A DNA stretch of 64,000 bases, taken from the NCBI RefSeq assembly GCF_007004735.1, contig NZ_SSNL01000009.1, positions 1-64,000 of the forward strand. The letters are read 5' to 3'. This document shows positions 1-64,000 of the stretch, piece after piece. The position numbers and the translations under genes are program-made. Within the stretch, counting starts at the first letter, position 1; each line of letters starts with the position of its first letter. Under the pieces are notes generated by a model that saw only the letters and a program-made list of their open reading frames with translations, was not told the DNA's origin and searched no databases. Source of the stretch: Salinigranum halophilum. GTDB lineage: Archaea > Halobacteriota > Halobacteria > Halobacteriales > Haloferacaceae.

Positions 1-2
1 TG

Positions 3-158
3 AACCGCCATGGAAATCGCAACAGCGTCGAACGTATCTTTCGTGAGATAAAACGACGAACTTCTTCGTTCTCAAATACGTTCTCAAACACACGACTGCC
101 GACCGCGGAGTCGTGGCTCAACGCCTTTGCCGTCTGGTGGAATCGACGCCAAAGTTAA
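3..158 (+). pseudogene. 3' end of an IS6-family transposase (copy A), cut by window edge
   Basis: The frame reads the last ~51 residues of an IS6-family transposase, including the region around the catalytic Glu (NSVERIFREIKRR) and ending NRRQS. It closely parallels the end of the complete copy that follows, but differs at several residues (I for V, T for A, WWNRR for WSNRC), so the two copies are related rather than identical. Its terminal sequence (152-165) is identical to the right end of the next copy. Only the 3' part lies in the window. Confidence 0.85.
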
Positions 159-165
159 CACGACC

Positions 166-874
166 GCTACACACGGCCGTGTTAAGTTAGGGATGAGGCG
201 GTTGATGTTCGAATGTTCTATGCCCGAAACCAACCGCCTCAGTGAACCTACTGAGTGGATTGACTTGGAATTTGTGGAGCGACAGCGGACACCCGAGTTC
301 GCGATTCAAGTGGGTATTCAACTCTATCTTGCTGGTCTATCGCTCTCGAATACAAAACAATATCTTGAGAGGTTGGGTGTCAAGCGAAGTCGAACCGCGA
401 TTCACGACTGGGTGCGGAAAGCTGATCTACAGCCCGACTGCGATGTGAGTCCGAATCAGATTGCGGTTGACGAAACGGTGATTCGCGTCAACGGCCAGCG
501 CCACTGGCTGTACGCTGCGGTCGACGCCGAAACGAACCAATTCCTTCACGTACGTCTCTTTCAGACGCGTACAACGCAACTCACCGTTCTGTTTCTTCGT
601 GAACTCCGTGAGAAACAGCAGCTCTCAGACACCACGTTTTTGATCGATGATGCGGCTCATCTCAAAGCTGCACTTGACCGACTCGGCCTCCGATTTCGCG
701 TGAGCCGCCATGGAAATCGGAACAGTGTCGAACGTGTCTTTCGTGAGGTAAAACGACGAACCTCTTCGTTTTCAAATACGTTCTCGAACGCACGGTTGCC
801 GACCGTGGATTCGTGGCTCAAAGCCTTCGCCGTCTGGTCGAATCGATGCCAAAGTTAACACGACCGCTACACAC
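166..874 (+). mobile_element. IS6-family insertion sequence (copy B) with flanking 8-9 bp repeat
   Basis: The left end near 174-188 reads CGGCCGTGTTAAGTT and the right end near 852-866 is its imperfect inverse, AAGTTAACACGACCG. The nine bases GCTACACAC occur both just before the element (166-174) and just after it (866-874). This fits the 8-bp target duplication expected for IS6, with one base shared with the terminus. Copy A ends directly before this repeat, so the two copies lie in tandem, head to tail. Confidence 0.75.
220..858 (+). CDS. IS6-family DDE transposase
   Basis: This 212-residue protein has the size and layout of haloarchaeal IS6 (ISH14/ISH15-type) transposases. An N-terminal helix-turn-helix region is followed by an RNase H-like DDE core, with acidic residues in AVDET, FLIDD and the final NSVERVFREVK block. 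The ATG at 220 (MPETNRLSEP) was chosen because the open frame further upstream only reads out of copy A and the element terminus. ATGs at 193 and 205 are alternatives. It catalyses cointegrate-type transposition of its own element. The frame is intact, so it may be active. Confidence 0.85.
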   Translation: MPETNRLSEPTEWIDLEFVERQRTPEFAIQVGIQLYLAGLSLSNTKQYLERLGVKRSRTAIHDWVRKADLQPDCDVSPNQIAVDETVIRVNGQRHWLYAAVDAETNQFLHVRLFQTRTTQLTVLFLRELREKQQLSDTTFLIDDAAHLKAALDRLGLRFRVSRHGNRNSVERVFREVKRRTSSFSNTFSNARLPTVDSWLKAFAVWSNRCQS

Positions 875-880
875 AGCTCG

Positions 881-2032
881 TCAGGAGCGCAGCGCGTCGA
901 CCGGCCGCTCCGACGCCGCCTTCCAGGCGGGGTACGCGCCCGATGCGAGGCTCACCAGGACGCCGAAGGCGAACGCGCCCACGAGCGTGAGCGCGTTGCG
1001 CGGGACGAGGATCACGTTCAGCGCGATCTGTTCGACGAACGCCCAGAGGGCGAGCGTGACGAGCGCGCTCGCCGCCACGCCCAGGAAGCCGCCGGCGACG
1101 CCCAGCAACCCGGCCTCGACGACGAGCATCGACAACACCTCGCGCTTGTGGACGCCCACCGCCCGGAGGACACCGATCTCCGCGCGGCGCTCGTTGACGC
1201 TCATCAGCATCACGTTGAAGATGCTCACGCCCGCGACGATGAGCGAGACGGCCGCGAGGCCGATGAGAAAGCCGTTGAGCAACGCGAAGAACTCGTTGAT
1301 GCGGTCGAGGACGCTCCCGAGTTCGAAGACCGACACCCGCCGTTCGCGGGCGTTCAACCGCGCTTCGACCTCGCTCGCGACGAACTGCGCGTCGGCCCCC
1401 GAGTCGGCCTGGACGACCACCTGGTCGAACGTCGACTGGACGAACACGTCCGGCGGGAGGACGACCGCGTTGTCCGGGCGGATGGGCGAGATGCTGTCTG
1501 ACTCCGCGAGGACGGCTACCACGCGGTAGCGGTTGGACTCGATCTCGAGCACGGACCCGACCTGGAGGTTCAGTCGCGCGGCCACCTCCCGCCCGACGAT
1601 GGCCCCTTGCCGGTGGGTCTCGGGGAGCGTCCCCGCCTCGGCTTCGAACAGCGCGCGGGGGCGACTCATCCCGTACAGCTGGGCGAAGCTCCTGTCGCTC
1701 CCGCTCGTGACCACCGCCCCGTCCGTCTTGAGCGGGACGACCGCCCCTCGCCCCTCGGCGATGCGTTCGACGGACTGGACGTCGCGCGCCGTGAGCGTCT
1801 CCAGCCCGGAGTCGGCGTTCGGGCTCACGATGACCTGGTTGCCGATGCCGCCGAGTTCGTTCGTCGCCGAGAGTTCGAGGACCGTCCCGAACACCCCCAG
1901 GGTGGCGACGGCGAAGACGCCGATGAGGATGCCGAGCGCCGCCAGGCCGGAGCGGAGACGGGTCCGCGCGAGGTTCCGCCGCGCCAAGAGGAGCGCGGGG
2001 AACCGGCGTTCGAGCGCGGCGAGGCGGCTCAC
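881..2032 (-). CDS. ABC transporter permease, MacB/FtsX type
   Basis: This 383-residue membrane protein has the MacB/LolCE/FtsX architecture. An N-terminal TM segment (about residues 28-50, ALGILIGVFAVATLG) is followed by a large extracytoplasmic domain of ~190 residues and three C-terminal TM segments (about 250-375). The GTG start overlaps the stop of the upstream ATPase gene by four bases, so the two are translationally coupled and very likely form one transporter. The CARDB-type secreted protein is the third gene. Mechanotransmission-type export or release of an envelope substrate is an inference from the family; the substrate is unknown. Confidence 0.85.
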   Translation of the reverse strand: MSRLAALERRFPALLLARRNLARTRLRSGLAALGILIGVFAVATLGVFGTVLELSATNELGGIGNQVIVSPNADSGLETLTARDVQSVERIAEGRGAVVPLKTDGAVVTSGSDRSFAQLYGMSRPRALFEAEAGTLPETHRQGAIVGREVAARLNLQVGSVLEIESNRYRVVAVLAESDSISPIRPDNAVVLPPDVFVQSTFDQVVVQADSGADAQFVASEVEARLNARERRVSVFELGSVLDRINEFFALLNGFLIGLAAVSLIVAGVSIFNVMLMSVNERRAEIGVLRAVGVHKREVLSMLVVEAGLLGVAGGFLGVAASALVTLALWAFVEQIALNVILVPRNALTLVGAFAFGVLVSLASGAYPAWKAASERPVDALRS

Positions 2033-2790
2033 GACTCGCCTCCCGTCTCGCCGTCGGCGACGGTTCCGCCGACGTCCGCCTGACTGGTGCCGGCGACGGT
2101 CCGCTCACCCGAGGCGACCTCCCGGAGGTGTCCGTCGACGAGTTCGACCACCCGGTCGGTGTACTCGGTGACGAGCGGGTCGTGCGTCACGGCGACGACG
2201 GCGACCCCCTCGTCACAGATGCCTCGGAGTTCCTCCAGCACGGCCCGGCCGGTCTCGCGGTCGAGGTTGCCGGTGGGCTCGTCCGCGAGGACCACCGCCG
2301 GCTCGTTGACGAGCGCGCGGGCGATGGCGACCCGCTGCTGTTGGCCGCCACTCAACTGCTTGGGGCGGTGGTCGAGGCGGCCGCCGAGGTCGACCCGTTC
2401 GAGGAGGTCCCGCGCGCGGGTCATGCCCTCGGGGTCTCGTGCGAACAGCGTCGGGAGTTCGACGTTCTCGGCGGCGGTCAGCGTCGGCACGAGGTGAAAG
2501 TCCTGGAAGACGAAGCCGATGGCCGTCCGCCTGGCGTCGGTGAGTTCCACGTCGGAGAGCGTCGTGACGTCCCGTCCGTGGAGGCGGACGACCCCCTCGG
2601 AGGGGGCGTCCAGCAACCCGAGCACGTTCAGCATCGTCGACTTCCCGGAGCCGGAGGGGCCGACGACGGCGAGGAACTCCCCCGCTTCGATCGAGAGGTC
2701 GACGTCGACGAGCGCCTCGACGATTTCACCGCCGTTCTCGTAGCGTTTGGTGACGCCGACGAGTTCGAGCGGCGGGGCTGGCTCGCTCAT
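2029..2790 (-). CDS. ABC transporter ATP-binding protein, LolD/MacB type
   Basis: The protein has about 253 residues with all ABC ATPase motifs: Walker A GPSGSGKST, the signature LSGGQQQR, Walker B VVLADEPTGNLD and the switch histidine in VTHD. The GxLGLLD-like stretch and the overall length match the LolD/MacB/FtsE branch, which pairs with FtsX-type permeases such as the next gene. The ATG at 2790 (MSEPAPPLELVGV) was preferred over the longer frame because it forms a 4-nt ATGA overlap with the stop of the preceding gene and gives the standard N terminus. Confidence 0.92.
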   Translation of the reverse strand: MSEPAPPLELVGVTKRYENGGEIVEALVDVDLSIEAGEFLAVVGPSGSGKSTMLNVLGLLDAPSEGVVRLHGRDVTTLSDVELTDARRTAIGFVFQDFHLVPTLTAAENVELPTLFARDPEGMTRARDLLERVDLGGRLDHRPKQLSGGQQQRVAIARALVNEPAVVLADEPTGNLDRETGRAVLEELRGICDEGVAVVAVTHDPLVTEYTDRVVELVDGHLREVASGERTVAGTSQADVGGTVADGETGGES

Positions 2791-4343
2791 CGCGTTCGGA
2801 CCACGACGACGGCTGCAGCGGTGACTGCCACGCCGACGACGCCCAGCCACAGCGAGAGCGGGGCGCTTCGGTCGGGCTGGCCGTCGCGCTCGACGCCCGA
2901 CAACGGGAGTTCGACCCGCTCCTCGCGGGTGTCGCCGTCGACGGTGTACGTCACGACGACCGGGACCGACGTGGCGTTCGCGTCGACGCGGGCGGTCAAC
3001 TCGAAGGGGGCGAACTCGCTCCCCTCGATGGTCCCGACGAAGTAGTCCCGCTGGGGGTACGCCGGCGTGACGCCCGGTGCCTCGCCGACAGCGACGACGA
3101 GCCCCGTGACACTTCCGCGACCCACGTTGCCAGCGTTGCCCGACACGCTGAGGACGCCGTCCTCGAGGACGAGGTCGACGCCGGTGAGCCGCACCTCACC
3201 CGTTCGCGGGCGGAAGTCGAACCGGCCCGTCGCGGTCGACGAGTCGGCACCGACGTCGTAGCTCACGTCGACCCGGAGGTCGCCGCCGGGCGCGCGTTCG
3301 AGCGGCACGGTCACCGTCGCCTCCTCGCCGGGGGCGAGCGGCCCGGGGACGCCCACGCGGGCGAGCGCCGTCTCCCCGTCTCCGCTGCCGACTCGCGGCG
3401 TCGCGACGATGCGCGAGATGGGGGCGTTCCCGAAGTTGGTGACGGTCACCGAGACGCGCGCGGCGGCCTCCTCGCCGTCCTGGTCGCGGGTGGTGTCGCC
3501 GCCGGCCCCGGCTCCGCCGCCGAGCAGCACGCCCAACTGGCCCGCTGCGGGCTGTTGACCCCCGTCTTCCTCCGGGGGCACGGTCGTGACGCGGACCCCC
3601 ACGTCGTCTTCGAGCGGGTCGACCGCGACGGGGTGTTCGTACGTCTCCGTCGCGCGCGTGCCGCTTGCGGTCGTGTAGTCGACGTCGACGCGAAGCGACG
3701 AGTCACCGGCTCGCGCCGCGCGGACGGAGAAGTTGAGCCCCTCCCCCGCGCCGGCGTCGAGCGACGCGACCGTCCGCCGCGCGACGACCGCCTCGCCGTT
3801 CGGGGTCGACAGCGAGACGACGACGTTCCGCAGGGTGTCCGTCGTGGGGTTCGAGACCGTCACGCCGACGTCGGTCTCGGTCCCCGCGACGAGTTCCGTG
3901 ACGTTGAGTTCGACGAGCGGCGCTGCGGACTCCACGACCAGCGAGAGCGGACGGGTCGCCTCGACGCGCTCGTTCCCCTCGTCGCTCCCGATAACCTGGA
4001 TCGCGAGGTCGCGCTGGCCGGCGTCGGCGAACCGGGTCGTGAGCGGGACCGAGAGCGTACCGCCGGCCGAGAGCGCTCCCGGGTCGTTGCTGCGGGCGAT
4101 GACGTCGCCGTCGTCGACGAGGCGGACCTCGCTGACCTCGACGGCGCTGGGGCTCCCCCCACCGTTCGAGACCGTCACCGTCACGGTCACCGGCGCACCG
4201 GTCACGGGCGTTCCGGGCGTGACGGTCACGTCGGAGACCGTGAGTCGAGCGTCGGGGACCGCCCCGACCACGCCCACGGCAGGAGCGAACACAGAGACGA
4301 CGAGGAGGAACACACCGACGACCGCCCTAGAGGACATCGACAT
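2787..4343 (-). CDS. Secreted CARDB-like protein with C-terminal membrane anchor
   Basis: The protein has 518 residues. An N-terminal signal peptide (VVGVFLLVVSVFAPAVGVVGA) is followed by several beta-rich repeats of the CARDB/S-layer-associated type (VTVTVSNGGGSPSAVEV, VGVTVSNPTTDTLRNV, VSVTVTNFGNAPISRI) and a single TM helix close to the C terminus (LWLGVVGVAVTAAAVVVV) ending in Arg. It is therefore probably anchored on the outside of the membrane. It is the first gene of the operon with the ABC ATPase and permease, a pairing common in haloarchaea. A role as substrate-recognising or envelope partner is an inference. Confidence 0.75.
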   Translation of the reverse strand: MSMSSRAVVGVFLLVVSVFAPAVGVVGAVPDARLTVSDVTVTPGTPVTGAPVTVTVTVSNGGGSPSAVEVSEVRLVDDGDVIARSNDPGALSAGGTLSVPLTTRFADAGQRDLAIQVIGSDEGNERVEATRPLSLVVESAAPLVELNVTELVAGTETDVGVTVSNPTTDTLRNVVVSLSTPNGEAVVARRTVASLDAGAGEGLNFSVRAARAGDSSLRVDVDYTTASGTRATETYEHPVAVDPLEDDVGVRVTTVPPEEDGGQQPAAGQLGVLLGGGAGAGGDTTRDQDGEEAAARVSVTVTNFGNAPISRIVATPRVGSGDGETALARVGVPGPLAPGEEATVTVPLERAPGGDLRVDVSYDVGADSSTATGRFDFRPRTGEVRLTGVDLVLEDGVLSVSGNAGNVGRGSVTGLVVAVGEAPGVTPAYPQRDYFVGTIEGSEFAPFELTARVDANATSVPVVVTYTVDGDTREERVELPLSGVERDGQPDRSAPLSLWLGVVGVAVTAAAVVVVRTR

Positions 4344-4525
4344 CTATCGACCTGGCTAGCGGTGGCCCGAGCAAAAGACTGTCGGGCGTTCGCACGCGGC
4401 CTCTCACCGTGTCGGTCGTGGTAACGAAGTCTTCTGGAAGGGTGGCCGAACAATCGAGGTACACGTTCTTTTCGGACTCGTTGCGGAAACGATTTGATGC
4501 TGCCGACGAGAGATGTGGGTAGTAT
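4344..4525. other. Intergenic region between the ABC operon and ISH3
   Basis: This short stretch carries the upstream region of the minus-strand ABC operon. I see no further gene in it. It ends with the AGTAT copy that flanks the ISH3 element. Confidence 0.6.
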
Positions 4526-4637
4526 CAGTACCTCACAAAGGATCCTCGGCTAGCTGTTTCTGAAGCCTGAGTTCTGTGGCGGAGCGGTTGCACTGGCGGT
4601 CTCGACGTGAGAATTTTGGGCGAACCGATGGAGAGCT

Positions 4638-4678
4638 GTCGCTGTCGGCGGCGGCTGCCGCCGACGCGACAGCGTCGC
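4638..4678. repeat. Nested GC-rich palindrome inside ISH3
   Basis: The outer arms CGCTGTCG and CGACAGCG enclose an inner GGCGGC/GCCGCC stem with a very short loop. It lies downstream of the transposase stop. A transcript hairpin or terminator is possible, but the function is not shown. Confidence 0.5.
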
Positions 4679-4709
4679 CACTCACACCGCTGGCTAGCCC
4701 GATGGGAGA

Positions 4710-5876
4710 TTACCGGCTAAACCGGTCGTCCGGTGGTCGGTTTGCGGGGACGGCCCGACGCGTCGCGAGGGCCGTCCACGCTGCTCGTCGCATCATGTTG
4801 GTGAACTCCTTGTACGACCACTCCCAGAGGCGACGCCCCCCACGGCGGGGCGTCGCCACGTATTCCCAGTGCAGATACCGCCACACGTTCTGTAACAGCA
4901 AACTCACCACGACGTACAACAGCCGTACGACCGGATTCTGTGTCGTAGTCGTCGCAATCGTTTGCTCGGAGAGCCGGTAGCTCGCCTCGATACCGAAGCG
5001 TTTCGCGTAGTGGTATCGAGCCTCGCGTGGTGAGTTGATGAACGGCGCGTCAGCGGCGTAGCCGTGACGCGCCACCCCATGCTCGTCGTACCGCCCGTTC
5101 TGGTAGGTACAGTCGATGTAGACGGGAAACTCGACGGTCCAGCTGTGACCGTCGAGCTTCGCCGTCATGTCGTGCTGAATTACACGACTCCAGCCTTCCG
5201 AGAGTTCTCGCTTGATCGTCCGTCCCCAGCGGACGATCGGCATGACGTACGCGTGATTGTGTGCCTGAAGCAGCGTTAAACACTTGCTGTCGTCGAATTC
5301 GCGGTCAAGGTAGACGGCCTTGACGTTGAGGTCAAGGCCGTCGAGAATACCGAGAAACTCTGCGAGGACGCTGCTGGCGGTGTCGCCGTCTTCGAGACGG
5401 CGCACCGCCAGCGTGTAGCGTTTGTTCTTCACGCGTGGGTACAGTGTCGCGTACGCGTGGAACGCGGTGGTTCCACGCTTCGCTTCCGAGTGGTAGAGGC
5501 CCTCTGTGTCGTCTTCGTCACCGTAGTAGGGTCGCAGGTGGAGGTCCGCAACGACCTCCACCTGCTCGGGGAGGACGTCGAGAACGTCTTTCTGGAGGAG
5601 CGTGTTGCCGATTTGTTCGAGCGTCTCGAGGTCGAACTTGGTGCGGAGATGGTAGAGAACCGAGTTTTCGTGGGGCGCATCTTCGCTTCTCTTGCAGTGC
5701 GTCGAGACTGAGGTCCCGTCGGCGCACGCGCCGACGAGGACCTCGTAGATATCTTCAGCGTCGAGTTCAGCGTTTTCAGCGAGTGTGAGAGCAACTTCCT
5801 CGTCAAGGGAGTTGACGAGGAAGTTAAGAAGCTGGTCCTCGTGGATTTCACCGTCTGCTTGCTGGGTTTTGAACAC
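4710..5876 (-). CDS. ISH3-family transposase
   Basis: The start is taken at the GTG giving (V)FKTQQADGEIHEDQ, the N terminus usual in this family; an open frame runs nine codons further upstream. The ~388-residue protein has the ISH3 DDE core: Asp in VVADLHLRPYYG, Asp in VYLDREFDDSK and Glu in GIEASYRLSEQ, followed by the basic C terminus RRAVPANRPPDDRFSR. No internal stop or frameshift is present and the terminal repeats are intact, so the element may be active. The product moves its own element by cut-and-paste. Confidence 0.9.
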   Translation of the reverse strand: MFKTQQADGEIHEDQLLNFLVNSLDEEVALTLAENAELDAEDIYEVLVGACADGTSVSTHCKRSEDAPHENSVLYHLRTKFDLETLEQIGNTLLQKDVLDVLPEQVEVVADLHLRPYYGDEDDTEGLYHSEAKRGTTAFHAYATLYPRVKNKRYTLAVRRLEDGDTASSVLAEFLGILDGLDLNVKAVYLDREFDDSKCLTLLQAHNHAYVMPIVRWGRTIKRELSEGWSRVIQHDMTAKLDGHSWTVEFPVYIDCTYQNGRYDEHGVARHGYAADAPFINSPREARYHYAKRFGIEASYRLSEQTIATTTTQNPVVRLLYVVVSLLLQNVWRYLHWEYVATPRRGGRRLWEWSYKEFTNMMRRAAWTALATRRAVPANRPPDDRFSR

Positions 5877-6154
5877 ACCTTCTGCAAGCAGACGTCTCAA
5901 CTAACCGGCTTTGTGATGTACTGAGTATAGGATCCGGCGTGAAGAACCCAATCGCGGGCGATAACATCACTTGACCTCCTCCCGCGCGTAAAGTCGCGGG
6001 AATCCCACCATGGGATTTCAGGCCGAGCGCGGCCCTAAGGTTTCAAACTAGGTAGCAAGGCGGATTCCCCGCCCCACCGTGGGCGGGGAGGAAGCCGACG
6101 CCCGCTGCCACAAACCCACCAACCAGTAAGTACCTTTACCATCTATTGAAACTC

Positions 6155-7372
6155 GTGGCGGACGACTACCTGAGACGCACCGCAATCACCCGCCCCATCC
6201 TCACCCACGAGCAGAAGCAACTGCTCGATGCTACCATCAACGAGTGGAAAACTGCCTGCAACACCAGCAGCCAGATCGGATGGGAACACGGTGAAACGCG
6301 GAAGACGTACCTCCAAGACCTCGCCTACGGCGATGTGCGAGAGGAAACGCGTCTCGGGAGTCAGCACGCAATCCTCGCCACCCACCAAGCCGCAGCCGCA
6401 CTCTCCGGCGTCGAAGAAATCAAAGAACTGGACGAGGAGTACAAGACATCACGTCCGGAGTTCACCGCCGAGACAGTGAAATACGACACCCGGACGATGA
6501 CGATATTCGACGACGGAACAGTCTCACTCTCAACGGTTGACAACCGTATTCGGTGCGATCTCGCGTTGCCCGACGACGAAGATGGCTACCAACACCAGTA
6601 CCTCAACCACGAGGACTGGGAACTCACCGAATCCACGCTTTCTCGGCGTGATGGCGACTACTACCTGCATCTCGGCTTTCGCAAACCGAAGCCCGAGAAA
6701 CAGGTCGAACAACAGGGCGACGACGAGGACAGGACAGTTCTCGGCGTTGACCTCGGTATCGTCAACATCGCCACCACCAGTACGGCGTACTTCGCGTCCG
6801 GCAGGGAACTTCGACACCGCCATCGGGAATTCGAGGGGATACGTGGCAACCTCCAACAGACTGGTACACAATCCGCACATCGGACGATTCAGCAGATGAG
6901 CGGTAGGGAATCCCGATACGTTCGAGACGTCCTCCACCGCGTGGCCAACGACATCATCGAGGAAGCACTGGAGCATAACTGCGAGTACATCACCTTTGAG
7001 AACCTGAGACACATCAGGGAACGTGCGCCGCCGGTGAAAGAGTTCCACCAGTGGGCGCACCGCCAGCTCGTTGACCTCGTGGAGTACAAGGCTGACGCCG
7101 AAGGCATCAGTGTTGAGTACGTTGATCCGGAGAACACGAGTCGGCGGTGTCCCGAGTGTGGACACACTAGCGAAGGCAATCGCGTCGGGCAGGCGGAGTT
7201 CGAGTGCGAGAAGTGTGGTGCGACAGCGAATGCGGACTATGTTGGAGCGAAAAATGTTGGATGGCGGTACGTCCGTCGCGGCCTACAGTCGTCGCGGCGG
7301 ACGGGCGACAGTCAACTCGCCCTGAAGTCAGGAACAGTGACGCCGAACCGGGGATTCGTCCCGTCCGACTAA
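6155..7372 (+). CDS. tnpB: TnpB, RNA-guided RuvC nuclease of IS200/IS605
   Basis: The protein has about 405 residues with all three RuvC acidic residues: D199 (GVDLGIVNIATT), E282 (ITFENLRHIRE) and D361 (NADYVGAKNVG). A zinc ribbon sits between the second and third (C332/C335 in CPECG, C351/C354 in CEKCG). By analogy with characterised TnpB proteins it would be guided by an omega-RNA made from the 3' end of the gene and the right end. The GTG at 6155 (MADDYLRRTAITR) was chosen as start; a TTG at 6146 is possible. The gene is intact. Confidence 0.9.
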   Translation: MADDYLRRTAITRPILTHEQKQLLDATINEWKTACNTSSQIGWEHGETRKTYLQDLAYGDVREETRLGSQHAILATHQAAAALSGVEEIKELDEEYKTSRPEFTAETVKYDTRTMTIFDDGTVSLSTVDNRIRCDLALPDDEDGYQHQYLNHEDWELTESTLSRRDGDYYLHLGFRKPKPEKQVEQQGDDEDRTVLGVDLGIVNIATTSTAYFASGRELRHRHREFEGIRGNLQQTGTQSAHRTIQQMSGRESRYVRDVLHRVANDIIEEALEHNCEYITFENLRHIRERAPPVKEFHQWAHRQLVDLVEYKADAEGISVEYVDPENTSRRCPECGHTSEGNRVGQAEFECEKCGATANADYVGAKNVGWRYVRRGLQSSRRTGDSQLALKSGTVTPNRGFVPSD

Positions 7373-7435
7373 CCACAGTCGGGAGAGGCCGAGTTCACTG
7401 ACAAGCCCCGCGCCACCGTGCGCGGGGCAGTTGAC
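7330..7435 (+). ncRNA. Predicted omega-RNA scaffold region of the first TnpB element
   Basis: In the IS200/IS605 superfamily the tnpB guide RNA derives from the 3' end of tnpB through the right end. Here the stop at 7372 is followed by a structured stretch with the stable hairpin at 7405-7428, ending at TTGAC. The guide would be read from the flanking DNA after 7435. Start and processing are unknown. Confidence 0.4.
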
Positions 7436-7438
7436 GCC

Positions 7439-7832
7439 ACTCCCGCTGTTCAGGATTCGGTTGTGCGGGCAACCAGAGGTGGTAGTCGTCGTGATGCGGG
7501 ATTTTGACGTACCACTCAATTGCGTTCTGTGGTTTGTGGTCGAGCTTCGGGCCTTCGTTCGTGAAGCGGACAGGGTGGTCGTCGTGAAGCCCTTTGGCGT
7601 CGTAGCTCCCGCCACAGAGTTGTGGGACGTACTTCTTGAGCGCGTTCTTCGCATACCCACTCAGGTCGTAGTTGACCACCACGTCGTTGGCCGCTGACTG
7701 CGTGGTGCAGTTGGCGTTGAACGCGGCTTCGAGCGCGTCTTGGTACGCCCGTTTCGTCTCACAGAGTTTGCGGTGCTTGTGGGCGTTCGGCTCCACAAGC
7801 TGGAGTTCCAGCGTCTCGGTGAGTTCGGTCAC
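7439..7832 (-). pseudogene. tnpB: tnpB, 5' part only, truncated at the junction with the neighbouring element
   Basis: From a GTG start at 7832 the frame encodes the first ~130 residues of a haloarchaeal TnpB (TELTETLELQLVEPNAHKH) up to about NPEQREW. It then runs into the right end of the first element and stops at 7395. The whole RuvC and zinc-ribbon region is absent, and no remainder is visible on the far side of the first element, so this was a deletion or rearrangement rather than a clean insertion. It lies directly downstream of its tnpA partner. It cannot encode a nuclease. Confidence 0.85.
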
Positions 7833-7850
7833 TGTTCGTCCTCCTCGTGG

Positions 7851-7900
7851 CGTTGCCAGATGTAATCTGGCAGGCAGCCAGAACTCATGAGTTCTGGCAA
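7851..7900. repeat. 50-bp double-hairpin insertion at the tnpA/tnpB junction
   Basis: Two palindromes stand side by side: GCCAGA-TGTAA-TCTGGC and GCCAGAACTCATGAGTTCTGGC. Removing 50 bp restores a family-typical tnpA C terminus (QRHEEDEQ) whose stop overlaps the GTG of tnpB. With the insertion, tnpA ends early as QRCQNS. The exact ends are ambiguous by two bases because CG is present on both sides. Confidence 0.7.
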
Positions 7901-8319
7901 CGCTGGATGTACTTCTCGACAGTCTCGCTCGAAACGTGTCCCGCTGTTCCTGCGTAGTAGCCGCGTGCCCACTTGATTTTCTCGCCGTCGTGGTCGGCGT
8001 GTCGGTGGTTGTATTTCCGCGAACTGATGCCTTTGAACCAGTTGGCGAGAAGTGACGGGGCGTGTTTCGGCGGGCTACTGACGAACAGGTGGATGTGGTC
8101 GGGTTGGACGGTGAGGTCGATAATCTCCAACCCCTTCTCGTCGGCTATTTCGTGGAGGATGTCTCGCACACGGGTTGCAACGTCACCGACGAGTACCGAT
8201 TGGCGGTACTGAGCAGAGCTTCGCTCTGCGATGTCCGCAGAACCGTCGGTTCTGCGAGACTTCGGTATCCACACTATGTGGTAGTTGAGGTTGTACGTTG
8301 CGTGCCGTGTGGTCTTCAT
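7885..8319 (-). CDS. tnpA: IS200/IS605 TnpA (Y1 HUH transposase) with two small insertions
   Basis: This 144-residue Y1 transposase has the HUH motif H75-I-H77 (QPDHIHLFV) and the catalytic Tyr137 (ETVEKYIQR). Family members are usually about 130 residues. An extra 17 residues (21-37) follow HIVWIPK and are encoded by a 51-bp palindromic insertion; the expected sequence resumes at YRQSVLVGD. A second palindromic insertion at the 3' end changes the last residues. It would excise and insert the element as single strands. Whether it still folds with the extra loop near the active-site fold is open. Confidence 0.85.
   Translation of the reverse strand: MKTTRHATYNLNYHIVWIPKSRRTDGSADIAERSSAQYRQSVLVGDVATRVRDILHEIADEKGLEIIDLTVQPDHIHLFVSSPPKHAPSLLANWFKGISSRKYNHRHADHDGEKIKWARGYYAGTAGHVSSETVEKYIQRCQNS
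8209..8259. repeat. 51-bp double-hairpin insertion inside tnpA, in frame
   Basis: It holds two adjacent palindromes: GCAGAGC-TTC-GCTCTGC and CGCAGAACC-GTC-GGTTCTGCG. It lies exactly between the codons for IPK and YRQ, and its length is a multiple of three, so the reading frame survives. The architecture (hairpin, ~5-nt spacer, hairpin) matches the insertion at 7851-7900, but the stem sequences differ. Confidence 0.7.
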
Positions 8320-8418
8320 CCGTACTACACACTATGCCTCTGTGGTGTCTTAAAATTAGCGTACACGGTGGGAAATCCAGCCATGCCATCGTCGGTGGAG
8401 ATGTACGCTATTGTCCGC

Positions 8419-8443
8419 TTGACCCGCGCCTGAAGACGCGGGT
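8419..8443. repeat. IS200/IS605-type terminal hairpin beside hemAT
   Basis: TTGAC is followed by the stem ACCCGCG...CGCGGGT with loop CCTGAAGA. This is the same signature as the left end at 5971-6001. It ends twelve bases from the hemAT stop codon and marks the outer boundary of the insertion-sequence nest. Confidence 0.6.
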
Positions 8444-8454
8444 ATGCGCTCGCA

Positions 8455-10221
8455 CTATGTATCAAGTTCGCCACGGGCGATTTTCCTGAGTTGATCGTCA
8501 GAGAGTTGTTCGACGACGAAGTCGGGCATCCCGTCGGGAAGGTCTTCTGGGAGTGACACGCTGTCCGGTGACGCCTCGTTTGTGTGCAGTGCCCGGCCGC
8601 CGTCAGTTGCTGTTCGACTCTCTGTTAGTCTTCCGACTGTTTCTTCGACATCGTTGACCATCGCCGCCTGCTCTTGATTTGCCGCAGCCAGCCCGTCAAC
8701 TTCTCCGGCCACACGCTCGGCCTGCTCGACAATCTCATCAATCATCGCGGCTATCTCTTCGCTGCTCGCCGCCTGGTCATCGGCAGCGTCCGAGACTTCG
8801 CTAATGCCGTCGGCGGTTTCTGAGACGGCCTCAGCGATGTCAGTCAGGTTGGCCACCGCCTCCTGGACCCGATCGATGCCTTGTCTGACTTGGTCGGTCA
8901 TCTCGGTGAGGCTCTCGACCGTCTCGTCAGTGTCGTTTTTGACGGTTTCAATGTGCCGTTCGACCTTGTTGGCGGAGTCTTGAGACTCTTCGGCCAGGCT
9001 CTTGACTTCCTCTGCGACGACGGCGAAGCCCTCGCCGGCCTCGCCGGCACGGGCAGCCTCAATCTGTGCGTTCAACGCGAGGATGTTCGTCTGTTCGGCG
9101 ATGTCGTTGATTGCGTCGGCAAACTCGTCGATCTCTTGGATGCCACCCTGTAACTGACGCATGTCGTTGCGAGCCTTCTCGGCAGCATCGCCGATATCGG
9201 TCATCACCGCAGCGGCGTCGTCCGCAGCCGCCTTGCCGTCTTGGGCGAGTTCTTCGGCCTGATGGCTTGTGGCTTCGACCTGATCGGCGGTCGCTGCGAC
9301 TTCTTCGACGGTCGCTGAGAGATTCGATACCTCAGAGGCGATTTCGTTCGTCTGCTCAGCCTGTACCTCGGCTGTGTCAGAGATTTCAGACGCACTACCA
9401 GCGACATCCTCAGCGGTCGTTTTCAGATCCTCGACCGGATTCTGGATGTCCTCTTGGACTTCTGTCATCAGCTGCTCGTTTCGGTCGATGTGCTCTTCCA
9501 GTTGCTGGCTGTAAGAGTGAATATACGTGTCCGTGACCACCTGTATATCGAGATTGATGATACGAAGGATTGCGAGCAGATCCCGAATCGTGTCGGTGAC
9601 CGCCTCGTCAATGATCGCTTCGATCGTGCCTGTCGGCGGGCCAGTTGCGGGGTTCTTACTGCTCGCGGTGGCTGAAGTGTCAGCGTGTCCTGCTCGGTTG
9701 AGAACCGCTCTGCCGTCAGTCTCGCTCTTGGTCAACCGGTCGGTAAGTACATCGGTGAGCCGATCACCGACGATCGGAAGGATGAGATTGAAATAGACAC
9801 CGTACTGACCGAGATAGTGTTTCATCGGCATGTCTAGAAGGTCGTGGATTTTGCCGATGCGGGCCCGATCACGGAAGTAGTCTTGCCCATAGTCGCCGGT
9901 AGCGAGCGTTACGAGATAAGCGGACTGCGTGCGCTTGAGTTGCTTGACAGTTTTTTCAGATCGCCCTATAATCTCAACAGTTTGGTCGTAATCGGTGAGG
10001 TTTTCATAAAAATCTTCCGCGACCTGGTCGGCGTTTGCCTGAAACACATCTTCGTACTGTCTCAGACGACGGACGTCGTCTTGGTCGAAGCCGATGAAGT
10101 CTTTACGCCAGTCGATTTCGGCCCGGTTGAGGTCGATCTCTTGAAGAAGTGAATCGACGTTGAGTTGCGTGTTCAGGCCGCCCTGGCCGAAATCCGCTTT
10201 TCCATACGAAGACTGTGCCAT
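8455..10221 (-). CDS. hemAT: HemAT-type globin-coupled methyl-accepting transducer
   Basis: The protein has 588 residues and no TM segment. Residues ~20-170 form a protoglobin/HemAT sensor domain with the motif RARIGKIHDLLDMP, whose H126 is the expected proximal haem ligand. After a linker and a long helix (~215-270), residues ~270-560 form an MCP signalling domain with the hairpin-tip block EQTNILALNAQIEAARAGE. It is a cytoplasmic oxygen sensor that signals to CheA/CheW in aerotaxis. It is ~100 residues longer than the classical Halobacterium protein. An AT-rich promoter lies directly upstream. Confidence 0.92.
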   Translation of the reverse strand: MAQSSYGKADFGQGGLNTQLNVDSLLQEIDLNRAEIDWRKDFIGFDQDDVRRLRQYEDVFQANADQVAEDFYENLTDYDQTVEIIGRSEKTVKQLKRTQSAYLVTLATGDYGQDYFRDRARIGKIHDLLDMPMKHYLGQYGVYFNLILPIVGDRLTDVLTDRLTKSETDGRAVLNRAGHADTSATASSKNPATGPPTGTIEAIIDEAVTDTIRDLLAILRIINLDIQVVTDTYIHSYSQQLEEHIDRNEQLMTEVQEDIQNPVEDLKTTAEDVAGSASEISDTAEVQAEQTNEIASEVSNLSATVEEVAATADQVEATSHQAEELAQDGKAAADDAAAVMTDIGDAAEKARNDMRQLQGGIQEIDEFADAINDIAEQTNILALNAQIEAARAGEAGEGFAVVAEEVKSLAEESQDSANKVERHIETVKNDTDETVESLTEMTDQVRQGIDRVQEAVANLTDIAEAVSETADGISEVSDAADDQAASSEEIAAMIDEIVEQAERVAGEVDGLAAANQEQAAMVNDVEETVGRLTESRTATDGGRALHTNEASPDSVSLPEDLPDGMPDFVVEQLSDDQLRKIARGELDT

Positions 10222-10229
10222 GCAAAGAG

Positions 10230-10251
10230 ATATATTTGTTTAATAAATAAA
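10230..10251 (-). promoter_or_regulatory. TATA-rich promoter of hemAT
   Basis: On the minus strand the AT run TTTATTAAACAAATATATC lies 10-30 nt upstream of the ATG, which fits a leaderless haloarchaeal promoter. Confidence 0.55.
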
Positions 10252-10376
10252 TCATACGACAGATTATCATGTAGCGTATTTAGCTCATTGAACAGGCTCA
10301 GCCGTCGTGTGCCAGGTGACATCCAGACGGTCACATGCCGTGACAGACCCCACGCTAAGAGACTGTGGTGAGGAAT

Positions 10377-11102
10377 TCAGTCAGCCAGCTGAGAGACCTG
10401 CGTACGCCGGCCGTCGGTGGCGTCGGCAAAACGATCGTCGGCAAACGCGTGGCGGTGCTGGTAGACGAAATAAACGTACGGCACTTTGGCGACGACATCA
10501 ATATATGTGATGACAAGTGAGACGCTCAGCATCGACACCAAGCCGACACCGAGTGGCCCAGCGAGCCAGATAATGGGATACGCCAGCCACAGTAGACCGA
10601 CGTGATTCCGGAGCAGTTCGAAGAGGTGCTGACGGCCGGTGTTCTGTCGGTTTACGAACGTCGGAAGATAGCTGTACAGCGCCCAGAGGAGGCCGACGTA
10701 ACAAGCTGATGAGACTGTGAATGCGGCGAACCGAATCGGGCCGCTGGTCACGACGGCGACCCACCCGATGCCGATCATGGCCGCGTCGGCGCTCACGATG
10801 CTGGCCGTTGCCCGCTTCGGCGCACCCGCTGTGTAAGCCACGTATCCGACGAGTACCGGTGTCGTCAGTAACCAGTCGACGTACCGTGGTGCTGGGACCG
10901 TCGCGCCGTGGACGGTGACAGTCCCGACGCCAACAGCCATGAGACCATACATAACAGCAGCAGCCCCGGGGATGACGAGCAAGTATTTGAATGCGCCCGC
11001 CCTGGAATCGACGTCGGTGACAGAAAGCAGTCGAACACCAATACCAACGCCGACGAGCATTCCGAGTGCCCCAACCATGTATGCGACGGCCACCGGAGTC
11101 AT
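10377..11102 (-). CDS. sopI: Sensory rhodopsin I
   Basis: This 241-residue seven-helix retinal protein has retinal Lys206 in helix G (YIDVVAKVPYVYF), counterion-position Asp76 in helix C (RYVDWLLTTPVLVGY) and His167 (LLRNHVGLLWLAYP). The SR-I-specific blocks RYxDWLxTTPxLVGYV and NHxGLLWLAYP, together with the His, favour SR-I over SR-II or a pump. It shares a 4-nt ATGA overlap with the upstream htrI gene, the same gene order as the known htrI-sopI operon. It senses light for phototaxis by modulating HtrI in the membrane. Confidence 0.93.
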   Translation of the reverse strand: MTPVAVAYMVGALGMLVGVGIGVRLLSVTDVDSRAGAFKYLLVIPGAAAVMYGLMAVGVGTVTVHGATVPAPRYVDWLLTTPVLVGYVAYTAGAPKRATASIVSADAAMIGIGWVAVVTSGPIRFAAFTVSSACYVGLLWALYSYLPTFVNRQNTGRQHLFELLRNHVGLLWLAYPIIWLAGPLGVGLVSMLSVSLVITYIDVVAKVPYVYFVYQHRHAFADDRFADATDGRRTQVSQLAD

Positions 11103-12607
11103 CGACCTTCCCCTCCGGTTCCGCCGTCGGCAAAGGCAGGACCGCCCGCACTCTGTGTTATCGGACTCTGTTCACTTTCCTCACCAGTCTCGAAGTGCTC
11201 GAGCGAGCCGACAAGTTCGTCGGCGTGCGCGCCGAACCGCCGCACTCTGTCGTCGACCGTCTCGACGGCGTCCTGCTGCGTCCCTACCGCCGCTTGTACC
11301 TGTTCAACGGCGTCGACAGTACTGTCACTCGTTTCGCCAATCTCGTTGAGCGTCGCCGATAGTCGCTCGGTAGAGTGAGCCTGGTCGTCGGTCGCCTCAC
11401 TGATTTCGGTCACCCCATCGTCGACTGCGTCAACGGCCTCAGCGATGTCGTCGAGCCGTCCGACGGTCTCCTGTACCCGTGTGAGACTCTCGCCGAGTTG
11501 CTTACTGGTCTCTGTGATCGACTCAACAGCGTCGTCCGTTTCGGCGTTCAACTCGTTCACCATGCCCTCGATCACGTCCGCCTGTTCGCGCGTTTCTTTT
11601 GCTAACGTCTTGACCTCGTCGGCGACGACGGCGAAGCCATCGCCTGAGGATCCAGATCCGTTAGCGTTTGCGGCCTCAATAGAGGCGTTCAGGGCGAGCA
11701 TGTTCGTCTGTTCGGCGATTCCGCGGATCATCTCAACGACCTCCGTGACCTCGTTTGTCCGTTTGGTGAGTGACTTGACCTGTTCGACCGCTTCGTCCAT
11801 CTGCTCGCGAGCGGTGACCATGTCGTCGCGGACTGTATCGGCCTCCTCGCGGGCGTGCAAGCCCAACCGGGCCGTCTCTTCAGTCCGCTGTGCGACCTCT
11901 TCGGTGGTCGCAGCGACTTCCTCGGCGGTCGCCGATAGGTCGTTCATCTCGCCGATGGCGCTTTCAACTCGTTCACGCTGAGTGAGTGCTGCCGCTGCGG
12001 TCTCATCTGAGAGGCCATCTGCCCGGTCAGTCTCACGGGTGATCGCCTCAACCGACTCTGTCACAGCCTCGCTCTCCGTGCCGACCTCCGACGCGAATCC
12101 CGACACCTCGTCGACTGCCTCCTCCAGGCGAGCGACGGTCGCGTTGAACTCTTGACCGATCGTCTCCATCGATTCATGATCGGTGTCGACGTCAACCCTT
12201 GCGGTCAGATCACCGGTGGCGGCCCGCTCCATCGCCGTAGCGTATGACTCGGCGACCCGCTGGTAGTCCGACGAGAGCGTTGATGCCTCTTCAATCCGGG
12301 ACGCTAACGACCGGCGCATCGTGTCGACCGCTTCGGACAGTTGGCCAATCTCGTCAGTCCGCGGTGACTGGACTGGTTCGTCTAGTTCCCCCGCTGCGAC
12401 TGCACTGCTGGCCTCCTGGAGCTGTGATACCGCTGCCGCTGTCGACGTCCCCGTGATCGAGCCGAGTGCAAGAAGCGCGACGCCGGCGGCCAACACGGTC
12501 GCCGCTGCGTCGCCCGTGACGCTGCCGACAACAGCGACGACACCCCACGTCACGATGTAGCTGAGACCCGTCTTGAGCTTGTATCGTTGTCGTACTATCT
12601 GGAACAT
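11099..12607 (-). CDS. htrI: Sensory rhodopsin I transducer HtrI
   Basis: The protein has 502 residues. Two TM helices (~13-32 and ~34-52) are separated by a minimal external loop, followed by HAMP regions (~50-190) and an MCP signalling domain with tip block [19 protein letters not shown]. Two TM helices with no periplasmic sensor domain are the hallmark of HtrI, which takes its signal laterally from the rhodopsin. The N terminus (RRYKLKTGLSYI-like) and RVDVDTDHESMET resemble Halobacterium HtrI. It is the first gene of the operon with sopI and has its own TATA box. Confidence 0.92.
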   Translation of the reverse strand: MFQIVRQRYKLKTGLSYIVTWGVVAVVGSVTGDAAATVLAAGVALLALGSITGTSTAAAVSQLQEASSAVAAGELDEPVQSPRTDEIGQLSEAVDTMRRSLASRIEEASTLSSDYQRVAESYATAMERAATGDLTARVDVDTDHESMETIGQEFNATVARLEEAVDEVSGFASEVGTESEAVTESVEAITRETDRADGLSDETAAAALTQRERVESAIGEMNDLSATAEEVAATTEEVAQRTEETARLGLHAREEADTVRDDMVTAREQMDEAVEQVKSLTKRTNEVTEVVEMIRGIAEQTNMLALNASIEAANANGSGSSGDGFAVVADEVKTLAKETREQADVIEGMVNELNAETDDAVESITETSKQLGESLTRVQETVGRLDDIAEAVDAVDDGVTEISEATDDQAHSTERLSATLNEIGETSDSTVDAVEQVQAAVGTQQDAVETVDDRVRRFGAHADELVGSLEHFETGEESEQSPITQSAGGPAFADGGTGGEGR

Positions 12608-12628
12608 ACGGACACATCTGCCGATTCG

Positions 12629-12645
12629 TGATATAATTTTATTTG
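12629..12645 (-). promoter_or_regulatory. TATA box of the htrI-sopI operon
   Basis: On the minus strand AAATAAAATTATATC lies about 22-38 nt before the htrI ATG, as expected for a leaderless haloarchaeal transcript. Confidence 0.6.
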
Positions 12646-12679
12646 CCAGAGTATCGTGTTAGATAACAAGGCCTCATTC

Positions 12680-12980
12680 GGTGGTCGTGCAAAATTTGAG
12701 ATAGGGTGGTTGATGTTCGAGTGCTCTATCTCCGAATTCAACCGCCTCAGCCAGCACGCTGCATGAATCGAGTTGAGACTTGTGGAGTGACAACGGACAT
12801 CCGGGGTCGCCATTCAAGTGGGTATTCAGCACCATCTTGTCGAATTATGGTTCTCAAATACCAAACAATATCATCATAAATTGGGTATCAAGTAGAGTCA
12901 AATCACGGCTTACAACTGGAGCTCGGAAGGCAAACATGCCTCTCGACATTGATATCGAAGCGAACCAATATGCGGTTGTC
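12680..12980 (+). pseudogene. Eroded IS6-family transposase, 5' part
   Basis: The stretch aligns by eye with 185-480 of the intact IS6 copy (for example GGTTGATGTTCGA, TTCAAGTGGGTATTCA, CAAATACCAAACAATATC and GAACCAATATGCGGTTG) but has stops, frameshifts and many substitutions. It covers only the first ~40% of the gene. The 7TM kinase promoter begins at its end. Confidence 0.75.
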
Positions 12981-12999
12981 ACATTTTTAATAATTGGGG

Positions 13000-13010
13000 T
13001 TTTTATACTA
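13000..13010 (+). promoter_or_regulatory. TATA box of the 7TM histidine kinase
   Basis: TTTTTATACTA lies 28-38 nt upstream of the ATG at 13039, which supports that start as leaderless. Confidence 0.5.
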
Positions 13011-13038
13011 CATAATCCATTTGTACGTTACATCTTGC

Positions 13039-14706
13039 ATGGTACTGGCCAAATATGGCTTTGTGGCCGTCTTCGGAATGACCGCTGTCGTGTGCTTCGG
13101 AACGCTCTGGCGTGTGCGCCGATTGGAAGAGCCCGATGTTCGCCGTGGCCTCACCGGTCTTCTCATCACAAGCGGGCTCTGGGCAACTATCGAGGCTGCT
13201 CGAGTGCTCGTCACCACTCCTCGATTGAAAATCATGCTGTACCTAATCGGTCTTATTATTGGCCTTTCTACTGTCGGTGCATGGTTGTACTTTTGTTCAG
13301 CATACGCTGGTCATGATTATCATCACAGCACGCTATTCAAAAGAGCAGCCCTCGGTCTCTACCTCGCCATCGTTGTAATCAAACTCACCAATCCACTCCA
13401 TGGTCAGTATTTCACTGTACAAATTATTGACACTCCATATCCGTATCTCGCTGTTCAGCTACTCCCGCTCCACTGGGTAGTCACCGGTCTTGCATATATC
13501 CTCTCTGCAATTGGGTTCTATATGTTGTACAGCACTTTGCATACATCTAGATATGAGACCGCCTCACTCGGCATCGTCGTCTCGCTGGCTCCACTGCCGG
13601 TTGTCCTGACGATCGCGTCTTATGTTTGGCCGGACATTCTACTGAAACTTAATTACGAACCGTTAGGCGTGGCAGCATTCGCTGCTGGGGTCGTGTATTT
13701 CGTTGACGAGAAATTTGTGGCCGTTCCTACGTTCGGCCGTCAGCAACTCATTGACAACCTCACTGATCCAGTCATATTACTCAATCGAGACGGGATAATT
13801 CAGTATTACAACACCGCTGCCACCCAAACCTTCTCTCGACTTGACGGCGCGCAAGGTCAACCAGTTGAAAACGCCGCATCAGAACTTCTCGCGGATAGCG
13901 ACAAACGAGGGATAATTAAGCTACCACGTGACGGCAGCGACCAGTACTACCTGCGCGACGAGAATGAAATCACCGTCGGGTCAACGACACTTGGGCGGGC
14001 CCTCATCTATACAGACGTGACCAAAGTTGAACGACAGTGGCGAGAATTAACTCGTCAAAATGAGCAACTTGATGATTTCGCGAAGGCAATCAATCACGAA
14101 CTGCGGAACACGCTCGCCATCATTCAAGGACACGTTGAATTGGCAGCAGCTGCTCTCCCAAAAAACGCTGATTCAACGGCTGGAGAAGCGTTAGCAACAG
14201 CCGACAAGACTGCGGACCGGATGACAGAGGTCATCGGTAATCTATCGTTACTCGCGCAATACGGCCAGAGTATAACTCATCTGAGTGATTGCCGTTTTCC
14301 GGAGACGGTTGACCGCGCGTGGGTGAACACAGCCGTCGGAGAACTCGCGCTTACGACTGAGGGAGATGGTATCATCAAAGCTGATCCTAACCGACTCGTT
14401 GAGCTGTTATCGGCGGTATTCAAATTTGCAGTGATGACGAATGCAAAGACTGTGACAGTTCGCCTATCAAGTGGTCAATTGGTGATAATCACAGATGGCG
14501 AACCAATCCCTGCGGACCGGACTTCAGACGCATTAAAGTACGGAGTAGCAGTGCCCAGCGCCGAGTCAGGGATGGTCCTGCCGAACGTGCTAACACTTGC
14601 TCGCGTCCACGGATGGAACGTCACAATTGACGACACGTTTACTGGGGGAGTTAGACTTATGATTGAAGGACTTACAACTGAACAGGACCATTCGGATGAT
14701 GATTGA
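13039..14706 (+). CDS. Sensor histidine kinase with N-terminal 7TM region
   Basis: The protein has about 555 residues. Seven hydrophobic helices (~1-225) match the histidine-kinase N-terminal 7TM type. They are followed by a PAS domain (~235-335, DNLTDPVILLNRDGIIQYYN), a HisKA domain with phospho-acceptor block INHELRNTLAIIQGH and a degraded ATPase region. I cannot find clear N- or G-box motifs (KFAVMTNAKTV in place of an N box; no DxGxG), so ATP binding may be lost or atypical. The start at 13039 was chosen for its TATA spacing; 12994 is also open. The stop overlaps TTGAC of an IS200-type end. Confidence 0.8.
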   Translation: MVLAKYGFVAVFGMTAVVCFGTLWRVRRLEEPDVRRGLTGLLITSGLWATIEAARVLVTTPRLKIMLYLIGLIIGLSTVGAWLYFCSAYAGHDYHHSTLFKRAALGLYLAIVVIKLTNPLHGQYFTVQIIDTPYPYLAVQLLPLHWVVTGLAYILSAIGFYMLYSTLHTSRYETASLGIVVSLAPLPVVLTIASYVWPDILLKLNYEPLGVAAFAAGVVYFVDEKFVAVPTFGRQQLIDNLTDPVILLNRDGIIQYYNTAATQTFSRLDGAQGQPVENAASELLADSDKRGIIKLPRDGSDQYYLRDENEITVGSTTLGRALIYTDVTKVERQWRELTRQNEQLDDFAKAINHELRNTLAIIQGHVELAAAALPKNADSTAGEALATADKTADRMTEVIGNLSLLAQYGQSITHLSDCRFPETVDRAWVNTAVGELALTTEGDGIIKADPNRLVELLSAVFKFAVMTNAKTVTVRLSSGQLVIITDGEPIPADRTSDALKYGVAVPSAESGMVLPNVLTLARVHGWNVTIDDTFTGGVRLMIEGLTTEQDHSDDD

Positions 14707-14820
14707 CATCCACTTGCGCCTGAAGGCGCGGGAATCCCACGGTACCGTACCGCTGGGTTGAGATATTAGGGTTTGCAGTCTACCACTTGTTCCCTCGGTG
14801 AGAATCCGTGGGACAAGTCA
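14703..14820. repeat. PATE/MITE-like IS200/IS605-type remnant
   Basis: TTGAC (14703-14707) overlaps the kinase stop and is followed by the hairpin GCGCCTGAAGGCGC (14716-14729) and GGGAATCCCAC, a typical left-end signature here. About 60 bp on, the imperfect hairpin CTTGTTCCC...GGGACAAG (14788-14819) resembles a right end. No coding sequence lies between them. The rest, up to 15019, holds no gene I recognise. Confidence 0.45.
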
Positions 14821-15019
14821 TGAAAGTAGACTCTGGGCTGTCCTCGGACGAAGTGGCTTCCCGGTGTGCGTGCGTAGTTCGCGTTGCTGACGATTAATGA
14901 ACTCTCGGACACGTGAGCGTATCAAAAGCTGCCCCGCCTCAGGACAAATCCTCCGAGTCTGGCACATGATTGGTGGACGCGAATCGACCGAATATTTTTC
15001 GTGAAAATCAACCATCAAA

Positions 15020-15031
15020 TACTATATAATA
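15020..15031 (+). promoter_or_regulatory. TATA box upstream of the receiver/multi-PAS kinase
   Basis: TACTATATAATA lies 20-31 nt before the ATG at 15051, which fits a leaderless transcript. Confidence 0.6.
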
Positions 15032-15050
15032 CAATATCAGTAGCTAACGT

Positions 15051-18005
15051 ATGATTGAGGCGACAGGGTACTCAGTTCTTCATGTTGATGATTCTGCTTT
15101 CGCGGATCTGACGGCCGATATGCTCACGAAACGAGAGGCCCAGTTCACCGTTGAGACTGCCACGAGCCCCAGCGAGGGACTGGCTCGGCTTGCCGAAAAC
15201 GGCTTCGATTGTATCGTGAGTGAGTATGAGCTGCCCGGTCAGAACGGCATCGAGTTCCTCAAAACGGTACGCGAAGAGTATCCCGACCTGCCATTTATTT
15301 TGTATACTGATAAAGGGAGCGAAGCGGTTGCGAGCGACGCCATCGCTGCCGGCGTGACGGACTACATTCACAAAAACTCCGGGACGAGCCAGTATGCTGT
15401 CCTTGCCAATAAAATTCGCAACGCCGTCGAGAGCCACCACCAACAAGAGCGTGCCCAGGCAACTCGCGACCGGCTGCGACAGATCATCGATATGCTTCCA
15501 CAGCTTGTTTTCGCCAAGGACGAGACCGGCGAGTTCCTGCTGGCAAACGAGGCTACTGCCGACACGTACCGGACTACCGTCAGCGACCTCGAAGGAGCTA
15601 CAGATGCCGATTTCGCCGACTCCGAAGAGGAAGTCGAACAGTTCCGTGCCGACGATCAGGCCGTCATCGAATCCGGCGAACCCGAACACATTCCCGAGGA
15701 GTCGCTGACGACCGCAGACGGTGAAACACGGCTCTTAGAGACGACGAAGATTCCCTATGACCCGGTGGAGACGGACGGCGACGCCGTGCTCGGTATCTCA
15801 CTAGATATCACCGAGCGTAAAGAGCGGGAGAACATGCTCCAGCAGTACCAACATGCGTATGAGTCAGCCCTCAGTGGGATTGCGATAGTAGATTTTGACG
15901 GCGAATTGATTGATGTGAACCCTACGTTCCTCGATATGTGGGGGTACGATGACGAAGACGATGTGATTGGACGTTTAGCGATTGATATGTGGAACAATCC
16001 CGGGCAAGCGAGGTCTGTGCTGAAGACGATCAAAGAGCGGGGACGCTGGGAAGGCGAACTCGAAGCTGTCCGGGCGGACGGATCAACGTTCTACGCCAAA
16101 GGTGTGAACAGCTACCTCACAGACAGCGACGGTAACCCAATCGGAGTGATCTCGTCATTTTTCGATATCTCCGAGCGCAAGGAACGCGAACAGGAGCTTC
16201 GGATGGTCCGCGAGCGGTTCGAGCGATTCGCGAGCAACGTCCGGGACGCCTTTTTCATGTTGCCGACCGACTACTCCGAAGCTGAGTACGTGAATCCAGC
16301 AGTGGAAACGATCTACGGAATCACGCCCGAGGAGGTTTACGACGATCCGATGGCATGGCTCCGACACGTCCATCCTGACGACAAAGACGAGTTACTGGCG
16401 GCTATGGAAGCCCAGCAGGACGGGACGTCCGAGTGGCCAGTCGAACAGGAGTTTCGTATCGACCATCCCAACCATGGGATGCGGTGGGTGCAGACCCGTC
16501 TCGACGTGATTACCGATAAGAACGGCGACCCGTCGCGGTTCACCGGCGTCACGACCGACATCACCGACCTCAAAGAACGCGAACGCGAGCTGGAACGTAA
16601 TCAAGGATTCCTCGAACAGACCCAGAACGTCGCAAACGTCGGCGGCTGGGAAATCGACCTCCGAACTGAGTCGCTTCGATGGACCGACGAAGTCTACCGG
16701 ATCCACGGCATCGACATGGACTTCGAGCCGACGGTCGAAGATGCACTCGAGCTCTACCATCCCGAGGATCAGACGACGATTCAGGATGCCGTCGAGCGAG
16801 TGGCGGCAGAGGGCGAACTGTACGACCTAGAGTTGCGCATCGTTACAGCCGACGACGAGGTGCGGTGGGTCCACACCCGCGGCGAGCCCCGGTACGAGAA
16901 CGGTGAAATCGTTGGTGTGCGCGGCACGTTTCAGGATATCACCGAACGGATAGCACACGAACAGCAACTGGAAGAAAAAACTGAGGAGCTGAAGCAGTTG
17001 GCGACAAAGTACGAAAGCCAGTACCGAACGCTGTTCGAGGAAGCCCCAGTGATGACGGTTCTCACTCGATCTGACGACGGTCGACCGATTATCGAGGACT
17101 GCAACAGCCAGTTCGTCGAGACTCTTGGATACGACGTAGTCACGATGCTCGGCAGTGAACTCGCGGAGTTTTACACGCCCGAATCGGCAGAAGAGTTGCA
17201 CTCAGGAGGGTACAGACACTCGCTTACCGGACGGTTCACCAGGGAGAAACGCGAGCTACTGACTGTCGATGGTGAGGTCGTGGAGGCGCTCCTACGTGCG
17301 GTTCCACGCCGTACAGCCGACGGCGAGATTATCGGCACGGTTGCGATGTATATCGATATCACCGAACGTGAGTCGGTCAAGCGTGCGAACGAGCGACTCG
17401 AAGAGTTCACGAGAGTCGTCTCACATGACCTCCGGAACCCGTTGAACGTCGCCACCGGACGGCTCGAACTAGTAGCCGAAGAATGTGACAGCGACCATCT
17501 CGACAGCCTTGAACAGGCGCTTGACCGGATGGGGAGGCTGATCGATGATCTCCTGACGCTAGCGCGGGAAGGCAAAGAGGTGACCGACACTCGGTTGGTT
17601 GATCTCGCCACGATGAGCAACAGGTCCTGGGAGAACGTCGAGACGTATCAGGCGAAATTAATCACTAATACCGAACAAGGTGTTTGGGCAGACAGAAGTC
17701 GCCTCAAGCAGGTGTTTGAGAACCTGTTTCGGAACGCCGTCGAACACGGTGGGGCAGATGTGACTGTGACAGTTGGGGAACTAGACGACGGGTTCTACAT
17801 TGAGGACAATGGTCCAGGGGTTCCATCCGACAAGCATGATGACATCTTCGAAGCCGGCTATTCGCGGTCGGCGGACGGAACTGGATTCGGGCTGAGCATT
17901 GTCGAACAAGTCGTCAATGCTCACGAGTGGCAGATTCGTGTCACAGACGGGGCCGACGGCGGGGCACGGTTCGAGATTACGGGTGTCGAATTGGTGAGTT
18001 TATAA
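15051..18005 (+). CDS. Receiver / multi-PAS hybrid histidine kinase with Glu at the phospho site
   Basis: The 984-residue soluble protein starts with a receiver domain (1-125) followed by about five PAS domains (~140-260, ~265-385, ~385-515, ~520-640, ~655-785), each closed by a DITER/DISER motif. A HisKA domain (VVSHDLRNPLNVATG) and a HATPase domain (N box ENLFRNAVEHG, then EDNGPGVP and GTGFGLSI) complete it. The receiver reads CIVSEYELPGQNG, so the usual Asp is Glu58. The related receiver at 20187-21386 keeps CIVSDFDMPG. The stimulus is unknown; the transducers on both sides suggest a role in the taxis or energy-sensing network. Confidence 0.92.
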   Translation: MIEATGYSVLHVDDSAFADLTADMLTKREAQFTVETATSPSEGLARLAENGFDCIVSEYELPGQNGIEFLKTVREEYPDLPFILYTDKGSEAVASDAIAAGVTDYIHKNSGTSQYAVLANKIRNAVESHHQQERAQATRDRLRQIIDMLPQLVFAKDETGEFLLANEATADTYRTTVSDLEGATDADFADSEEEVEQFRADDQAVIESGEPEHIPEESLTTADGETRLLETTKIPYDPVETDGDAVLGISLDITERKERENMLQQYQHAYESALSGIAIVDFDGELIDVNPTFLDMWGYDDEDDVIGRLAIDMWNNPGQARSVLKTIKERGRWEGELEAVRADGSTFYAKGVNSYLTDSDGNPIGVISSFFDISERKEREQELRMVRERFERFASNVRDAFFMLPTDYSEAEYVNPAVETIYGITPEEVYDDPMAWLRHVHPDDKDELLAAMEAQQDGTSEWPVEQEFRIDHPNHGMRWVQTRLDVITDKNGDPSRFTGVTTDITDLKERERELERNQGFLEQTQNVANVGGWEIDLRTESLRWTDEVYRIHGIDMDFEPTVEDALELYHPEDQTTIQDAVERVAAEGELYDLELRIVTADDEVRWVHTRGEPRYENGEIVGVRGTFQDITERIAHEQQLEEKTEELKQLATKYESQYRTLFEEAPVMTVLTRSDDGRPIIEDCNSQFVETLGYDVVTMLGSELAEFYTPESAEELHSGGYRHSLTGRFTREKRELLTVDGEVVEALLRAVPRRTADGEIIGTVAMYIDITERESVKRANERLEEFTRVVSHDLRNPLNVATGRLELVAEECDSDHLDSLEQALDRMGRLIDDLLTLAREGKEVTDTRLVDLATMSNRSWENVETYQAKLITNTEQGVWADRSRLKQVFENLFRNAVEHGGADVTVTVGELDDGFYIEDNGPGVPSDKHDDIFEAGYSRSADGTGFGLSIVEQVVNAHEWQIRVTDGADGGARFEITGVELVSL

Positions 18006-18180
18006 ATTTCTGTGTTCAGCATGTCTTGAGTAAATGACAATTTAAAATTACATAATTTTATTCATAATGACAGAATATAGTAGATAATTTCTCGACGCTA
18101 CTTGACGATGAACGTTATCTCTACCGATAATACGGAGTAAAGAACAAAATAGCTGCCATGCGCTGTCTGCAAACACAGTC

Positions 18181-20013
18181 ATGTCGGACCAAGGATTATC
18201 GGCTTTCAAGCAGTATGTTGAGCGGACGCCAAACGGAACCGAAATTCCCGATGAGACGTTCACCAAGCGCCACCGCGGGGTTGTCCTGTTTACTGCAGCA
18301 CTTCTCCCAATTGTGTTCGCTATCAGCCGGATGCAGGGACTGGAGTCGATTACCGGTGCCACGCTACCAGCAATCCCACTACTGCACTCCATTGCCGGGA
18401 CCGGTCTTGTTCTCGGACTGATTGTGACTGCTGCATTCGCTCAGATTCCCCGCCGAATCAGATCATCACTGTCTGCGGTCGGATTCATGGTCAATGCTTC
18501 TATCCTCGCGTATTTCACTGGCGGCTTCATCGAGGCACACTTCTTGTATTTCGTTGGCATTGGCCTCGTTGCACTCTACGAAGATTGGATCCCGTTCGTC
18601 ATCACGATCGGGTACGTCGCGCTCCAGCACAGTGTCTTCGGGCTCATGGAGTGGTTTGCTGTATACAATCACCCAGCTGCGATGGAAAACCCCATCGTTT
18701 GGGGTGGCATCCACGCGGTCGGAGTGCTGATGCTCGCTGCGACTATCACATTCCTCTGGCAATCCCTCGCGATCCAGCGTGAACAGGCTCAACAGAAGGC
18801 CCGAGAGAAACAACAAAAGACCGCTGAACAAAAAGAGCGAATGGCCATGCTGAACAAGGAACTAGAGGCCACAGCCGAGGAGTATCAGTCGGTGATGCTC
18901 GAATGCGCGAATGGGAACTTCACGCGTCGGCTGGACACCTCCGTCAGTAATAATGCGATGGCGGAAATCGCCACTACGTTCAACGAGATGATGGCCGAAC
19001 TCGAGGAGACAGTCGGTACCGCCCGCGCGTTCGCCGACGAAGTTGCTACAGCAAGTGAGGAGGTGACTGCTGGAACGGAAGAAAGTCAAAACGCCAGTGA
19101 ACAGGTGAGCAAGTCAGTCCAAGCGATTGCAGCGGACGCGGAGTCACAGTCCGAGAATCTTCAACAAGCCTCTAGAGAGATGCAAAGTCTCTCAGGAACG
19201 GTCGAGGAAGTGGCGGCATCTGCCGATGAAATGGCTACAAAAGCAAAAGAAACAGCTGAACTTGGTGAAAACGGTCAGGAGGCAGCCAGAGATGCCATGG
19301 ATGAAATGGAAGCTATCAATAAAAAAGCTGGAGGGACAATTGAGGAAGTCGAGTCACTCGCAACCGAAATCGGTGAGATTGGCGAGGTTGTCGAGTTGAT
19401 CACGGATATTGCCGAACAGACGAACATGCTCGCACTAAATGCCTCTATCGAGGCTGCCAGTGCCGGCGAAGCTGGCGAGGGCTTCGCTGTCGTCGCTGAC
19501 GAAATCAAGGAACTGGCCAGCGATGTCTCTGAGGCGACGACAGAGGTGGATTCTCTCATTGCGGAGATTCAATCCTCAGCCGACACTACTGTCGAAGACA
19601 TTCAGCAGATGGGCAATCGCGTCTCGTCGGGGACTGCAACGATTGAGGACGCCCTCGATGCGCTGGAAGCCATTGCAGCTAACGTCGAGGAATCGAGTCA
19701 GGGGATCCAAGAAATTAGCGCTGCCACAGATGACCAGGCTGTCTCCACCGAAGAAGTCGCCAGCATGATTGAGCAGGTTGCAAATGCCGCGGAACAAGTA
19801 AGTGGTGAATCCGGGAACGTTTCCGCAGCCGCCCAGGAGCAAGCATCCTCGCTGACGCAAATTGCACAGAACACGCAGACGCTTGCCGACCAAGCAGAGG
19901 AACTCCAAGGGCTACTTTCGGGGTTCACGATTGGAGAAACAGCGGCTGAGTCATCAGTGCATACATCCAAAGTGGGGGTGATGGCATCAACAGATGGTGG
20001 CCTCAATCGTTAG
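18181..20013 (+). CDS. Methyl-accepting transducer with six-TM sensor, Htr-VIII-like
   Basis: The protein has 610 residues. Residues ~30-200 form about six TM helices with the block [23 protein letters not shown] and a later QHSVFG, seen in membrane sensors of MCPs and kinases related to Halobacterium HtrVIII. Coiled coil and HAMP-like sequence (~200-270) and an MCP signalling domain with [19 protein letters not shown] (~415-440) follow. HtrVIII mediates aerotaxis, and with HemAT in the same cluster an oxygen or redox input is plausible but not shown by the sequence. AT-rich DNA precedes the gene. Confidence 0.85.
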
Positions 20014-20186
20014 GCTGCAAATGTTCAAAAATCAACAGCTACGAGAGTGCGAGGAGAAAGCCCCGCTCTTCACAGTAGACGCCGTACCTGACTGACGACT
20101 CGATTCGTAGCTCTCGGTATGGTCGACACAACCGAGGCACAACAGGTCTGCCGTGCTGCCTCAACCCTCTCTTCTCGGCCAGCCAC

Positions 20187-21386
20187 TCAGTGCTGTTCGT
20201 CCCCAGTCGACGAATCCATCATGTCGCGGTAAAGCCACAGGTTCGCCGCACCCCCGGGGAGCGTGTATGGGATATAATCTCGTTCGAGGGTCCGACCGTC
20301 TGCCAACTGGATCCGCTCGCCATGCACGGGCTCTCGCCGGTCGAGGAGCTCCTCGATCCGGTCGATGAAGCCATCGGAGTCAGCGAAGAGTCCTCGCAGT
20401 TCGGCAGCCGCCCGCGCGCAGTCACGGCCGACGAGTTCACCACACGAGACCGGGACGTCGAACAGGTTACAGAGCGCATCGTTCGCTGCAATAATTTCTC
20501 GACCGGCGTCCTCGACGAGAACACCGGTCGAGAGTTCGTCGACGACTGTCTCCAGTACGATAGCCGTCCGGGCGGCGTCTTGCTCGCGGTGTTTCCGCTC
20601 CGTGATGTCGCGCCCAAACCCTGCAATTCGTCTGACGGTCCCGCTGCTGTCGACGATTGGGGTGGCCTGTACCCACACCCACCGCTGTGTTCTCTCGGCG
20701 GGTGTGACCCGGTACTCGATGTCGATTGGCTTCCCCTCCGAGGCGGAAATCATCGCCTCTTCGACGTCGTTCCGATCCGCTGGATGGATTCGTTCGAGAA
20801 AGCTCCGTGGGTCGTCGAACAAGTCATCGACCGCGTATCCCCAGATATCCTCGTACGCGGAATTAACATAGAGTAGTTCCTCCCAGTCACTGCTGAACAT
20901 CCAGAGCAGGTCTGAGGTTGCCTCGGTCAGGTCTCGCAGCTGTGATTCGACTTGGTCGACCTGCGCCTCAGCATGGAACTTCGAGACCACGTTTCGGATA
21001 CGGTTGGCGAGCAACGCGTACTGTTCTGTGCTGCGTCCCTTCTGGAGGTACTCGGTGACACCAGCGGAGATTGCATCGCTCGCGACGTCCTCACTCCCCT
21101 TTCCTGTGTACAGGATGAACGGCAGATCAGGGTACTGCGCTCGAACCGTTCGAAGGAATTCGATCCCGTTCTGCCCGGGCATATCGAAGTCCGAGACAAT
21201 GCAGTCGAACGCCGTGAGGTCGAATGTCTCGAATGCGTTTGCAGGACACGTCGCTGTCTCAATGGTGAATTGATCAGACTCCCGTCCGAGATACGTCGCT
21301 GTCAGATCGGCGAACGCAGGGTCGTCGTCGACGTGGAGGATTCGAATCTGGCAGCCGGATTGTCGGCGCTGTATGGTGATACTCAT
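20187..21386 (-). CDS. Receiver-PAS-PAS protein without kinase domain
   Basis: The protein has 399 residues. The receiver domain (~14-140) has the acidic pair HVDDDPAF, phospho-acceptor Asp66 (CIVSDFDMPGQNG) and the switch block ILYTGKGSE. A PAS/PAC domain (~150-270, DITERKHRE) and a second PAS (~275-385) follow, and the chain ends without HisKA or ATPase. It is a likely single-protein signal relay or phosphate sink for a kinase encoded elsewhere. The receiver is close to that of the 15051-18005 kinase but with normal phosphorylation residues. Confidence 0.88.
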   Translation of the reverse strand: MSITIQRRQSGCQIRILHVDDDPAFADLTATYLGRESDQFTIETATCPANAFETFDLTAFDCIVSDFDMPGQNGIEFLRTVRAQYPDLPFILYTGKGSEDVASDAISAGVTEYLQKGRSTEQYALLANRIRNVVSKFHAEAQVDQVESQLRDLTEATSDLLWMFSSDWEELLYVNSAYEDIWGYAVDDLFDDPRSFLERIHPADRNDVEEAMISASEGKPIDIEYRVTPAERTQRWVWVQATPIVDSSGTVRRIAGFGRDITERKHREQDAARTAIVLETVVDELSTGVLVEDAGREIIAANDALCNLFDVPVSCGELVGRDCARAAAELRGLFADSDGFIDRIEELLDRREPVHGERIQLADGRTLERDYIPYTLPGGAANLWLYRDMMDSSTGDEQH

Positions 21387-21709
21387 GTTGGCTCCGAAAG
21401 TGTGCAGTCCGTCCGTGTGCCGATCGGTCCTCGGGTGTCGAACCCCGACCGAACGCCTGCTCCCCGCGTCGTCTCGGTCGAGAACACTGCTTGGCGGCCG
21501 CGCGCTCTCGCTCGAACCCGGGGGAATGTCGACATAAGGCCGTCAACCATCGTCGCGCCGGGCCTTACTCGTGCAGTCACGGAGTCTCCCCCCTGCTTAC
21601 CGCCCCCATGTTATTCATATATTGACTGTCAGTTGGTCTTGAATTTATGGTTTTAATTATCGGTACAGATATTCATACTCTGGTCACCGACGGTCTTGCT
21701 CGGTGGGAG
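21387..21709. other. Intergenic region with AT-rich tract, no gene seen
   Basis: It holds the upstream region of the receiver-PAS-PAS gene. The AT-rich segment at about 21605-21675 may serve a promoter. The right end of the next tnpB element follows. Confidence 0.5.
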
Positions 21710-22963
<1,254 letters not shown>

Positions 22964-23086
22964 CTGTAACTTCACATACGAAGTAGTGTTTTATACTTTC
23001 TACGTCTGGTGTGGGGGAGTCGGACTGCTATCGTTCGTGGTTTGTCGGATTCCTCCGATGACTGAACTCGTGGGGTTCCTCCTTGC

Positions 23087-23218
23087 AACTATCTGAACAA
23101 TCGCATCCACATCGTACACGAGAGCGAGTGCAAGAACTTGATTGGCAACGTCGTGAACGAGCTGCTCTCGCTCATGTCGAAATTTCTCGACGACCGGGAA
23201 CGCCCGGTCTCGCGCTAG
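23087..23218 (+). pseudogene. 3' fragment of an unrecognised gene cut by the tnpB element
   Basis: Just outside the left end of the tnpB element an open frame encodes ~43 residues (NYLNNRIHIVHESECKNL ... RERPVSR) and stops at 23216-23218. It has no start codon of its own and ends against the converging lipid-kinase gene. I do not recognise the family. A GACCGGG-AAC-GCCCGGTC palindrome lies at its end. Confidence 0.4.
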
Positions 23219-24105
23219 CTCGGATTCGGGTCGTACCCCGCACCCACCCGAAGCGAGAGGGCCCGGGGGAGCACCGACAGCGAGAGCCGGTTCCGGCGTG
23301 TCAACTCACCGTCGAGGCTGAACGTCACTGGCTCTGTCCCCTCGATCGTCACGGTCTCGGCGCGGAGGTGGGTCACGCCGTCGGTCCCGCGGGCGAGCAG
23401 GCGGTGAATCGCCGCTTCGGCCACCGCGTTCGCCGGCGGCATCTCCTCGACGACGACCACGTCGAACTGCCCGTCGGCCATTGCGGCCTGTCCGCCCTCC
23501 TCGACGAACTTCCGGGCGTTGCCCACGAGAACCGACAGCGCCGACCCGTCGAAGACGACCTGGTCGCCGGTGGTGACGCGGATGTCGAGCGAGTCGAACG
23601 AGAGCGTCTCGCGGGCACCCGAGACGAGGAAGGCGAGCGTCCCGAACCGGGTCTTCAACTCGTCGGAGGCGGCGGTACTGGCGTTCGCCGGCAGTCCGCC
23701 GACGGCGCTCACGACGAACGGCTGGTCCGCGGCGACGCCGACGTCGACCGTCTCGACCGCCCCCGTGTCGGCCACCTCGATACCGTGGTCGAGGTCGCGA
23801 ATCCCGAGCGTGCCCGCGAGGAGGTTCGCCGTTCCGCCCGGCACGACCGCGAGCGTGACGTCACCGAGCGCATCGACGTCGTACAGCCCGCGGACGACGT
23901 CGTTCACCGTGCCGTCGCCACCGCACACCGCGAGCGTCGAGACGCCGTCTCGCCCGGCCTCGCGAGCGCAGGCGACCGCGTGGGCCTTGCTCTCGGTCTC
24001 CTCGACGGCGAAGCCCCGGGCTTCGAGCCGCCGTCGCACGTAGGTCGCGTGGTCTGCGGTACCGCTTTTGGGGTTGAGCAGACACCGACGGGAACCGACC
24101 TGCAT
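23215..24105 (-). CDS. YegS/diacylglycerol kinase family lipid kinase
   Basis: The protein has about 296 residues. The N-terminal catalytic domain carries NPKSGTADH, the nucleotide-binding GGDGTVNDVVRG (about 75-87) and VPGGTANLLAGTLGI. A C-terminal beta-sandwich domain with FSLDGE, as in YegS/DgkB-type enzymes, follows. It would phosphorylate a lipid or sphingoid-like alcohol at the membrane surface; the archaeal substrate is unknown. The ATG at 24105 (MQVGSRRCLLNPKSG) gives the family-typical N terminus; the longer frame adds an unusual 25-residue leader. Moderately halophilic, acidic composition. Confidence 0.88.
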   Translation of the reverse strand: MQVGSRRCLLNPKSGTADHATYVRRRLEARGFAVEETESKAHAVACAREAGRDGVSTLAVCGGDGTVNDVVRGLYDVDALGDVTLAVVPGGTANLLAGTLGIRDLDHGIEVADTGAVETVDVGVAADQPFVVSAVGGLPANASTAASDELKTRFGTLAFLVSGARETLSFDSLDIRVTTGDQVVFDGSALSVLVGNARKFVEEGGQAAMADGQFDVVVVEEMPPANAVAEAAIHRLLARGTDGVTHLRAETVTIEGTEPVTFSLDGELTRRNRLSLSVLPRALSLRVGAGYDPNPS

Positions 24106-24513
24106 GGTTCGGCTCTGCAGCCACACGGTTTTATCTCGTCGGTTGTCTCGTGAGTCGGGGGCTGGTAGCTTACACCACAAGTCGGATGCCCACGTCTCCG
24201 TCCGGAAGCCTCAGGAGTGATACTTTCTCGTTCTGCCACGGCCGCGACACTGCGACGCCACTCGTAGACGAAACGGAAAACAACTGGTACGAGTCCTGCT
24301 GTCGGCAACTGAGAACGAGAGACCCAGTGAATCGTCTCGAACCTGAGTGCGCGCGAAGCGCTATCAGCTGCTGAAACAGGCCGTTTTGACGATGTGCGCC
24401 GACACGAGACGTTCCTTCCACTCACTTTTTCACTGAATACAGTATGTTTTAATCGCGGAGCTGTAACTTTTATACATCTAATTATTGATTTAATTTTAAC
24501 TATCTCGAATAAA
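24106..24513. other. Divergent intergenic region, no gene seen
   Basis: This ~400-bp spacer between the lipid kinase and the terpene-synthase-like gene becomes very AT-rich after 24425. I see no conserved coding frame or RNA gene. Confidence 0.5.
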
Positions 24514-24525
24514 TAATTTTATATT
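24514..24525 (+). promoter_or_regulatory. TATA box of the terpene-synthase-like gene
   Basis: TAATTTTATATT lies 28-39 nt upstream of the ATG at 24553, within a long AT-rich run. Confidence 0.5.
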
Positions 24526-24552
24526 GTCTGCTTCATTCACAAAAGTTTGAAG

Positions 24553-25524
24553 ATGGCAACCAGTGTCACGACCAGACAGCTCCCGCGAATCGTCCGCGAC
24601 ATGACCCAGACCGAACTCCCACCGGAGTTCGATCCGCTCTTGGACCACTACGGCACACTGACCACCGACCGGGACCAGCTCCTCTGGCAGTGGCTCTACT
24701 ACGTGTTCCCCAGCTTCCGGCTCTCGTCGGTCCCCGACGAGTACGGCGAGCTCGCCCGGAAGGCGAAGTTCTGCTTCTCGGTGTACATGACCGTCCTCGA
24801 CGACCTCTCCGAACGCCACCTGGACAAAGAGACGTTCGAGCAGGGGCGAAAGATCCCGTTCTCGTCGACCCGATGCGACGTGGAGGCTCCTGGCGCCGAC
24901 ACCGAGGCGCTTGCACTCCTCCAAGAGTCGTGGGACCTCACGAAGGCGTATCTGAGCCGCGCTCCGAGACGCGGTGACTTCGAGGAACTGTTCGAGTTCG
25001 ACCTCCGGCAGTCGCTCAACACGATGGACTACAACCGCCTCGTGAACGAGGGCCCTCAGCTCGCGAGCCCCCGGGGCGCGGAGATGTACGACACGCACAA
25101 CATGCTGTTGTTCATCTACGTCGACATCGACCTCGCCTTCTCACCCGACTTCGACCTCGCGGACCTGGCGACACTCCGTGACGTGACGTGGGACGCCCAG
25201 CGGCTCGCCCGGATCGGCAACTGGGTCACCACCTGGGAGCGCGAACTCGACGAGTGCGACTACACCTCCCGCGTCGTCGTCGAGGCACTCGAACGCGGTG
25301 TCGTGACCGAGGCCGAGATCCGCGACGACGACGTACCGAACGAGACCATCGCCCACCGCATCAAAGACGCCGGTATCGAACACGAGCACCTGCTCTCGTG
25401 GAACGAGACCTACCGCAGCCTGGTCTCTCGAGAGTACGACGTCGACAGCGTCGACCTCCACTCGTTCGTCGACGGGATGCGACATCTCCTGGAGGTCGAC
25501 GTGAAAGCGCGCGGTCTGAAGTGA
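24553..25524 (+). CDS. Class I terpene synthase-like protein
   Basis: The protein has 323 mostly helical residues. Two motifs have the order and spacing of class I terpene cyclases: an aspartate-rich VLDDLSERH (D83, D84, E87) and an NSE/DTE-type triad GNWVTTWERE (N223, T227, E231), 140 residues apart. An Arg (R174) lies ~49 residues before the triad, near where the diphosphate-sensor Arg is expected. It would bind three Mg2+ and ionise a prenyl diphosphate; substrate and product cannot be told. No prenyltransferase gene adjoins it. The ATG at 24553 matches the TATA spacing. Confidence 0.65.
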   Translation: MATSVTTRQLPRIVRDMTQTELPPEFDPLLDHYGTLTTDRDQLLWQWLYYVFPSFRLSSVPDEYGELARKAKFCFSVYMTVLDDLSERHLDKETFEQGRKIPFSSTRCDVEAPGADTEALALLQESWDLTKAYLSRAPRRGDFEELFEFDLRQSLNTMDYNRLVNEGPQLASPRGAEMYDTHNMLLFIYVDIDLAFSPDFDLADLATLRDVTWDAQRLARIGNWVTTWERELDECDYTSRVVVEALERGVVTEAEIRDDDVPNETIAHRIKDAGIEHEHLLSWNETYRSLVSREYDVDSVDLHSFVDGMRHLLEVDVKARGLK

Positions 25525-25672
25525 GGCGTCGCCTCACGCCCGACTGAGGTCTCGTATCTGCCTCGTCGAGCGACCCCCGAACCAGCCTGTCGCCGTACAG
25601 TGATATCTCTGTTGATAATTGACCCGCACTCTTAAGCGCTCGATGGCCGAACAGTAGCGTATCTCACGCACC

Positions 25673-26695
25673 ATGTCCGACCTCGATCCCGAGATTTACG
25701 AGGCCGTCTTCTACTCCATCGAGAATCCGGCACTGGTGATCGACCTCGACTTCGTCATCCGCGACGCGAACCCCGCCGCGGCGGCCTTCCTCCGGTACGA
25801 GGACCGCGAGGCGCTCATCGGGACGTACGTCCCGGAGATCCTGGTCGACGAGAGCATTCTGGAAGACGTCGCCGAGCAGGTCCTCTCGGACGAGCAGTGG
25901 GTCGGCGAGTGCGAACTCATGACGGCCGACAACCGCGTCTTCTACGGCATGGGGTCGGCCGTCCCCATCGAACGCGACGGGCAGACGGAGGTGCTCGCCG
26001 GCGTGTTCACGGACCTGACCGAACGCCGGCGCCACACCCGGGCGCTGCGGATTCTCAACCGCGTTCTCAGACACAACATCCGCAACGACATCAACGTCGT
26101 GCTCGGCCACGTCGAGCAGGTGGCGGCGCTGGTCGAAGACGAGGCCGCCGAGGCGTCGATGACGAAGGCGCGCGAGCGGCTGAACGACATCATCGACAGC
26201 GCCGACACGGCCCGCGACCTCGAACACCTCCTCAACACGCAAGAACGGGCCGTCGTCAACACGATGCGGCTCGACGAACCGCTCCGCTCCGTCGTCGGCC
26301 GGGCGGCGCGGGAGTTCGCCGACGCCGACATCAGCCTCGACGACGACCTCGAACCGGCCCACGTGGTCGCGAACGCCACCGTCGACCGCGTCTTCTGGGA
26401 GGTCCTCGAGAACGCCGTCGAGCACAACACCGCCGACTCCCCCCGGGTCGAGGTGACACTCGACGTCGGCGACGACCATGTCGTCGTCGCCGTCGCCGAC
26501 AACGGCCCCGGCGTGTTCGAGAGCCGCCGGCAGATGATCTTCGGCCGCGAGGAACTCGACCAGGTCCACCACGGCAACGGCTTCAGTCTCTTCTTCGTCG
26601 ACCAGGTGATGAAGACCTACGGCGGCGACGTCTGGGTCGAGACGAACGACCCCCACGGTGCGGTGTTCAAACTGCAGTTCACCCGCGCCTGGTGA
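25673..26695 (+). CDS. PAS-domain histidine kinase, soluble
   Basis: The protein has 340 residues. A PAS domain (~8-120, IENPALVIDLDFVIRDANPAA) closes with FTDLTERRRH. A HisKA-like domain with phospho-acceptor LRHNIRNDINVVLGH and a HATPase domain (ENAVEHNT, then ADNGPGVFE and GNGFSLFFV) follow. The H box LRHNIRND is the common haloarchaeal form. It lacks TM segments, so it senses a cytoplasmic signal. No response regulator is adjacent. Confidence 0.92.
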   Translation: MSDLDPEIYEAVFYSIENPALVIDLDFVIRDANPAAAAFLRYEDREALIGTYVPEILVDESILEDVAEQVLSDEQWVGECELMTADNRVFYGMGSAVPIERDGQTEVLAGVFTDLTERRRHTRALRILNRVLRHNIRNDINVVLGHVEQVAALVEDEAAEASMTKARERLNDIIDSADTARDLEHLLNTQERAVVNTMRLDEPLRSVVGRAAREFADADISLDDDLEPAHVVANATVDRVFWEVLENAVEHNTADSPRVEVTLDVGDDHVVVAVADNGPGVFESRRQMIFGREELDQVHHGNGFSLFFVDQVMKTYGGDVWVETNDPHGAVFKLQFTRAW

Positions 26696-26704
26696 CCGGC
26701 CGCC

Positions 26705-27538
26705 TCACTCCTCGTCGACTGGGTTCGACCCGTACACCGCGGGGATCCACGTCTGACTGTCGATCGGCGGACGGTCGTAGGTCCCGCGGTCTTCTCGCGG
26801 CGGGAGTTCGATCGGGTCGGGTGTGAGGTCCTCGTAGGGGATCTGCTCGAGCAGGTGGGTGATACAGTTGAGTCGCGCGTGTTTCTTCACGTCGGCGTGG
26901 ACGACGTGCCATGGGGCCGCCTCGATGTCGGTGTGGACGAACATCTCGTCTTTCGCCTTCGAGTACTCCTCCCACCGTGCGCGCGCCTCAAGGTCCATCG
27001 GGCTGAGCTTCCAGCGCTTCTTCGGGTCCTGGTTCCGCTTGCGGAAGCGCCGCTCTTGCTCCTCGTCGCTGATGGAGAACCAGTATTTGATGAGGATCAT
27101 CCCCGAGTTGACGAGCATCTGCTCGAACGTCGGACACTGTGTCAGGAAGCGTTCGTACTCCTCGTCGGTGCAAAAGCCCATCACCCGTTCGACGCCGGCG
27201 CGATTGTACCAGCTGCGGTCGAACAGCACCATCTCGCCTTCGGTGGGGAGGCGCTCGGCGTACCGCTGGAAGTACCACTGCCCACGCTCGCGCTCTGTCG
27301 GCTTGCCCAGCGCCTCGATGCGGACCACACGCGGGTTGAGTCGGCGCATGATACGCTTGATGACGCCACCCTTGCCGGCGGCGTCGCGCCCCTCGAACAC
27401 CACACACACCTTCAGCCCCTCCGCTTCGATCCAGTGTTGCAGTTTCACCAGCTCTTCTTGCAGGCGGTCGAGCTCGCGCTTGTAATCCTTCTTCTTGATC
27501 TTCCCGTTCGACTTGTATCGCACGTCAGCTGGGTCCAT
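26705..27538 (-). CDS. ppk2: Polyphosphate kinase 2
   Basis: The protein has 277 residues with the PPK2 signature: Walker A EGRDAAGKGG, then PRVVRIEALGKPT, the Walker B-like block MVLFDRSWYNRAGVE and the lid region QERRFRKRNQDPKKRWKLS. It transfers phosphate between polyphosphate and a nucleotide; single-domain members of this length usually phosphorylate NDP or NMP. The ATG at 27538 (MDPADVRYKSNGK) was chosen because sequence upstream of it is not family-like. It converges on the PAS kinase gene with a 9-bp gap. Confidence 0.93.
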   Translation of the reverse strand: MDPADVRYKSNGKIKKKDYKRELDRLQEELVKLQHWIEAEGLKVCVVFEGRDAAGKGGVIKRIMRRLNPRVVRIEALGKPTERERGQWYFQRYAERLPTEGEMVLFDRSWYNRAGVERVMGFCTDEEYERFLTQCPTFEQMLVNSGMILIKYWFSISDEEQERRFRKRNQDPKKRWKLSPMDLEARARWEEYSKAKDEMFVHTDIEAAPWHVVHADVKKHARLNCITHLLEQIPYEDLTPDPIELPPREDRGTYDRPPIDSQTWIPAVYGSNPVDEE

Positions 27539-27685
27539 ATGACTATGTTCTTCAGATGATGTTTCGTGTCGTGATAGAGCTACCTCTCGTGCCACCGAGT
27601 GCCGTGGCGTCGACGAGCGACCGTCCTCGACCCACACGGGACGGAACCAATCGGGTTTTGAGGGTCGCTTCTCATCGGAGGGACG

Positions 27686-27895
27686 ATGAGCGACGAGAGC
27701 GAGCGCCCGACCGTCCCGGTCGTGTGCCCCGACTGCGAGACGACGACCCGCGTCGCCGTGAGCGAGGTGGCGGCGGCCGTCGCGAAACACAACGAGAGCC
27801 TCCACGACGGCGAGGACGTCGCACACGTCGACCCCGACGTCGTCGACAGCATCGCCGACCTTGCCGCGGCGGACCTCGGGCTGACCGACGAGTAG
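27686..27895 (+). CDS. Small CPDC-containing haloarchaeal protein
   Basis: This 69-residue acidic protein has one CxxC knuckle (VVCPDCETT, residues 14-17) and then His, Glu and Asp-rich helical sequence (AVAKHNESLHDGED, AHVDPDVVD). A CxxC plus two His could bind one zinc. It reads as a real gene from codon use and acidity. The function is unknown; it may be a small adaptor or regulator. Confidence 0.65.
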   Translation: MSDESERPTVPVVCPDCETTTRVAVSEVAAAVAKHNESLHDGEDVAHVDPDVVDSIADLAAADLGLTDE

Positions 27896-28104
27896 CGCGG
27901 AGAACACAAAGGGGGATACCAGGAGACGCTGCCGGACGGAGTTGTGACAGACTCCGACACGGATGGGAACAGCCACGGCGTGTCGCTCGGCATCGAAGAC
28001 CGATCGACAGCCACCGTGCAGCGTGCGCCACGTCGTCCCGAGACGAGACCCGAGCGGAACCGGCGTGACTCTCCCATTTTTGACTTTCGGCCGTATTGAT
28101 TTAT

Positions 28105-28926
28105 TTAATTGGGAGTTAAGTCCCGGCTCGCGAGCCAGTCGACGAGCGCGTGGAGCGACTGCTCCCACCCCGTGTCGAGCATCATCGCGTGGGCGACGCC
28201 GGGCACGAACGTCGCGTCGGTGTCGAACGCCCGTGCCGTCGCTTCGACGGCCCACCGGGGGACGATGCTGTCCTCACCCGCCCCCACCACCAGCGCCGGC
28301 ACGTCGTCGGGGAGTCGCCCGGTGACGATGGGGGTCGTGAGTTCGGCGAGCGCACGCGGAGACTCCCCTCGGACCTGCGATGCGTAGTCGGCGACGCGGT
28401 CGGTGGGGAGGTCGTCGGAGAAGAGCGCACGCCGCAGCGCACGCGGCGAGGCGACACCGGGCCCGAACGCCTGGAGCACGCCGAACTGGAACCAGAGCGC
28501 CGGGTCGCGGCCGGCGAACTGGGCGGTCAGTCCGGCCATCCCCTGCGGCGGGAGCGACGCCATGAGTGCGGCACCGGGGGCGTCGTACTGCTGGAGGTAG
28601 CGCTGGACGACCACCCCACCCATCGAGTGACCGACGAGGACGGGTGACGCGTCCAGGTGGTTGACCGTCCGTCTCAGGTCTGCGACGAAGTCGTCGACCC
28701 CGGCAGTGGTGAGCCGACCGCCGCTCTCGCCGTGTCCGCGGAGGCTCACGGCGTGAGCGGTGTATCCCCGGTCGGCGAGCGCCGGGAGGAAGTGTTCGGC
28801 CCAGCACCACGCGCCGACGTACGCGCCGTGGACGAACAGGAGCGGGGGCCCCTCGGCGGCAGGAGGCGAGACGGTGCGGAGTTCCAAGTCGGGCGAGTGA
28901 GCGTTCGAGACGGCGCGAGAGAGCAC
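28105..28926 (-). CDS. Alpha/beta hydrolase
   Basis: The protein has 273 residues with the alpha/beta-hydrolase fold motifs: oxyanion block FVHGAYVGAWCW, nucleophile elbow GHSMGGVV (Ser ~100), acid in GAGEDSIVP and catalytic His in VAHAMML. It acts in the cytoplasm as an esterase or lipase-like enzyme on an unknown substrate. The flanking DNA gives no pathway clue. Confidence 0.9.
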   Translation of the reverse strand: MLSRAVSNAHSPDLELRTVSPPAAEGPPLLFVHGAYVGAWCWAEHFLPALADRGYTAHAVSLRGHGESGGRLTTAGVDDFVADLRRTVNHLDASPVLVGHSMGGVVVQRYLQQYDAPGAALMASLPPQGMAGLTAQFAGRDPALWFQFGVLQAFGPGVASPRALRRALFSDDLPTDRVADYASQVRGESPRALAELTTPIVTGRLPDDVPALVVGAGEDSIVPRWAVEATARAFDTDATFVPGVAHAMMLDTGWEQSLHALVDWLASRDLTPN

Positions 28927-28974
28927 TGACTGATGCTTACGGCGAGGAGTATATGAACGCCACTCGTTCGTCCG

Positions 28975-29251
28975 GAGTTGCTCTTACGCAAAGCTACGGA
29001 AAAGTCAGTCCATTCCGCCGACGTATGGCGGATATGTCCAAAACCTAGCCAGTCTTCGGCGGAATGCTTCGAAACTAATCGACGACGGTATCTTCGAACT
29101 TCGAATCGATCCGCTCGAGGAGGGCGTTGAGCGGCGTCTCAAGATTGAGTGTTTGTGGTCACTCTTGCATCCGTGGCTGCGGAAGTTCCGCGGCCTGTCC
29201 AAGCAAGGCTTGGAACAGGCCGCTCACACCTTCGCTGCGTTCGGTCATTAA
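28975..29251 (+). pseudogene. Internally deleted, degenerate IS1595-family element
   Basis: It starts with a terminal-repeat-like block (GCTCTTACGCAAAGCTACGG) resembling the ends of the intact element at 32.8-33.9 kb. The frame then gives a broken N terminus (PVFGGMLRN, stop) and IDPLEEGVERRLK, which joins directly to IECLWSLLHPWLRKFRGLSK from the transposase C terminus. About 240 central residues, including the first two catalytic Asp, are absent. The C-terminal 60 bp are nearly identical to the intact copy. Confidence 0.8.
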
Positions 29252-29274
29252 ATAGGATTGGCGCGTCGCTGACT

Positions 29275-29328
29275 GAGACACCTATGGAAATGTGGTGTCT
29301 CTCAAACCCCACGTCTTCGACGTGGTGA
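29275..29328. repeat. Two adjacent palindromes after the IS1595 remnant
   Basis: GAGACACC...GGTGTCTC (29275-29301) is followed by AAACCCC and the stem CCACGTC-TTC-GACGTGG. A related palindrome with the same GAGACACC arms and an AAACCCC/GGGGTTT block lies at 43014-43053. IS200/IS605-type ends or small mobile repeats are possible. Confidence 0.45.
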
Positions 29329-29677
29329 GGCGGACACTATCAGGTGGTGGAGCGACCGACTCTCACGCATGCACCGCGCGTTCGGGTGTGAATTCCAGCG
29401 AGCCCGAGAGGGGAGGTCAAGGGGGAATTAACTTCGCCTGCCCGGTGCGTTGCGGACTCTAAACGGTGAAGCCTCGGAGCTCGACCCCGAGGTGATTCAC
29501 AGTATACGTGCAGTTCGTGTGCTTTGGTTGCATAGCTCACACTGTCGGATAACCACCACTGCTACGAAAACGCTCGAAGCCACGCTCGCGCCACCGTCAT
29601 GAACAGGTGTTCGAGCGGGCGATACGGAAACTCGAGATCGAGCGCGAATACTGAGACACCGAATGCGACCTGCTCGA
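29329..29677. other. Intergenic stretch with possible insertion-sequence debris
   Basis: I see no intact gene. The block CCTCGG-AGCTCGACC-CCGAGG (about 29472-29492) can fold and may derive from an IS200/IS605 right end. The assignment is weak. Confidence 0.3.
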
Positions 29678-30154
29678 TCAGTCGGGACGGACAGTGAGCG
29701 AGGGAAAGTACGTCTGATAAAAGCCCGTATCGAAGCTAATCAGTGCAGTGGCATCGGCGACAGCGTGCCCTCCAATGAGAAAGTCAGCAGCAATGTGCTG
29801 GCGTGGCGTCAGGTCTCCTCCACACTCCTCACACGCGACACGCTGTGTCTGTCCGCACGCCGGGCACTGGAATCCGTCCGGTCGACGTGACGTGTAGCGC
29901 TGGAACTGGCGACCGGCTCGGAACAGGGCGGCGCGAGACGGCTCGGCGAGCTGGATACTGAAGTCCTCGAGAAACTGGTCCAATTCAGCCACGGTCTCGA
30001 AGTGACCGTCAGCGGCGAGTTCGGCATAGACGATTGGCGTGACCACGACCTTGCCCTCTCGATACGCCGTTCGGAGAGCGGCCTCACTCGCGTCGGTGTG
30101 CGTGTCCTCATACAGAATCGCGAGCAGTGCGTTCGTATCGACCGCCGTAATCAC
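29678..30154 (-). CDS. vapC: VapC-type PIN-domain toxin with inserted zinc ribbon
   Basis: The protein has 158 residues with PIN-domain acidic residues D6 (VDTNALLAIL), E45 (VYAELA), D124 (AADFLIGGHA) and D142 (SFDTGFY). Between the second and third, residues 97-111 form CPAC...CEEC, a zinc-ribbon insertion seen in some haloarchaeal PIN proteins. It would act as a Mg2+-dependent ribonuclease. It overlaps the upstream AbrB-type antitoxin gene by four bases. Confidence 0.9.
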   Translation of the reverse strand: MITAVDTNALLAILYEDTHTDASEAALRTAYREGKVVVTPIVYAELAADGHFETVAELDQFLEDFSIQLAEPSRAALFRAGRQFQRYTSRRPDGFQCPACGQTQRVACEECGGDLTPRQHIAADFLIGGHAVADATALISFDTGFYQTYFPSLTVRPD

Positions 30155-30435
30155 ACGTCAGCCTCCGAGTCGGCATCCTCGGCCTCGCGATCGACATCAC
30201 GAGGGTACGTTCCGCGAAGCCGTCGCATCCGCTCAGGCATCGTGTGGTCGCCCCCAGCACTCCCTCGATACTTTTCGAACGGATCGCCACCCTCTGCAGT
30301 CGTCGGTTCTTGCTTCCTGATGGTGTAGCCGGCGTCAGTCTCCTCAAACGCGACTTCGTCGCCCGGTTCGATCCCAAGTTCCTCGCGGATTGGCTTCGGG
30401 ATGGTCACCTGTCCCTTTGTCGTGACACGGGGCAT
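30151..30435 (-). CDS. vapB: AbrB/SpoVT-type antitoxin (VapB)
   Basis: The protein has 94 residues. Residues 1-45 form a swapped-hairpin AbrB DNA-binding domain (RVTTKGQVTIPKPIREELGI, PGDEV). The acidic C-terminal tail (DPFEKYRG, DREAEDADSEADV) would wrap the toxin. It is the first gene of the pair with the PIN toxin; such antitoxins repress their own promoter, and an AT-rich tract (TACTAAATTAGTATTA) lies directly upstream. The pair sits beside the replication origin. Confidence 0.92.
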   Translation of the reverse strand: MPRVTTKGQVTIPKPIREELGIEPGDEVAFEETDAGYTIRKQEPTTAEGGDPFEKYRGSAGGDHTMPERMRRLRGTYPRDVDREAEDADSEADV

Positions 30436-30680
30436 ATTACCGAATTAGACTGTAATACTAAATTAGTATTACGGCTCGATTCGTCCATTAACTTCCATGG
30501 ACGGAAGTCGGGGTGTTGCAGCCCATCCGATCACATCGAGAAGCTCGCCCCACCGACACGAGCAGGTGTCGGGCCCACGCGAGCGGGGCGTGGTCGTCCA
30601 CCTCGGGGGTCCGACGGGGGTGGACGTCGCGACCGGGACCCAGTCGACGCTCGCGGTGGTCACCATCTCGGTACCGTACA

Positions 30681-30708
30681 CACCCCCTCCCCGGATTTCA
30701 AATGAAAT
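30681..30708 (-). repeat. Origin recognition box 1 with G string
   Basis: Read on the minus strand: ATTTCATTTGAAATCCGG followed by GGAGGGGGTG. This is the only minus-orientation copy with the full G string and it lies farthest from orc. Confidence 0.75.
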
Positions 30709-30837
30709 CGGTTCCACGGGAAGGGGAGGGGTGGTTCTCGGGATGGGAACGGACAGTGTCTGAGACGTAGATTCCCGTTATTGAAGGCCTGAAACTACTG
30801 ATTACGACCGATATCTCTTCATCTCGAACTTGGGAGC

Positions 30838-31035
30838 TGTTTCTTCTTTATATATAATTACTTGTCTAGGTAAAGTAGTAGTAGTAGTAGAGAGAAAAGA
30901 AGCTACTAACATCATCTTCAACGCGTTTCTATCAGTAGTCGTCCCAAGTACTAGATAGTTTATATACTCACCTCCGGTTAAGTTGTTTGTATCCCATCAC
31001 AATTGGCTTATAAATGATAGATAGAATATTACTCT
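30838..31035. other. AT-rich putative DNA-unwinding element
   Basis: The stretch includes TTTATATATAATTA, (GTA)5 at 30875-30890, TAGTTTATATAC and CTTATAAATGATAGATAGAATATT. It is by far the longest AT-rich block near the boxes and lies mostly between boxes 1 and 2. Confidence 0.65.
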
Positions 31036-31040
31036 TTGAC

Positions 31041-31059
31041 GCACCGGATTTCAAATGAA
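31041..31059 (-). repeat. Origin recognition box 2
   Basis: On the minus strand this reads ATTCATTTGAAATCCGGTG. It is in minus orientation and closes the AT-rich segment on the orc side. Confidence 0.7.
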
Positions 31060-31163
31060 TTACTCTCCTACAGCGTCTTTACCTACGTCACAAGCGTCCT
31101 AACAGGTGATTCTGGGATTACATCCCACGTGTGGTACCAACGAAGGACCACCCTTTCGCGCGT

Positions 31164-31193
31164 GAATTCATTTGAAATCCGGGGAGGGGGTGT
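31164..31193 (+). repeat. Origin recognition box 3 with G string
   Basis: ATTCATTTGAAATCCGGGGA followed by GGGGGTGT. It is in plus orientation, the mirror image of box 1 including the G string. Confidence 0.75.
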
Positions 31194-31224
31194 CCTGCTA
31201 TTCGTCGTTGGTCGCACCTCATAC

Positions 31225-31251
31225 GAATTCATTTGAAATCCGGTGTTGGGG
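31225..31251 (+). repeat. Origin recognition box 4
   Basis: GAATTCATTTGAAATCCGGT followed by GTTGGGG, in plus orientation. Boxes 3 and 4 share GAATTCATTTGAAATCCGG exactly. Confidence 0.75.
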
Positions 31252-31280
31252 TATCATCTCCGTGTTCGACTTGCTCACTG

Positions 31281-31305
31281 AAATCATTTCATCTGAAATG
31301 TGGTG
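31281..31305 (+). repeat. Origin recognition box 5, degenerate
   Basis: ATTTCATCTGAAATGTGGTG departs from the others at three positions. It lies between two copies of GTGTTCGACTTGC (31262-31274 and 31303-31315). Confidence 0.55.
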
Positions 31306-31415
31306 TTCGACTTGCCGCTACATCATGCCGCCATCCGTCATTTAACTCCTGCCGCCAACCGGTGTATCTCACTCAGATTCGACTAATATCGATGTCCTTG
31401 GGGAAAGAACTAAGC

Positions 31416-31438
31416 CCATTTCATTTGAAATCCGGTGT
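31416..31438 (+). repeat. Origin recognition box 6 abutting the orc start codon
   Basis: CATTTCATTTGAAATCCGGT followed by GT and then the ATG of orc at 31439. A bound initiator here would cover the transcription start, suggesting autoregulation. Confidence 0.7.
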
Positions 31439-32818
31439 ATGCCTTCACACACGGAGCAGGTGAAGACCCTCGGCGACTACGCTGCCGAGAAGGGGGCGGT
31501 CACGTATTCGCGTTCTAGCTCTCGTGATGATCCGCTTTCTGTTCTCGACGAGCCTGATCCGATTTTCGCCAACGAGGACTTGCTCCGTATCGATTACATT
31601 CCCGACCAGGACAAGATCGTCGGACGGGACAAGCAGATCGAGACTGTCGCTCGTCGCCTCAAACCGGCCATCTCAGGCGGGACTGGAAAGGGAACACTCC
31701 TTCTCGGGAAGTCTGGGTCCGGGAAGACGCTCGTCACACGCTACGTAAGTCGTGAAGTTGTCGAGCGAGGTCGGACCAATGATGTTCAGATCGGCCGTGC
31801 AATCATCGACTGTGCGCAGCGGCGGTCAGAGGTTCAGACGGTTATCCACCTCGCGAAGAGTCTAAACGACCCTGCACGCACTGGTATCACTGTCCCACAC
31901 TCGGGCATCGCAGCAGGGGCGTACTACGATCGGTTGTGGACCATCATCGACGAGCTCTACGACGCTGTTATCATCGTTCTCGACGAAATCGACCGCCTTG
32001 CCCCACCAAATGATGCGATGAACGTCCCGCCCGAGGAAGCCGATGACAGTAAATTCCTCATGCAGCTCTCCCGTGCTGGTGAGGAGAACGACGTCGATGC
32101 GGGCATCACCGTCCTCGGCATCAGTAACGATCTGAAATACGGAGACCGACTCGACACCCGTGTCGAGAGTTCGTTCGCACCTGACGAGATCGTCTTTCCT
32201 GCATATGATGCAAACCAACTCGGCGACATCCTTACTCGGCGTCGTGGCGCCTACAGAGAGGGTGTTCTTTCAGATGATGTGATCCCTCTCTGCTCGGCGT
32301 TCTCGGCACAGGAACACGGCGATGCTCGACGGGCGCTTGATCTCTTTCGGCTCGCTGGCGAGGTAGCACGTGATCAAGATGCAGACCTCGTTCGTGAAGA
32401 ACACGTCCGAGCAGCTAACGATGACGCCGAGGTGACTCGGATTCAGGATCTGATTCGTGGCTGTCCCGGGCAGGCGAAGATTGCCATTGCCGCCTTTGCC
32501 GCGATGGACGAGTTCACGTCGCAGTCGCATTTCAAAGCGACCGAGATGTACCAGGTCTATCGACTCTTCGCAGAATCGATTGACGTGACTGTGCTTGGCC
32601 AGAAACGTATCACAGATCAGCTCCGGGAGTACGAAACGCTGAGGATCATCGATATGACTCGGACGAGTGATGGCTATCGTGAGGGCACGTATCTCCAACT
32701 CTCACTTCTAGACGAGGCGAGCCTCCTGCTCCAGTCAATCGGGCTTGATGACCGCTGCTCACAGATTCCGATTGATACACAGGTCCGTCAACAGATTGTG
32801 AGCATTGTCGGGCGCTGA
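31439..32818 (+). CDS. orc: Orc1/Cdc6 replication initiator
   Basis: This 459-residue AAA+ ATPase has Walker A GKSGSGKT (about 91-98), Walker B IIVLDEIDRL and an arginine-rich sensor region (GDARRALDLFRLAGE), followed by a C-terminal winged-helix domain (~340-450). The N-terminal DYIPDQDKIVGRDKQIE is characteristic of archaeal Orc1/Cdc6. It binds the boxes upstream and loads MCM. The start codon follows directly on the last box, leaving no room for an ordinary promoter inside the box, so either the transcript starts upstream or the box overlaps the promoter. Confidence 0.93.
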   Translation: MPSHTEQVKTLGDYAAEKGAVTYSRSSSRDDPLSVLDEPDPIFANEDLLRIDYIPDQDKIVGRDKQIETVARRLKPAISGGTGKGTLLLGKSGSGKTLVTRYVSREVVERGRTNDVQIGRAIIDCAQRRSEVQTVIHLAKSLNDPARTGITVPHSGIAAGAYYDRLWTIIDELYDAVIIVLDEIDRLAPPNDAMNVPPEEADDSKFLMQLSRAGEENDVDAGITVLGISNDLKYGDRLDTRVESSFAPDEIVFPAYDANQLGDILTRRRGAYREGVLSDDVIPLCSAFSAQEHGDARRALDLFRLAGEVARDQDADLVREEHVRAANDDAEVTRIQDLIRGCPGQAKIAIAAFAAMDEFTSQSHFKATEMYQVYRLFAESIDVTVLGQKRITDQLREYETLRIIDMTRTSDGYREGTYLQLSLLDEASLLLQSIGLDDRCSQIPIDTQVRQQIVSIVGR

Positions 32819-32844
32819 CCTGACCTTTGACTTCCCTGCCAGAA

Positions 32845-33925
32845 CGTGCTGAGAATTCTCGCTCTTATGTAGAATTGCGGAAAGCCCCGATAACGACACA
32901 ATCGATGGCTGATTCGACGGATTCACCAGCGAGGTTGAGTGAGCGAATGAGACCGAACGTGTGAGCGGCCTGTTCCAAGCCCTGCTTGGACAGGCCGCGG
33001 AACTTCCGCAGCCACGGTTGAACCAGTGAAAACAGGCATTCAGCCTGGTTAATGTGGACGCCGTCGGACGATACGTACCGCTCTTTGTGCACAACCGTTC
33101 GGTGGCCGAGGTCCATCTCTCGGTACGCTTGGAGGCCGTCGGTCCAGACCTCTCCCAGCGACTGGGAGAGGTCTTCAGCCTCCTGAATCACTGGTTTGAG
33201 ATCATCTTGATAATCGATGCCGAGTTGGCCCCGGATCACACGAAGCGAGTCGCGGCACGCCGCGACGAGCGTCAACTGATCACCGTGACGCCCCCGCCAG
33301 CGTGAGCGGCCTGTCTGGGATGAGCCGCCGCGAGAACGGCTGTTCCGCGGCGGCTCTTGGCCTTTGTAGCCCGAACAGACCGTGCCGGATTCGTCGACTT
33401 GCGTCGGTCCATCGGTGGTTTGGTCGAGAAGCTTCCAGACGACGGGGAAGCCGCGCTGAACCGCGGCTTCCACCTCCCGAATCGCCGTGTGAACGGTTTT
33501 GTAGGCTCGCCCGAGCAACGGCGCGATCTGGTTGATACTGAGCAGTGTATCGGCGTAGAGCGTGAACGCGAGAAGCACCTCACCGCAGGAGAGGTGCTTC
33601 TCGTGGAATGGCGTTCCGTAGGTGTAGACCGGCTTGAAGTTGCAGTCACGGCACCACACGCGGTCGAGATGCGGCCACGTTTGAACGGCGTTGTGCCCAC
33701 ACCGTGGACAGGACGTATTCTCCCAGACTTCCTTGAGTCGCCGCTCGATGCCCGCATCGAGCGGCTCGGTGTCGATCTCGACGACGCCCAGCTCGATCAG
33801 CTCTCGAAACATCCCGCCGAACGCCGGCTGAGCAGAAGACATACTCCTAGATTATGGCTGGCTCAGTGTAACTACAGGGTCTTTCCGTAGCTCTACACAA
33901 GAGCGGCGAGACTTAACCAACACTC
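32845..33925 (-). mobile_element. IS1595-family insertion sequence
   Basis: The left end region (32858-32885, CTCGCTCTTATGTAGAATTG then CGGAAAG) and the inverse of the right end region (33881-33912, CTTTCCGTAGCTCTACACAA then GAGCGGCGAG) form an imperfect terminal inverted repeat around one transposase gene. The outermost bases are uncertain. Beyond the right end lies a further palindrome (33903-33964). Confidence 0.7.
32865..33842 (-). CDS. IS1595-family transposase
   Basis: The protein has 325 residues. An N-terminal zinc ribbon (CPRCGHN at ~40, CRDCNFKP at ~58) and a helical DNA-binding region (LSINQIAPLLGRAYKTVHT) precede the DDE-type core: Asp in TQVDESGTV, Asp in VWTDGLQAY, then HINQAECLFS. 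The basic SRSRGGSS...RSRWRGRHGD block lies in between. It is complete. A deleted relative lies 3.7 kb upstream on the other strand, flanking the origin and VapBC region on the other side. Confidence 0.88.
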   Translation of the reverse strand: MSSAQPAFGGMFRELIELGVVEIDTEPLDAGIERRLKEVWENTSCPRCGHNAVQTWPHLDRVWCRDCNFKPVYTYGTPFHEKHLSCGEVLLAFTLYADTLLSINQIAPLLGRAYKTVHTAIREVEAAVQRGFPVVWKLLDQTTDGPTQVDESGTVCSGYKGQEPPRNSRSRGGSSQTGRSRWRGRHGDQLTLVAACRDSLRVIRGQLGIDYQDDLKPVIQEAEDLSQSLGEVWTDGLQAYREMDLGHRTVVHKERYVSSDGVHINQAECLFSLVQPWLRKFRGLSKQGLEQAAHTFGLIRSLNLAGESVESAIDCVVIGAFRNST

Positions 33926-33964
33926 TCGATTGAGACGACCTACTGTTGGTTAAGATTGTCTCGC
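33903..33964. repeat. Long imperfect palindrome at the IS1595 right flank
   Basis: GGCGAGAC-TTAACCAACA on the left pairs with TGTTGGTTAA-GATT-GTCTCGCC on the right, around a 21-bp centre. It may be two insertion-sequence ends head to head. Confidence 0.55.
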
Positions 33965-34002
33965 CCCAACCTTCAACCTCTCTGTTTCCCGACTATAGAT
34001 AT

Positions 34003-34120
34003 CTGGGCTAGTTGCGGCGCGCACGGTGCGCCCGAGAGCGTCTCTTGACGCGTCTGCACCCGTCGTGGATGGGTTCGACAAAAGACTATACTAGAGGGGG
34101 AGAGTACCGGACTAGCCCAG
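34003..34120. repeat. Inverted-repeat-bounded ~118-bp block
   Basis: CTGGGCTAGT (34003-34012) and ACTAGCCCAG (34111-34120) are perfect inverse copies flanking 98 bp without a coding frame. A GCGGCGCGCAC/GCGGCGCAC similarity continues next to both. It resembles a small MITE-like unit. Confidence 0.4.
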
Positions 34121-34184
34121 CGGCGCACTGGCGGGCGGTTTTATCACATCCAGGCAGGGAACTATCCGTGCGTTGATGTGTCAG

Positions 34185-34358
34185 TTACTCGTCGTCGATC
34201 GGGTTGGATTTCGAGAGCTCGTCAACAGCGACCTCAACTTCCTCAGGTGTGCGGTCGGTGCCCTTGGCGAGGAAGTCGGTGACGCGCTCGCCGAGGTCAC
34301 CGATCGCCTCGGTGAACTCTTCAACTTCGACGTTAGAAATCGGCTGGACGAGTGTGTC
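34185..34358 (-). pseudogene. C-terminal fragment of an unrecognised acidic protein
   Basis: A 57-residue frame (DTLVQPISNVEVEEFTEAIG ... DELSKSNPIDDE, stop) has good haloarchaeal codon use and acidity but no start; a stop directly precedes it. It looks like the preserved 3' end of a decayed gene. The family is not recognised. Confidence 0.4.
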
Positions 34359-34543
34359 TCAGTGGGTAAGAAGTTCTCACTGGGTTCCTACAATCCTCTT
34401 CGGTGTCTCGGTACGGTCGACGGGGTGGGCAAGTTTGATAGCCCGACTGCGGACCTTTGTCCGCCCCATCGGAGAACATCATGTCGAACTATACTCCCGA
34501 ATCCAATACCTGAACCGCACCTGCACACGACTACGTCCTCGGT

Positions 34544-34759
34544 GTGACCCTGTCCATCATCGCGGATGCTGAGACGACCGAGGGTGAGTACCTGGCGCTC
34601 GACATGATAGTCCCGCCGCTGTTCGAGAACGACCTTCACACGCACGGACAAAGCGAGGTGTTCCACGTCATCGAGAACGAGACGCGACTCCACGTCGACG
34701 GGCGGGAGCAGACGCTCGGCTCAGGCACGTCCGGCTACGCCCCGGGTAGTGATTTATAA
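34544..34759 (+). pseudogene. Cupin-domain fragment
   Basis: Residues after ADAETTEGEYLALD give VPPLFENDLHTHGQSEVFHV and REQTLGSGTSGYAPGS, a cupin-2 core (H-x-H, E, then the G-rich strand) that breaks off where the second histidine motif should come. There is no convincing start either. A real cupin gene has been cut at both ends. Confidence 0.5.
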
Positions 34760-35033
34760 CTATCCCGATGGGTTTCAGACCACATGAAGATTGCTGTCCG
34801 TTCGATTGTTCAGTGGGACAGACAAGCGGCCGTACGCTCGAGTCCCGTCGTCGGAAGGTTCTGCCACCACCGCTGGCTATCTCCTGTGTGGTAACTATCC
34901 GTTTCCGAGTTCTTGTGCCACCGGGCGATACCGAGGCTCATCCCCATCGAGGAGGTGACGACCGCCTCCCCAAGTATCAAATTCGAGTCCTTCAGGGGAA
35001 ACCCTGATATCGGGTACTCGAAATCGAGCGCGT
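34760..35033. other. Intergenic debris upstream of the PAS transducer
   Basis: No intact gene is seen. On the minus strand the stretch LKDSNLILGEAVVTSSMGMS looks gene-like but has no usable start and frameshifted surroundings. Confidence 0.35.
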
Positions 35034-36650
35034 ATGTTGAGTCACCTCCTCGCTGTGACGAAATCGGTTCGGTCCTCCGGCGGAAGCGACAGCGCGCGTC
35101 GAACAGGCGGTCACGGGACGAAGACCGTCCTCGACGCGACACCGGCGTCCATCGTCGAGAGCATGATGGACGGCCTGAGCTACTCGATGTTCATCGTCGA
35201 CAGCGAGGGGACGTTCACCCACGCGAACGCGGAGTGTCGGGAGATGTTCAATCGCGAGGTCGGCGAACTGCAGGGAACGAACCTCTTCGAGTACGGCGAG
35301 GCCGACAACAGCGTCATGCGCCGGGTTCTCGACACCGGCGAACCCGTCCAGAACATGGACGACACCGTCGTCGTCGACGGTGAGGAGATACCCGTCAGTC
35401 GCTCCGTCCTCCCGTTCGTCGACGAACGGGGGACCGTCACCGGCGCCCTCGAGATCAATCGGAACATCTCCCAGCGAGCCACCCTGGAGGCGCAGGAGCG
35501 AGCACTCGAAGCCTACCAGCAGGAGGTCGTCGCCGCGCTGAAGGAGAACCTCGCGAGTCTCAGCGAGGGCGACCTGACCATCCAGCCCACGGTGCCGGAG
35601 CCGGAGTCGGAGTTCCCCGCCGTCGAGGCCGTCCACGAGGAGTTCTCCGAGATGGCGTCGGACCTCGACTTCGCGGTCACCCGACTCAGAGAGATGCTCA
35701 CGACCGTCCAGCGCCACGCCCACTCGCTCACCGAGATCGGGAACGACATCGCCGCGGCGGGTGAGCAGACCCGGAGTTCCATCCGTGAGATCGACGACTC
35801 CAGCGAGCAGGTCGCACAGACGGTCGAGGCACAGGCCCACCGGGCCGACACTGCCGAGGAGGACGCCGCAGAGCTCTCGGCGACCATCGAGGAGATCACG
35901 GCCAGTACCCAGGAACTCACCTCCGTCTCCGAGGAGACCGCGGCGACCGCCGCCGAAGGCGGCGAGGACGCCGAGCGGGCCATCGAGCGGATGGAGGCGA
36001 CGCTCGCCGCATCCCGGCGGAACCTGGAGATGATCGACGAGATCGAAGCGCAGATGACGGCCATCGACGAGATGACCACGATGATCGACCGGCTGGCCGA
36101 ACAGACCAGCCTCCTCGCGCTGAACGCCAACATCGAAGCCGCCCACGCTGGCCGCGACGGAAGCGGGTTCAAGGTCGTCGCCGACGAGGTCCGCGCGCTC
36201 GCCGAGGAGTCGAAAGAGGCGGTCGGCGAGATCGACGAGAGCGTCACGGAACTCGAGACGGGTGTCACACAGACCGCCGAGACCATCGAGACCAGCAACG
36301 AGGAGGTCGAGCGCGGGGCGCGGGCGGTTCAGGCAGTCGTCGACCGGATCGACGAGATCGACGACGCGGTCGCGGAGACGAACAGCGGTCTCTCGGAGAT
36401 CTCGCGGGCGACCGAGAACCAGGTGACTCACGTCGAGAACGTCCATCGAGCCGTCGAGGAGACAGCTCGCGCGAGCCAGGAAGTCAGCGCCCAGGTCGAA
36501 GAGATATCCGCGGGGATCAGCCAGCAGACCGACAGTGTCGCGGAGATCGCGACACGGTCGGCCGAAGTCGACGAGGTCTCACAGGAACTGTCGACGATGC
36601 TCGACTCGTTCCGCCTCCACGACGACGAGACGACCCGCCCCACGCGGTGA
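35034..36650 (+). CDS. Soluble PAS-domain methyl-accepting transducer
   Basis: The protein has 538 residues and no TM helix. A PAS domain (~38-155, SYSMFIVDSEGTFTHANAEC, closing with INRNISQRA) is followed by a HAMP-like linker and an MCP signalling domain. The tip block EQTSLLALNANIEAAHAGRD is a variant of the usual EQTNMLALN. It senses a cytoplasmic cue and feeds the Che system. It lies outside the main sensory island of 8-21 kb, behind decayed DNA. Confidence 0.9.
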   Translation: MLSHLLAVTKSVRSSGGSDSARRTGGHGTKTVLDATPASIVESMMDGLSYSMFIVDSEGTFTHANAECREMFNREVGELQGTNLFEYGEADNSVMRRVLDTGEPVQNMDDTVVVDGEEIPVSRSVLPFVDERGTVTGALEINRNISQRATLEAQERALEAYQQEVVAALKENLASLSEGDLTIQPTVPEPESEFPAVEAVHEEFSEMASDLDFAVTRLREMLTTVQRHAHSLTEIGNDIAAAGEQTRSSIREIDDSSEQVAQTVEAQAHRADTAEEDAAELSATIEEITASTQELTSVSEETAATAAEGGEDAERAIERMEATLAASRRNLEMIDEIEAQMTAIDEMTTMIDRLAEQTSLLALNANIEAAHAGRDGSGFKVVADEVRALAEESKEAVGEIDESVTELETGVTQTAETIETSNEEVERGARAVQAVVDRIDEIDDAVAETNSGLSEISRATENQVTHVENVHRAVEETARASQEVSAQVEEISAGISQQTDSVAEIATRSAEVDEVSQELSTMLDSFRLHDDETTRPTR

Positions 36651-36776
36651 GCCGAGAGGCTTTTCCGCCGAATCGTCCGTCTCCTGGCGATATTTGCGGC
36701 GTAATCGCACAGTCGTCTTCGGAACGGGTGGTGTGAAGAGGCGTTAAGTACGCTGTGCGGCGGACATACAGATAGA

Positions 36777-36953
36777 ATGCTCGGGTCCGCCGATCGAACC
36801 AAGACGCTGGCATCGCGCGACTGGTACGTCCAGCGTGTCGAGTGCGAACTGTGTCAAGAGGTCCAGCTGTGTACCGAGCGCTGTCAGATGCTCACCTGCC
36901 GGGAGTGTCAGGCGTCGCTCCTGCCGACACCGGGGCTCCTCACCGGGCGGTAG
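36777..36953 (+). CDS. 58-residue cysteine-rich putative zinc protein
   Basis: The protein contains CELCQEVQLC, CQMLTCRECQ, that is C-x2-C, C-x3-C and C-x2-C pairs in 30 residues, which fits one or two zinc sites. The start ATG at 36777 is preceded by GGACATACAGATAGA. Basic and polar N terminus, no TM helix. The function is unknown. The next gene starts 83 bp downstream. Confidence 0.55.
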   Translation: MLGSADRTKTLASRDWYVQRVECELCQEVQLCTERCQMLTCRECQASLLPTPGLLTGR

Positions 36954-37036
36954 CCGTCACGGCGACGGCGCGCGATGGCGGTCGAGCGTCCCGCATCGAC
37001 CACGGGGTATTTGTTCGCCACTCCCAACTCCTGACC

Positions 37037-39040
37037 GTGGACTGTGTATTCGTCGGAGCGGGTGCCGTCGCCGAGAAGTACGCGGCCGGGCTCACGGACA
37101 CGTCGCTCCGGCTGACGGCTGTCTGCGACCGCGACGCGGACCGGGCTCACTCCATTGCGGCCGACACCGGCGCGACGCCGTACACCGACCTCACGGCGCT
37201 GCTCGCGAGCGAACCCGCCTCGCTGGTGGTGAACCTCACGAGTCACGCGGCGCACGCGCCGGTCACCGACGAGTGTCTCGCTGCCGGACGGCACGTGTTC
37301 TCCGAGAAGCCGCTGGCGCTCGACCCCAACAGAGCCGACCGCCTGGTCGAGTCGGCGCGAGAACGGGGGCTCGCGCTCGGCTGTGCACCCATCAACCATC
37401 GGGGTGACGCCCAGCGGCACGCCCGTTCGTTTCTCGCCGACGGCCGCCTCGGCGAGGTCAGACTCGCGTACGCGACGGCGCACGTCGGCCGGGTGACGTC
37501 GTGGCACAGCCGGCCCGAATCGTTCCTCGCCGTCGGTCCGCTGTACGACGGTGCCGTCTACCCCCTCTCGCTGCTCGTCTCCTGGTTCGGTCCGGTCGAG
37601 CGGGTGCGTCGCGCCGACGCGCTCGACGCGTGGCCGGGTGACCGAACGGGGGGAGACGACGCCCGCCCACCCCACGTCGAGGCGACGCTCGCGTTCGCCG
37701 CCGGCGTCCAGGTCTCTCTCCGGGCGAGCTTCTACGTCGACCACCGCAGCCGGGAGTTCTACGGGCTCGAACTCCACGGCGACGACGGCACGCTCTACCT
37801 CCGAGATGCGGGCGCGCAGGCGGCCGAAACCGAGTCGGTGACGGTCCGCGGCGGCGAGCGCGAGCCGACGGCGGCACCACACCCGTTCCCGCGGCGGGAA
37901 CGGCCGTACCTCGCCGGCCCCGAACGGCTGGCACGAGCCGTCGAGCACGGCCACCGCCCCGAGGCGAGCGCCCGACGCTCTGCCCACGTCGTCCGGGTGT
38001 GTGCGGCCATCGAAGCCGCCGCCGCGTCCGGCGGGTCGGTCCCAGTCGACGGCCCTACATGCCCGACGCCGACGCTCACCCCACCACCGGTTCGCCCCTC
38101 GTCCCCGTCTCCCCGGCAGGGGCGGAGTGAGGGTCAAGCTCAGCGTCAGGGCCGGAAAGCCATCCGGCTCCCACCGGTCGGCTTCGGCTGCTCGCGCTAC
38201 CGCGACGGCGACTACGTCGACCGCATCGACTCGGTCGCGACGGCACTCGACGCCGGCTACCGGCTGTTCGACTCGGCCGAACTGTACGGCAACGAGTCAC
38301 GTATCGGCGACCTGCTCGCCGCGCCCGGTTCGCCCGACCGGGAGTCGCTGTTCGTCCTCGGGAAACCCTGGAACACCAACCACGGCCCCGGCCACCTCCG
38401 CGAGGCGTGCGAAGGCTCGCTCGCCGAACTCGGCATCGACGCGTTCGACTGTTACGCGCTGCACTGGCCCGACGCCTGGACGTATCAGGGCCCGCTCCGC
38501 GAACTCACGTCGCTCCCAGTCGACGAACAGGAGCGACTGACGTTCCCGACCGACGAGAACGGCGAGCCCGCCCGCGCCGACCACGGCCTGCTCGACACCT
38601 GGCGGCGGCTCGAACGCCTGCAGGAAGCGGGGCTGACCCGGACGCTCGGCCTCTGTAACGTGACCGTCCCACAGGTGGCACGGGTGGTCGACGAGGCGAC
38701 GGAGCCGCCCGCGCTCGTCCAGGTGGAGCGCCACCCGTACCGCCCACGGGAAGAGCTCGTCGCGTGGTGTCACGCGCGGGGGATTCGCGTGCTCGCGCAC
38801 TCGCCGCTGTCGGCTCCGGGACTGCTCGCCGACCCGGTCGTCGAGTCGGTCGCCGACGACGTCGGGACGTCGCCCGCGGCGGTCGTCCTCGCGTGGAACG
38901 TCCAGCGTGGGGTGGTGCCCATCCCCTCGAGCGTCGATCCGGACCACGTCGTCGCGAACCTCGCGGCCGCACGGCTCCGCCTCTCCGAGACACAGCTGGC
39001 GCGGCTAGACGGCCTCGCCGACCCGTCGTTCGAGCGATGA
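37037..39040 (+). CDS. Gfo/Idh/MocA oxidoreductase fused to an aldo/keto reductase
   Basis: The protein has 667 residues. Residues 1-~350 are a Gfo/Idh/MocA dehydrogenase: Rossmann start VFVGAGAVAEKYAAGL and the SEKPLAL motif. A Pro/Gln-rich linker (~355-390) leads to an aldo/keto reductase (~390-667) with the catalytic residues in FDSAELYGNES (Asp, Tyr), VLGKPWN (Lys) and YALHWPD (His), and the NADPH-binding region near PIPSSVDPDHV. Two NAD(P)-dependent carbonyl enzymes in one chain suggest consecutive steps on a sugar-like substrate. The GTG at 37037 gives the family N terminus. The stop overlaps the next start (ATGA). Confidence 0.85.
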   Translation: MDCVFVGAGAVAEKYAAGLTDTSLRLTAVCDRDADRAHSIAADTGATPYTDLTALLASEPASLVVNLTSHAAHAPVTDECLAAGRHVFSEKPLALDPNRADRLVESARERGLALGCAPINHRGDAQRHARSFLADGRLGEVRLAYATAHVGRVTSWHSRPESFLAVGPLYDGAVYPLSLLVSWFGPVERVRRADALDAWPGDRTGGDDARPPHVEATLAFAAGVQVSLRASFYVDHRSREFYGLELHGDDGTLYLRDAGAQAAETESVTVRGGEREPTAAPHPFPRRERPYLAGPERLARAVEHGHRPEASARRSAHVVRVCAAIEAAAASGGSVPVDGPTCPTPTLTPPPVRPSSPSPRQGRSEGQAQRQGRKAIRLPPVGFGCSRYRDGDYVDRIDSVATALDAGYRLFDSAELYGNESRIGDLLAAPGSPDRESLFVLGKPWNTNHGPGHLREACEGSLAELGIDAFDCYALHWPDAWTYQGPLRELTSLPVDEQERLTFPTDENGEPARADHGLLDTWRRLERLQEAGLTRTLGLCNVTVPQVARVVDEATEPPALVQVERHPYRPREELVAWCHARGIRVLAHSPLSAPGLLADPVVESVADDVGTSPAAVVLAWNVQRGVVPIPSSVDPDHVVANLAAARLRLSETQLARLDGLADPSFER

Positions 39041-39861
39041 GCACGGTGACACGCTCGGGCGACAGCGTTCCCCCGGCGCTCCGACGGCGCTGGTGGCTGG
39101 CCGTCGCGTTCGCCACCACCGGGACACTCGCGACCGCAGCGGCCCTCGTGCGTGCGTTCGACGCCACGGCGGCGGGTCGGTGGCTCCTCGCCGCCGTACC
39201 GGTCGCGGGCTACCAGCTGTGGTTCCTCCGTCGGTTCCTCGGGGCGAACCGTCCGGGAGTCTCCGCACCACCCACAGACCCAGCGCGTGCGTCTCGGGAC
39301 GTCTCACCGACGCTCGGGCTAGCCAACGCCGTCACGGTCTCGCGGGGGTGGCTGTACGCCGCTGCGGCCGGCTTCCTCCTCGTCGTTCCGCCGCCGCAGA
39401 GCCTCTGGCGGTGGGGGCCGCTCGTCCTCTATGGGGCCGGCGCTGCGCTCGACGCCGTCGACGGCTACCTCGCGCGGACGGTGGGCCAAGAGACCGAACT
39501 CGGCGCGAAACTGGACATGGCGTTCGACACGCTTGGCTTCCTCGTCGCGCCGCTCGTCGGTGTCGTCTGGGGCCGCCTCCCGGTGTGGTACCTCTCTCTC
39601 TCGCTCGCACGCTACCTGTTCAAACTCGGGCGGGGGTGGCGGCGTCGACGGGATAAGCCGGTGTACGACCTCCCCGAGAGTCGGGTTCGACGGCCGCTCG
39701 CCGGGGTACAGATGGCGTTCATCACGGTCGCGCTCTGCCCGCTCGTTCCCGTCAGTGTGGTGTGGCCCGTCGCGGCCGTCGTCGTCACGCCCTCGCTGCT
39801 CGTCTTCGCCCGCGACTACCTCGTCGTGGCCGGCCATCTCGAAGCGCGCGCCAGCGGCTGA
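39037..39861 (+). CDS. CDP-alcohol phosphatidyltransferase family membrane enzyme
   Basis: The protein has 274 residues. The active-site motif D-x2-DG-x2-AR-x8-G-x3-D-x3-D is complete in DAVDGYLARTVGQETELGAK followed by LDMAFD. Several TM helices surround it, with two in the ~60-residue N-terminal extension. It joins a CDP-activated lipid and a polar alcohol in the membrane. The four-base overlap with the oxidoreductase fusion suggests that the fusion makes or modifies the alcohol head group, which is an inference. Confidence 0.85.
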   Translation: MSTVTRSGDSVPPALRRRWWLAVAFATTGTLATAAALVRAFDATAAGRWLLAAVPVAGYQLWFLRRFLGANRPGVSAPPTDPARASRDVSPTLGLANAVTVSRGWLYAAAAGFLLVVPPPQSLWRWGPLVLYGAGAALDAVDGYLARTVGQETELGAKLDMAFDTLGFLVAPLVGVVWGRLPVWYLSLSLARYLFKLGRGWRRRRDKPVYDLPESRVRRPLAGVQMAFITVALCPLVPVSVVWPVAAVVVTPSLLVFARDYLVVAGHLEARASG

Positions 39862-40016
39862 GGCTGTCGACGTCCCGGTGTGTCACCCCGAGCGGGTGTC
39901 CTCGAACTCGAGCGTCTCGGCGACGGGTTCGGCAAGGGTCGGCCGCGGTGCGCCCTCGTGGTGCGGCGGCAACCGCTAACGAACAGTATACAGTGTCGCT
40001 GTGGGACGGCTACTGT

Positions 40017-40850
40017 ATGGGCCGCACGTCGATTCCAGAGCTCAACGAGAAGTACGAACGCGGGACGCCGCTCACGATGCTGACCGCGTACGATGCGCCG
40101 ATCGCCCGCCAGGTCGACAGCGGCGGCGTCGATATGATCCTCGTCGGCGACAGTGCCGGCGACAACCACCTGGGCTACGACGGCACGCTCCCGGTGACGC
40201 TCGCGGAGGCGTTGTCGAATACGGCGGCGGTCGACCGGGCAGTGGAGGAGGCGATGGTGATCGGCGACATGCCGTTTCTGTCGTACGGAACCTCGCTCGA
40301 GCAGTCAGTCGAGAACGCCGGTCGGTTCATGAAGGAAGCCGGCGCGGACGCCGTGAAACTGGAGACCGCACCGTACGGCGAGACGACCATCGAGATCGTC
40401 TCTCGGCTCACCGAACTGGGGGTGCCTGTCGTGGGGCACATCGGGCTGACTCCACAACGGATGAAACAGATCGGGGGTGGGTACGTCCAGGGACGGGGTG
40501 ACGGCAGCTCAGCCACGGTGGAGGCGCTGGTAGAGACCGCGGAATCGCTGGAAGCCGCTGGTGCCTTCTCCATCATCCTCGAGGCGGTCACAGAAGAGAC
40601 TGGACGGCGGGTCACCGACGCAGTAGACGTGCCGACGATCGGAATCGGGGCAGGACGGTACGTCGACGGACAGGTGCTCGTCGTCACTGACGTCTTGGGG
40701 CTGAGCGAGGAGTCGTACCGCCTCTCGAAGCAGTACGCCGACCTGAACTCGGTCGTGCACGCGTCGGTGCAGTCGTACGTCGACGAGGTTCGAAGCGGGG
40801 CGTTTCCGGCTGCCGAACACGTCTTCGACCCGGTCGAAGAACAGGAGTGA
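40017..40850 (+). CDS. panB: 3-methyl-2-oxobutanoate hydroxymethyltransferase
   Basis: The protein has 277 residues with the PanB TIM-barrel motifs: MLTAYDAPIARQVD, metal-site ILVGDSAGDNHLGYDGTLPV, AVKLE, VVGHIGLTPQ, IILEAVTEE and PTIGIGAG. It adds a hydroxymethyl group from methylene-tetrahydropterin to 2-oxoisovalerate, the first step towards pantoate and coenzyme A. The ATG at 40017 (MGRTSIPELNEKYERG) is the family-typical start. A possible TATA-like GTATACAG lies ~30 nt upstream. Confidence 0.94.
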   Translation: MGRTSIPELNEKYERGTPLTMLTAYDAPIARQVDSGGVDMILVGDSAGDNHLGYDGTLPVTLAEALSNTAAVDRAVEEAMVIGDMPFLSYGTSLEQSVENAGRFMKEAGADAVKLETAPYGETTIEIVSRLTELGVPVVGHIGLTPQRMKQIGGGYVQGRGDGSSATVEALVETAESLEAAGAFSIILEAVTEETGRRVTDAVDVPTIGIGAGRYVDGQVLVVTDVLGLSEESYRLSKQYADLNSVVHASVQSYVDEVRSGAFPAAEHVFDPVEEQE

Positions 40851-40966
40851 ACAACGCCCAGAGCAGTGGATGCAGCAGACAACCGATCTTCACACAGATA
40901 CTCAGCGTGAGCCGCCTCCCGCTCCGAACCGTAGTGGTTACGCGTCGGGCGAGGCGCAGTGGCGGA

Positions 40967-42409
40967 TTAGTTCACGCTTTTCGACAGCTCAGCACCTGCC
41001 TTGAACTTCACGTCGTTCGACGCACGACCCGCGTTCACTAAGTGCAACACTGGTGCATCCAACGCGAGATGCGTCAGCACGACAGCCTCGTCTCCACCCG
41101 AACCCGCACTCCGCCCCGGTTTCTTCCGCACCCAATGGTCATGGGTCGCTCTCCCACCCTCCGCAGAGAGCACTCCTGCCTTTACCAACGCCGCAACAGA
41201 CCCCGAGTCGAGACGGGCCCCTCGTCGCGCACGCTCACCCGAGAGCGACCGTTCCACAGTGTCTCCAAGCTCGTCTCCATCCGCATCTCCATCAAACGCG
41301 CCGAGGTCGACACCGACCACGTGCGCCGCATCCGCCATCGTCAACACGGTCACGGCGTCCTCGTACAACGCCGCGTCGTCGATGACCCACCCACCCGAAT
41401 AGACGAGCTGCCCGTCACTCTCGGCCCGCCCCACGTACAACAACGCCGGGAACGCGTGCGGACACCCCGGCGGCTGGGCCATCACCTGTGACACGAGCGT
41501 ATCGAAGATGAACGGACTCGACTTCCCGCCACCGCCCGACGCGGCACTCCACCCCATGTCTGCGATTCCGGCCTGGTAGATCGCTTCGGTCGATGACTCG
41601 GGACCGTCCGAACCACCCTCGATGGACCCCCGTATCGTCGCCGGTCCCCCATCGGCTTCCGGCGGCGAATTGACGATTACCAGCGTCCCGTCGCTCGTCC
41701 GAATCGCCTCGAGGCTGCCGCCCGTCGCAGTCGGACCCGAAACGGCGGCCACGAAATGTTCGGTCGTCTCACACACCTCTCTGGGACTGCCAGACTCCTC
41801 TCGGTCATCACAGTCGCTCAACCCATCGCCGTCTGAGTCGGCGTCCCCCCACGAGTAGACCCGTCCACTGGTATCGGGGCGTCCCGTCATGTAGTCGATG
41901 AGTCGCTTCGGCGTCACCGCGTCCGCGATACTCCCGTTCCCACCCGGTACCTCCGCATCGGGCAGACACACCGTGAACCGCTCGGCTACGATGGGGTCGT
42001 CGTCCAGATACGCAAGGATTGGTTTCAGTTCGTCGTCGGTAACGGCGCTATCGGGGGATGCGATAGTGCTTCGATTGCTCCGGGTGTTGTTGTAGTTCGC
42101 CGCCACCACTGCGGATGACGTAACCCAACCCTCCAGTCCGACTTCGCCGGAGACACCGCGCGACCCAGCAGAGAGCGTCGGCGTCAGTCGACGCGTGTGT
42201 GGTTTACCCAACGCGAACTGCTCGGTTCGCTCCCCCGCGAACGCCGCCGCAGGTGATGCTCCCGTATTCGTCACTGCCGACGCCACTCGCCCCAGACACC
42301 CACTGAGTCCACTCCCGACAACCATACCGCTCACCGCGAGTAGCTTTCGTCGGCTAATGGTAGCACGTGACGCACGACGTGTGTGACCGGTCCGTCTTCG
42401 TGCAGTCAT
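40967..42409 (-). CDS. Tat-exported lipoprotein, function unknown
   Basis: The protein has 480 residues. A twin-arginine signal (ISRRKLLAVSGMVVGSGL) runs into a lipobox LSGC, so the mature protein should be lipid-anchored outside the cell. It has an EF-hand/dockerin-like calcium loop DADSDGDGLSDCDD (~190-203) and a second acidic loop FDGDADGDELGD. Acidic and Gly/Ser-rich throughout. No enzyme motif is recognised. The start was chosen because it places RR-K directly before the hydrophobic segment; an upstream AT-rich run (42430-42480) provides a promoter. Confidence 0.8.
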   Translation of the reverse strand: MTARRRTGHTRRASRATISRRKLLAVSGMVVGSGLSGCLGRVASAVTNTGASPAAAFAGERTEQFALGKPHTRRLTPTLSAGSRGVSGEVGLEGWVTSSAVVAANYNNTRSNRSTIASPDSAVTDDELKPILAYLDDDPIVAERFTVCLPDAEVPGGNGSIADAVTPKRLIDYMTGRPDTSGRVYSWGDADSDGDGLSDCDDREESGSPREVCETTEHFVAAVSGPTATGGSLEAIRTSDGTLVIVNSPPEADGGPATIRGSIEGGSDGPESSTEAIYQAGIADMGWSAASGGGGKSSPFIFDTLVSQVMAQPPGCPHAFPALLYVGRAESDGQLVYSGGWVIDDAALYEDAVTVLTMADAAHVVGVDLGAFDGDADGDELGDTVERSLSGERARRGARLDSGSVAALVKAGVLSAEGGRATHDHWVRKKPGRSAGSGGDEAVVLTHLALDAPVLHLVNAGRASNDVKFKAGAELSKSVN

Positions 42410-43013
42410 AATCGGCCTGTCGAAGCAGCGTATTATAATAAGTGTTTATTATTCACGAAACAAAAAATGTAAGAATTTTATATATACGTGTGCGGTACGC
42501 AACACGACCACAGAAACCGTCCTGGAGACTACCAGACCCCGCGTGTGACAGACAGAGGGTGGCTTCAGCGGTCTCGGACCCGCCCCTCGTCGTCTGAGTC
42601 GAGCGGTGACGGTCCCCCTCAAAACTCCTTCCGACGACTAGCCGAGTCGTGTGGAACGGAGTCGGTGAGACGCTCGACGAACGTGACGACTGTGGCATAT
42701 CCCTCGCTCGCGTGCTCTCGAGTAATCCCGGCAACGCCTGCGCTCACCCGACGGGCGGGTGTCCTGACGGTGACGGACTCGTCCGCGAAGAGTTGCCCAT
42801 AAGAGAGAGTGGGCGCAAACCACGACAGTCTTCCAGGGGGGCGCAGAGAGCTGTACCCATCCGATTGGCTCCGTAGGAACTCCCCTCGTAAGGGAAGCGG
42901 CCGTCAAGATATAACATTATCGACATTATTATCACAGCTGAGTTTCAGATGACTCACTCACTGCAGGGAGTCACGACCGACGGACGACTGCTGACACGGC
43001 ACGAAGGGACGGC
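42410..43013. other. Long intergenic region, no convincing gene
   Basis: The first ~80 bp are very AT-rich (promoter of the lipoprotein gene on the minus strand). The remaining ~500 bp have only short frames without family resemblance. A second AT-rich tract is at 42905-42940. Confidence 0.45.
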
Positions 43014-43053
43014 GCGAGACACCCCCGTGGTGAGGGGTTTTGGAGGTGTCTCG
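43014..43053. repeat. Palindrome with GAGACACC arms
   Basis: CGAGACACC and GGTGTCTCG flank an interior CCCCGTGGTGAGGGGTTTTG that can itself pair (CCCC/GGGG). The arms and the GGGGTTT block recur in the palindrome at 29275-29312. Confidence 0.45.
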
Positions 43054-43151
43054 AACGAGAGTCGCCCTCGTTCAGGCATAAGTGGAGTGGCAAACTGGTT
43101 AGTGCTACAGAGGGGGTGCGCCACCGCCACACACCGAACAGCCGACACCGG

Positions 43152-44030
43152 TCAGGGCACCACGGTCACAGGGACGGACACGCGACTGAGGACGGCCTCA
43201 GCGAGCGACCCCTTCAGCACGCCCCGGAATCGGCTGACGGGCGACCGTCCGACGACGACGTGGTCGACGTCGTTGTCTCGGACCCACGTCGCGAGGCAGG
43301 CGACCGGGTCGCCACACTCGGTCGCGACCGAGAGTGACCGGTCGTGTCGCGCAGCGATCCGCTGTGCCGCCACGAGCACTCGTTCGCCGTCCGCGTCGGG
43401 GCCGGTCCGGTCCGTCGCGTCGCCGCCGTCGCCCAATGTGACGACCCGGTTCGCCGCCGCCTCTGTCGTGGCCACGAACACGGCGGTGACGTCAGCGCCC
43501 GGGAACCGGGTGAACGCGTACCGCAGCGCGTCGCGTGCACGGGGTGACCCGTCGAACGGGACCAACACCCGACGTGGGCGTGGGGGCCGTACGGGGTCGT
43601 CCTCGGTCGGGGCCGTCCGAAGCACCGTCACAGGGACCGGCGTCCGCCGAATCACCGCGCACGAGACGCTCCCGAGGAGCCGCGTCGCCGTCCCGGAGAG
43701 CCCTCGCGACCCCATCACGACCTCGTCGAAGCCCTGTGCGGCGATGTATCTGGGCACCTCGTCGCGCGGGCGGCCATACAGCAGCACCGTCTGGACGTCA
43801 CCTGTACGGTCGGTTCCGGCGGCCACCGCCTCTGCCAGCAACCGCCGTCGGTCCTCGAAGACGCGCGCGTGCCGCCGGCCATCGTGACCGCCCGCCTTGG
43901 TGTGGTCGGGGAACGGCTGGACGACGTGGAACACCGTGACGTCGCCGTCGGGGAACTGCTCGAACGCGTACGCGATGGCGAGCCGCGACTGGTCGGAGCC
44001 GTCGAACGGAACGGCCACCCGGGTCGTCAT
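43152..44030 (-). CDS. Tandem UspA-domain universal stress protein
   Basis: The protein has 292 residues in two UspA domains (1-~140 and ~150-292), each starting with a VAVPFDGSDQS or VLVPFDGSPRA strand. The first domain has the ATP-type loop MGSRGLSGTATRLLGSVS. The second has VGRSPVSRFRGVLKGSLAEAV, a close variant. It lies 118 bp downstream of the Mrp antiporter operon on the same strand, as USP genes often do next to transporters, and might regulate it. Confidence 0.9.
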   Translation of the reverse strand: MTTRVAVPFDGSDQSRLAIAYAFEQFPDGDVTVFHVVQPFPDHTKAGGHDGRRHARVFEDRRRLLAEAVAAGTDRTGDVQTVLLYGRPRDEVPRYIAAQGFDEVVMGSRGLSGTATRLLGSVSCAVIRRTPVPVTVLRTAPTEDDPVRPPRPRRVLVPFDGSPRARDALRYAFTRFPGADVTAVFVATTEAAANRVVTLGDGGDATDRTGPDADGERVLVAAQRIAARHDRSLSVATECGDPVACLATWVRDNDVDHVVVGRSPVSRFRGVLKGSLAEAVLSRVSVPVTVVP

Positions 44031-44147
44031 GCGCCCGTCACCTCCGCGCGCGGGGAGGCGGGACGACGGCGAGCGAACGCGCTGGAGCGGTCGGGAGCCG
44101 GTACAACCGTGTGTTGGATCAGTGGAGTCATGGGTGGATAGGTGGGG

Positions 44148-45833
44148 TCACGCGAGGGCCGCGACGACGAGCGCGAGTGCGGCGGTCGCGACGAGCGCCC
44201 CGATGGCCGCGTGGAGCGCCGTATCCGCAGTCTCGGGGTCGCGGCCGACGGCCGACTCGAGGCGGTCGACGACCCGCGACCGGGCGAGCGCGACCGTCAC
44301 ACCGACGCGGACGGCGAACGCCGACGTCCCGATGGCGACCCGCGCGGCGAGCGGGTGGAGCACGCGGTCGACGTCGACGACGGGCACGCGACCGAGCGGC
44401 CGTCTGAGGGCCGCAAAGGCCACGACGCCGACGGCGACGACCGCGAGCGCCTTCGTGAGTTCGCTCGTCGCGTACGGCGCGAACCCGCCGGGGTCGCCGG
44501 CGAACGCACCGAGGAACGTCGCCGGGAAGACGCCGAACGCCACGGACGGGATGGCGACGACGACGAGCGACAGCGACAGCGCCGGCGACGCGGGAGCGAC
44601 CCGCCGTGGCTCCGACGTCCGGCGGACGAACGCGTAGTAGCCGAACTTGACGAACGACAGGACCGTCCCGACGCCGCCGACGACGAGCGCCCACCACAGG
44701 AGGTCGCCGCCAGCGCCCTCAACGGCCTTCGTGACGAGTCCCTTGCTGACGAATCCCGAGAAGCCGGGGACGCCCGTGATGGCGAGCGCCGCGACCAGGA
44801 ACGTGACGAACGTGAGCGGCATCGTCGAGGCCAGTCCGCCGAGGCGCTTGAGCGACGCCTCACCGGTCCGGACGATGATCGCGCCGGCGACCATGAACAG
44901 CAGGCCCTTGTAGAGGACGTTCGCGGTCAGGTGGGCGAACGCGCCGGTGACGCCGGCGGCCGTGCCGATTCCGATGGCGACGGTCATGTACCCGACCTGT
45001 GACATGATGTGATAGGACAGCAGGCGGCGCATGTCCGTCTGGAGGACGGCCTGTGTCACGCCGTACAGCACCATCGCGCCGCCCATCCACGCGACGAGGG
45101 CGTTCCCGTCCGGGGCGAGGCGAGCGAGGGTGTACACCGCGACCTTCGTCGTGAAGGCGGCCAGGACGACGCTCGCCGCGACGTGTGGCCGAGCGTACGT
45201 GTCGGGCAGCCACGCGTGGAGGCCGACGAATCCGAGGTTGACGCCGACACCGGCGAGTGCGAGCGCCGTCGGGAGGCCGGCGGTGAAGCCGCCGTCGTAG
45301 CGGAACGTCCCCGCGGCGGCGTAGTGGAGCGCGACGGCCGCGACCAGGAGCGTCCCGCCGACGAGGTGGTAGACGGCGTAGCGGAACGCCGGGCGGACCG
45401 CGCTTCCCCCGTGGTGCCAGACGAGGACCGTCGCGGTCACCGCCAGAAGCTCCCACGCGACGAGCAGCGTCAGCCAGTCGCCGGCGAGGACGGCCGCGAC
45501 GCCCGCGCCCATGTAGGTGAGCGCGTACACCGTCTGCCGGGCGTCCGCGTCGGTCGCGTAACCGTAGAGGACGTTGACCGCGGCGACGAAGCCGAACAGT
45601 GCGGCGACCGGTCGGGTGAGGCCGTCGACCCGGAACAGGACCTGCTCGAAGCCGAACGGCGTCACCGCCACCGTCGTCCCGGCGGGGACGGTCAGCACCC
45701 AGGGGACGGTCGCTCCGACGAGACCGACCGCCAGCCCGGTTCCGAGCCGTCGCGGCAGCACCGACACGGCCACCACTGCCACCAGGTAGACGACCCAGGG
45801 AGGGACGGCCGACAGCACGGTCGCGTCGGTCAT
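44148..45833 (-). CDS. mrpD: Mrp antiporter subunit, third NuoL/M/N-like protein
   Basis: The protein has 561 residues and ~14-16 TM helices of the NuoL/M/N fold. The membrane Glu is E128 (LVAWELLAVTA). In the conserved segment where the other two paralogues have a Lys (GVKxxxxPLxxW) it reads GVNLGFVGLHAWLP, with N199. The second channel Lys (K230, AAFTTKVAVY) is present. It is the last gene of the operon and overlaps the preceding one by four bases. It forms part of the multisubunit Na+(K+)/H+ antiporter membrane complex; it could equally be labelled MrpA-like. Confidence 0.88.
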   Translation of the reverse strand: MTDATVLSAVPPWVVYLVAVVAVSVLPRRLGTGLAVGLVGATVPWVLTVPAGTTVAVTPFGFEQVLFRVDGLTRPVAALFGFVAAVNVLYGYATDADARQTVYALTYMGAGVAAVLAGDWLTLLVAWELLAVTATVLVWHHGGSAVRPAFRYAVYHLVGGTLLVAAVALHYAAAGTFRYDGGFTAGLPTALALAGVGVNLGFVGLHAWLPDTYARPHVAASVVLAAFTTKVAVYTLARLAPDGNALVAWMGGAMVLYGVTQAVLQTDMRRLLSYHIMSQVGYMTVAIGIGTAAGVTGAFAHLTANVLYKGLLFMVAGAIIVRTGEASLKRLGGLASTMPLTFVTFLVAALAITGVPGFSGFVSKGLVTKAVEGAGGDLLWWALVVGGVGTVLSFVKFGYYAFVRRTSEPRRVAPASPALSLSLVVVAIPSVAFGVFPATFLGAFAGDPGGFAPYATSELTKALAVVAVGVVAFAALRRPLGRVPVVDVDRVLHPLAARVAIGTSAFAVRVGVTVALARSRVVDRLESAVGRDPETADTALHAAIGALVATAALALVVAALA

Positions 45834-47377
45834 CCGAACACCTCCACCACGACCGCCTCGGCGAGCGACCAGAACGGGAAGGCGGTCGGGGCGAGGCCCA
45901 TGAGCACTGCCAGCCCCGCGGTGGCCACTACCGGGGCGAGGAGCAGTGGGGAGGCCTCACGCGTGAGCGACCGGCGCTCCCACGTCGTCTGCTCGACGTA
46001 CCCGCCGTCGGTCGCGTGCGGCGGCGCGAAGGGGTGCCGACTCTCGGAGGTGTCGCTCCCCCGCCGGCCGAAGAAGGCCGTGTAGACCACCGGCCAGAAG
46101 TATAGCAGCTTCAGCACGCCGGCGACGAGATACGCGACGACGAGCGCCGGGTGTGGGCTCGCCGCCGCGCCGACGACGAGGTGGAACTTGCTGACGAAGC
46201 CGGCGACGAGCGGGAAACCGATGAGGCCGGCCGCGGCGATAGCGAACGCCGTCATGGTCATCGGGAGCCGTCGACCCACACCCGCGAGGTCGGAGACGTA
46301 CTTCTCGCCGGTCTCGACGTAGATGAGTCCCGCGGCGAAGAACAGCGAGATCTTCATGAACGCGTGGGCGACGACGTGAATGAACGCGCCGAAGACGGCG
46401 ACGGGCGTCGCCAGCGCGAGGCCGAGCGCGATGTACGCGAGGTGGCTCACCGTCGAGTACGCCAGCCCGCGCTTGAGGTTGTCCTGACGGAGTCCGACGA
46501 CGCCCGCGACGACCATCGTCGCAGCGGCGGCGGCGGCCAGCGGGAGGGCGAGACCGAGGTCCCACGTCGTCTCGGGTCCAAAGACGTACAGGACGGTCCG
46601 GCCGAGCGCGAAGACGCCGCTCTTGACGACGGCGACGGCGTGCAGCAGGCCGGAGACGGGCGTCGGCGCGACCATCGCGGTGGGCAGCCAGCCGTGCAGC
46701 GGGACGAGCGCCGTCTTCACCCCGAAGCCGACCACGAGCAGGACGAAGGCGACGCGGGCGAGCATCGTGTCCACGGCACCCAGCGCATCGATGCCACCCG
46801 CGGTGAACGTCACCGTTCCGGTGAGCACGCCGACGAGCACGATGCCGCCGAGCGCGGCAACGCCGCCGCCGAGCGTGTACGCGATGTACTGCCGGCCGGC
46901 GGCGCGCGCCTTCGTCGTCCCTGCGTGGACGACGAGCGGGTACGTCGCGAGCGTCAGCAGTTCGTAGAACACGAACAGCGTGAGCAGGTTCGCGGCGAAC
47001 GCGACGCCCATCGTGGCGGCGATGCTCGCCGCGAAGGCGGCGAAGTACCGCGTCTGTGCGTGCTCGTCGAGCGCGTACAGGTAGCCGATGCTGTAGACGC
47101 TCGTCACGAGCCACAACAGCGCGGCGAGCAGCGCGAACAGGAGCGCGGCGGCGTCGGCGCGGAGCGCGAACGGGATGCCGGCGAACGACCCGAGCGGCGT
47201 GACGAGCGTCGTCGGGGATTGGACGGCGAGCCAGACGGTCACGAGCGTCGCCGTCGCCGTCGCGAGCGTCACGGCCTCCCGGAAGAACGGGCGGGAACGG
47301 GCGGCGTAGATGAGCGGCACTGCCAGCGTGGGGAGCGCCACCGCCGCAAGCGGCAGCGCGGAGACGGTGTCGGTCAC
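45830..47377 (-). CDS. mrpD: Mrp antiporter subunit, second NuoL/M/N-like protein
   Basis: The protein has 515 residues and ~14 TM helices. The residues expected in proton-conducting members are all present: E139 (FVFYELLTLATYPL), K221 (GFGVKTALVPLHGWLPTA) and K252 (AVVKSGVFALGRT). It is the most canonical of the three antiporter paralogues in this operon. The GTG at 47377 overlaps the stop of the upstream gene. Located in the membrane domain of the complex. Confidence 0.9.
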   Translation of the reverse strand: MTDTVSALPLAAVALPTLAVPLIYAARSRPFFREAVTLATATATLVTVWLAVQSPTTLVTPLGSFAGIPFALRADAAALLFALLAALLWLVTSVYSIGYLYALDEHAQTRYFAAFAASIAATMGVAFAANLLTLFVFYELLTLATYPLVVHAGTTKARAAGRQYIAYTLGGGVAALGGIVLVGVLTGTVTFTAGGIDALGAVDTMLARVAFVLLVVGFGVKTALVPLHGWLPTAMVAPTPVSGLLHAVAVVKSGVFALGRTVLYVFGPETTWDLGLALPLAAAAAATMVVAGVVGLRQDNLKRGLAYSTVSHLAYIALGLALATPVAVFGAFIHVVAHAFMKISLFFAAGLIYVETGEKYVSDLAGVGRRLPMTMTAFAIAAAGLIGFPLVAGFVSKFHLVVGAAASPHPALVVAYLVAGVLKLLYFWPVVYTAFFGRRGSDTSESRHPFAPPHATDGGYVEQTTWERRSLTREASPLLLAPVVATAGLAVLMGLAPTAFPFWSLAEAVVVEVFG

Positions 47378-48849
47378 AGCCACCCCTCCACGACGGGAGC
47401 GAACCACGCGGCCAGTGCCGTCGAGCCGAGACCGACGAGCACCGTCGCGAGGGCGGCCACGACGACGAAGGCGACCGCACGGTCACCGGACGGGACGGCC
47501 GCGTGACCGCCGCCGTCGGCGGCTACTGGTTCGACCCCGTGGCCGGCGGGCGCGAGGTACAACCGCTCGACGACGCGACCAGCGTACGCGAGCGAGAGGA
47601 GCGTGCTGAGCAACACGACAACGACGACCACCCACGCGCGGGCATCGACGGCCGCGACGGCCAGATACCACTTGCCGGCGAAGCCGACGGTCGGGGGGAG
47701 GCCGACGAGCGAGACGAGCGCGACGCCGACCGCCGCAGCCGTCAGCGGGGCGTCGCGACCGAGACCCGCGTAGCTGTCGACGGTGGTCGCGTCAAACCGC
47801 TCAGCAAACACTCCCGTTGCGGCGTAGAGGCCGCCTTTGGCGACGGCGTTCGCCACCAGCAGGACGAGCGCGGCGGTCACCGCGGCGGGCGTGGCGATGG
47901 CGATACCGAAGACGACGAGCCCCATCTGCAGCACCGACGAGTACGCGAGCAGTCGGCGCACGTCGGACTGTCGGAGCGCGAGGAAGCCGCCGGCGGCGAC
48001 GCTCGCGACGCCGACGACCAACAGACTGCCCCGGACGAGCGGGACGGCGTCGAGGAACGAGGCGGTGAACACGTCGAAGACGAGGCGGACGAGCGCGTAA
48101 CCGGGGACGGTCGACCCGAGCGTCGCGAGGAGCGCGCTCACGTCGGGCGTGGCTGCGGCGTACGCGTCCGGCTTCCACGCCTGCAGCGGGAACAGCGCGA
48201 GTTTTACCCCCAGTCCGACCGTCACGAGGACGAACGCCGTGACGACGAGCGGCGAGTCGTAGCCGACGGCCGCGAGTGCGACCCGGAGGTCGGCCATCGC
48301 GAGCGTCCCGGTGGCGACGTACAGGTAGCCGACGCCGAGGAGGTACAGCGTCGCGCCGATGGTCCCGACGACGAGGTAGTGGAACGCAGCCAGTGCCGCT
48401 CGCGTCCCGCGGCGGCCGGCGACCAGCGCGTACGCGGCGAGCCCGGATATCTCGAGGAAGACGTAGAGGTTGAACACGTCGGCCGTGACGGCGATTCCGG
48501 TGAGGCCGGCGACGAACAGGAGCCAGAGGCTGTCGGTCGGGCCCGTCGTGTCGGTGCGGACGGTGAGAGAGAGCGCGGCCGCGGCCACGGCGACGAGGAG
48601 GACGAACACGCTCGAGACGGCGTCGGCGCGCAGGCCGATTCCGACCGCTGCGGGCAGCCCCCCGACGACGTACGTCCGCGGCCCCGTTGTGGCGACGGCG
48701 ACGAGGACGGCGACCGCGAGCCCGACCTGGCCGACGAGGACGCCCGCGGTGAGCCGACGCGAGAGGACGGGGCGGCGGGCACCGAGCACGACCGGGACGA
48801 GCGCACCGACGATGGGGACGGTGACGAGCAGGGGAAGCAGGTGACTCAC
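47374..48849 (-). CDS. mrpD: Mrp antiporter subunit D, first NuoL/M/N-like protein
   Basis: The protein has 491 residues and ~14 TM helices. E133 (YVFLEISGLAAYALV) and K216 (LGVKLALFPLQAWKPDAY) are present. The second channel Lys is replaced in the segment SALLATLGSTVPGYALVR. The position directly after mrpC and the EISGLAAY block match MrpD. The GTG start at 48849 overlaps the mrpC stop by four bases. Confidence 0.9.
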   Translation of the reverse strand: MSHLLPLLVTVPIVGALVPVVLGARRPVLSRRLTAGVLVGQVGLAVAVLVAVATTGPRTYVVGGLPAAVGIGLRADAVSSVFVLLVAVAAAALSLTVRTDTTGPTDSLWLLFVAGLTGIAVTADVFNLYVFLEISGLAAYALVAGRRGTRAALAAFHYLVVGTIGATLYLLGVGYLYVATGTLAMADLRVALAAVGYDSPLVVTAFVLVTVGLGVKLALFPLQAWKPDAYAAATPDVSALLATLGSTVPGYALVRLVFDVFTASFLDAVPLVRGSLLVVGVASVAAGGFLALRQSDVRRLLAYSSVLQMGLVVFGIAIATPAAVTAALVLLVANAVAKGGLYAATGVFAERFDATTVDSYAGLGRDAPLTAAAVGVALVSLVGLPPTVGFAGKWYLAVAAVDARAWVVVVVVLLSTLLSLAYAGRVVERLYLAPAGHGVEPVAADGGGHAAVPSGDRAVAFVVVAALATVLVGLGSTALAAWFAPVVEGWL

Positions 48850-49217
48850 GGCCGTGCCTCCCGAATCGCCCGTTCGCTGAACGTGCCGTGTTCGTCGTAC
48901 AGCCGGACGACCAGCGCCAGCGCGACGGCCGTGACGCTCACGCCGACGACGATGGCCGTCAGGATGAGGACGTGCGGCAGCGGGTTGACGAACGGTCCCG
49001 TCGCAGAGAGCAGCGGCGCGCGGCCGTCGGCGCGGAACGCGGCCGTGATGAAGAAGAGGAACACGCCGGTCTGGAACACGTTGAGTCCGACGACCTTCTT
49101 CACCAGGTTGTCGTCGTCGACGAGGACGAACAGGCCGATGCCGACGAGGAGCGCGTAGACGACGTACGCTCCGCGCGACCCGACCATCGCACCGAACAGC
49201 GCGTCGGCGAACGTCAC
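48846..49217 (-). CDS. mrpC: Mrp antiporter subunit C (NuoK-like)
   Basis: The protein has 123 residues with three TM helices and the NuoK/MrpC core (KKVVGLNVFQTGVFLFF, then PHVLILTAIVVGVSVTAVAL). The GTG start at 49217 overlaps the mrpB stop. It forms part of the membrane arm linking the antiporter subunits. Confidence 0.93.
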   Translation of the reverse strand: MTFADALFGAMVGSRGAYVVYALLVGIGLFVLVDDDNLVKKVVGLNVFQTGVFLFFITAAFRADGRAPLLSATGPFVNPLPHVLILTAIVVGVSVTAVALALVVRLYDEHGTFSERAIREARP

Positions 49218-49648
49218 GGTCGCTCACCCCCCGCTGTGGGGGCCGCGAGATTGACGAACAGGACGACGATGACGGCACCGACCGTCGCGCCGATGCCCAG
49301 TTCGATGGCCTCTGTCGCGTACACCGACGGCTTCGGGACGGGGAGGTGGTCGAACTGGAGGAACGCCCCGCCGGTGGCGACACCGGCGAGCGCGACGAGC
49401 ACGAAGACGACCGGCGCCGCGACCACGAAGGCGAGCAACCGGCCAGCCGAGAGCCAGCGCGCGGTGTCGTCGATGCCGAAAGCGAACGCGAGCGTCACGA
49501 CCACCGCCGCCGCGACCACCCCGCCCTGGAACCCGCCCCCGACGGAGCTGGTGCCGTGGAACAGCGTGAAGAGGGCGAACGTCAGGATGAACAGCGAGAG
49601 GACGCGGACGGTCGCGACGACCACCGGGCTGTCGGGGTGACGGCTCAC
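49214..49648 (-). CDS. mrpB: Mrp antiporter subunit B
   Basis: The protein has 144 residues and four TM helices of the MnhB type (FTLFHGTSSVGGGFQGGVV, TEAIELGIGATVGAVI). The GTG at 49648 overlaps the upstream stop by four bases; a longer open frame upstream is out of family. Membrane subunit of the antiporter. Confidence 0.92.
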   Translation of the reverse strand: MSRHPDSPVVVATVRVLSLFILTFALFTLFHGTSSVGGGFQGGVVAAAVVVTLAFAFGIDDTARWLSAGRLLAFVVAAPVVFVLVALAGVATGGAFLQFDHLPVPKPSVYATEAIELGIGATVGAVIVVLFVNLAAPTAGGERP

Positions 49649-50190
49649 AGGACCACCTCCCGTCCGAGCACGGCGAGCACGGCGACGGCCGCGGCGAAGA
49701 CGACCGCGATCTCGCCGAACGTGTCGAACCCGCGGTAGACGACGAGGACGGCCGTCACCACGTTGTCGATTCCCCGGTCGGCCGAGTCCGTGAGGTAGAA
49801 CTCCGCGACCGGGCCGAACACGGGTGTGTCGGCCGCCCCGACCGCCGGGAGCGACGGGACCGTGAGCAAGAGTGCGAGGGTCACCGCCGCGCTGACGACG
49901 ACCGAAGCAGGGCGGACGCGTCGGGTCGGTGCCGTCGGCTGCGTCGGTTCGGAGCCGCTCGTCCGGCGCAACAGCACCAAGAACAGCGCGGTCGTGACGC
50001 CGGCACCGACCGCGGCCTCGGTGAGCGCGACGTCCGGCGCGCGGAAGACGATCCACACCATCGCGAGGCCGAGGCTGTACGTGGCGAACGCGACCAGCGT
50101 GGTCGGGAGGGTTCGGGCGACTGCCGTCATGACGGCAGTGACGACGACGAGGACGAGCAGTCCGACGAGGAGGGGGTCGGTAGCCGTCAC
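49645..50190 (-). CDS. MrpA C-terminal / MbhD-MbhE-like subunit (DUF4040)
   Basis: The protein has 181 residues. The N-terminal part matches the DUF4040 region found at the C terminus of MrpA (RAPDVALTEAAVGAGVTTAL). The second part contains a two-helix MbhE-like segment (DNVVTAVLVVYRGFDTFGEI). In bacteria these lie at the end of the large MrpA chain; here they are a separate small gene, as in archaeal Mrp and Mbh operons. The GTG start at 50190 overlaps the mrpG stop. Confidence 0.87.
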   Translation of the reverse strand: MTATDPLLVGLLVLVVVTAVMTAVARTLPTTLVAFATYSLGLAMVWIVFRAPDVALTEAAVGAGVTTALFLVLLRRTSGSEPTQPTAPTRRVRPASVVVSAAVTLALLLTVPSLPAVGAADTPVFGPVAEFYLTDSADRGIDNVVTAVLVVYRGFDTFGEIAVVFAAAVAVLAVLGREVVL

Positions 50191-50552
50191 GACGCATCGC
50201 CTCCCTCGACTCCGGCCTCGGCCCCGGTCTCGGTCCCGTCGTGGGTGGCATCGTCGCGCGTCCACGGGGTCGCCCCGGCGAGCGTGGCCGCCCGGACGAT
50301 GGCGTGTGCCGCCGTCGGACCGGTGACGAGCACGAAGACGGCGAGGAGGGCGATTTTCACCGTCTCGGCACCCACGCCGAAGACCACGGCGGCCGCGACG
50401 AGGCCGAATAACGCGCCGAGCGTCTCACTCTTCGAGGCCGCGTGGGCACGGGCGAAGACGTCCGGGAGCCGGACGAAGCCGACGACGGCGACGAACGAGA
50501 AGAAGACGCTCGCGCCGACCAGTCCCAACACGAGCACCTCGACGAGAGTCAC
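50187..50552 (-). CDS. mrpG: Mrp antiporter subunit G
   Basis: The protein has 121 residues with three TM helices and the MrpG core (VGFVRLPDVFARAHAASKSETLG). The C-terminal tail is acidic (TETGAEAGVEGGDAS), as expected for a haloarchaeal cytoplasmic or external end. The GTG at 50552 overlaps the mrpF stop by four bases. Confidence 0.93.
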   Translation of the reverse strand: MTLVEVLVLGLVGASVFFSFVAVVGFVRLPDVFARAHAASKSETLGALFGLVAAAVVFGVGAETVKIALLAVFVLVTGPTAAHAIVRAATLAGATPWTRDDATHDGTETGAEAGVEGGDAS

Positions 50553-50830
50553 GGCAACTCCCCTCGCTCGACCGACACCCGCGCGAGCCCCAGCGAGAGC
50601 AGGAAGTTCAACAGCGCGTACACCAGCGCCACGTCGAGGAACCCAGGTTCGTCGAGCGCAGCACTGCACAGCGCGATGACGACGACGGCGGCGGTGCCGA
50701 TGACGTTGACCGCGACCACCCGGTCGGCGGACGTCGGTCCGACGGCGACCCGCCAGAACAGCGCCCCGGCGAGGACGACAAGGGCGGCCGCGCCGCCCAG
50801 CAGTCCGGTCGTCACGAGCGTTGCGGTCAC
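50549..50830 (-). CDS. mrpF: Mrp antiporter subunit F
   Basis: The protein has 93 residues and three TM helices with the MrpF signature (WRVAVGPTSADRVVAVNVIG, LDVALVYALLNFL). It overlaps mrpE upstream and mrpG downstream by four bases each. Confidence 0.93.
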   Translation of the reverse strand: MTATLVTTGLLGGAAALVVLAGALFWRVAVGPTSADRVVAVNVIGTAAVVVIALCSAALDEPGFLDVALVYALLNFLLSLGLARVSVERGELP

Positions 50831-51384
50831 GGCTTCCCCCCGTCGGTGTGCACGACGTCGGACCGGCTCTCACCCGTGACGAACGCGACGGACCGCGCGA
50901 GCGACCCCTCCAGTAGTTCGGTCCGACTCGTCTCCGTCAGCGTGTGGACGACGAGTTCGTCGTCGACGACGTCGAGCGTCAGCGTCCCCGGCGTCAGCGT
51001 GATGCTGTTCGCCAGCAGGGCGCGCGCGAACCTCCCCTCCGGGGCTGGAATCCGGACCACGGCAGGGTCGATTGGCAGGTCGGGGTCGAGGACGACCGCC
51101 ACGAGCGCGAGGTTCGCGCGGGCGACGGCGACCAGCAACGCGGGGACGAACACGATGGCGCGGAGGACCGACGAGGCGGTTCCGACGGACGGTGTCCGCT
51201 CGAACACGACACCGCCGAGAACCGCCGCCACGACCGCCGCGCTCACGAGCCCCGTCACGACGTCGAACGGGTCCGTCGGGTCACCGAGAACGAGATAGAA
51301 ACCGAACGCGACCGCTCCCGTCGCCCCGAACCGGAGCACTGCCTGCGTGACAGACGCGCCCGCTGGGGCCGTCAGTCGTGTCAC
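50827..51384 (-). CDS. mrpE: Mrp antiporter subunit E, first gene of the operon
   Basis: The protein has 185 residues with N-terminal TM helices (~15-35, ~40-60, ~70-95) and the conserved C-terminal MrpE domain (RFARALLANSITLTPGTLTLD). It leads a nine-gene transcription unit running to 44148. The upstream gap to 51480 is AT-rich (TATTATATCCGCGTATATTT), giving a promoter. Confidence 0.92.
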   Translation of the reverse strand: MTRLTAPAGASVTQAVLRFGATGAVAFGFYLVLGDPTDPFDVVTGLVSAAVVAAVLGGVVFERTPSVGTASSVLRAIVFVPALLVAVARANLALVAVVLDPDLPIDPAVVRIPAPEGRFARALLANSITLTPGTLTLDVVDDELVVHTLTETSRTELLEGSLARSVAFVTGESRSDVVHTDGGKP

Positions 51385-51419
51385 GACGTCTCCTCCCTTC
51401 GCGCGTTCGGTACCGACGT

Positions 51420-51500
51420 CGGTTTAATCACTTTTTGGTATTATATCCGCGTATATTTGACCGTATCGGTAAAATAAAAGAACTTCATTAATATAGATGG
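51420..51500 (-). promoter_or_regulatory. AT-rich promoter region of the Mrp operon
   Basis: The segment TTTTTGGTATTATATCCGCG and further TATA-like runs lie 35-110 nt upstream of mrpE on the minus strand and may also serve the divergent SHOCT gene. Confidence 0.4.
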
Positions 51501-51621
51501 TAATTTATTCAGCGGGGGTCGCTGAGTGTCGAAGTCGACGCTCGTGCCGGTGGGTCGTGCCCGGCGGGTCGTCGGTCAGTCCGACCGAAACTCGAATCGC
51601 CTTCGGCCGACAACCTCGTCC

Positions 51622-52122
51622 ATGGTTGATCTCGAGGACTTCGTCGAAGCGGTCGTCGATATCGAAGACATCGTCGAGGAGCTCACGGAGCCAGCAGCGC
51701 TACTCGAAGACTTCGTCGAGGCCCCGTTGCTGATCGTGTTCGCGCTCGGGGCTGCCGTCGCCGCGGTCCTCACGCTCGTGTTGATGCTGATGACACTGCT
51801 GTTCGTGTTGTTCGCCGTCGGTCCCGTTGCCGTGGTCGCATCGCTTGTCCTCGTCGGGGGCCTGCTGACGATGCTCACCGTTGCTGGCTTCGTCTACCTC
51901 AGGCCCGAGATTCCAGCCAGCGTGCGACGGAAGATCGACGCGGCGAGAGAACGCTCTGACAGCACACGCCGGGACGGTGCTTCGATGAGCGAACAGGAGG
52001 CGATAGACGAGCTGAAACGCCAGTACGTCGAGGGGACGCTCACGGAACCTGAACTAGAGCGTGCGCTTGACGACGTGTTGAGGAGCAACGACCCCGCGCG
52101 AGTCGTCGAACTGAGTCGATGA
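51622..52122 (+). CDS. Membrane protein with C-terminal SHOCT domain
   Basis: The protein has 166 residues. The acidic N terminus (MVDLEDFVEAVVDIEDIVEE) precedes two TM helices (~47-70, ~72-100) and a C-terminal SHOCT motif (EAIDELKRQYVEGTLTEPEL, ERALDDVL). The ATG at 51622 avoids a basic, non-family leader in the longer frame. SHOCT domains are short oligomerisation units; the role is unknown. Confidence 0.75.
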   Translation: MVDLEDFVEAVVDIEDIVEELTEPAALLEDFVEAPLLIVFALGAAVAAVLTLVLMLMTLLFVLFAVGPVAVVASLVLVGGLLTMLTVAGFVYLRPEIPASVRRKIDAARERSDSTRRDGASMSEQEAIDELKRQYVEGTLTEPELERALDDVLRSNDPARVVELSR

Positions 52123-52260
52123 GCGACCCGCGTGGGCGGTTGCTGTGAGCACCCCGCACGAGTGTCGAGCGCGGTGGTGACAACACTGCGGTGAGGGGAC
52201 CCCCGCGACCCTCAGGAGACAGCGTCTGACAGCACTCTCTCACTCGTCTCGGACTGTGGG

Positions 52261-52689
52261 TCACCGCTCACGGTCGAGTGCGCGGTCGATACCGTCCCGT
52301 TCTTGCTCTTCGATGGCCGCCAGCGGGTCGGCACACACCGCACAGCGCACGGTCTGCGTCGTCGACAGCCGAACGAGTGGGACGCCGAGGAACACGAACT
52401 CCCGATGCGTCGTGCGGCGCTCGCCCGGGCCCGTCCAGTCGGTGCAGGATTCACAGGGGGTTGTCTCAGAGAGCGACACCGCCGTGGACTCGGTCCGTTC
52501 GAACGTCCCCGACGCGAAGCGGGGGTACGACGACGGCGGGCCAGTTACGATCTCGACAGTCACGTAGCCGAGGCCGAGAAGCAGCACGAGCAGTAGCGGA
52601 AGCAGGAGAACCCCCGAGACACGGGCCATCGCGACGAGTAGCACGCAGGCGGCGGCGGCAACGGCGGCGAAGGTGAGGGATTGTCGCAT
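52261..52689 (-). CDS. Small membrane protein with two CxxC pairs
   Basis: The protein has 142 residues with two N-terminal TM helices (~5-27, ~28-48) and then a soluble domain with CESCTDW and CAVCADP, probably one zinc site. It lies 26 bp downstream of the SPFH gene on the same strand, suggesting an operon. The family is unrecognised. Confidence 0.65.
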   Translation of the reverse strand: MRQSLTFAAVAAAACVLLVAMARVSGVLLLPLLLVLLLGLGYVTVEIVTGPPSSYPRFASGTFERTESTAVSLSETTPCESCTDWTGPGERRTTHREFVFLGVPLVRLSTTQTVRCAVCADPLAAIEEQERDGIDRALDRER

Positions 52690-52715
52690 CTCGAAACGCT
52701 CGTATCGGACCGCAG

Positions 52716-53645
52716 TCAGGCTGTGCTCTCGTTCTCGAGCGTGTCACCCGCGTCCGTGGACGTGACGTCGTCGCTCACGTCACGCGTGAGGGTGACGCCG
52801 CCGTCAGCCGGGACGTAGATGGTGTTGTCGTTCTCACGCAGTGCCTCGATGTAGCGGAGGTCAAGCACCTCGGGGTTCCGGCGCAGTGCCTGGCCCTTGA
52901 TGCGGATCTGTTCGGCCTCGGCTTCGGCCTCGATCACCTGTCGTTGTTTGTTCTTCTCGGCGACCTGAATCTCGTACTCCGCTTCCTCGATCTTCTGTTG
53001 CTTGACCTTCTTCTGCTCGATGGACCTCGCGTACTCGGTGGGGAGTCGGACGTTTCGGATCTGGACGCTCTCGATGACGATCCCGCTCCCGCCGGTCTCG
53101 TTCTTGAGCGCTCGTTCGACGGCGAGTTTGAGGCGGGTCTGCCCCTCACCGGTGTAGATGTCCGTCACGTCGATGTTGCCGCCCTCGGTCCGCAGCACCG
53201 AGCGGACCGTCGGCCGAATGAGACGCGTCTCCGCAGTCGGGAGGTTGCGGTACTCCTCGTGGAACCGTGGCGCGTCGCGTGGCGTAACGCGATAGCGGAC
53301 AGTCACGTCGACGTCGACGTGCAGGCCATCCTGGGTGAGGACACGCACCGAGTCGTCCTGGTTCGCGTTATCGCCTTCGCCACTCTGGTGGCTCATCGTG
53401 TATGTCTGGGGCCGTGTCGGGATGGAAACGGTCCCCTCGACGATGGGCGTGATGAAGTGCCACCCGGGTTCGAGGACCGTGCCCGTGACTGCGCCCTGGT
53501 TTTTGACGACCTTCACGTTACCTTCGTTGACGCCTTCGAACGCCATCACCCCGCCGACCATCGAGACGAGGAGGACCAAGACGAGACCGATCACCGTGGC
53601 GGACCTGGCGAGTCCACCAGTGTCTATTGGAGGGCTGTCGCGCAT
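52716..53645 (-). CDS. SPFH/prohibitin-domain membrane protein
   Basis: The protein has 309 residues. One N-terminal TM helix (SATVIGLVLVLLVSMVGGVM) precedes an SPFH domain (~40-200; LEPGWHFITPIVEGTVSIPT, TVRYRV) and a long charged coiled coil (EQKKVKQQKIEEAEYEIQVA, EAEAEAEQIRIKGQAL). It resembles prohibitin/stomatin-like scaffold proteins that form oligomeric membrane platforms. The acidic C terminus is typical of haloarchaea. Confidence 0.88.
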   Translation of the reverse strand: MRDSPPIDTGGLARSATVIGLVLVLLVSMVGGVMAFEGVNEGNVKVVKNQGAVTGTVLEPGWHFITPIVEGTVSIPTRPQTYTMSHQSGEGDNANQDDSVRVLTQDGLHVDVDVTVRYRVTPRDAPRFHEEYRNLPTAETRLIRPTVRSVLRTEGGNIDVTDIYTGEGQTRLKLAVERALKNETGGSGIVIESVQIRNVRLPTEYARSIEQKKVKQQKIEEAEYEIQVAEKNKQRQVIEAEAEAEQIRIKGQALRRNPEVLDLRYIEALRENDNTIYVPADGGVTLTRDVSDDVTSTDAGDTLENESTA

Positions 53646-54052
53646 GTTTCACCTCGTGATGATAATCAACGATATATAATACTGGCTACATACCCGTGAT
53701 AGTTGAATCCCCACCTGTCGCGAGGTGGAGCCCTCGAGCACGACTGAGAAGTCCACGCTGTCCGCTCTCCGCTTCAGCAGCGGCTTTCAGTCTGAACGAG
53801 GGGTGAGGAGACGACGGAAATGAGGGTGGGGAAGGTAAATTCGTCTCGCACGCGGAGGGTCGCGGGGACCCCACCGTGCTCTGTCGAGTTGGATTCGAAT
53901 CGGGGCCACGGTGACCGTCGTGGGTGTCACCTCGTCGTTTCGAGAGCGGGCCCATCTCCTCGAGTTGGCCGCCGTACGTGTCTGTCGTCGGGTGTGCCGT
54001 CTCGAGGGCGAGTTCGGTCGTCTCGGTCTCGACGGGACTATACTGGCGGATA
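53646..54052. other. Convergent/divergent spacer, no gene seen
   Basis: This ~400-bp stretch contains the AT-rich promoter of the SPFH gene next to 53646-53700. The rest shows no coding frame with family resemblance. Confidence 0.45.
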
Positions 54053-55672
54053 CTAGTAGCTGCCACCGTACCGCCAGTGGGCCGGAATATCCAGCGTCTG
54101 GGTAGGGTGTATCAAGTGCGGGTTGTTCCCGATGGTCTTTCGATTCAGATTGTAGAGGGTGCGCCACTGGCTCGCGTGTCCGAACTTGCTCGCGATGCCG
54201 CTGAGGGTGTCGTTCGGTTTGATGGTGTATTTTTTCGGCTGTACCCTCCCACTCGGCCCCAGCCCGTCACTCGCACGATATCCGTCGAGCGAACCGCCAG
54301 TTCTCGCGTCGAACCCGCCGCTGGTCGTGAACGGCCGGGACTTCGGCTCGAGACTGACCGTCCGGTACTGGTGGGGCTTCATCCAGTTCGGCTCGACAGT
54401 CAGTCCCCGTCCGGTGCCGATTCCACGTCCGACACGCCTGTCACGCCGGCGGTCGAACCGCGTTCCGACGCTCCTGTCGTACTGGTGGGCGAACCCACCG
54501 CTCGTCGCGCCGGTTCTTCGGGTCGATGCGCCGTCCCACCACCGTGCCCGCCCGGATGACCAGTGGGCCGGGAGGGTCAGTTTCCGTCCCGTCGGAAGCG
54601 GAGTGTGTTTCGCGCCGCCGACGTGTGGGTTGTGCGTCTTGAGCGTCTGCCACTGGTTCGCCGCACCGAACTTCTTGGCGACCGTCGGGAACGTGTCGCC
54701 CGGCTTGACGGTGTAGGACTTCGGTGCGATCGTCGTGTATTCCCGAGAGAAGCGTCCCTGTCTCGCTGTTGGAGTCGGTAACCGTTCGACCGGGGTCGTG
54801 CGCGTGGCCGTCTTCCTTCGATAGCCTGTCGAGCGCCGCTGTAACGGGCGTCGGAGTTTTGTTCTTTTGCCGGTAGAAGGAATCGCTGGGACCCACTGTC
54901 GGCCGTCGTCGCCTGTCTTGAGCCACCGGTGTCTCGTCCCCTTGTTTGCCTTCTCGAAGGATCCTGAAAAGTACGAGTGGAGAACTTTCTCACGACCGTG
55001 GGTGTTAATGAACTGCTTCGCAGGAGTGAGTGAGTACCCATCGGACGAGTTCTCATCCTTCGAGTTCTCGGTGAGTCTCTTCGCGATGTACTCTTTCTCG
55101 ATCTTCGCAACGTCGCCTTTCGGTCCCTCGGGAAAGTCTCTCGTGATGTACCGGAACGATATCTCGTACGAGAGATACTCGACGACGCTCTCAGTCAGTT
55201 TGGAATCGACGAGTTCAGAGAACCGGCTGACTGGCAGGCCATAGAGGTTGACCCCACTCGTGACGGCACACGCGTGGACGAGTTCGTGTCCGAGCACCTG
55301 GTGAGATTTCGACCGCGTCACGATGGTTTTCGAGATGCTATCGTAGTACGCCGGATCGTCGGAGCTGAACGCCTGGAGATACGTGTTCTTCGCGGCCGCA
55401 ACCACGCCTTCGTGGGTGCCGCACTCGTGTAACCGTTTCTGGTAGTACGGCGCGTTGTTCTGCTTCCAGTACCTGACGAGTTTCCTCGCGTAGGTCTCGG
55501 CGTATCGCTTGTGCGCTGTGTCCCACTTGTCCTTCGAGTCGTAGTACCGTACTTTGACGTCACGGAGCGGACGACCCCTGATGTACGGTGACTTGAGATG
55601 GCGGTCTCCGTACAGTTCGTAGATAACCTCCTTCAGATGCTCCACTCGCCGCTTGAGCTGTCTGTCAGCCAT
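54053..55672 (-). CDS. HExxH protein with two C-terminal LysM domains
   Basis: The protein has 539 residues. Residues ~1-260 form a metallopeptidase-like domain with GHELVHACAVTSG (H129, E130, H133) and a downstream acidic helix LTESVVEYLSYE (E161 or E165 as a possible third ligand). A basic low-complexity linker leads to LysM 1 (~334-390, KSYTVKPGDTFPTVAKKF) and LysM 2 (~480-535, KKYTIKPNDTLSGIASKF), the second ending at the C terminus. No signal peptide is seen. The ATG at 55672 has a strong GAGGAGG ribosome site; a GTG at 55735 abuts the upstream stop. The role is unknown. Confidence 0.75.
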   Translation of the reverse strand: MADRQLKRRVEHLKEVIYELYGDRHLKSPYIRGRPLRDVKVRYYDSKDKWDTAHKRYAETYARKLVRYWKQNNAPYYQKRLHECGTHEGVVAAAKNTYLQAFSSDDPAYYDSISKTIVTRSKSHQVLGHELVHACAVTSGVNLYGLPVSRFSELVDSKLTESVVEYLSYEISFRYITRDFPEGPKGDVAKIEKEYIAKRLTENSKDENSSDGYSLTPAKQFINTHGREKVLHSYFSGSFEKANKGTRHRWLKTGDDGRQWVPAIPSTGKRTKLRRPLQRRSTGYRRKTATRTTPVERLPTPTARQGRFSREYTTIAPKSYTVKPGDTFPTVAKKFGAANQWQTLKTHNPHVGGAKHTPLPTGRKLTLPAHWSSGRARWWDGASTRRTGATSGGFAHQYDRSVGTRFDRRRDRRVGRGIGTGRGLTVEPNWMKPHQYRTVSLEPKSRPFTTSGGFDARTGGSLDGYRASDGLGPSGRVQPKKYTIKPNDTLSGIASKFGHASQWRTLYNLNRKTIGNNPHLIHPTQTLDIPAHWRYGGSY

Positions 55673-55735
55673 CACGTCCTCCTCAAGCCGATGTTCGGTA
55701 ACGAGGTCCGTCGACCGCTCCAATCGGTTGGGCAC

Positions 55736-56512
55736 CTACTCGTCATCGCTCCGTCCACCGCCTTCGGCATCTGCCCCGACCCCGAGACCTGCCATCGTCG
55801 ACTCCCGGTCCAGTTCGGCCGCTTCCAGTTCCGCGACGTGCTCGGCGACGAGGTCATCGAGCAGGGCCAGGTTGATGTCCTGCACGTCGGCGGCCGCCAC
55901 CAGTTCCTCGACGGTCACGTCGTATCGCTCACAGAAGGTTGTCATCTCCGGCGAGCGGAGCGTCACGGGCATGTTCAGGACGTTCTGGAACCAGAGCGTG
56001 AAGGCGTACCTGACGTCGTCTTCCGCGAACTCGTCGAACGCGAACCGGTCGGGGAGTTCGTCGAGCATCCGCTGGCCGTACTCGCGCAGGTACCGCTGTG
56101 GTTTCCCGTCGTACTGACGCTCGATGTGCTCTGCGGTCTCCGCGAGCGCCGCGACTGCCTGCCGCGCCTCCGACTCGCTGTAGCCGACCCCCAACAGGAC
56201 CGTGGCCACCGCGTTCGCGTGTGACGTGGCACTTGTCGTCTCGGAGGGATCCATCGCAGCGAGGTCTCGCACGGCGAGTTTGTCCATCTCGAACAGGAGG
56301 TCTCTCGCTGTCGCCGCGCGCTCCGACGGGACCCCGGGCGCGCCGATTCGTGCGAGAATGGCGTAGACGAGTTCCCCCCACCGGGCCTCTTCGGCGGCCC
56401 AGCGGTACCGCTCGGCGGGAACTGGATACCGCAGCATGAGCTCTTCCACGTAGCTCTCAGCCGATGCTCCAGGGAGCGCGACGGACTCGTCTCCGTTAAT
56501 ATCATTCATCAA
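55736..56512 (-). CDS. Acidic helical protein, partner of the LysM/HExxH protein
   Basis: The protein has 258 residues, strongly acidic and predicted mostly helical, without TM or signal segments. The C-terminal helix (LLDDLVAEHVAELEAAELDR) could form a coiled coil. It is the first gene of a pair: its stop is 64 bp from the ATG of the LysM gene and directly abuts that gene's alternative GTG. I do not recognise the family. Confidence 0.65.
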   Translation of the reverse strand: MMNDINGDESVALPGASAESYVEELMLRYPVPAERYRWAAEEARWGELVYAILARIGAPGVPSERAATARDLLFEMDKLAVRDLAAMDPSETTSATSHANAVATVLLGVGYSESEARQAVAALAETAEHIERQYDGKPQRYLREYGQRMLDELPDRFAFDEFAEDDVRYAFTLWFQNVLNMPVTLRSPEMTTFCERYDVTVEELVAAADVQDINLALLDDLVAEHVAELEAAELDRESTMAGLGVGADAEGGGRSDDE

Positions 56513-56787
56513 TCATGTAAAATGATTGACTTCGATATAAATCTGTGGGCGGTGTTCTCTGATCTCACTACGGCTGGAGACAGAAGAGGCCGACTACCCC
56601 GACAGCGACGGTAGAACCGACGCGAAACAGGTGGTTCCCGGGCGATAGTCTGGTGGGGTGTGCGACGGTGGACGACACTAGTGGGGGAGTGAACGGGGAC
56701 GGGTACTCGTGAGTCGAGACCTCCCACGACGTTGAAACAAGACAGCGCCGAACGAGCGCGAGTCGCAGTCAGTGACTGCCACCGAAG

Positions 56788-56803
56788 AAACATTAATTAT
56801 CGA
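56788..56803 (+). promoter_or_regulatory. TATA-like promoter of the SDR gene
   Basis: AAACATTAATTATCG lies 19-34 nt upstream of the ATG at 56822. The wider 56513-56821 spacer, with an AT-rich stretch on its other side for the helical-protein gene, holds no gene. Confidence 0.5.
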
Positions 56804-56821
56804 TGATTAAGAGTATCGGAC

Positions 56822-57595
56822 ATGTCCCTGTTGTCAGGTAAGACGGCGGTCATCACCGGTGCTGCGAGTGGAAACGGCCGAGCCATCGCCGAGGCGTTCG
56901 CAGACCACGGCGCCGCGGTCGTCGTCGCCGACCTCCAGCGAGACCCCCGCCAGGGCGGAACGCCGACGGACGAACTGATCGAAGAGCGTGGCGGGGAGGC
57001 GGTGTTCGTCGAGTGCGACGTGACCGATTACGACGACTGTGTCGCCGCGGTGGAGGCGGCCGACGAGTTCGGTGGAATCGACGTGATGGTCAACAACGCC
57101 GGAATCGTCGGGCCACAGACGCCTCTCGTCGACCTCGACCTCGAGGCGTACCGCTCACTGATCGAGGTCAACCTCGACGGCGTCTTCCACGGGGCGAAGG
57201 CGGCCGCGCTCGAACTCGTCGAACGCGGCGACGGCGGGAGCATCATCAACATGTCGAGTGTCGCCGGGATGGTCGGCTACGGCGGTATCACTCCGTACTC
57301 CGCGGCGAAAGGCGGCGTCCGACTGTTCTCGTACGCGCTAGCGAGCGAACTCGGTCCCGATGGAATCAGGGTCAACGCGATCCACCCTGGCGTCATCGAG
57401 ACGGCGATGACCATCGAGGACTCGCCGACAGTCGGGACCGACGAAGGCGAGCAACTTAAGGCGACCATCCCCCTGCGGCGGTTCGGGGAGCCATCGGACG
57501 TCGCCGGCGTCTGTGTCTTCCTCGCGAGCGACCTCTCGGCGTACGTCACGGCCGAGTCGATCGTCATCGACGGTGGCAACCTGAACAGCGTGTGA
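56822..57595 (+). CDS. Short-chain dehydrogenase/reductase
   Basis: The protein has 257 residues, classical SDR: cofactor motif TGAASGNG (12-19), DVTD, NNAG, catalytic Ser in INMSSVAG and Y-x3-K in YSAAKGG, with VNAIHPGVIETAM and the C-terminal DGG. It would oxidise or reduce an alcohol/ketone with NAD(P). No pathway neighbour identifies the substrate. Confidence 0.93.
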   Translation: MSLLSGKTAVITGAASGNGRAIAEAFADHGAAVVVADLQRDPRQGGTPTDELIEERGGEAVFVECDVTDYDDCVAAVEAADEFGGIDVMVNNAGIVGPQTPLVDLDLEAYRSLIEVNLDGVFHGAKAAALELVERGDGGSIINMSSVAGMVGYGGITPYSAAKGGVRLFSYALASELGPDGIRVNAIHPGVIETAMTIEDSPTVGTDEGEQLKATIPLRRFGEPSDVAGVCVFLASDLSAYVTAESIVIDGGNLNSV

Positions 57596-57647
57596 GCTGA
57601 GCGCGTCCGGACGGCGCGGCGTCGGCAACGCCCGCCACACGGCCGCC

Positions 57648-58214
57648 TCAGTCCCGTTCGTGGGTGTCTCCCACGGCCTTCTGGACGCCGACCCAGTTCG
57701 AGATGGTCCCCGTCTCGTCCGGAATCGGGACGAGCGAGACACGATTCCGGAAGGACGTTCCGTCGGCGCAGTAGTTCCGGAGTTCGACCGTGACGGGCTC
57801 CCAGATGTCGAGCGCCTCGCGGAGGTCGTCGACGGGGCCGGGGTCGGTGTCGGGTCCCTGGAGGACGCGTGGGTTCTCGCCCACGAGGTCGGAGAGGGAG
57901 TAGCCGGTCAGCCGCCGAAGCGTCCAGTTCGCGTAGATGATGGGGTTGTCCTGATACGCGGGGCCCGAGACGGTGAGCCCGAACGGGACCGCGTCGAGGA
58001 GCCAGGCCCGCCAGACGAGGTCCCGCTCGCGGGGCGGAAGCCGGTCGAAGCCCGGCAGGCCGTCGGGGCCGTCGAACGACTCCGGGCCGGCGGCCGCCAC
58101 CGTCAGCCGGTGGTCGGTGTCGAGGCCGTCCACGGCGAGAAACGCCGGCACCCTGGACGCGAACGTCGCCTCGTCGAGAGCGAACAGGTCGATGAGGTCG
58201 GTCCGACGGGACAT
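57648..58214 (-). CDS. LOV-like PAS protein lacking the photoactive cysteine
   Basis: The protein has 188 residues. An N-terminal helical region (1-75) is followed by a PAS domain (~80-188) that follows the LOV pattern: NPIIYANWTLRRLTGYS, GENPRVLQGPDTD, ELRNYCADGTSFRNRVS, ending WVGVQKAV. In photoactive LOV domains the third block reads GxNCRFLQG. Here Pro115 replaces the adduct-forming Cys, while the flavin-contact Asn, Asn and Gln positions remain. Signalling by flavin reduction or another ligand is possible. No output domain follows, so it must act through a partner. The ATG at 58214 was chosen. Confidence 0.8.
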   Translation of the reverse strand: MSRRTDLIDLFALDEATFASRVPAFLAVDGLDTDHRLTVAAAGPESFDGPDGLPGFDRLPPRERDLVWRAWLLDAVPFGLTVSGPAYQDNPIIYANWTLRRLTGYSLSDLVGENPRVLQGPDTDPGPVDDLREALDIWEPVTVELRNYCADGTSFRNRVSLVPIPDETGTISNWVGVQKAVGDTHERD

Positions 58215-58348
58215 GGATGGAGGGGAGGAGCCTCGACGGAAACGTCTGTCCGTTCGGCTGGCACACCGGCGGAGCGGACAGTCGGCCGTGGGTGAGCGGA
58301 GACCGGGGCGACCGACAGGGTTTATGCCTGCGGGACGAACCCTCTCTC

Positions 58349-58501
58349 GTGCTTGGACTGCGGTTCTACGTCTGTGACGGCTGTGACACGGTCCACGCGA
58401 GCCCCGACGAGCCACCGGGCTGTCGCGACTGCGGCGGGCGGCGGCTCCGTGAGATCACCCGGCGGCTTCAGGCGGACACGTACTTCCTTCCACCGCAGTG
58501 A
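58349..58501 (+). CDS. 50-residue zinc-ribbon protein
   Basis: From a GTG start the frame gives LGLRFYVCDGCDTVHASPDE then PPGCRDCGGRR, a CxxC...CxxC zinc ribbon. It ends with a basic helix and stop. A TATA-like TTTATG (58321-58326) lies ~25 nt upstream, fitting a leaderless transcript. It is divergent from the LOV-like gene. The function is unknown; such mini zinc ribbons are abundant in haloarchaea. Confidence 0.6.
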   Translation: MLGLRFYVCDGCDTVHASPDEPPGCRDCGGRRLREITRRLQADTYFLPPQ

Positions 58502-58576
58502 ACCGCAAGGGAGTTTCGAGGGAGCTTCGATAGGGGATGCGAGAATCGAGCTTCGAGAGCCGAGCGGGGAGCGTGG

Positions 58577-59782
58577 TCAGTCCGGACGCTCCTCCGCGGC
58601 GGACGGAGCACTCGTGGTCGGCTGTCCGTCGTCTCGGCCACGGTCCGGCTCGTCTCTCACCGACCCATCGGCGACCGCGTCGGCTGACGCCCTCGGGGCC
58701 GAGTCGGCCGCGAGGGGAGCGGATGGGGCCGTGAACGTGTATCGGAAGTCGTCGTGGACGACGTGGTACGTGTCGCCGTCGGGTGATTCGAGCACCGCGT
58801 TGTCCGTGTCGATGGCGACGTTGACGAGGTCGGCGAGAGTGCCGGCCTCGCCGACGGGGAGCGACTCGGCCTCGGCGGGGAGCCGAACGGTCGAGATCCA
58901 GTCGTCGAAGTCCGCCCGGTCGTCGCGGTACGCCACCCACGCACGCTCGGTGTCGGTGAGCGTGAGTCGACCACCGCGCCGAGCGACCGCGAGAGCGACG
59001 AGTCCGGAGAGTGAGAGCGCGAGCAGTCCCGGGGCTCCGTAGGCGGAGAGCGGACCCGGCGACTCGGTGACAGTCACCCGCTCCGGCTGGGTGAACGCTC
59101 GCGTGCTGGCCGCCTCGTCGACGCGGTAGACGCCTCCCTCGATACGCACCGGGAGCGCGTACTGCAGCGTCCGGTCGATGTCCCGTCCGCCCGCCGTCCC
59201 GGTGAGCGCGACGGTGACGTTGACGCTCGCCCGCGTCTGTCCGGGGTCACCGACTCGCTCGCGGACCTGGTCGGCGGTCGCCGCCGCCTCGGTGACGTTC
59301 ACCGAGAAGGGCACCCGGACACGCTCGCCGGGCGCGAGTGTCACCTCCTCGCGCCCGAGTGAGCGGGTCTGGCGCCAGTACTCGATCGGCCGCTCGCGCC
59401 CGCGGCCCACGCTTCGGACCACGAGCCGGCTGCGCACCGTCGCGTCCAGTTCACCCGAGTCGGCGGCGTAGCCGTACCGGAACGTCCCGTTCAGCACGGG
59501 CATGATCGACTGGAAGTAGACGCTTCGGTTCTGGACGGTCGCGCCCGGCTCGAACGCGCCTGCCGTCTTGGTCTCGTTGTCGACCACGGTCGCCCCGTGG
59601 GTGAACGAGCCGTCGGCCTCCCAGACCGTCACCTCGTTCGTCTGGACAGTCGTGTTCGGCTGTGCGTACGCGTCGTAGGTGAGAACCCCACCGACGCCGG
59701 CGAGGACGACGAGAACGAGAACGGCGAGGGCGAACTGGCGGTCCAGAAACGCCCGTATGCGGAGCCGGTTCACGCGTGCCAT
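58577..59782 (-). CDS. DUF5305-type membrane protein
   Basis: The protein has 401 residues. One N-terminal TM helix (ALAVLVLVVLAGVGGVLTYD) precedes a ~210-residue extracellular beta-rich domain with SPIMPV-like and NVTVALTGTA segments. A second TM helix (~250-272) leads to a cytoplasmic acidic domain and disordered tail. This layout matches the haloarchaeal DUF5305 family, usually encoded beside a SipW-type signal peptidase as here (45-bp gap, same strand). A role in assembly or processing of the secreted fibre-like proteins is inferred. Confidence 0.8.
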   Translation of the reverse strand: MARVNRLRIRAFLDRQFALAVLVLVVLAGVGGVLTYDAYAQPNTTVQTNEVTVWEADGSFTHGATVVDNETKTAGAFEPGATVQNRSVYFQSIMPVLNGTFRYGYAADSGELDATVRSRLVVRSVGRGRERPIEYWRQTRSLGREEVTLAPGERVRVPFSVNVTEAAATADQVRERVGDPGQTRASVNVTVALTGTAGGRDIDRTLQYALPVRIEGGVYRVDEAASTRAFTQPERVTVTESPGPLSAYGAPGLLALSLSGLVALAVARRGGRLTLTDTERAWVAYRDDRADFDDWISTVRLPAEAESLPVGEAGTLADLVNVAIDTDNAVLESPDGDTYHVVHDDFRYTFTAPSAPLAADSAPRASADAVADGSVRDEPDRGRDDGQPTTSAPSAAEERPD

Positions 59783-59827
59783 GCCCGGAGATGACGCGGG
59801 GCCGTTATGACTCTGTGGGCGTGCGAA

Positions 59828-60970
59828 TCAACTCCGATAGAGCGACCGGAGCCACCGGACGAACCCGACCTCCAACGGGAGCGAGCGTGTGGGTCGGAGG
59901 CGGACCCGTCCGAGCCCCACGAGTCTGACGCCCACCAGACTCACGACCAGCGCGAGCAGGAGGTCGACCGCCAGCACCGCGAGCCAGTGGTTCACGGCCG
60001 ACAGCTCCGCGAGCACCCCCGCGGGGAGCACCGCGAGGTACTGCCGGCGCTCGACGGTCACCTCGTAGCTCCCCGTCGAGGGGGGTGCGGTGATGCTGAG
60101 GTTCACCGACCGGTTACCGCGCGGGCCGAGCGAGACTCGCTCCGTGGCGAGGGCGGCGTTCTGACTCGGACTGTCGAGGACCGCCGTCATCGGCACGACC
60201 CCGCCGTTCCGGAGTTCGATGGAGGCGTTCGCCGTCGTCCCGGCCGGGATGCCGCCCTGTCCGGCCGCGCCGGGGTCGACGCTGTCGTACGGGACGGCCA
60301 TCGCGCCGCTCGCGGCGGTCATGCTCAGCGTGGCCATCATAACGACGAGCGCGACGGCCCCGACGACGAACAGGAGCCCCGAGAAGCCGTCGGCGCGACG
60401 GGTCGAGCGGTCGGTGCGTTTCTCGCCCGCCGCGCCGCTCTCGTCGAGGAGGTACGCGGCGAGCAGCGCGACGAGGACGAACGCGACCACCTGGTTCACA
60501 CTCAGACCGAACGGGTCGCCGACGGCGGCGAACGCGCCGCGGACCGCACTGACGGCGTCGCCGAGGTTGGGGATGACGACGACGGTGCCGCCGACCTGCA
60601 CGGCTTCGGCGACGACTCTATCACGGGGGACCGGGGGTTCGTTCGACTGCTGGTCGGTGAAGGGGTTCGCGTCTCCGCGCGTAATGTACCCCTCGGGAGT
60701 CTCGTCGACGACGCGGTGGGTCGTGAGACGACCGTTCTCGATGTTCTGGGCGTCGAACGTGACGACGTCGCCCTCGTCGACGCCACCGAGGAGGGCAGGC
60801 GGGAGGGCGACGAAGCCGTCACCGGGTTCCATCGTGGGGGACATGCTCCCCGTCTCGACGAAGGCGAGGCCGAGCGGGACGCCGAAAACTTGGCCGACGA
60901 CAAGCACGAAGCCCGAGGTCAGGACTAGCAGGGACACTCCTTTTTCGAGACGCTTCCTCCTCACACTCAT
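59828..60970 (-). CDS. SipW-type archaeal signal peptidase I
   Basis: The protein has 380 residues. Catalytic Ser42 is in VETGSMSPTMEPGD, His85 in RLTTHRVV and the Asp region in TRGDAN (D100), the Ser-His-Asp arrangement of archaeal/SipW S26B peptidases. After the peptidase domain come TM helices (~150-172, ~195-220), an external beta-domain and a last TM pair, an unusually long C-terminal extension. It cleaves signal peptides outside the membrane. The neighbouring secreted protein (61078-61701) is its probable substrate. Confidence 0.9.
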   Translation of the reverse strand: MSVRRKRLEKGVSLLVLTSGFVLVVGQVFGVPLGLAFVETGSMSPTMEPGDGFVALPPALLGGVDEGDVVTFDAQNIENGRLTTHRVVDETPEGYITRGDANPFTDQQSNEPPVPRDRVVAEAVQVGGTVVVIPNLGDAVSAVRGAFAAVGDPFGLSVNQVVAFVLVALLAAYLLDESGAAGEKRTDRSTRRADGFSGLLFVVGAVALVVMMATLSMTAASGAMAVPYDSVDPGAAGQGGIPAGTTANASIELRNGGVVPMTAVLDSPSQNAALATERVSLGPRGNRSVNLSITAPPSTGSYEVTVERRQYLAVLPAGVLAELSAVNHWLAVLAVDLLLALVVSLVGVRLVGLGRVRLRPTRSLPLEVGFVRWLRSLYRS

Positions 60971-61077
60971 TGGATTATTCGATTCGCCGTTTGTGAGTCT
61001 ACGTTCACTGCGACCACTAAAATAGGTGCGCCAGAGCGTAGGGATAAGCCGAGGTCGGTTCGCTCTCTCGCCGAGGT

Positions 61078-61701
61078 TTAGTTCATCGGGAACCGGTCCT
61101 GCTCACCATCGATGGTAGCGTGGACGGTGATCGTTCCCCCAGCCATCGCCTTAGCGGAGCTCGTGCCTTCGATTTTAACTCCGATATCGAAGGAATCAGG
61201 ATCGTTCATTCGGATCTCGTTCTGTTCACCCGTGATACTGGTTCCGTACGGGACCTGGCGGCTGTCCGTTCCAGAGACGTAGAACTCGATATCGACGTCG
61301 AATCCTTCCGTCTCGACGTAGACGACCGGCTTCCCGAGGAGCTGGTCGTTGTCGTCATTCTGTCCGTCGCCGTAGTCTTCGTTCCGACCGGCGATCGCGT
61401 TGATTATGCTGAACACGTCGTCGAAGCGGTACGTCGAGTCCGGGTTCACACCATCGCCATTGTAGCTGAACGTCACGTCGCCAGTGAAGTCCAGAGCCAG
61501 CTTTCCACCCTCCTGACTATCTCCGTTCGCGTATCTACTGGTGCCCTTGAGGCCGATGAACGATTCGGCGTCACTGGCCACCGTTACTTCGGTGGTTCGG
61601 TCACCCGATTCCATCGTCGTGAATGCACCCGTTCCCGTCGCGGCCGCGCCACCTGCGATCAACGATCCAGCACCGATCAGAAACTTGCGTCGTTTCACCA
61701 T
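61078..61701 (-). CDS. Secreted SipW-dependent (TasA/DUF1102-like) protein
   Basis: The protein has 207 residues. An N-terminal signal with paired arginines (VKRRKFLIGAGSLIAGGAA) is followed by ATGTGAFTTMESGD, the pattern of SipW-dependent signal peptides in archaeal TasA/camelysin-like proteins. A beta-rich acidic domain follows (EVTVASDAESFIGLKG, FDVDIEFYVSG). The ATG at 61701 places the RR directly before the hydrophobic core. Bacterial and archaeal relatives polymerise into extracellular fibres; that function is inferred here. It lies 107 bp upstream of the signal peptidase gene. Confidence 0.82.
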   Translation of the reverse strand: MVKRRKFLIGAGSLIAGGAAATGTGAFTTMESGDRTTEVTVASDAESFIGLKGTSRYANGDSQEGGKLALDFTGDVTFSYNGDGVNPDSTYRFDDVFSIINAIAGRNEDYGDGQNDDNDQLLGKPVVYVETEGFDVDIEFYVSGTDSRQVPYGTSITGEQNEIRMNDPDSFDIGVKIEGTSSAKAMAGGTITVHATIDGEQDRFPMN

Positions 61702-61987
61702 GTTGTATGTCACCTTGGTTGTCGTCCCACGCCCCCCACCAGGAGGCCTGCGACACCAGATGCATGGCCCGGTACCCACGTTTACATGAGCAGATTGAGC
61801 CGTCCACAGGCCGCAATTGTGTGTGGACGACACCAGCCACTGGCTCCGATTGTCCGCACCTCGTCGACCCGAAAGCATCGGTTAAACCGACCTCGAACGT
61901 GTCAACCCCGTCTCAACGGTGCGTTAAAATTCGTTCACTACCTAGAGAATTATAAAAAGACCTGTATATTCAAATGTACTGAAACTC

Positions 61988-62602
61988 ATGGGTGTAGTAA
62001 CGAAGGCGAAGGTCATGAGCGCAACCAAATCACGGTCGACACCATCGTACAGCACAGCAGGAGGTGAATCGGGAGACATCGGGCGCGACGAGCTGTTCCA
62101 CATCCTGCGGAACCAGCGCCGTCGGTTCGCGCTCCACCACCTCAAACGCCGCGACGAACCGGTCGACGTCGGCACCCTCGCCACACAGGTGGCCGCCTGG
62201 GAGAACGAGATCGCCGTCGAGGAGGTAACGTCCGACCAGCGCCGCCGCGTGTACAACGCCCTGCAGCAGACGCACGTCCCCGGACTCGAGGAGTCCGGGA
62301 TCGTCCACGTCGACCGCCGGGAGGTGGCGTTGACCAGTCGCGCCGAGGACCTCGACATCTACCTCGAGGTCGTTCCGGGGCGGGACATCCCGTGGAGCGA
62401 GTACTATCTGGCGCTCGGGTCGGCTTCGCTGGCGGCGCTCGTGGCCGTCGGCTTGAACATCGGGCCGTTCGCGGGCGTGCCGGGCATCGCCGTCGGGATG
62501 TTCGTCACCGTCGCGTTCCTCGTGAGCGCGTGTGCGAACTACTACCACCAGCACGAGAGCCTCATCGGCGCGAGTGAACGACCACCGGAACTCCGGGAGT
62601 GA
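61988..62602 (+). CDS. Membrane-bound winged-helix regulator (DUF7344-like)
   Basis: The protein has 204 residues. A winged-helix domain (~30-130; DELFHILRNQRRRFALHHL, QRRRVYNALQQTHVPGLEE) is followed by two TM helices (~145-165, ~168-188). This is the common haloarchaeal arrangement of a wHTH regulator with a membrane anchor. It is divergent from the secreted-protein gene and may control this surface cluster; the control itself is an inference. ATG at 61988 or 62015. Confidence 0.8.
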   Translation: MGVVTKAKVMSATKSRSTPSYSTAGGESGDIGRDELFHILRNQRRRFALHHLKRRDEPVDVGTLATQVAAWENEIAVEEVTSDQRRRVYNALQQTHVPGLEESGIVHVDRREVALTSRAEDLDIYLEVVPGRDIPWSEYYLALGSASLAALVAVGLNIGPFAGVPGIAVGMFVTVAFLVSACANYYHQHESLIGASERPPELRE

Positions 62603-62608
62603 GAGCGC

Positions 62609-63151
62609 GTGAACCGACGCACCTGGGCCTTCCTCGCCATCGCCATCGTCGCCGCGGGCTCTCTGACTCTCGGGACCAGCGGCTTCAGCGCGGCGGAGAT
62701 CGACCGCGCCGTCTCCGTCTCCGTCGCCGACGACCAGGCGTCGGGGTTCGTCCCGCTGGCCGACCCCGGTGCACAGGGAACCCATCCCGCGCCGGAGTGG
62801 GTCACCGACCGGAGTCAGCTGCGCGAGGACCCCGTCACTGTCGAAGACCAGCACGTGCCGCTCTTCGTCGTGCACAACCGGTTCGAGACGCCGATGGACG
62901 TCGACGCTCGCGTCGTCCGCGGTGGACTCACCGACGTCTCCGACATCGACTCGCGCTCGCTCGACCCGGGCGAGACGGAGGTGGTGAGCGGAACAGTCGA
63001 CTGTGGCGGCTACGCGGGCCCCGCGACCGTCGACCTGACCGTCACAGCCGCCACGCAGAGCGTGACGGCCCACATCGACTACCAGGTGACCGTCGTCTGT
63101 GCGAGCCAGACGCCGACACCCTCGGCGGACAGAACCTCCGACTCCGTGTGA
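62609..63151 (+). CDS. Secreted DUF1102/TasA-like protein
   Basis: The protein has 180 residues. The signal sequence RRTWAFLAIAIVAAGSLTLG is followed by TSGFSAAEIDRAVSVSVADD, the same pattern as the other secreted protein of the cluster. The domain is beta-rich (VPLFVVHNRFETPMDVDARV) with two Cys (CGG, VVCAS). It starts with GTG six bases after the regulator stop, so the two are probably cotranscribed. Probable second substrate of the SipW-type peptidase. Confidence 0.78.
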   Translation: MNRRTWAFLAIAIVAAGSLTLGTSGFSAAEIDRAVSVSVADDQASGFVPLADPGAQGTHPAPEWVTDRSQLREDPVTVEDQHVPLFVVHNRFETPMDVDARVVRGGLTDVSDIDSRSLDPGETEVVSGTVDCGGYAGPATVDLTVTAATQSVTAHIDYQVTVVCASQTPTPSADRTSDSV

Positions 63152-63311
63152 CCGTTCGCTCGGCTGTCGTTGCGGCCCAACTGGCTGTGAAGAAGTCGTG
63201 GGCCGGACGCTGACCAGCGGCATGGTCGAACAGCCGTCTAGCGAGAGAGTGCAACACTGCCGACAGTACAGCCACTGAAGGTTTTTCTCGCTCCTCGTCG
63301 TCTGCTCGGCT

Positions 63312-63485
63312 ATGGTCGGTTTAAAACGGTGTTCCATCTGCGGTGAACCCCTCGGGCGGAACGACGACATGGTGAAGTGTGAGCAGTGCCACATCTGGTG
63401 TCATCGAGCATGCTTGCTGGAACGTGCGGAGAGCCACTGTCCGCGCTGTGCTGACGAGGCGTGGATCAGCGTCGTCGAGTTCTGA
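63312..63485 (+). CDS. 57-residue C4HC3 zinc-finger protein (PHD/RING-like)
   Basis: The eight ligands follow C7-x2-C10-x12-C23-x2-C26-x4-H31-x2-C34-x8-C43-x2-C46: CSICGEPLGRNDDMVKCEQC, HIWCHRACLL, CPRC. The order C4-H-C3 and the Trp-x-His spacing recall PHD and RING-variant fingers; the last loop is shorter than usual. The finger makes up nearly the whole protein. ATG at 63312. It is separated from the surface cluster by 160 bp. The function is unknown; it may mediate protein binding. Confidence 0.6.
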   Translation: MVGLKRCSICGEPLGRNDDMVKCEQCHIWCHRACLLERAESHCPRCADEAWISVVEF

Positions 63486-64000
63486 ACACCCTGTGGGGGC
63501 GAGTGAGCCGACCCACCGGGGTCGGGGGTGAAGTCTGACACTCCGCTTCTTCGAGATACCGGTCACCCACTTTGTCCAACACTGCTCCTCTACACGTCGA
63601 AAATATGTATAGCAGCATACGATACATTACTGCGAAGCATAATTCGGGCGTGACGACCGTCGAGTGGACAGACACACGCAGTCAGTCAATAATCGAGTCC
63701 TGAACGTAATCTGAAAGAAAATGTGGAATAACCGAAAACGCTCGATTCAGATTTCGACAGTACTCCGGCCAGCAGTGATCTTGATGCGTTCTATCCGAGA
63801 AAAATTTCCAACATCTGAAATAACGGAAGGTGGCAGTTCTCCGCGTGAGAACTTCAGAGGCTCGTGGGTCGTTAGTCTCTTGTCCTCAAAGGAAAGGGTG
63901 GTGCATCCCTCCGAACCGATGGGGGGGTTCACAACGTCCTTACACGAGCTTTTGATCCAGTCAGCGCGACGTCTCGCCTACGTGAGTGGATTCAGAGACG
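63486..64000. other. Terminal non-coding stretch
   Basis: I see no well-supported gene. A minus-strand open frame (63747-63975) has no ATG start and no family resemblance I can name; it may be the end of a gene fragment. Confidence 0.35.

Follow-up and report, generated by a model that had tools for sequence, protein, structure and literature searches.

A Divergent Archaeal Family of Probable Class I Terpene Synthases Frequently Encoded Beside Sensory Regulator Genes

Results and Discussion

Identification of the Gene and Its Metal-Binding Motifs

A gene of the haloarchaeon Salinigranum halophilum probably codes for a class I terpene synthase with a single (alpha) domain, a member of a divergent archaeal family, and we put the probability of this reading at roughly 0.75, the activity being inferred. 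The gene lies in a window of 64,000 nucleotides, by which we mean the whole stretch of DNA that was analyzed. The case made by the fold and the metal motifs is strong; the chemistry and the regulatory tie are inferred. The features are listed in Table 1. The open reading frame, its position and the order of both motifs were confirmed as the sequence-only reading had given them. The closest named homologues, both from Salinigranum, were those of S. salinum (85%) and S. marinum (83%). A long A/T-rich stretch precedes the gene, and an A/T block is common to three Salinigranum loci. The invariant AATAATTTTAT, about 33 bp upstream of the ATG, fits what would be expected of a TATA box with a nearly leaderless transcript.

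Table 1. Features of the synthase locus in the window.
Feature	Position	Strand	Remarks
Divergent class I terpene synthase gene (putative)	24553..25524	+	ATG at 24553, stop TGA at 25522-25524, 323 aa; based on ORF, relatives, fold and conservation
A/T-rich TATA-like element	24513..24523	+	Identical in three Salinigranum loci
R40	24670..24672	+	Near-invariant Arg (90/91) 43 residues before the first motif; no assigned function
First metal motif, D83-D84-L85-S86-E87 (DDxx[D/E])	24799..24813	+	End of predicted helix 62-88; in register with the DDxxD of canonical enzymes
R220	25210..25212	+	Three residues before N223; kept in 85/91, Met in six Methanosarcina-type members
Second metal motif, N223-xxx-T227-xxx-E231 (NSE/DTE type)	25219..25245	+	Inside predicted helix 202-233; aligned to the NSE motif
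PAS-HATPase sensor histidine kinase	25673..26695	+	340 aa; PAS_9 2.5e-9, HATPase_c 1.1e-17
ORF resembling a TnpB-type protein	21710..22975	-	Zinc ribbon (CSKCGH...CNECGY); judged by eye
YegS/diacylglycerol-kinase-like gene	23215..24180	-	Diacylglycerol kinase family gene on the same side in S. marinum

Conservation was counted over 91 aligned members, drawn from both haloarchaea and methanogens, in 320 columns; L082 was excluded for want of an intact domain of more than 230 residues. D84, N223, and E231 were identical in all 91 members, while D83 and T227 were kept in 90, the exceptions being E and S, respectively. These five residues ranked 2nd to 10th in conservation among the 320 columns. 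Position 87 was E in 74, D in 13, and K in 4 members, and the four K arose from the aligner misplacing the DDSCD of Methanosarcina-type members. The latter are the most divergent members and carry the motifs DDxCD and N-xxx-T-xxx-E. Both class I signatures, DDxx[D/E] (E or D at position 87 in 87/91) and [N/D]xxx[S/T]xxxE, were met. The conservation of the motifs across the family is thus more than chance. Position 224, where Asp usually follows the first Asn, was Trp in 84 of the 91 members.

In bacterial-type terpene synthases the diphosphate-sensor Arg is part of helix G1 and lies some 46 residues ahead of the Asn of the NSE motif, and a C-terminal RY motif is a further feature. The sequence-only reading had placed an Arg where the diphosphate sensor is expected, and this claim was not supported. 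The sensor Arg of selinadiene synthase aligned to about E177 in a profile alignment, columns 174, 177, and 178 varied, and the 91-member alignment thus showed no sensor Arg conserved where the bacterial enzymes have theirs. Other strongly conserved Args were R209 (85/91) and R230 (89/91, Lys in two). R320, at the RY position, was present in 41/91 members, and the alignment is weak at the C-terminal end.

Predicted Fold and Relation to Known Terpene Synthases

The structure was predicted by AlphaFold2 from a 39-row family alignment (39 of 50 sequences, 11 near-copies being excluded). The model contained helices only, as had been claimed from the sequence, with a pLDDT of 93.9 and a pTM of 0.91. 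A fold unlike the terpenoid-synthase bundle would have refuted the terpene-synthase interpretation; every one of the 50 VIA-align rows shown was a class I terpene synthase, with Z from 19.7 to 21.8. Taxadiene synthase scored 21.8, TEAS 21.0, Sat1646 20.7, and T-muurolol synthase 20.6, all well above the Z of about 13 that unrelated helical bundles can reach. The best PDB matches in Foldseek were T-muurolol synthase (rank 1, E 1.8e-4), hydropyrene synthase, and 10-epi-cubebol synthase; rank 4 was an insect-type prenyl diphosphate synthase, and FPP synthases came further down the list. The helix positions of both motifs in the model fit a class I terpene synthase, a comparison made on helix positions only and not on coordinates.

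Searches with the window protein alone were uninformative. It matched no Pfam family at E<=10 and gave only chance matches in NCBIfam, and a phmmer search of the PDB brought up no terpene synthase. We set aside as chance its weak matches to ribonucleotide reductase, MepM, and ribosomal L20. The family as a whole gave a clearer signal: PF19086 (Terpene_syn_C_2) matched 31 of 39 members at E<=1 (best 2.3e-8), and PF03936 weakly matched 7 of 39 (best 0.0055). In a whole-genome scan PF19086 matched in 36 of 194 genomes, 29 of them over the curated cut-off; 28 of these did so through the present family, and the 29th (G183) holds other enzymes. The window protein itself did not reach the PF19086 gathering cut-off, which members in 28 other genomes passed. 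PF19086 gave no match in any of 14 control genomes, so its silence in the window's own genome says little. With the family profile, a single PDB chain was matched at E values up to 10: Sat1646 (E 0.2), which has the terpene synthase fold and on whose RLSND.ASYERD the RIGNW.TTWERE of the family was aligned. When the family was compared by hhalign with ten canonical synthases (three archaeal and seven bacterial), the E-value was 5.8e-6 with both motifs in register, and it weakened to 2.2e-4 with the wider 91-row family. The fold matches and the PF19086 matches support the terpene-synthase interpretation, and the activity remains unproven.

The bacterial alpha-domain class I synthases of PF19086 (T-muurolol, selinadiene, and hydropyrene synthases, Sat1646) have the same length and all-alpha fold as the archaeal proteins. 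In both groups DDxx[D/E] closes the corresponding helix, a basic residue precedes the Glu of N-xxx-[S/T]-xxx-E, and two short helices are separated by a break at the position of the kink in helix G. The archaeal family differs in having only about 10% identity to them, W for D after the first Asn, a conserved RIGNW.TTWERE..GD context, and adjoining sensor genes; it lacks a conserved sensor Arg on helix G1 and, as far as the weak C-terminal alignment shows, a conserved RY end. Plant class I synthases (PF03936; TEAS, taxadiene synthase) gave the highest Z, within about 1 of the bacterial ones, but the archaeal family has no N-terminal beta domain, is 6-11% identical to them, and matches PF03936 only as weakly as given above. 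The R-xx-[N/D]-xxx-T-xxx-E spacing from R220 onward is that of R441/D444/T448/E452 in TEAS; this alignment (E 0.74) was not significant. A plant-type reading in the TEAS register is not taken beyond this remark, since hhalign against one TEAS fragment gave E 0.63-0.74 and the 39-row profile a different, wrong register.

The same fold and metal motifs would serve in a diphosphate-ionizing enzyme whose product is simple and linear, either a prenyl alcohol or a hydrocarbon, and not a cyclized terpene, and no cyclase-specific residue can be read from the sequence. Nothing was found against this alternative, which is a sub-case of the class I reading; we regard it as possible, if rather unlikely.

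Neighboring Sensor Genes

The sequence-only reading had described the gene as standing alone, which was not supported. A PAS kinase gene starts 149 bp downstream on the same strand, an order also seen in S. marinum, and such a gene lies beside the relative in many genomes. Of the 121 loci found, the best 80 were named and entered the count. In 46 of these (57%), and by genus-level labels, which were assigned by hand, in 29 of 42, the synthase had a gene for a PAS kinase, a BAT-type regulator or a HalOD1 protein within 1 kb. BAT alone accounted for 30 of these best 80 loci. Control positions were set no closer than 4.5 kb to the synthase, and 169 of the 1761 had such a neighbor (9.6%). The regulator HMMs were seeded from synthase-proximal proteins, and in L063 they recovered all three places that Pfam BAT finds. 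Adjacency was absent in 34 of the best 80 loci, including 8/8 Natrinema and 6/6 Natrialba, and in four f28 methanogens.

According to domain scans, the synthase is accompanied by a PAS-GAF-BAT-HTH_10 regulator in Haloarcula and Halobaculum; Haloarcula also has a stand-alone HalOD1, and the window, Haloglomus, and Haladaptatus have PAS-HATPase kinases. The neighbor was found on either side of the synthase: if upstream, it was on the same strand or divergent, and if downstream, on the same or the opposite strand. In all six Methanosarcina-type loci a PAS-type kinase gene preceded the synthase on the same strand at 38-606 bp, and in L168 it encodes a PAS-HisKA_2-HATPase protein. In Methanohalobium a kinase gene was directly downstream in L160 and about 590 bp downstream in L159.

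Such an association could merely reflect common synteny or the abundance of these genes in haloarchaea, without functional meaning. Pfam matches summed over 12 genomes came to 235 for BAT and 180 for HalOD1, and the 80 loci are related, so that the counts are not independent, as binomial p-values for them would assume. Against this stand the excess over the control positions and the kinase gene that precedes the synthase in every Methanosarcina-type locus. Moreover, adjacency persisted through 13 changes of orientation and partner type across nine labels of the tree. The Haloarcula BAT neighbor was searched against the 194 genomes, and the match positions were compared with the synthase positions by eye: its 17 best matches, and 18 of the best 20, adjoin a terpene synthase, and no later match among those listed does so. 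The adjacency to sensory regulators is non-random, and we consider it unlikely that it comes from common synteny or background abundance alone. For the window kinase, the three best non-self matches and the sixth adjoin a synthase (194 genomes); other paralogues score close behind, and its partnership is thus less exclusive. Inferred from gene order, this kinase is a probable functional partner of the synthase.

In Natrialbaceae, a gene for an MBL-fold hydrolase lies divergently just upstream of the synthase in place of a sensor gene (L110, L115-L117, L127, L129, L135, L136, L141, L146, and L150).

No partner tailoring enzyme was recognized in the recurring neighborhood. A methyltransferase partner of the sodorifen-like kind, suggested by a gene beside the synthase in L168, was rejected, since none of the remaining five Methanosarcina-type loci has one in this position. 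Distant methyltransferase matches occurred in L166, next to a family fragment, and in L171, at a spacing of 2.4 kb.

Proposed Mechanism

In class I terpene synthases the two motifs bind three Mg2+ and trigger the loss of diphosphate, and the pocket steers the resulting carbocation. By analogy with that family, D83/D84/E87 and N223/T227/E231 would hold three Mg2+, which would pull the diphosphate off an allylic prenyl diphosphate. The substrate would most likely be geranylgeranyl or farnesyl diphosphate, both of which serve haloarchaea in making lipids and carotenoids. The host genome contains two prenyl diphosphate synthase genes, whose products could supply it. A closed pocket would then guide the carbocation to a cyclic or linear terpene, and with no tailoring enzyme recognized in the recurring neighborhood this product would probably be released unmodified. 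Metal use, substrate, and product are inferred, as is the notion that the output is governed by or feeds the neighboring PAS kinase; in other genera we infer the same role for the BAT-type regulator and the HalOD1 protein.

The control of retinal synthesis by Bat in Halobacterium offers a comparison. There a regulator of the same PAS-GAF-BAT-HTH_10 type lies beside isoprenoid genes, and crtB1 (phytoene synthase), which is near, is regulated by Brz (PMC3184054). The Bat-bop-crtB1 system differs in that the genes are for phytoene synthase and opsin there and for a class I terpene synthase here, where control is only inferred. By this analogy, light or oxygen may act as the switch for terpene synthases linked to BAT.

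A further reading is a synthase-receptor pair: the enzyme would make a membrane-permeant terpene, and the PAS sensor next to it, be it the PAS kinase or the BAT regulator, would bind this product. It would amount to terpene-based cell-cell or metabolic signaling, kept in haloarchaea and Methanosarcina-type methanogens, and would be comparable in logic to LuxI/LuxR or RpfF/RpfC with a terpenoid signal. We offer this reading only as a speculative and unlikely one.

The sensor genes could also be taken to mean that the protein is a catalytically dead terpene-synthase fold, acting as the ligand-binding subunit of the neighboring PAS/BAT sensor system, and W224 and the missing bacterial sensor Arg do depart from the canonical site. 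Dead paralogues, however, usually lose the metal-binding residues first, and here these are among the ten most conserved of the 320 columns, which leaves this option improbable. A chain-elongating prenyl diphosphate synthase or a relative of squalene/phytoene synthase has the all-alpha superfamily fold in common and is represented lower in the Foldseek list by FPP synthases, but it is highly improbable, given that the second motif is N/T/E and not a second DDxxD, that polyprenyl_synt (PF00348) and the squalene/phytoene Pfam families did not match the window protein at E<=10, and that the VIA-align rows were terpene synthases throughout.

Distribution in Archaea and Significance

Enzymes of this kind are known mainly from bacteria, fungi, and plants. 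Terpene cyclases had been called rare in archaea in the sequence-only reading, a statement that needs qualifying for the present family. Relatives were found in 60 of 194 haloarchaeal genomes across the class, and no stops occurred inside the matches listed. A profile search of the phylum (392 genomes) gave matches in 39. Outside the class, strong matches came from two Methanohalobium-type genomes (including Methanohalobium sp. NZ_JAHENT010000092.1) and four of family f28, and weaker ones (1e-23 to 1e-27) from six Methanosarcina-type genomes (L167-L172). Only partial matches, several with in-frame stops, were obtained in G395, G281, G359 (f14), and G449 (f31). The broken and partial members of f14 and f31 suggest decay in some archaeal lineages of the phylum.

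The family is not annotated as terpene synthase in the records seen, and all six haloarchaeal plasmid copies are named 'hypothetical protein' by NCBI. No paper describing it was found in the open-licence PMC literature, subscription journals being outside the scope of the search. Two papers mention antiSMASH 'terpene' clusters in archaea (PMC8600319, PMC10105419), and the latter states that, besides halocin and bacterioruberin, no archaeal gene cluster has been confidently tied to a secondary metabolite (PMC10105419). With members in methanogens and in roughly one in three of the haloarchaeal genomes searched, the family would bring the third domain of life systematically into class I terpene chemistry. 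The synthase gene is a short, expressible target for work on archaeal secondary metabolites. The link to BAT and PAS proteins raises the questions of whether archaeal terpenes are made on a light or oxygen cue, and whether archaea sense them.

Canonical synthases also exist in haloarchaea and constitute a separate family. The plasmid-borne enzymes of Actinarchaeum halophilum and Halocatena marina likewise have a class I terpene synthase domain, but they differ in their strong PF19086 match (1.4e-49), an SRPBCC-like N-terminal fusion, and a neighboring prenyl diphosphate synthase gene. The plasmids concerned are those of L151 (G183 C3:56001-75000; NZ_CP071308.1, A. halophilum) and L173 (NZ_CP110250.1, H. 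marina). Actinarchaeum carries two canonical copies within 3 kb, and the products in both hosts are annotated as hypothetical or SRPBCC proteins. In the present family, some genomes have two or more members on a single contig, separated by distances of up to tens of kb, as for L107/L132 (PXRR01000022.1), L120/L130 (NZ_NXNI01000001.1), and L141.
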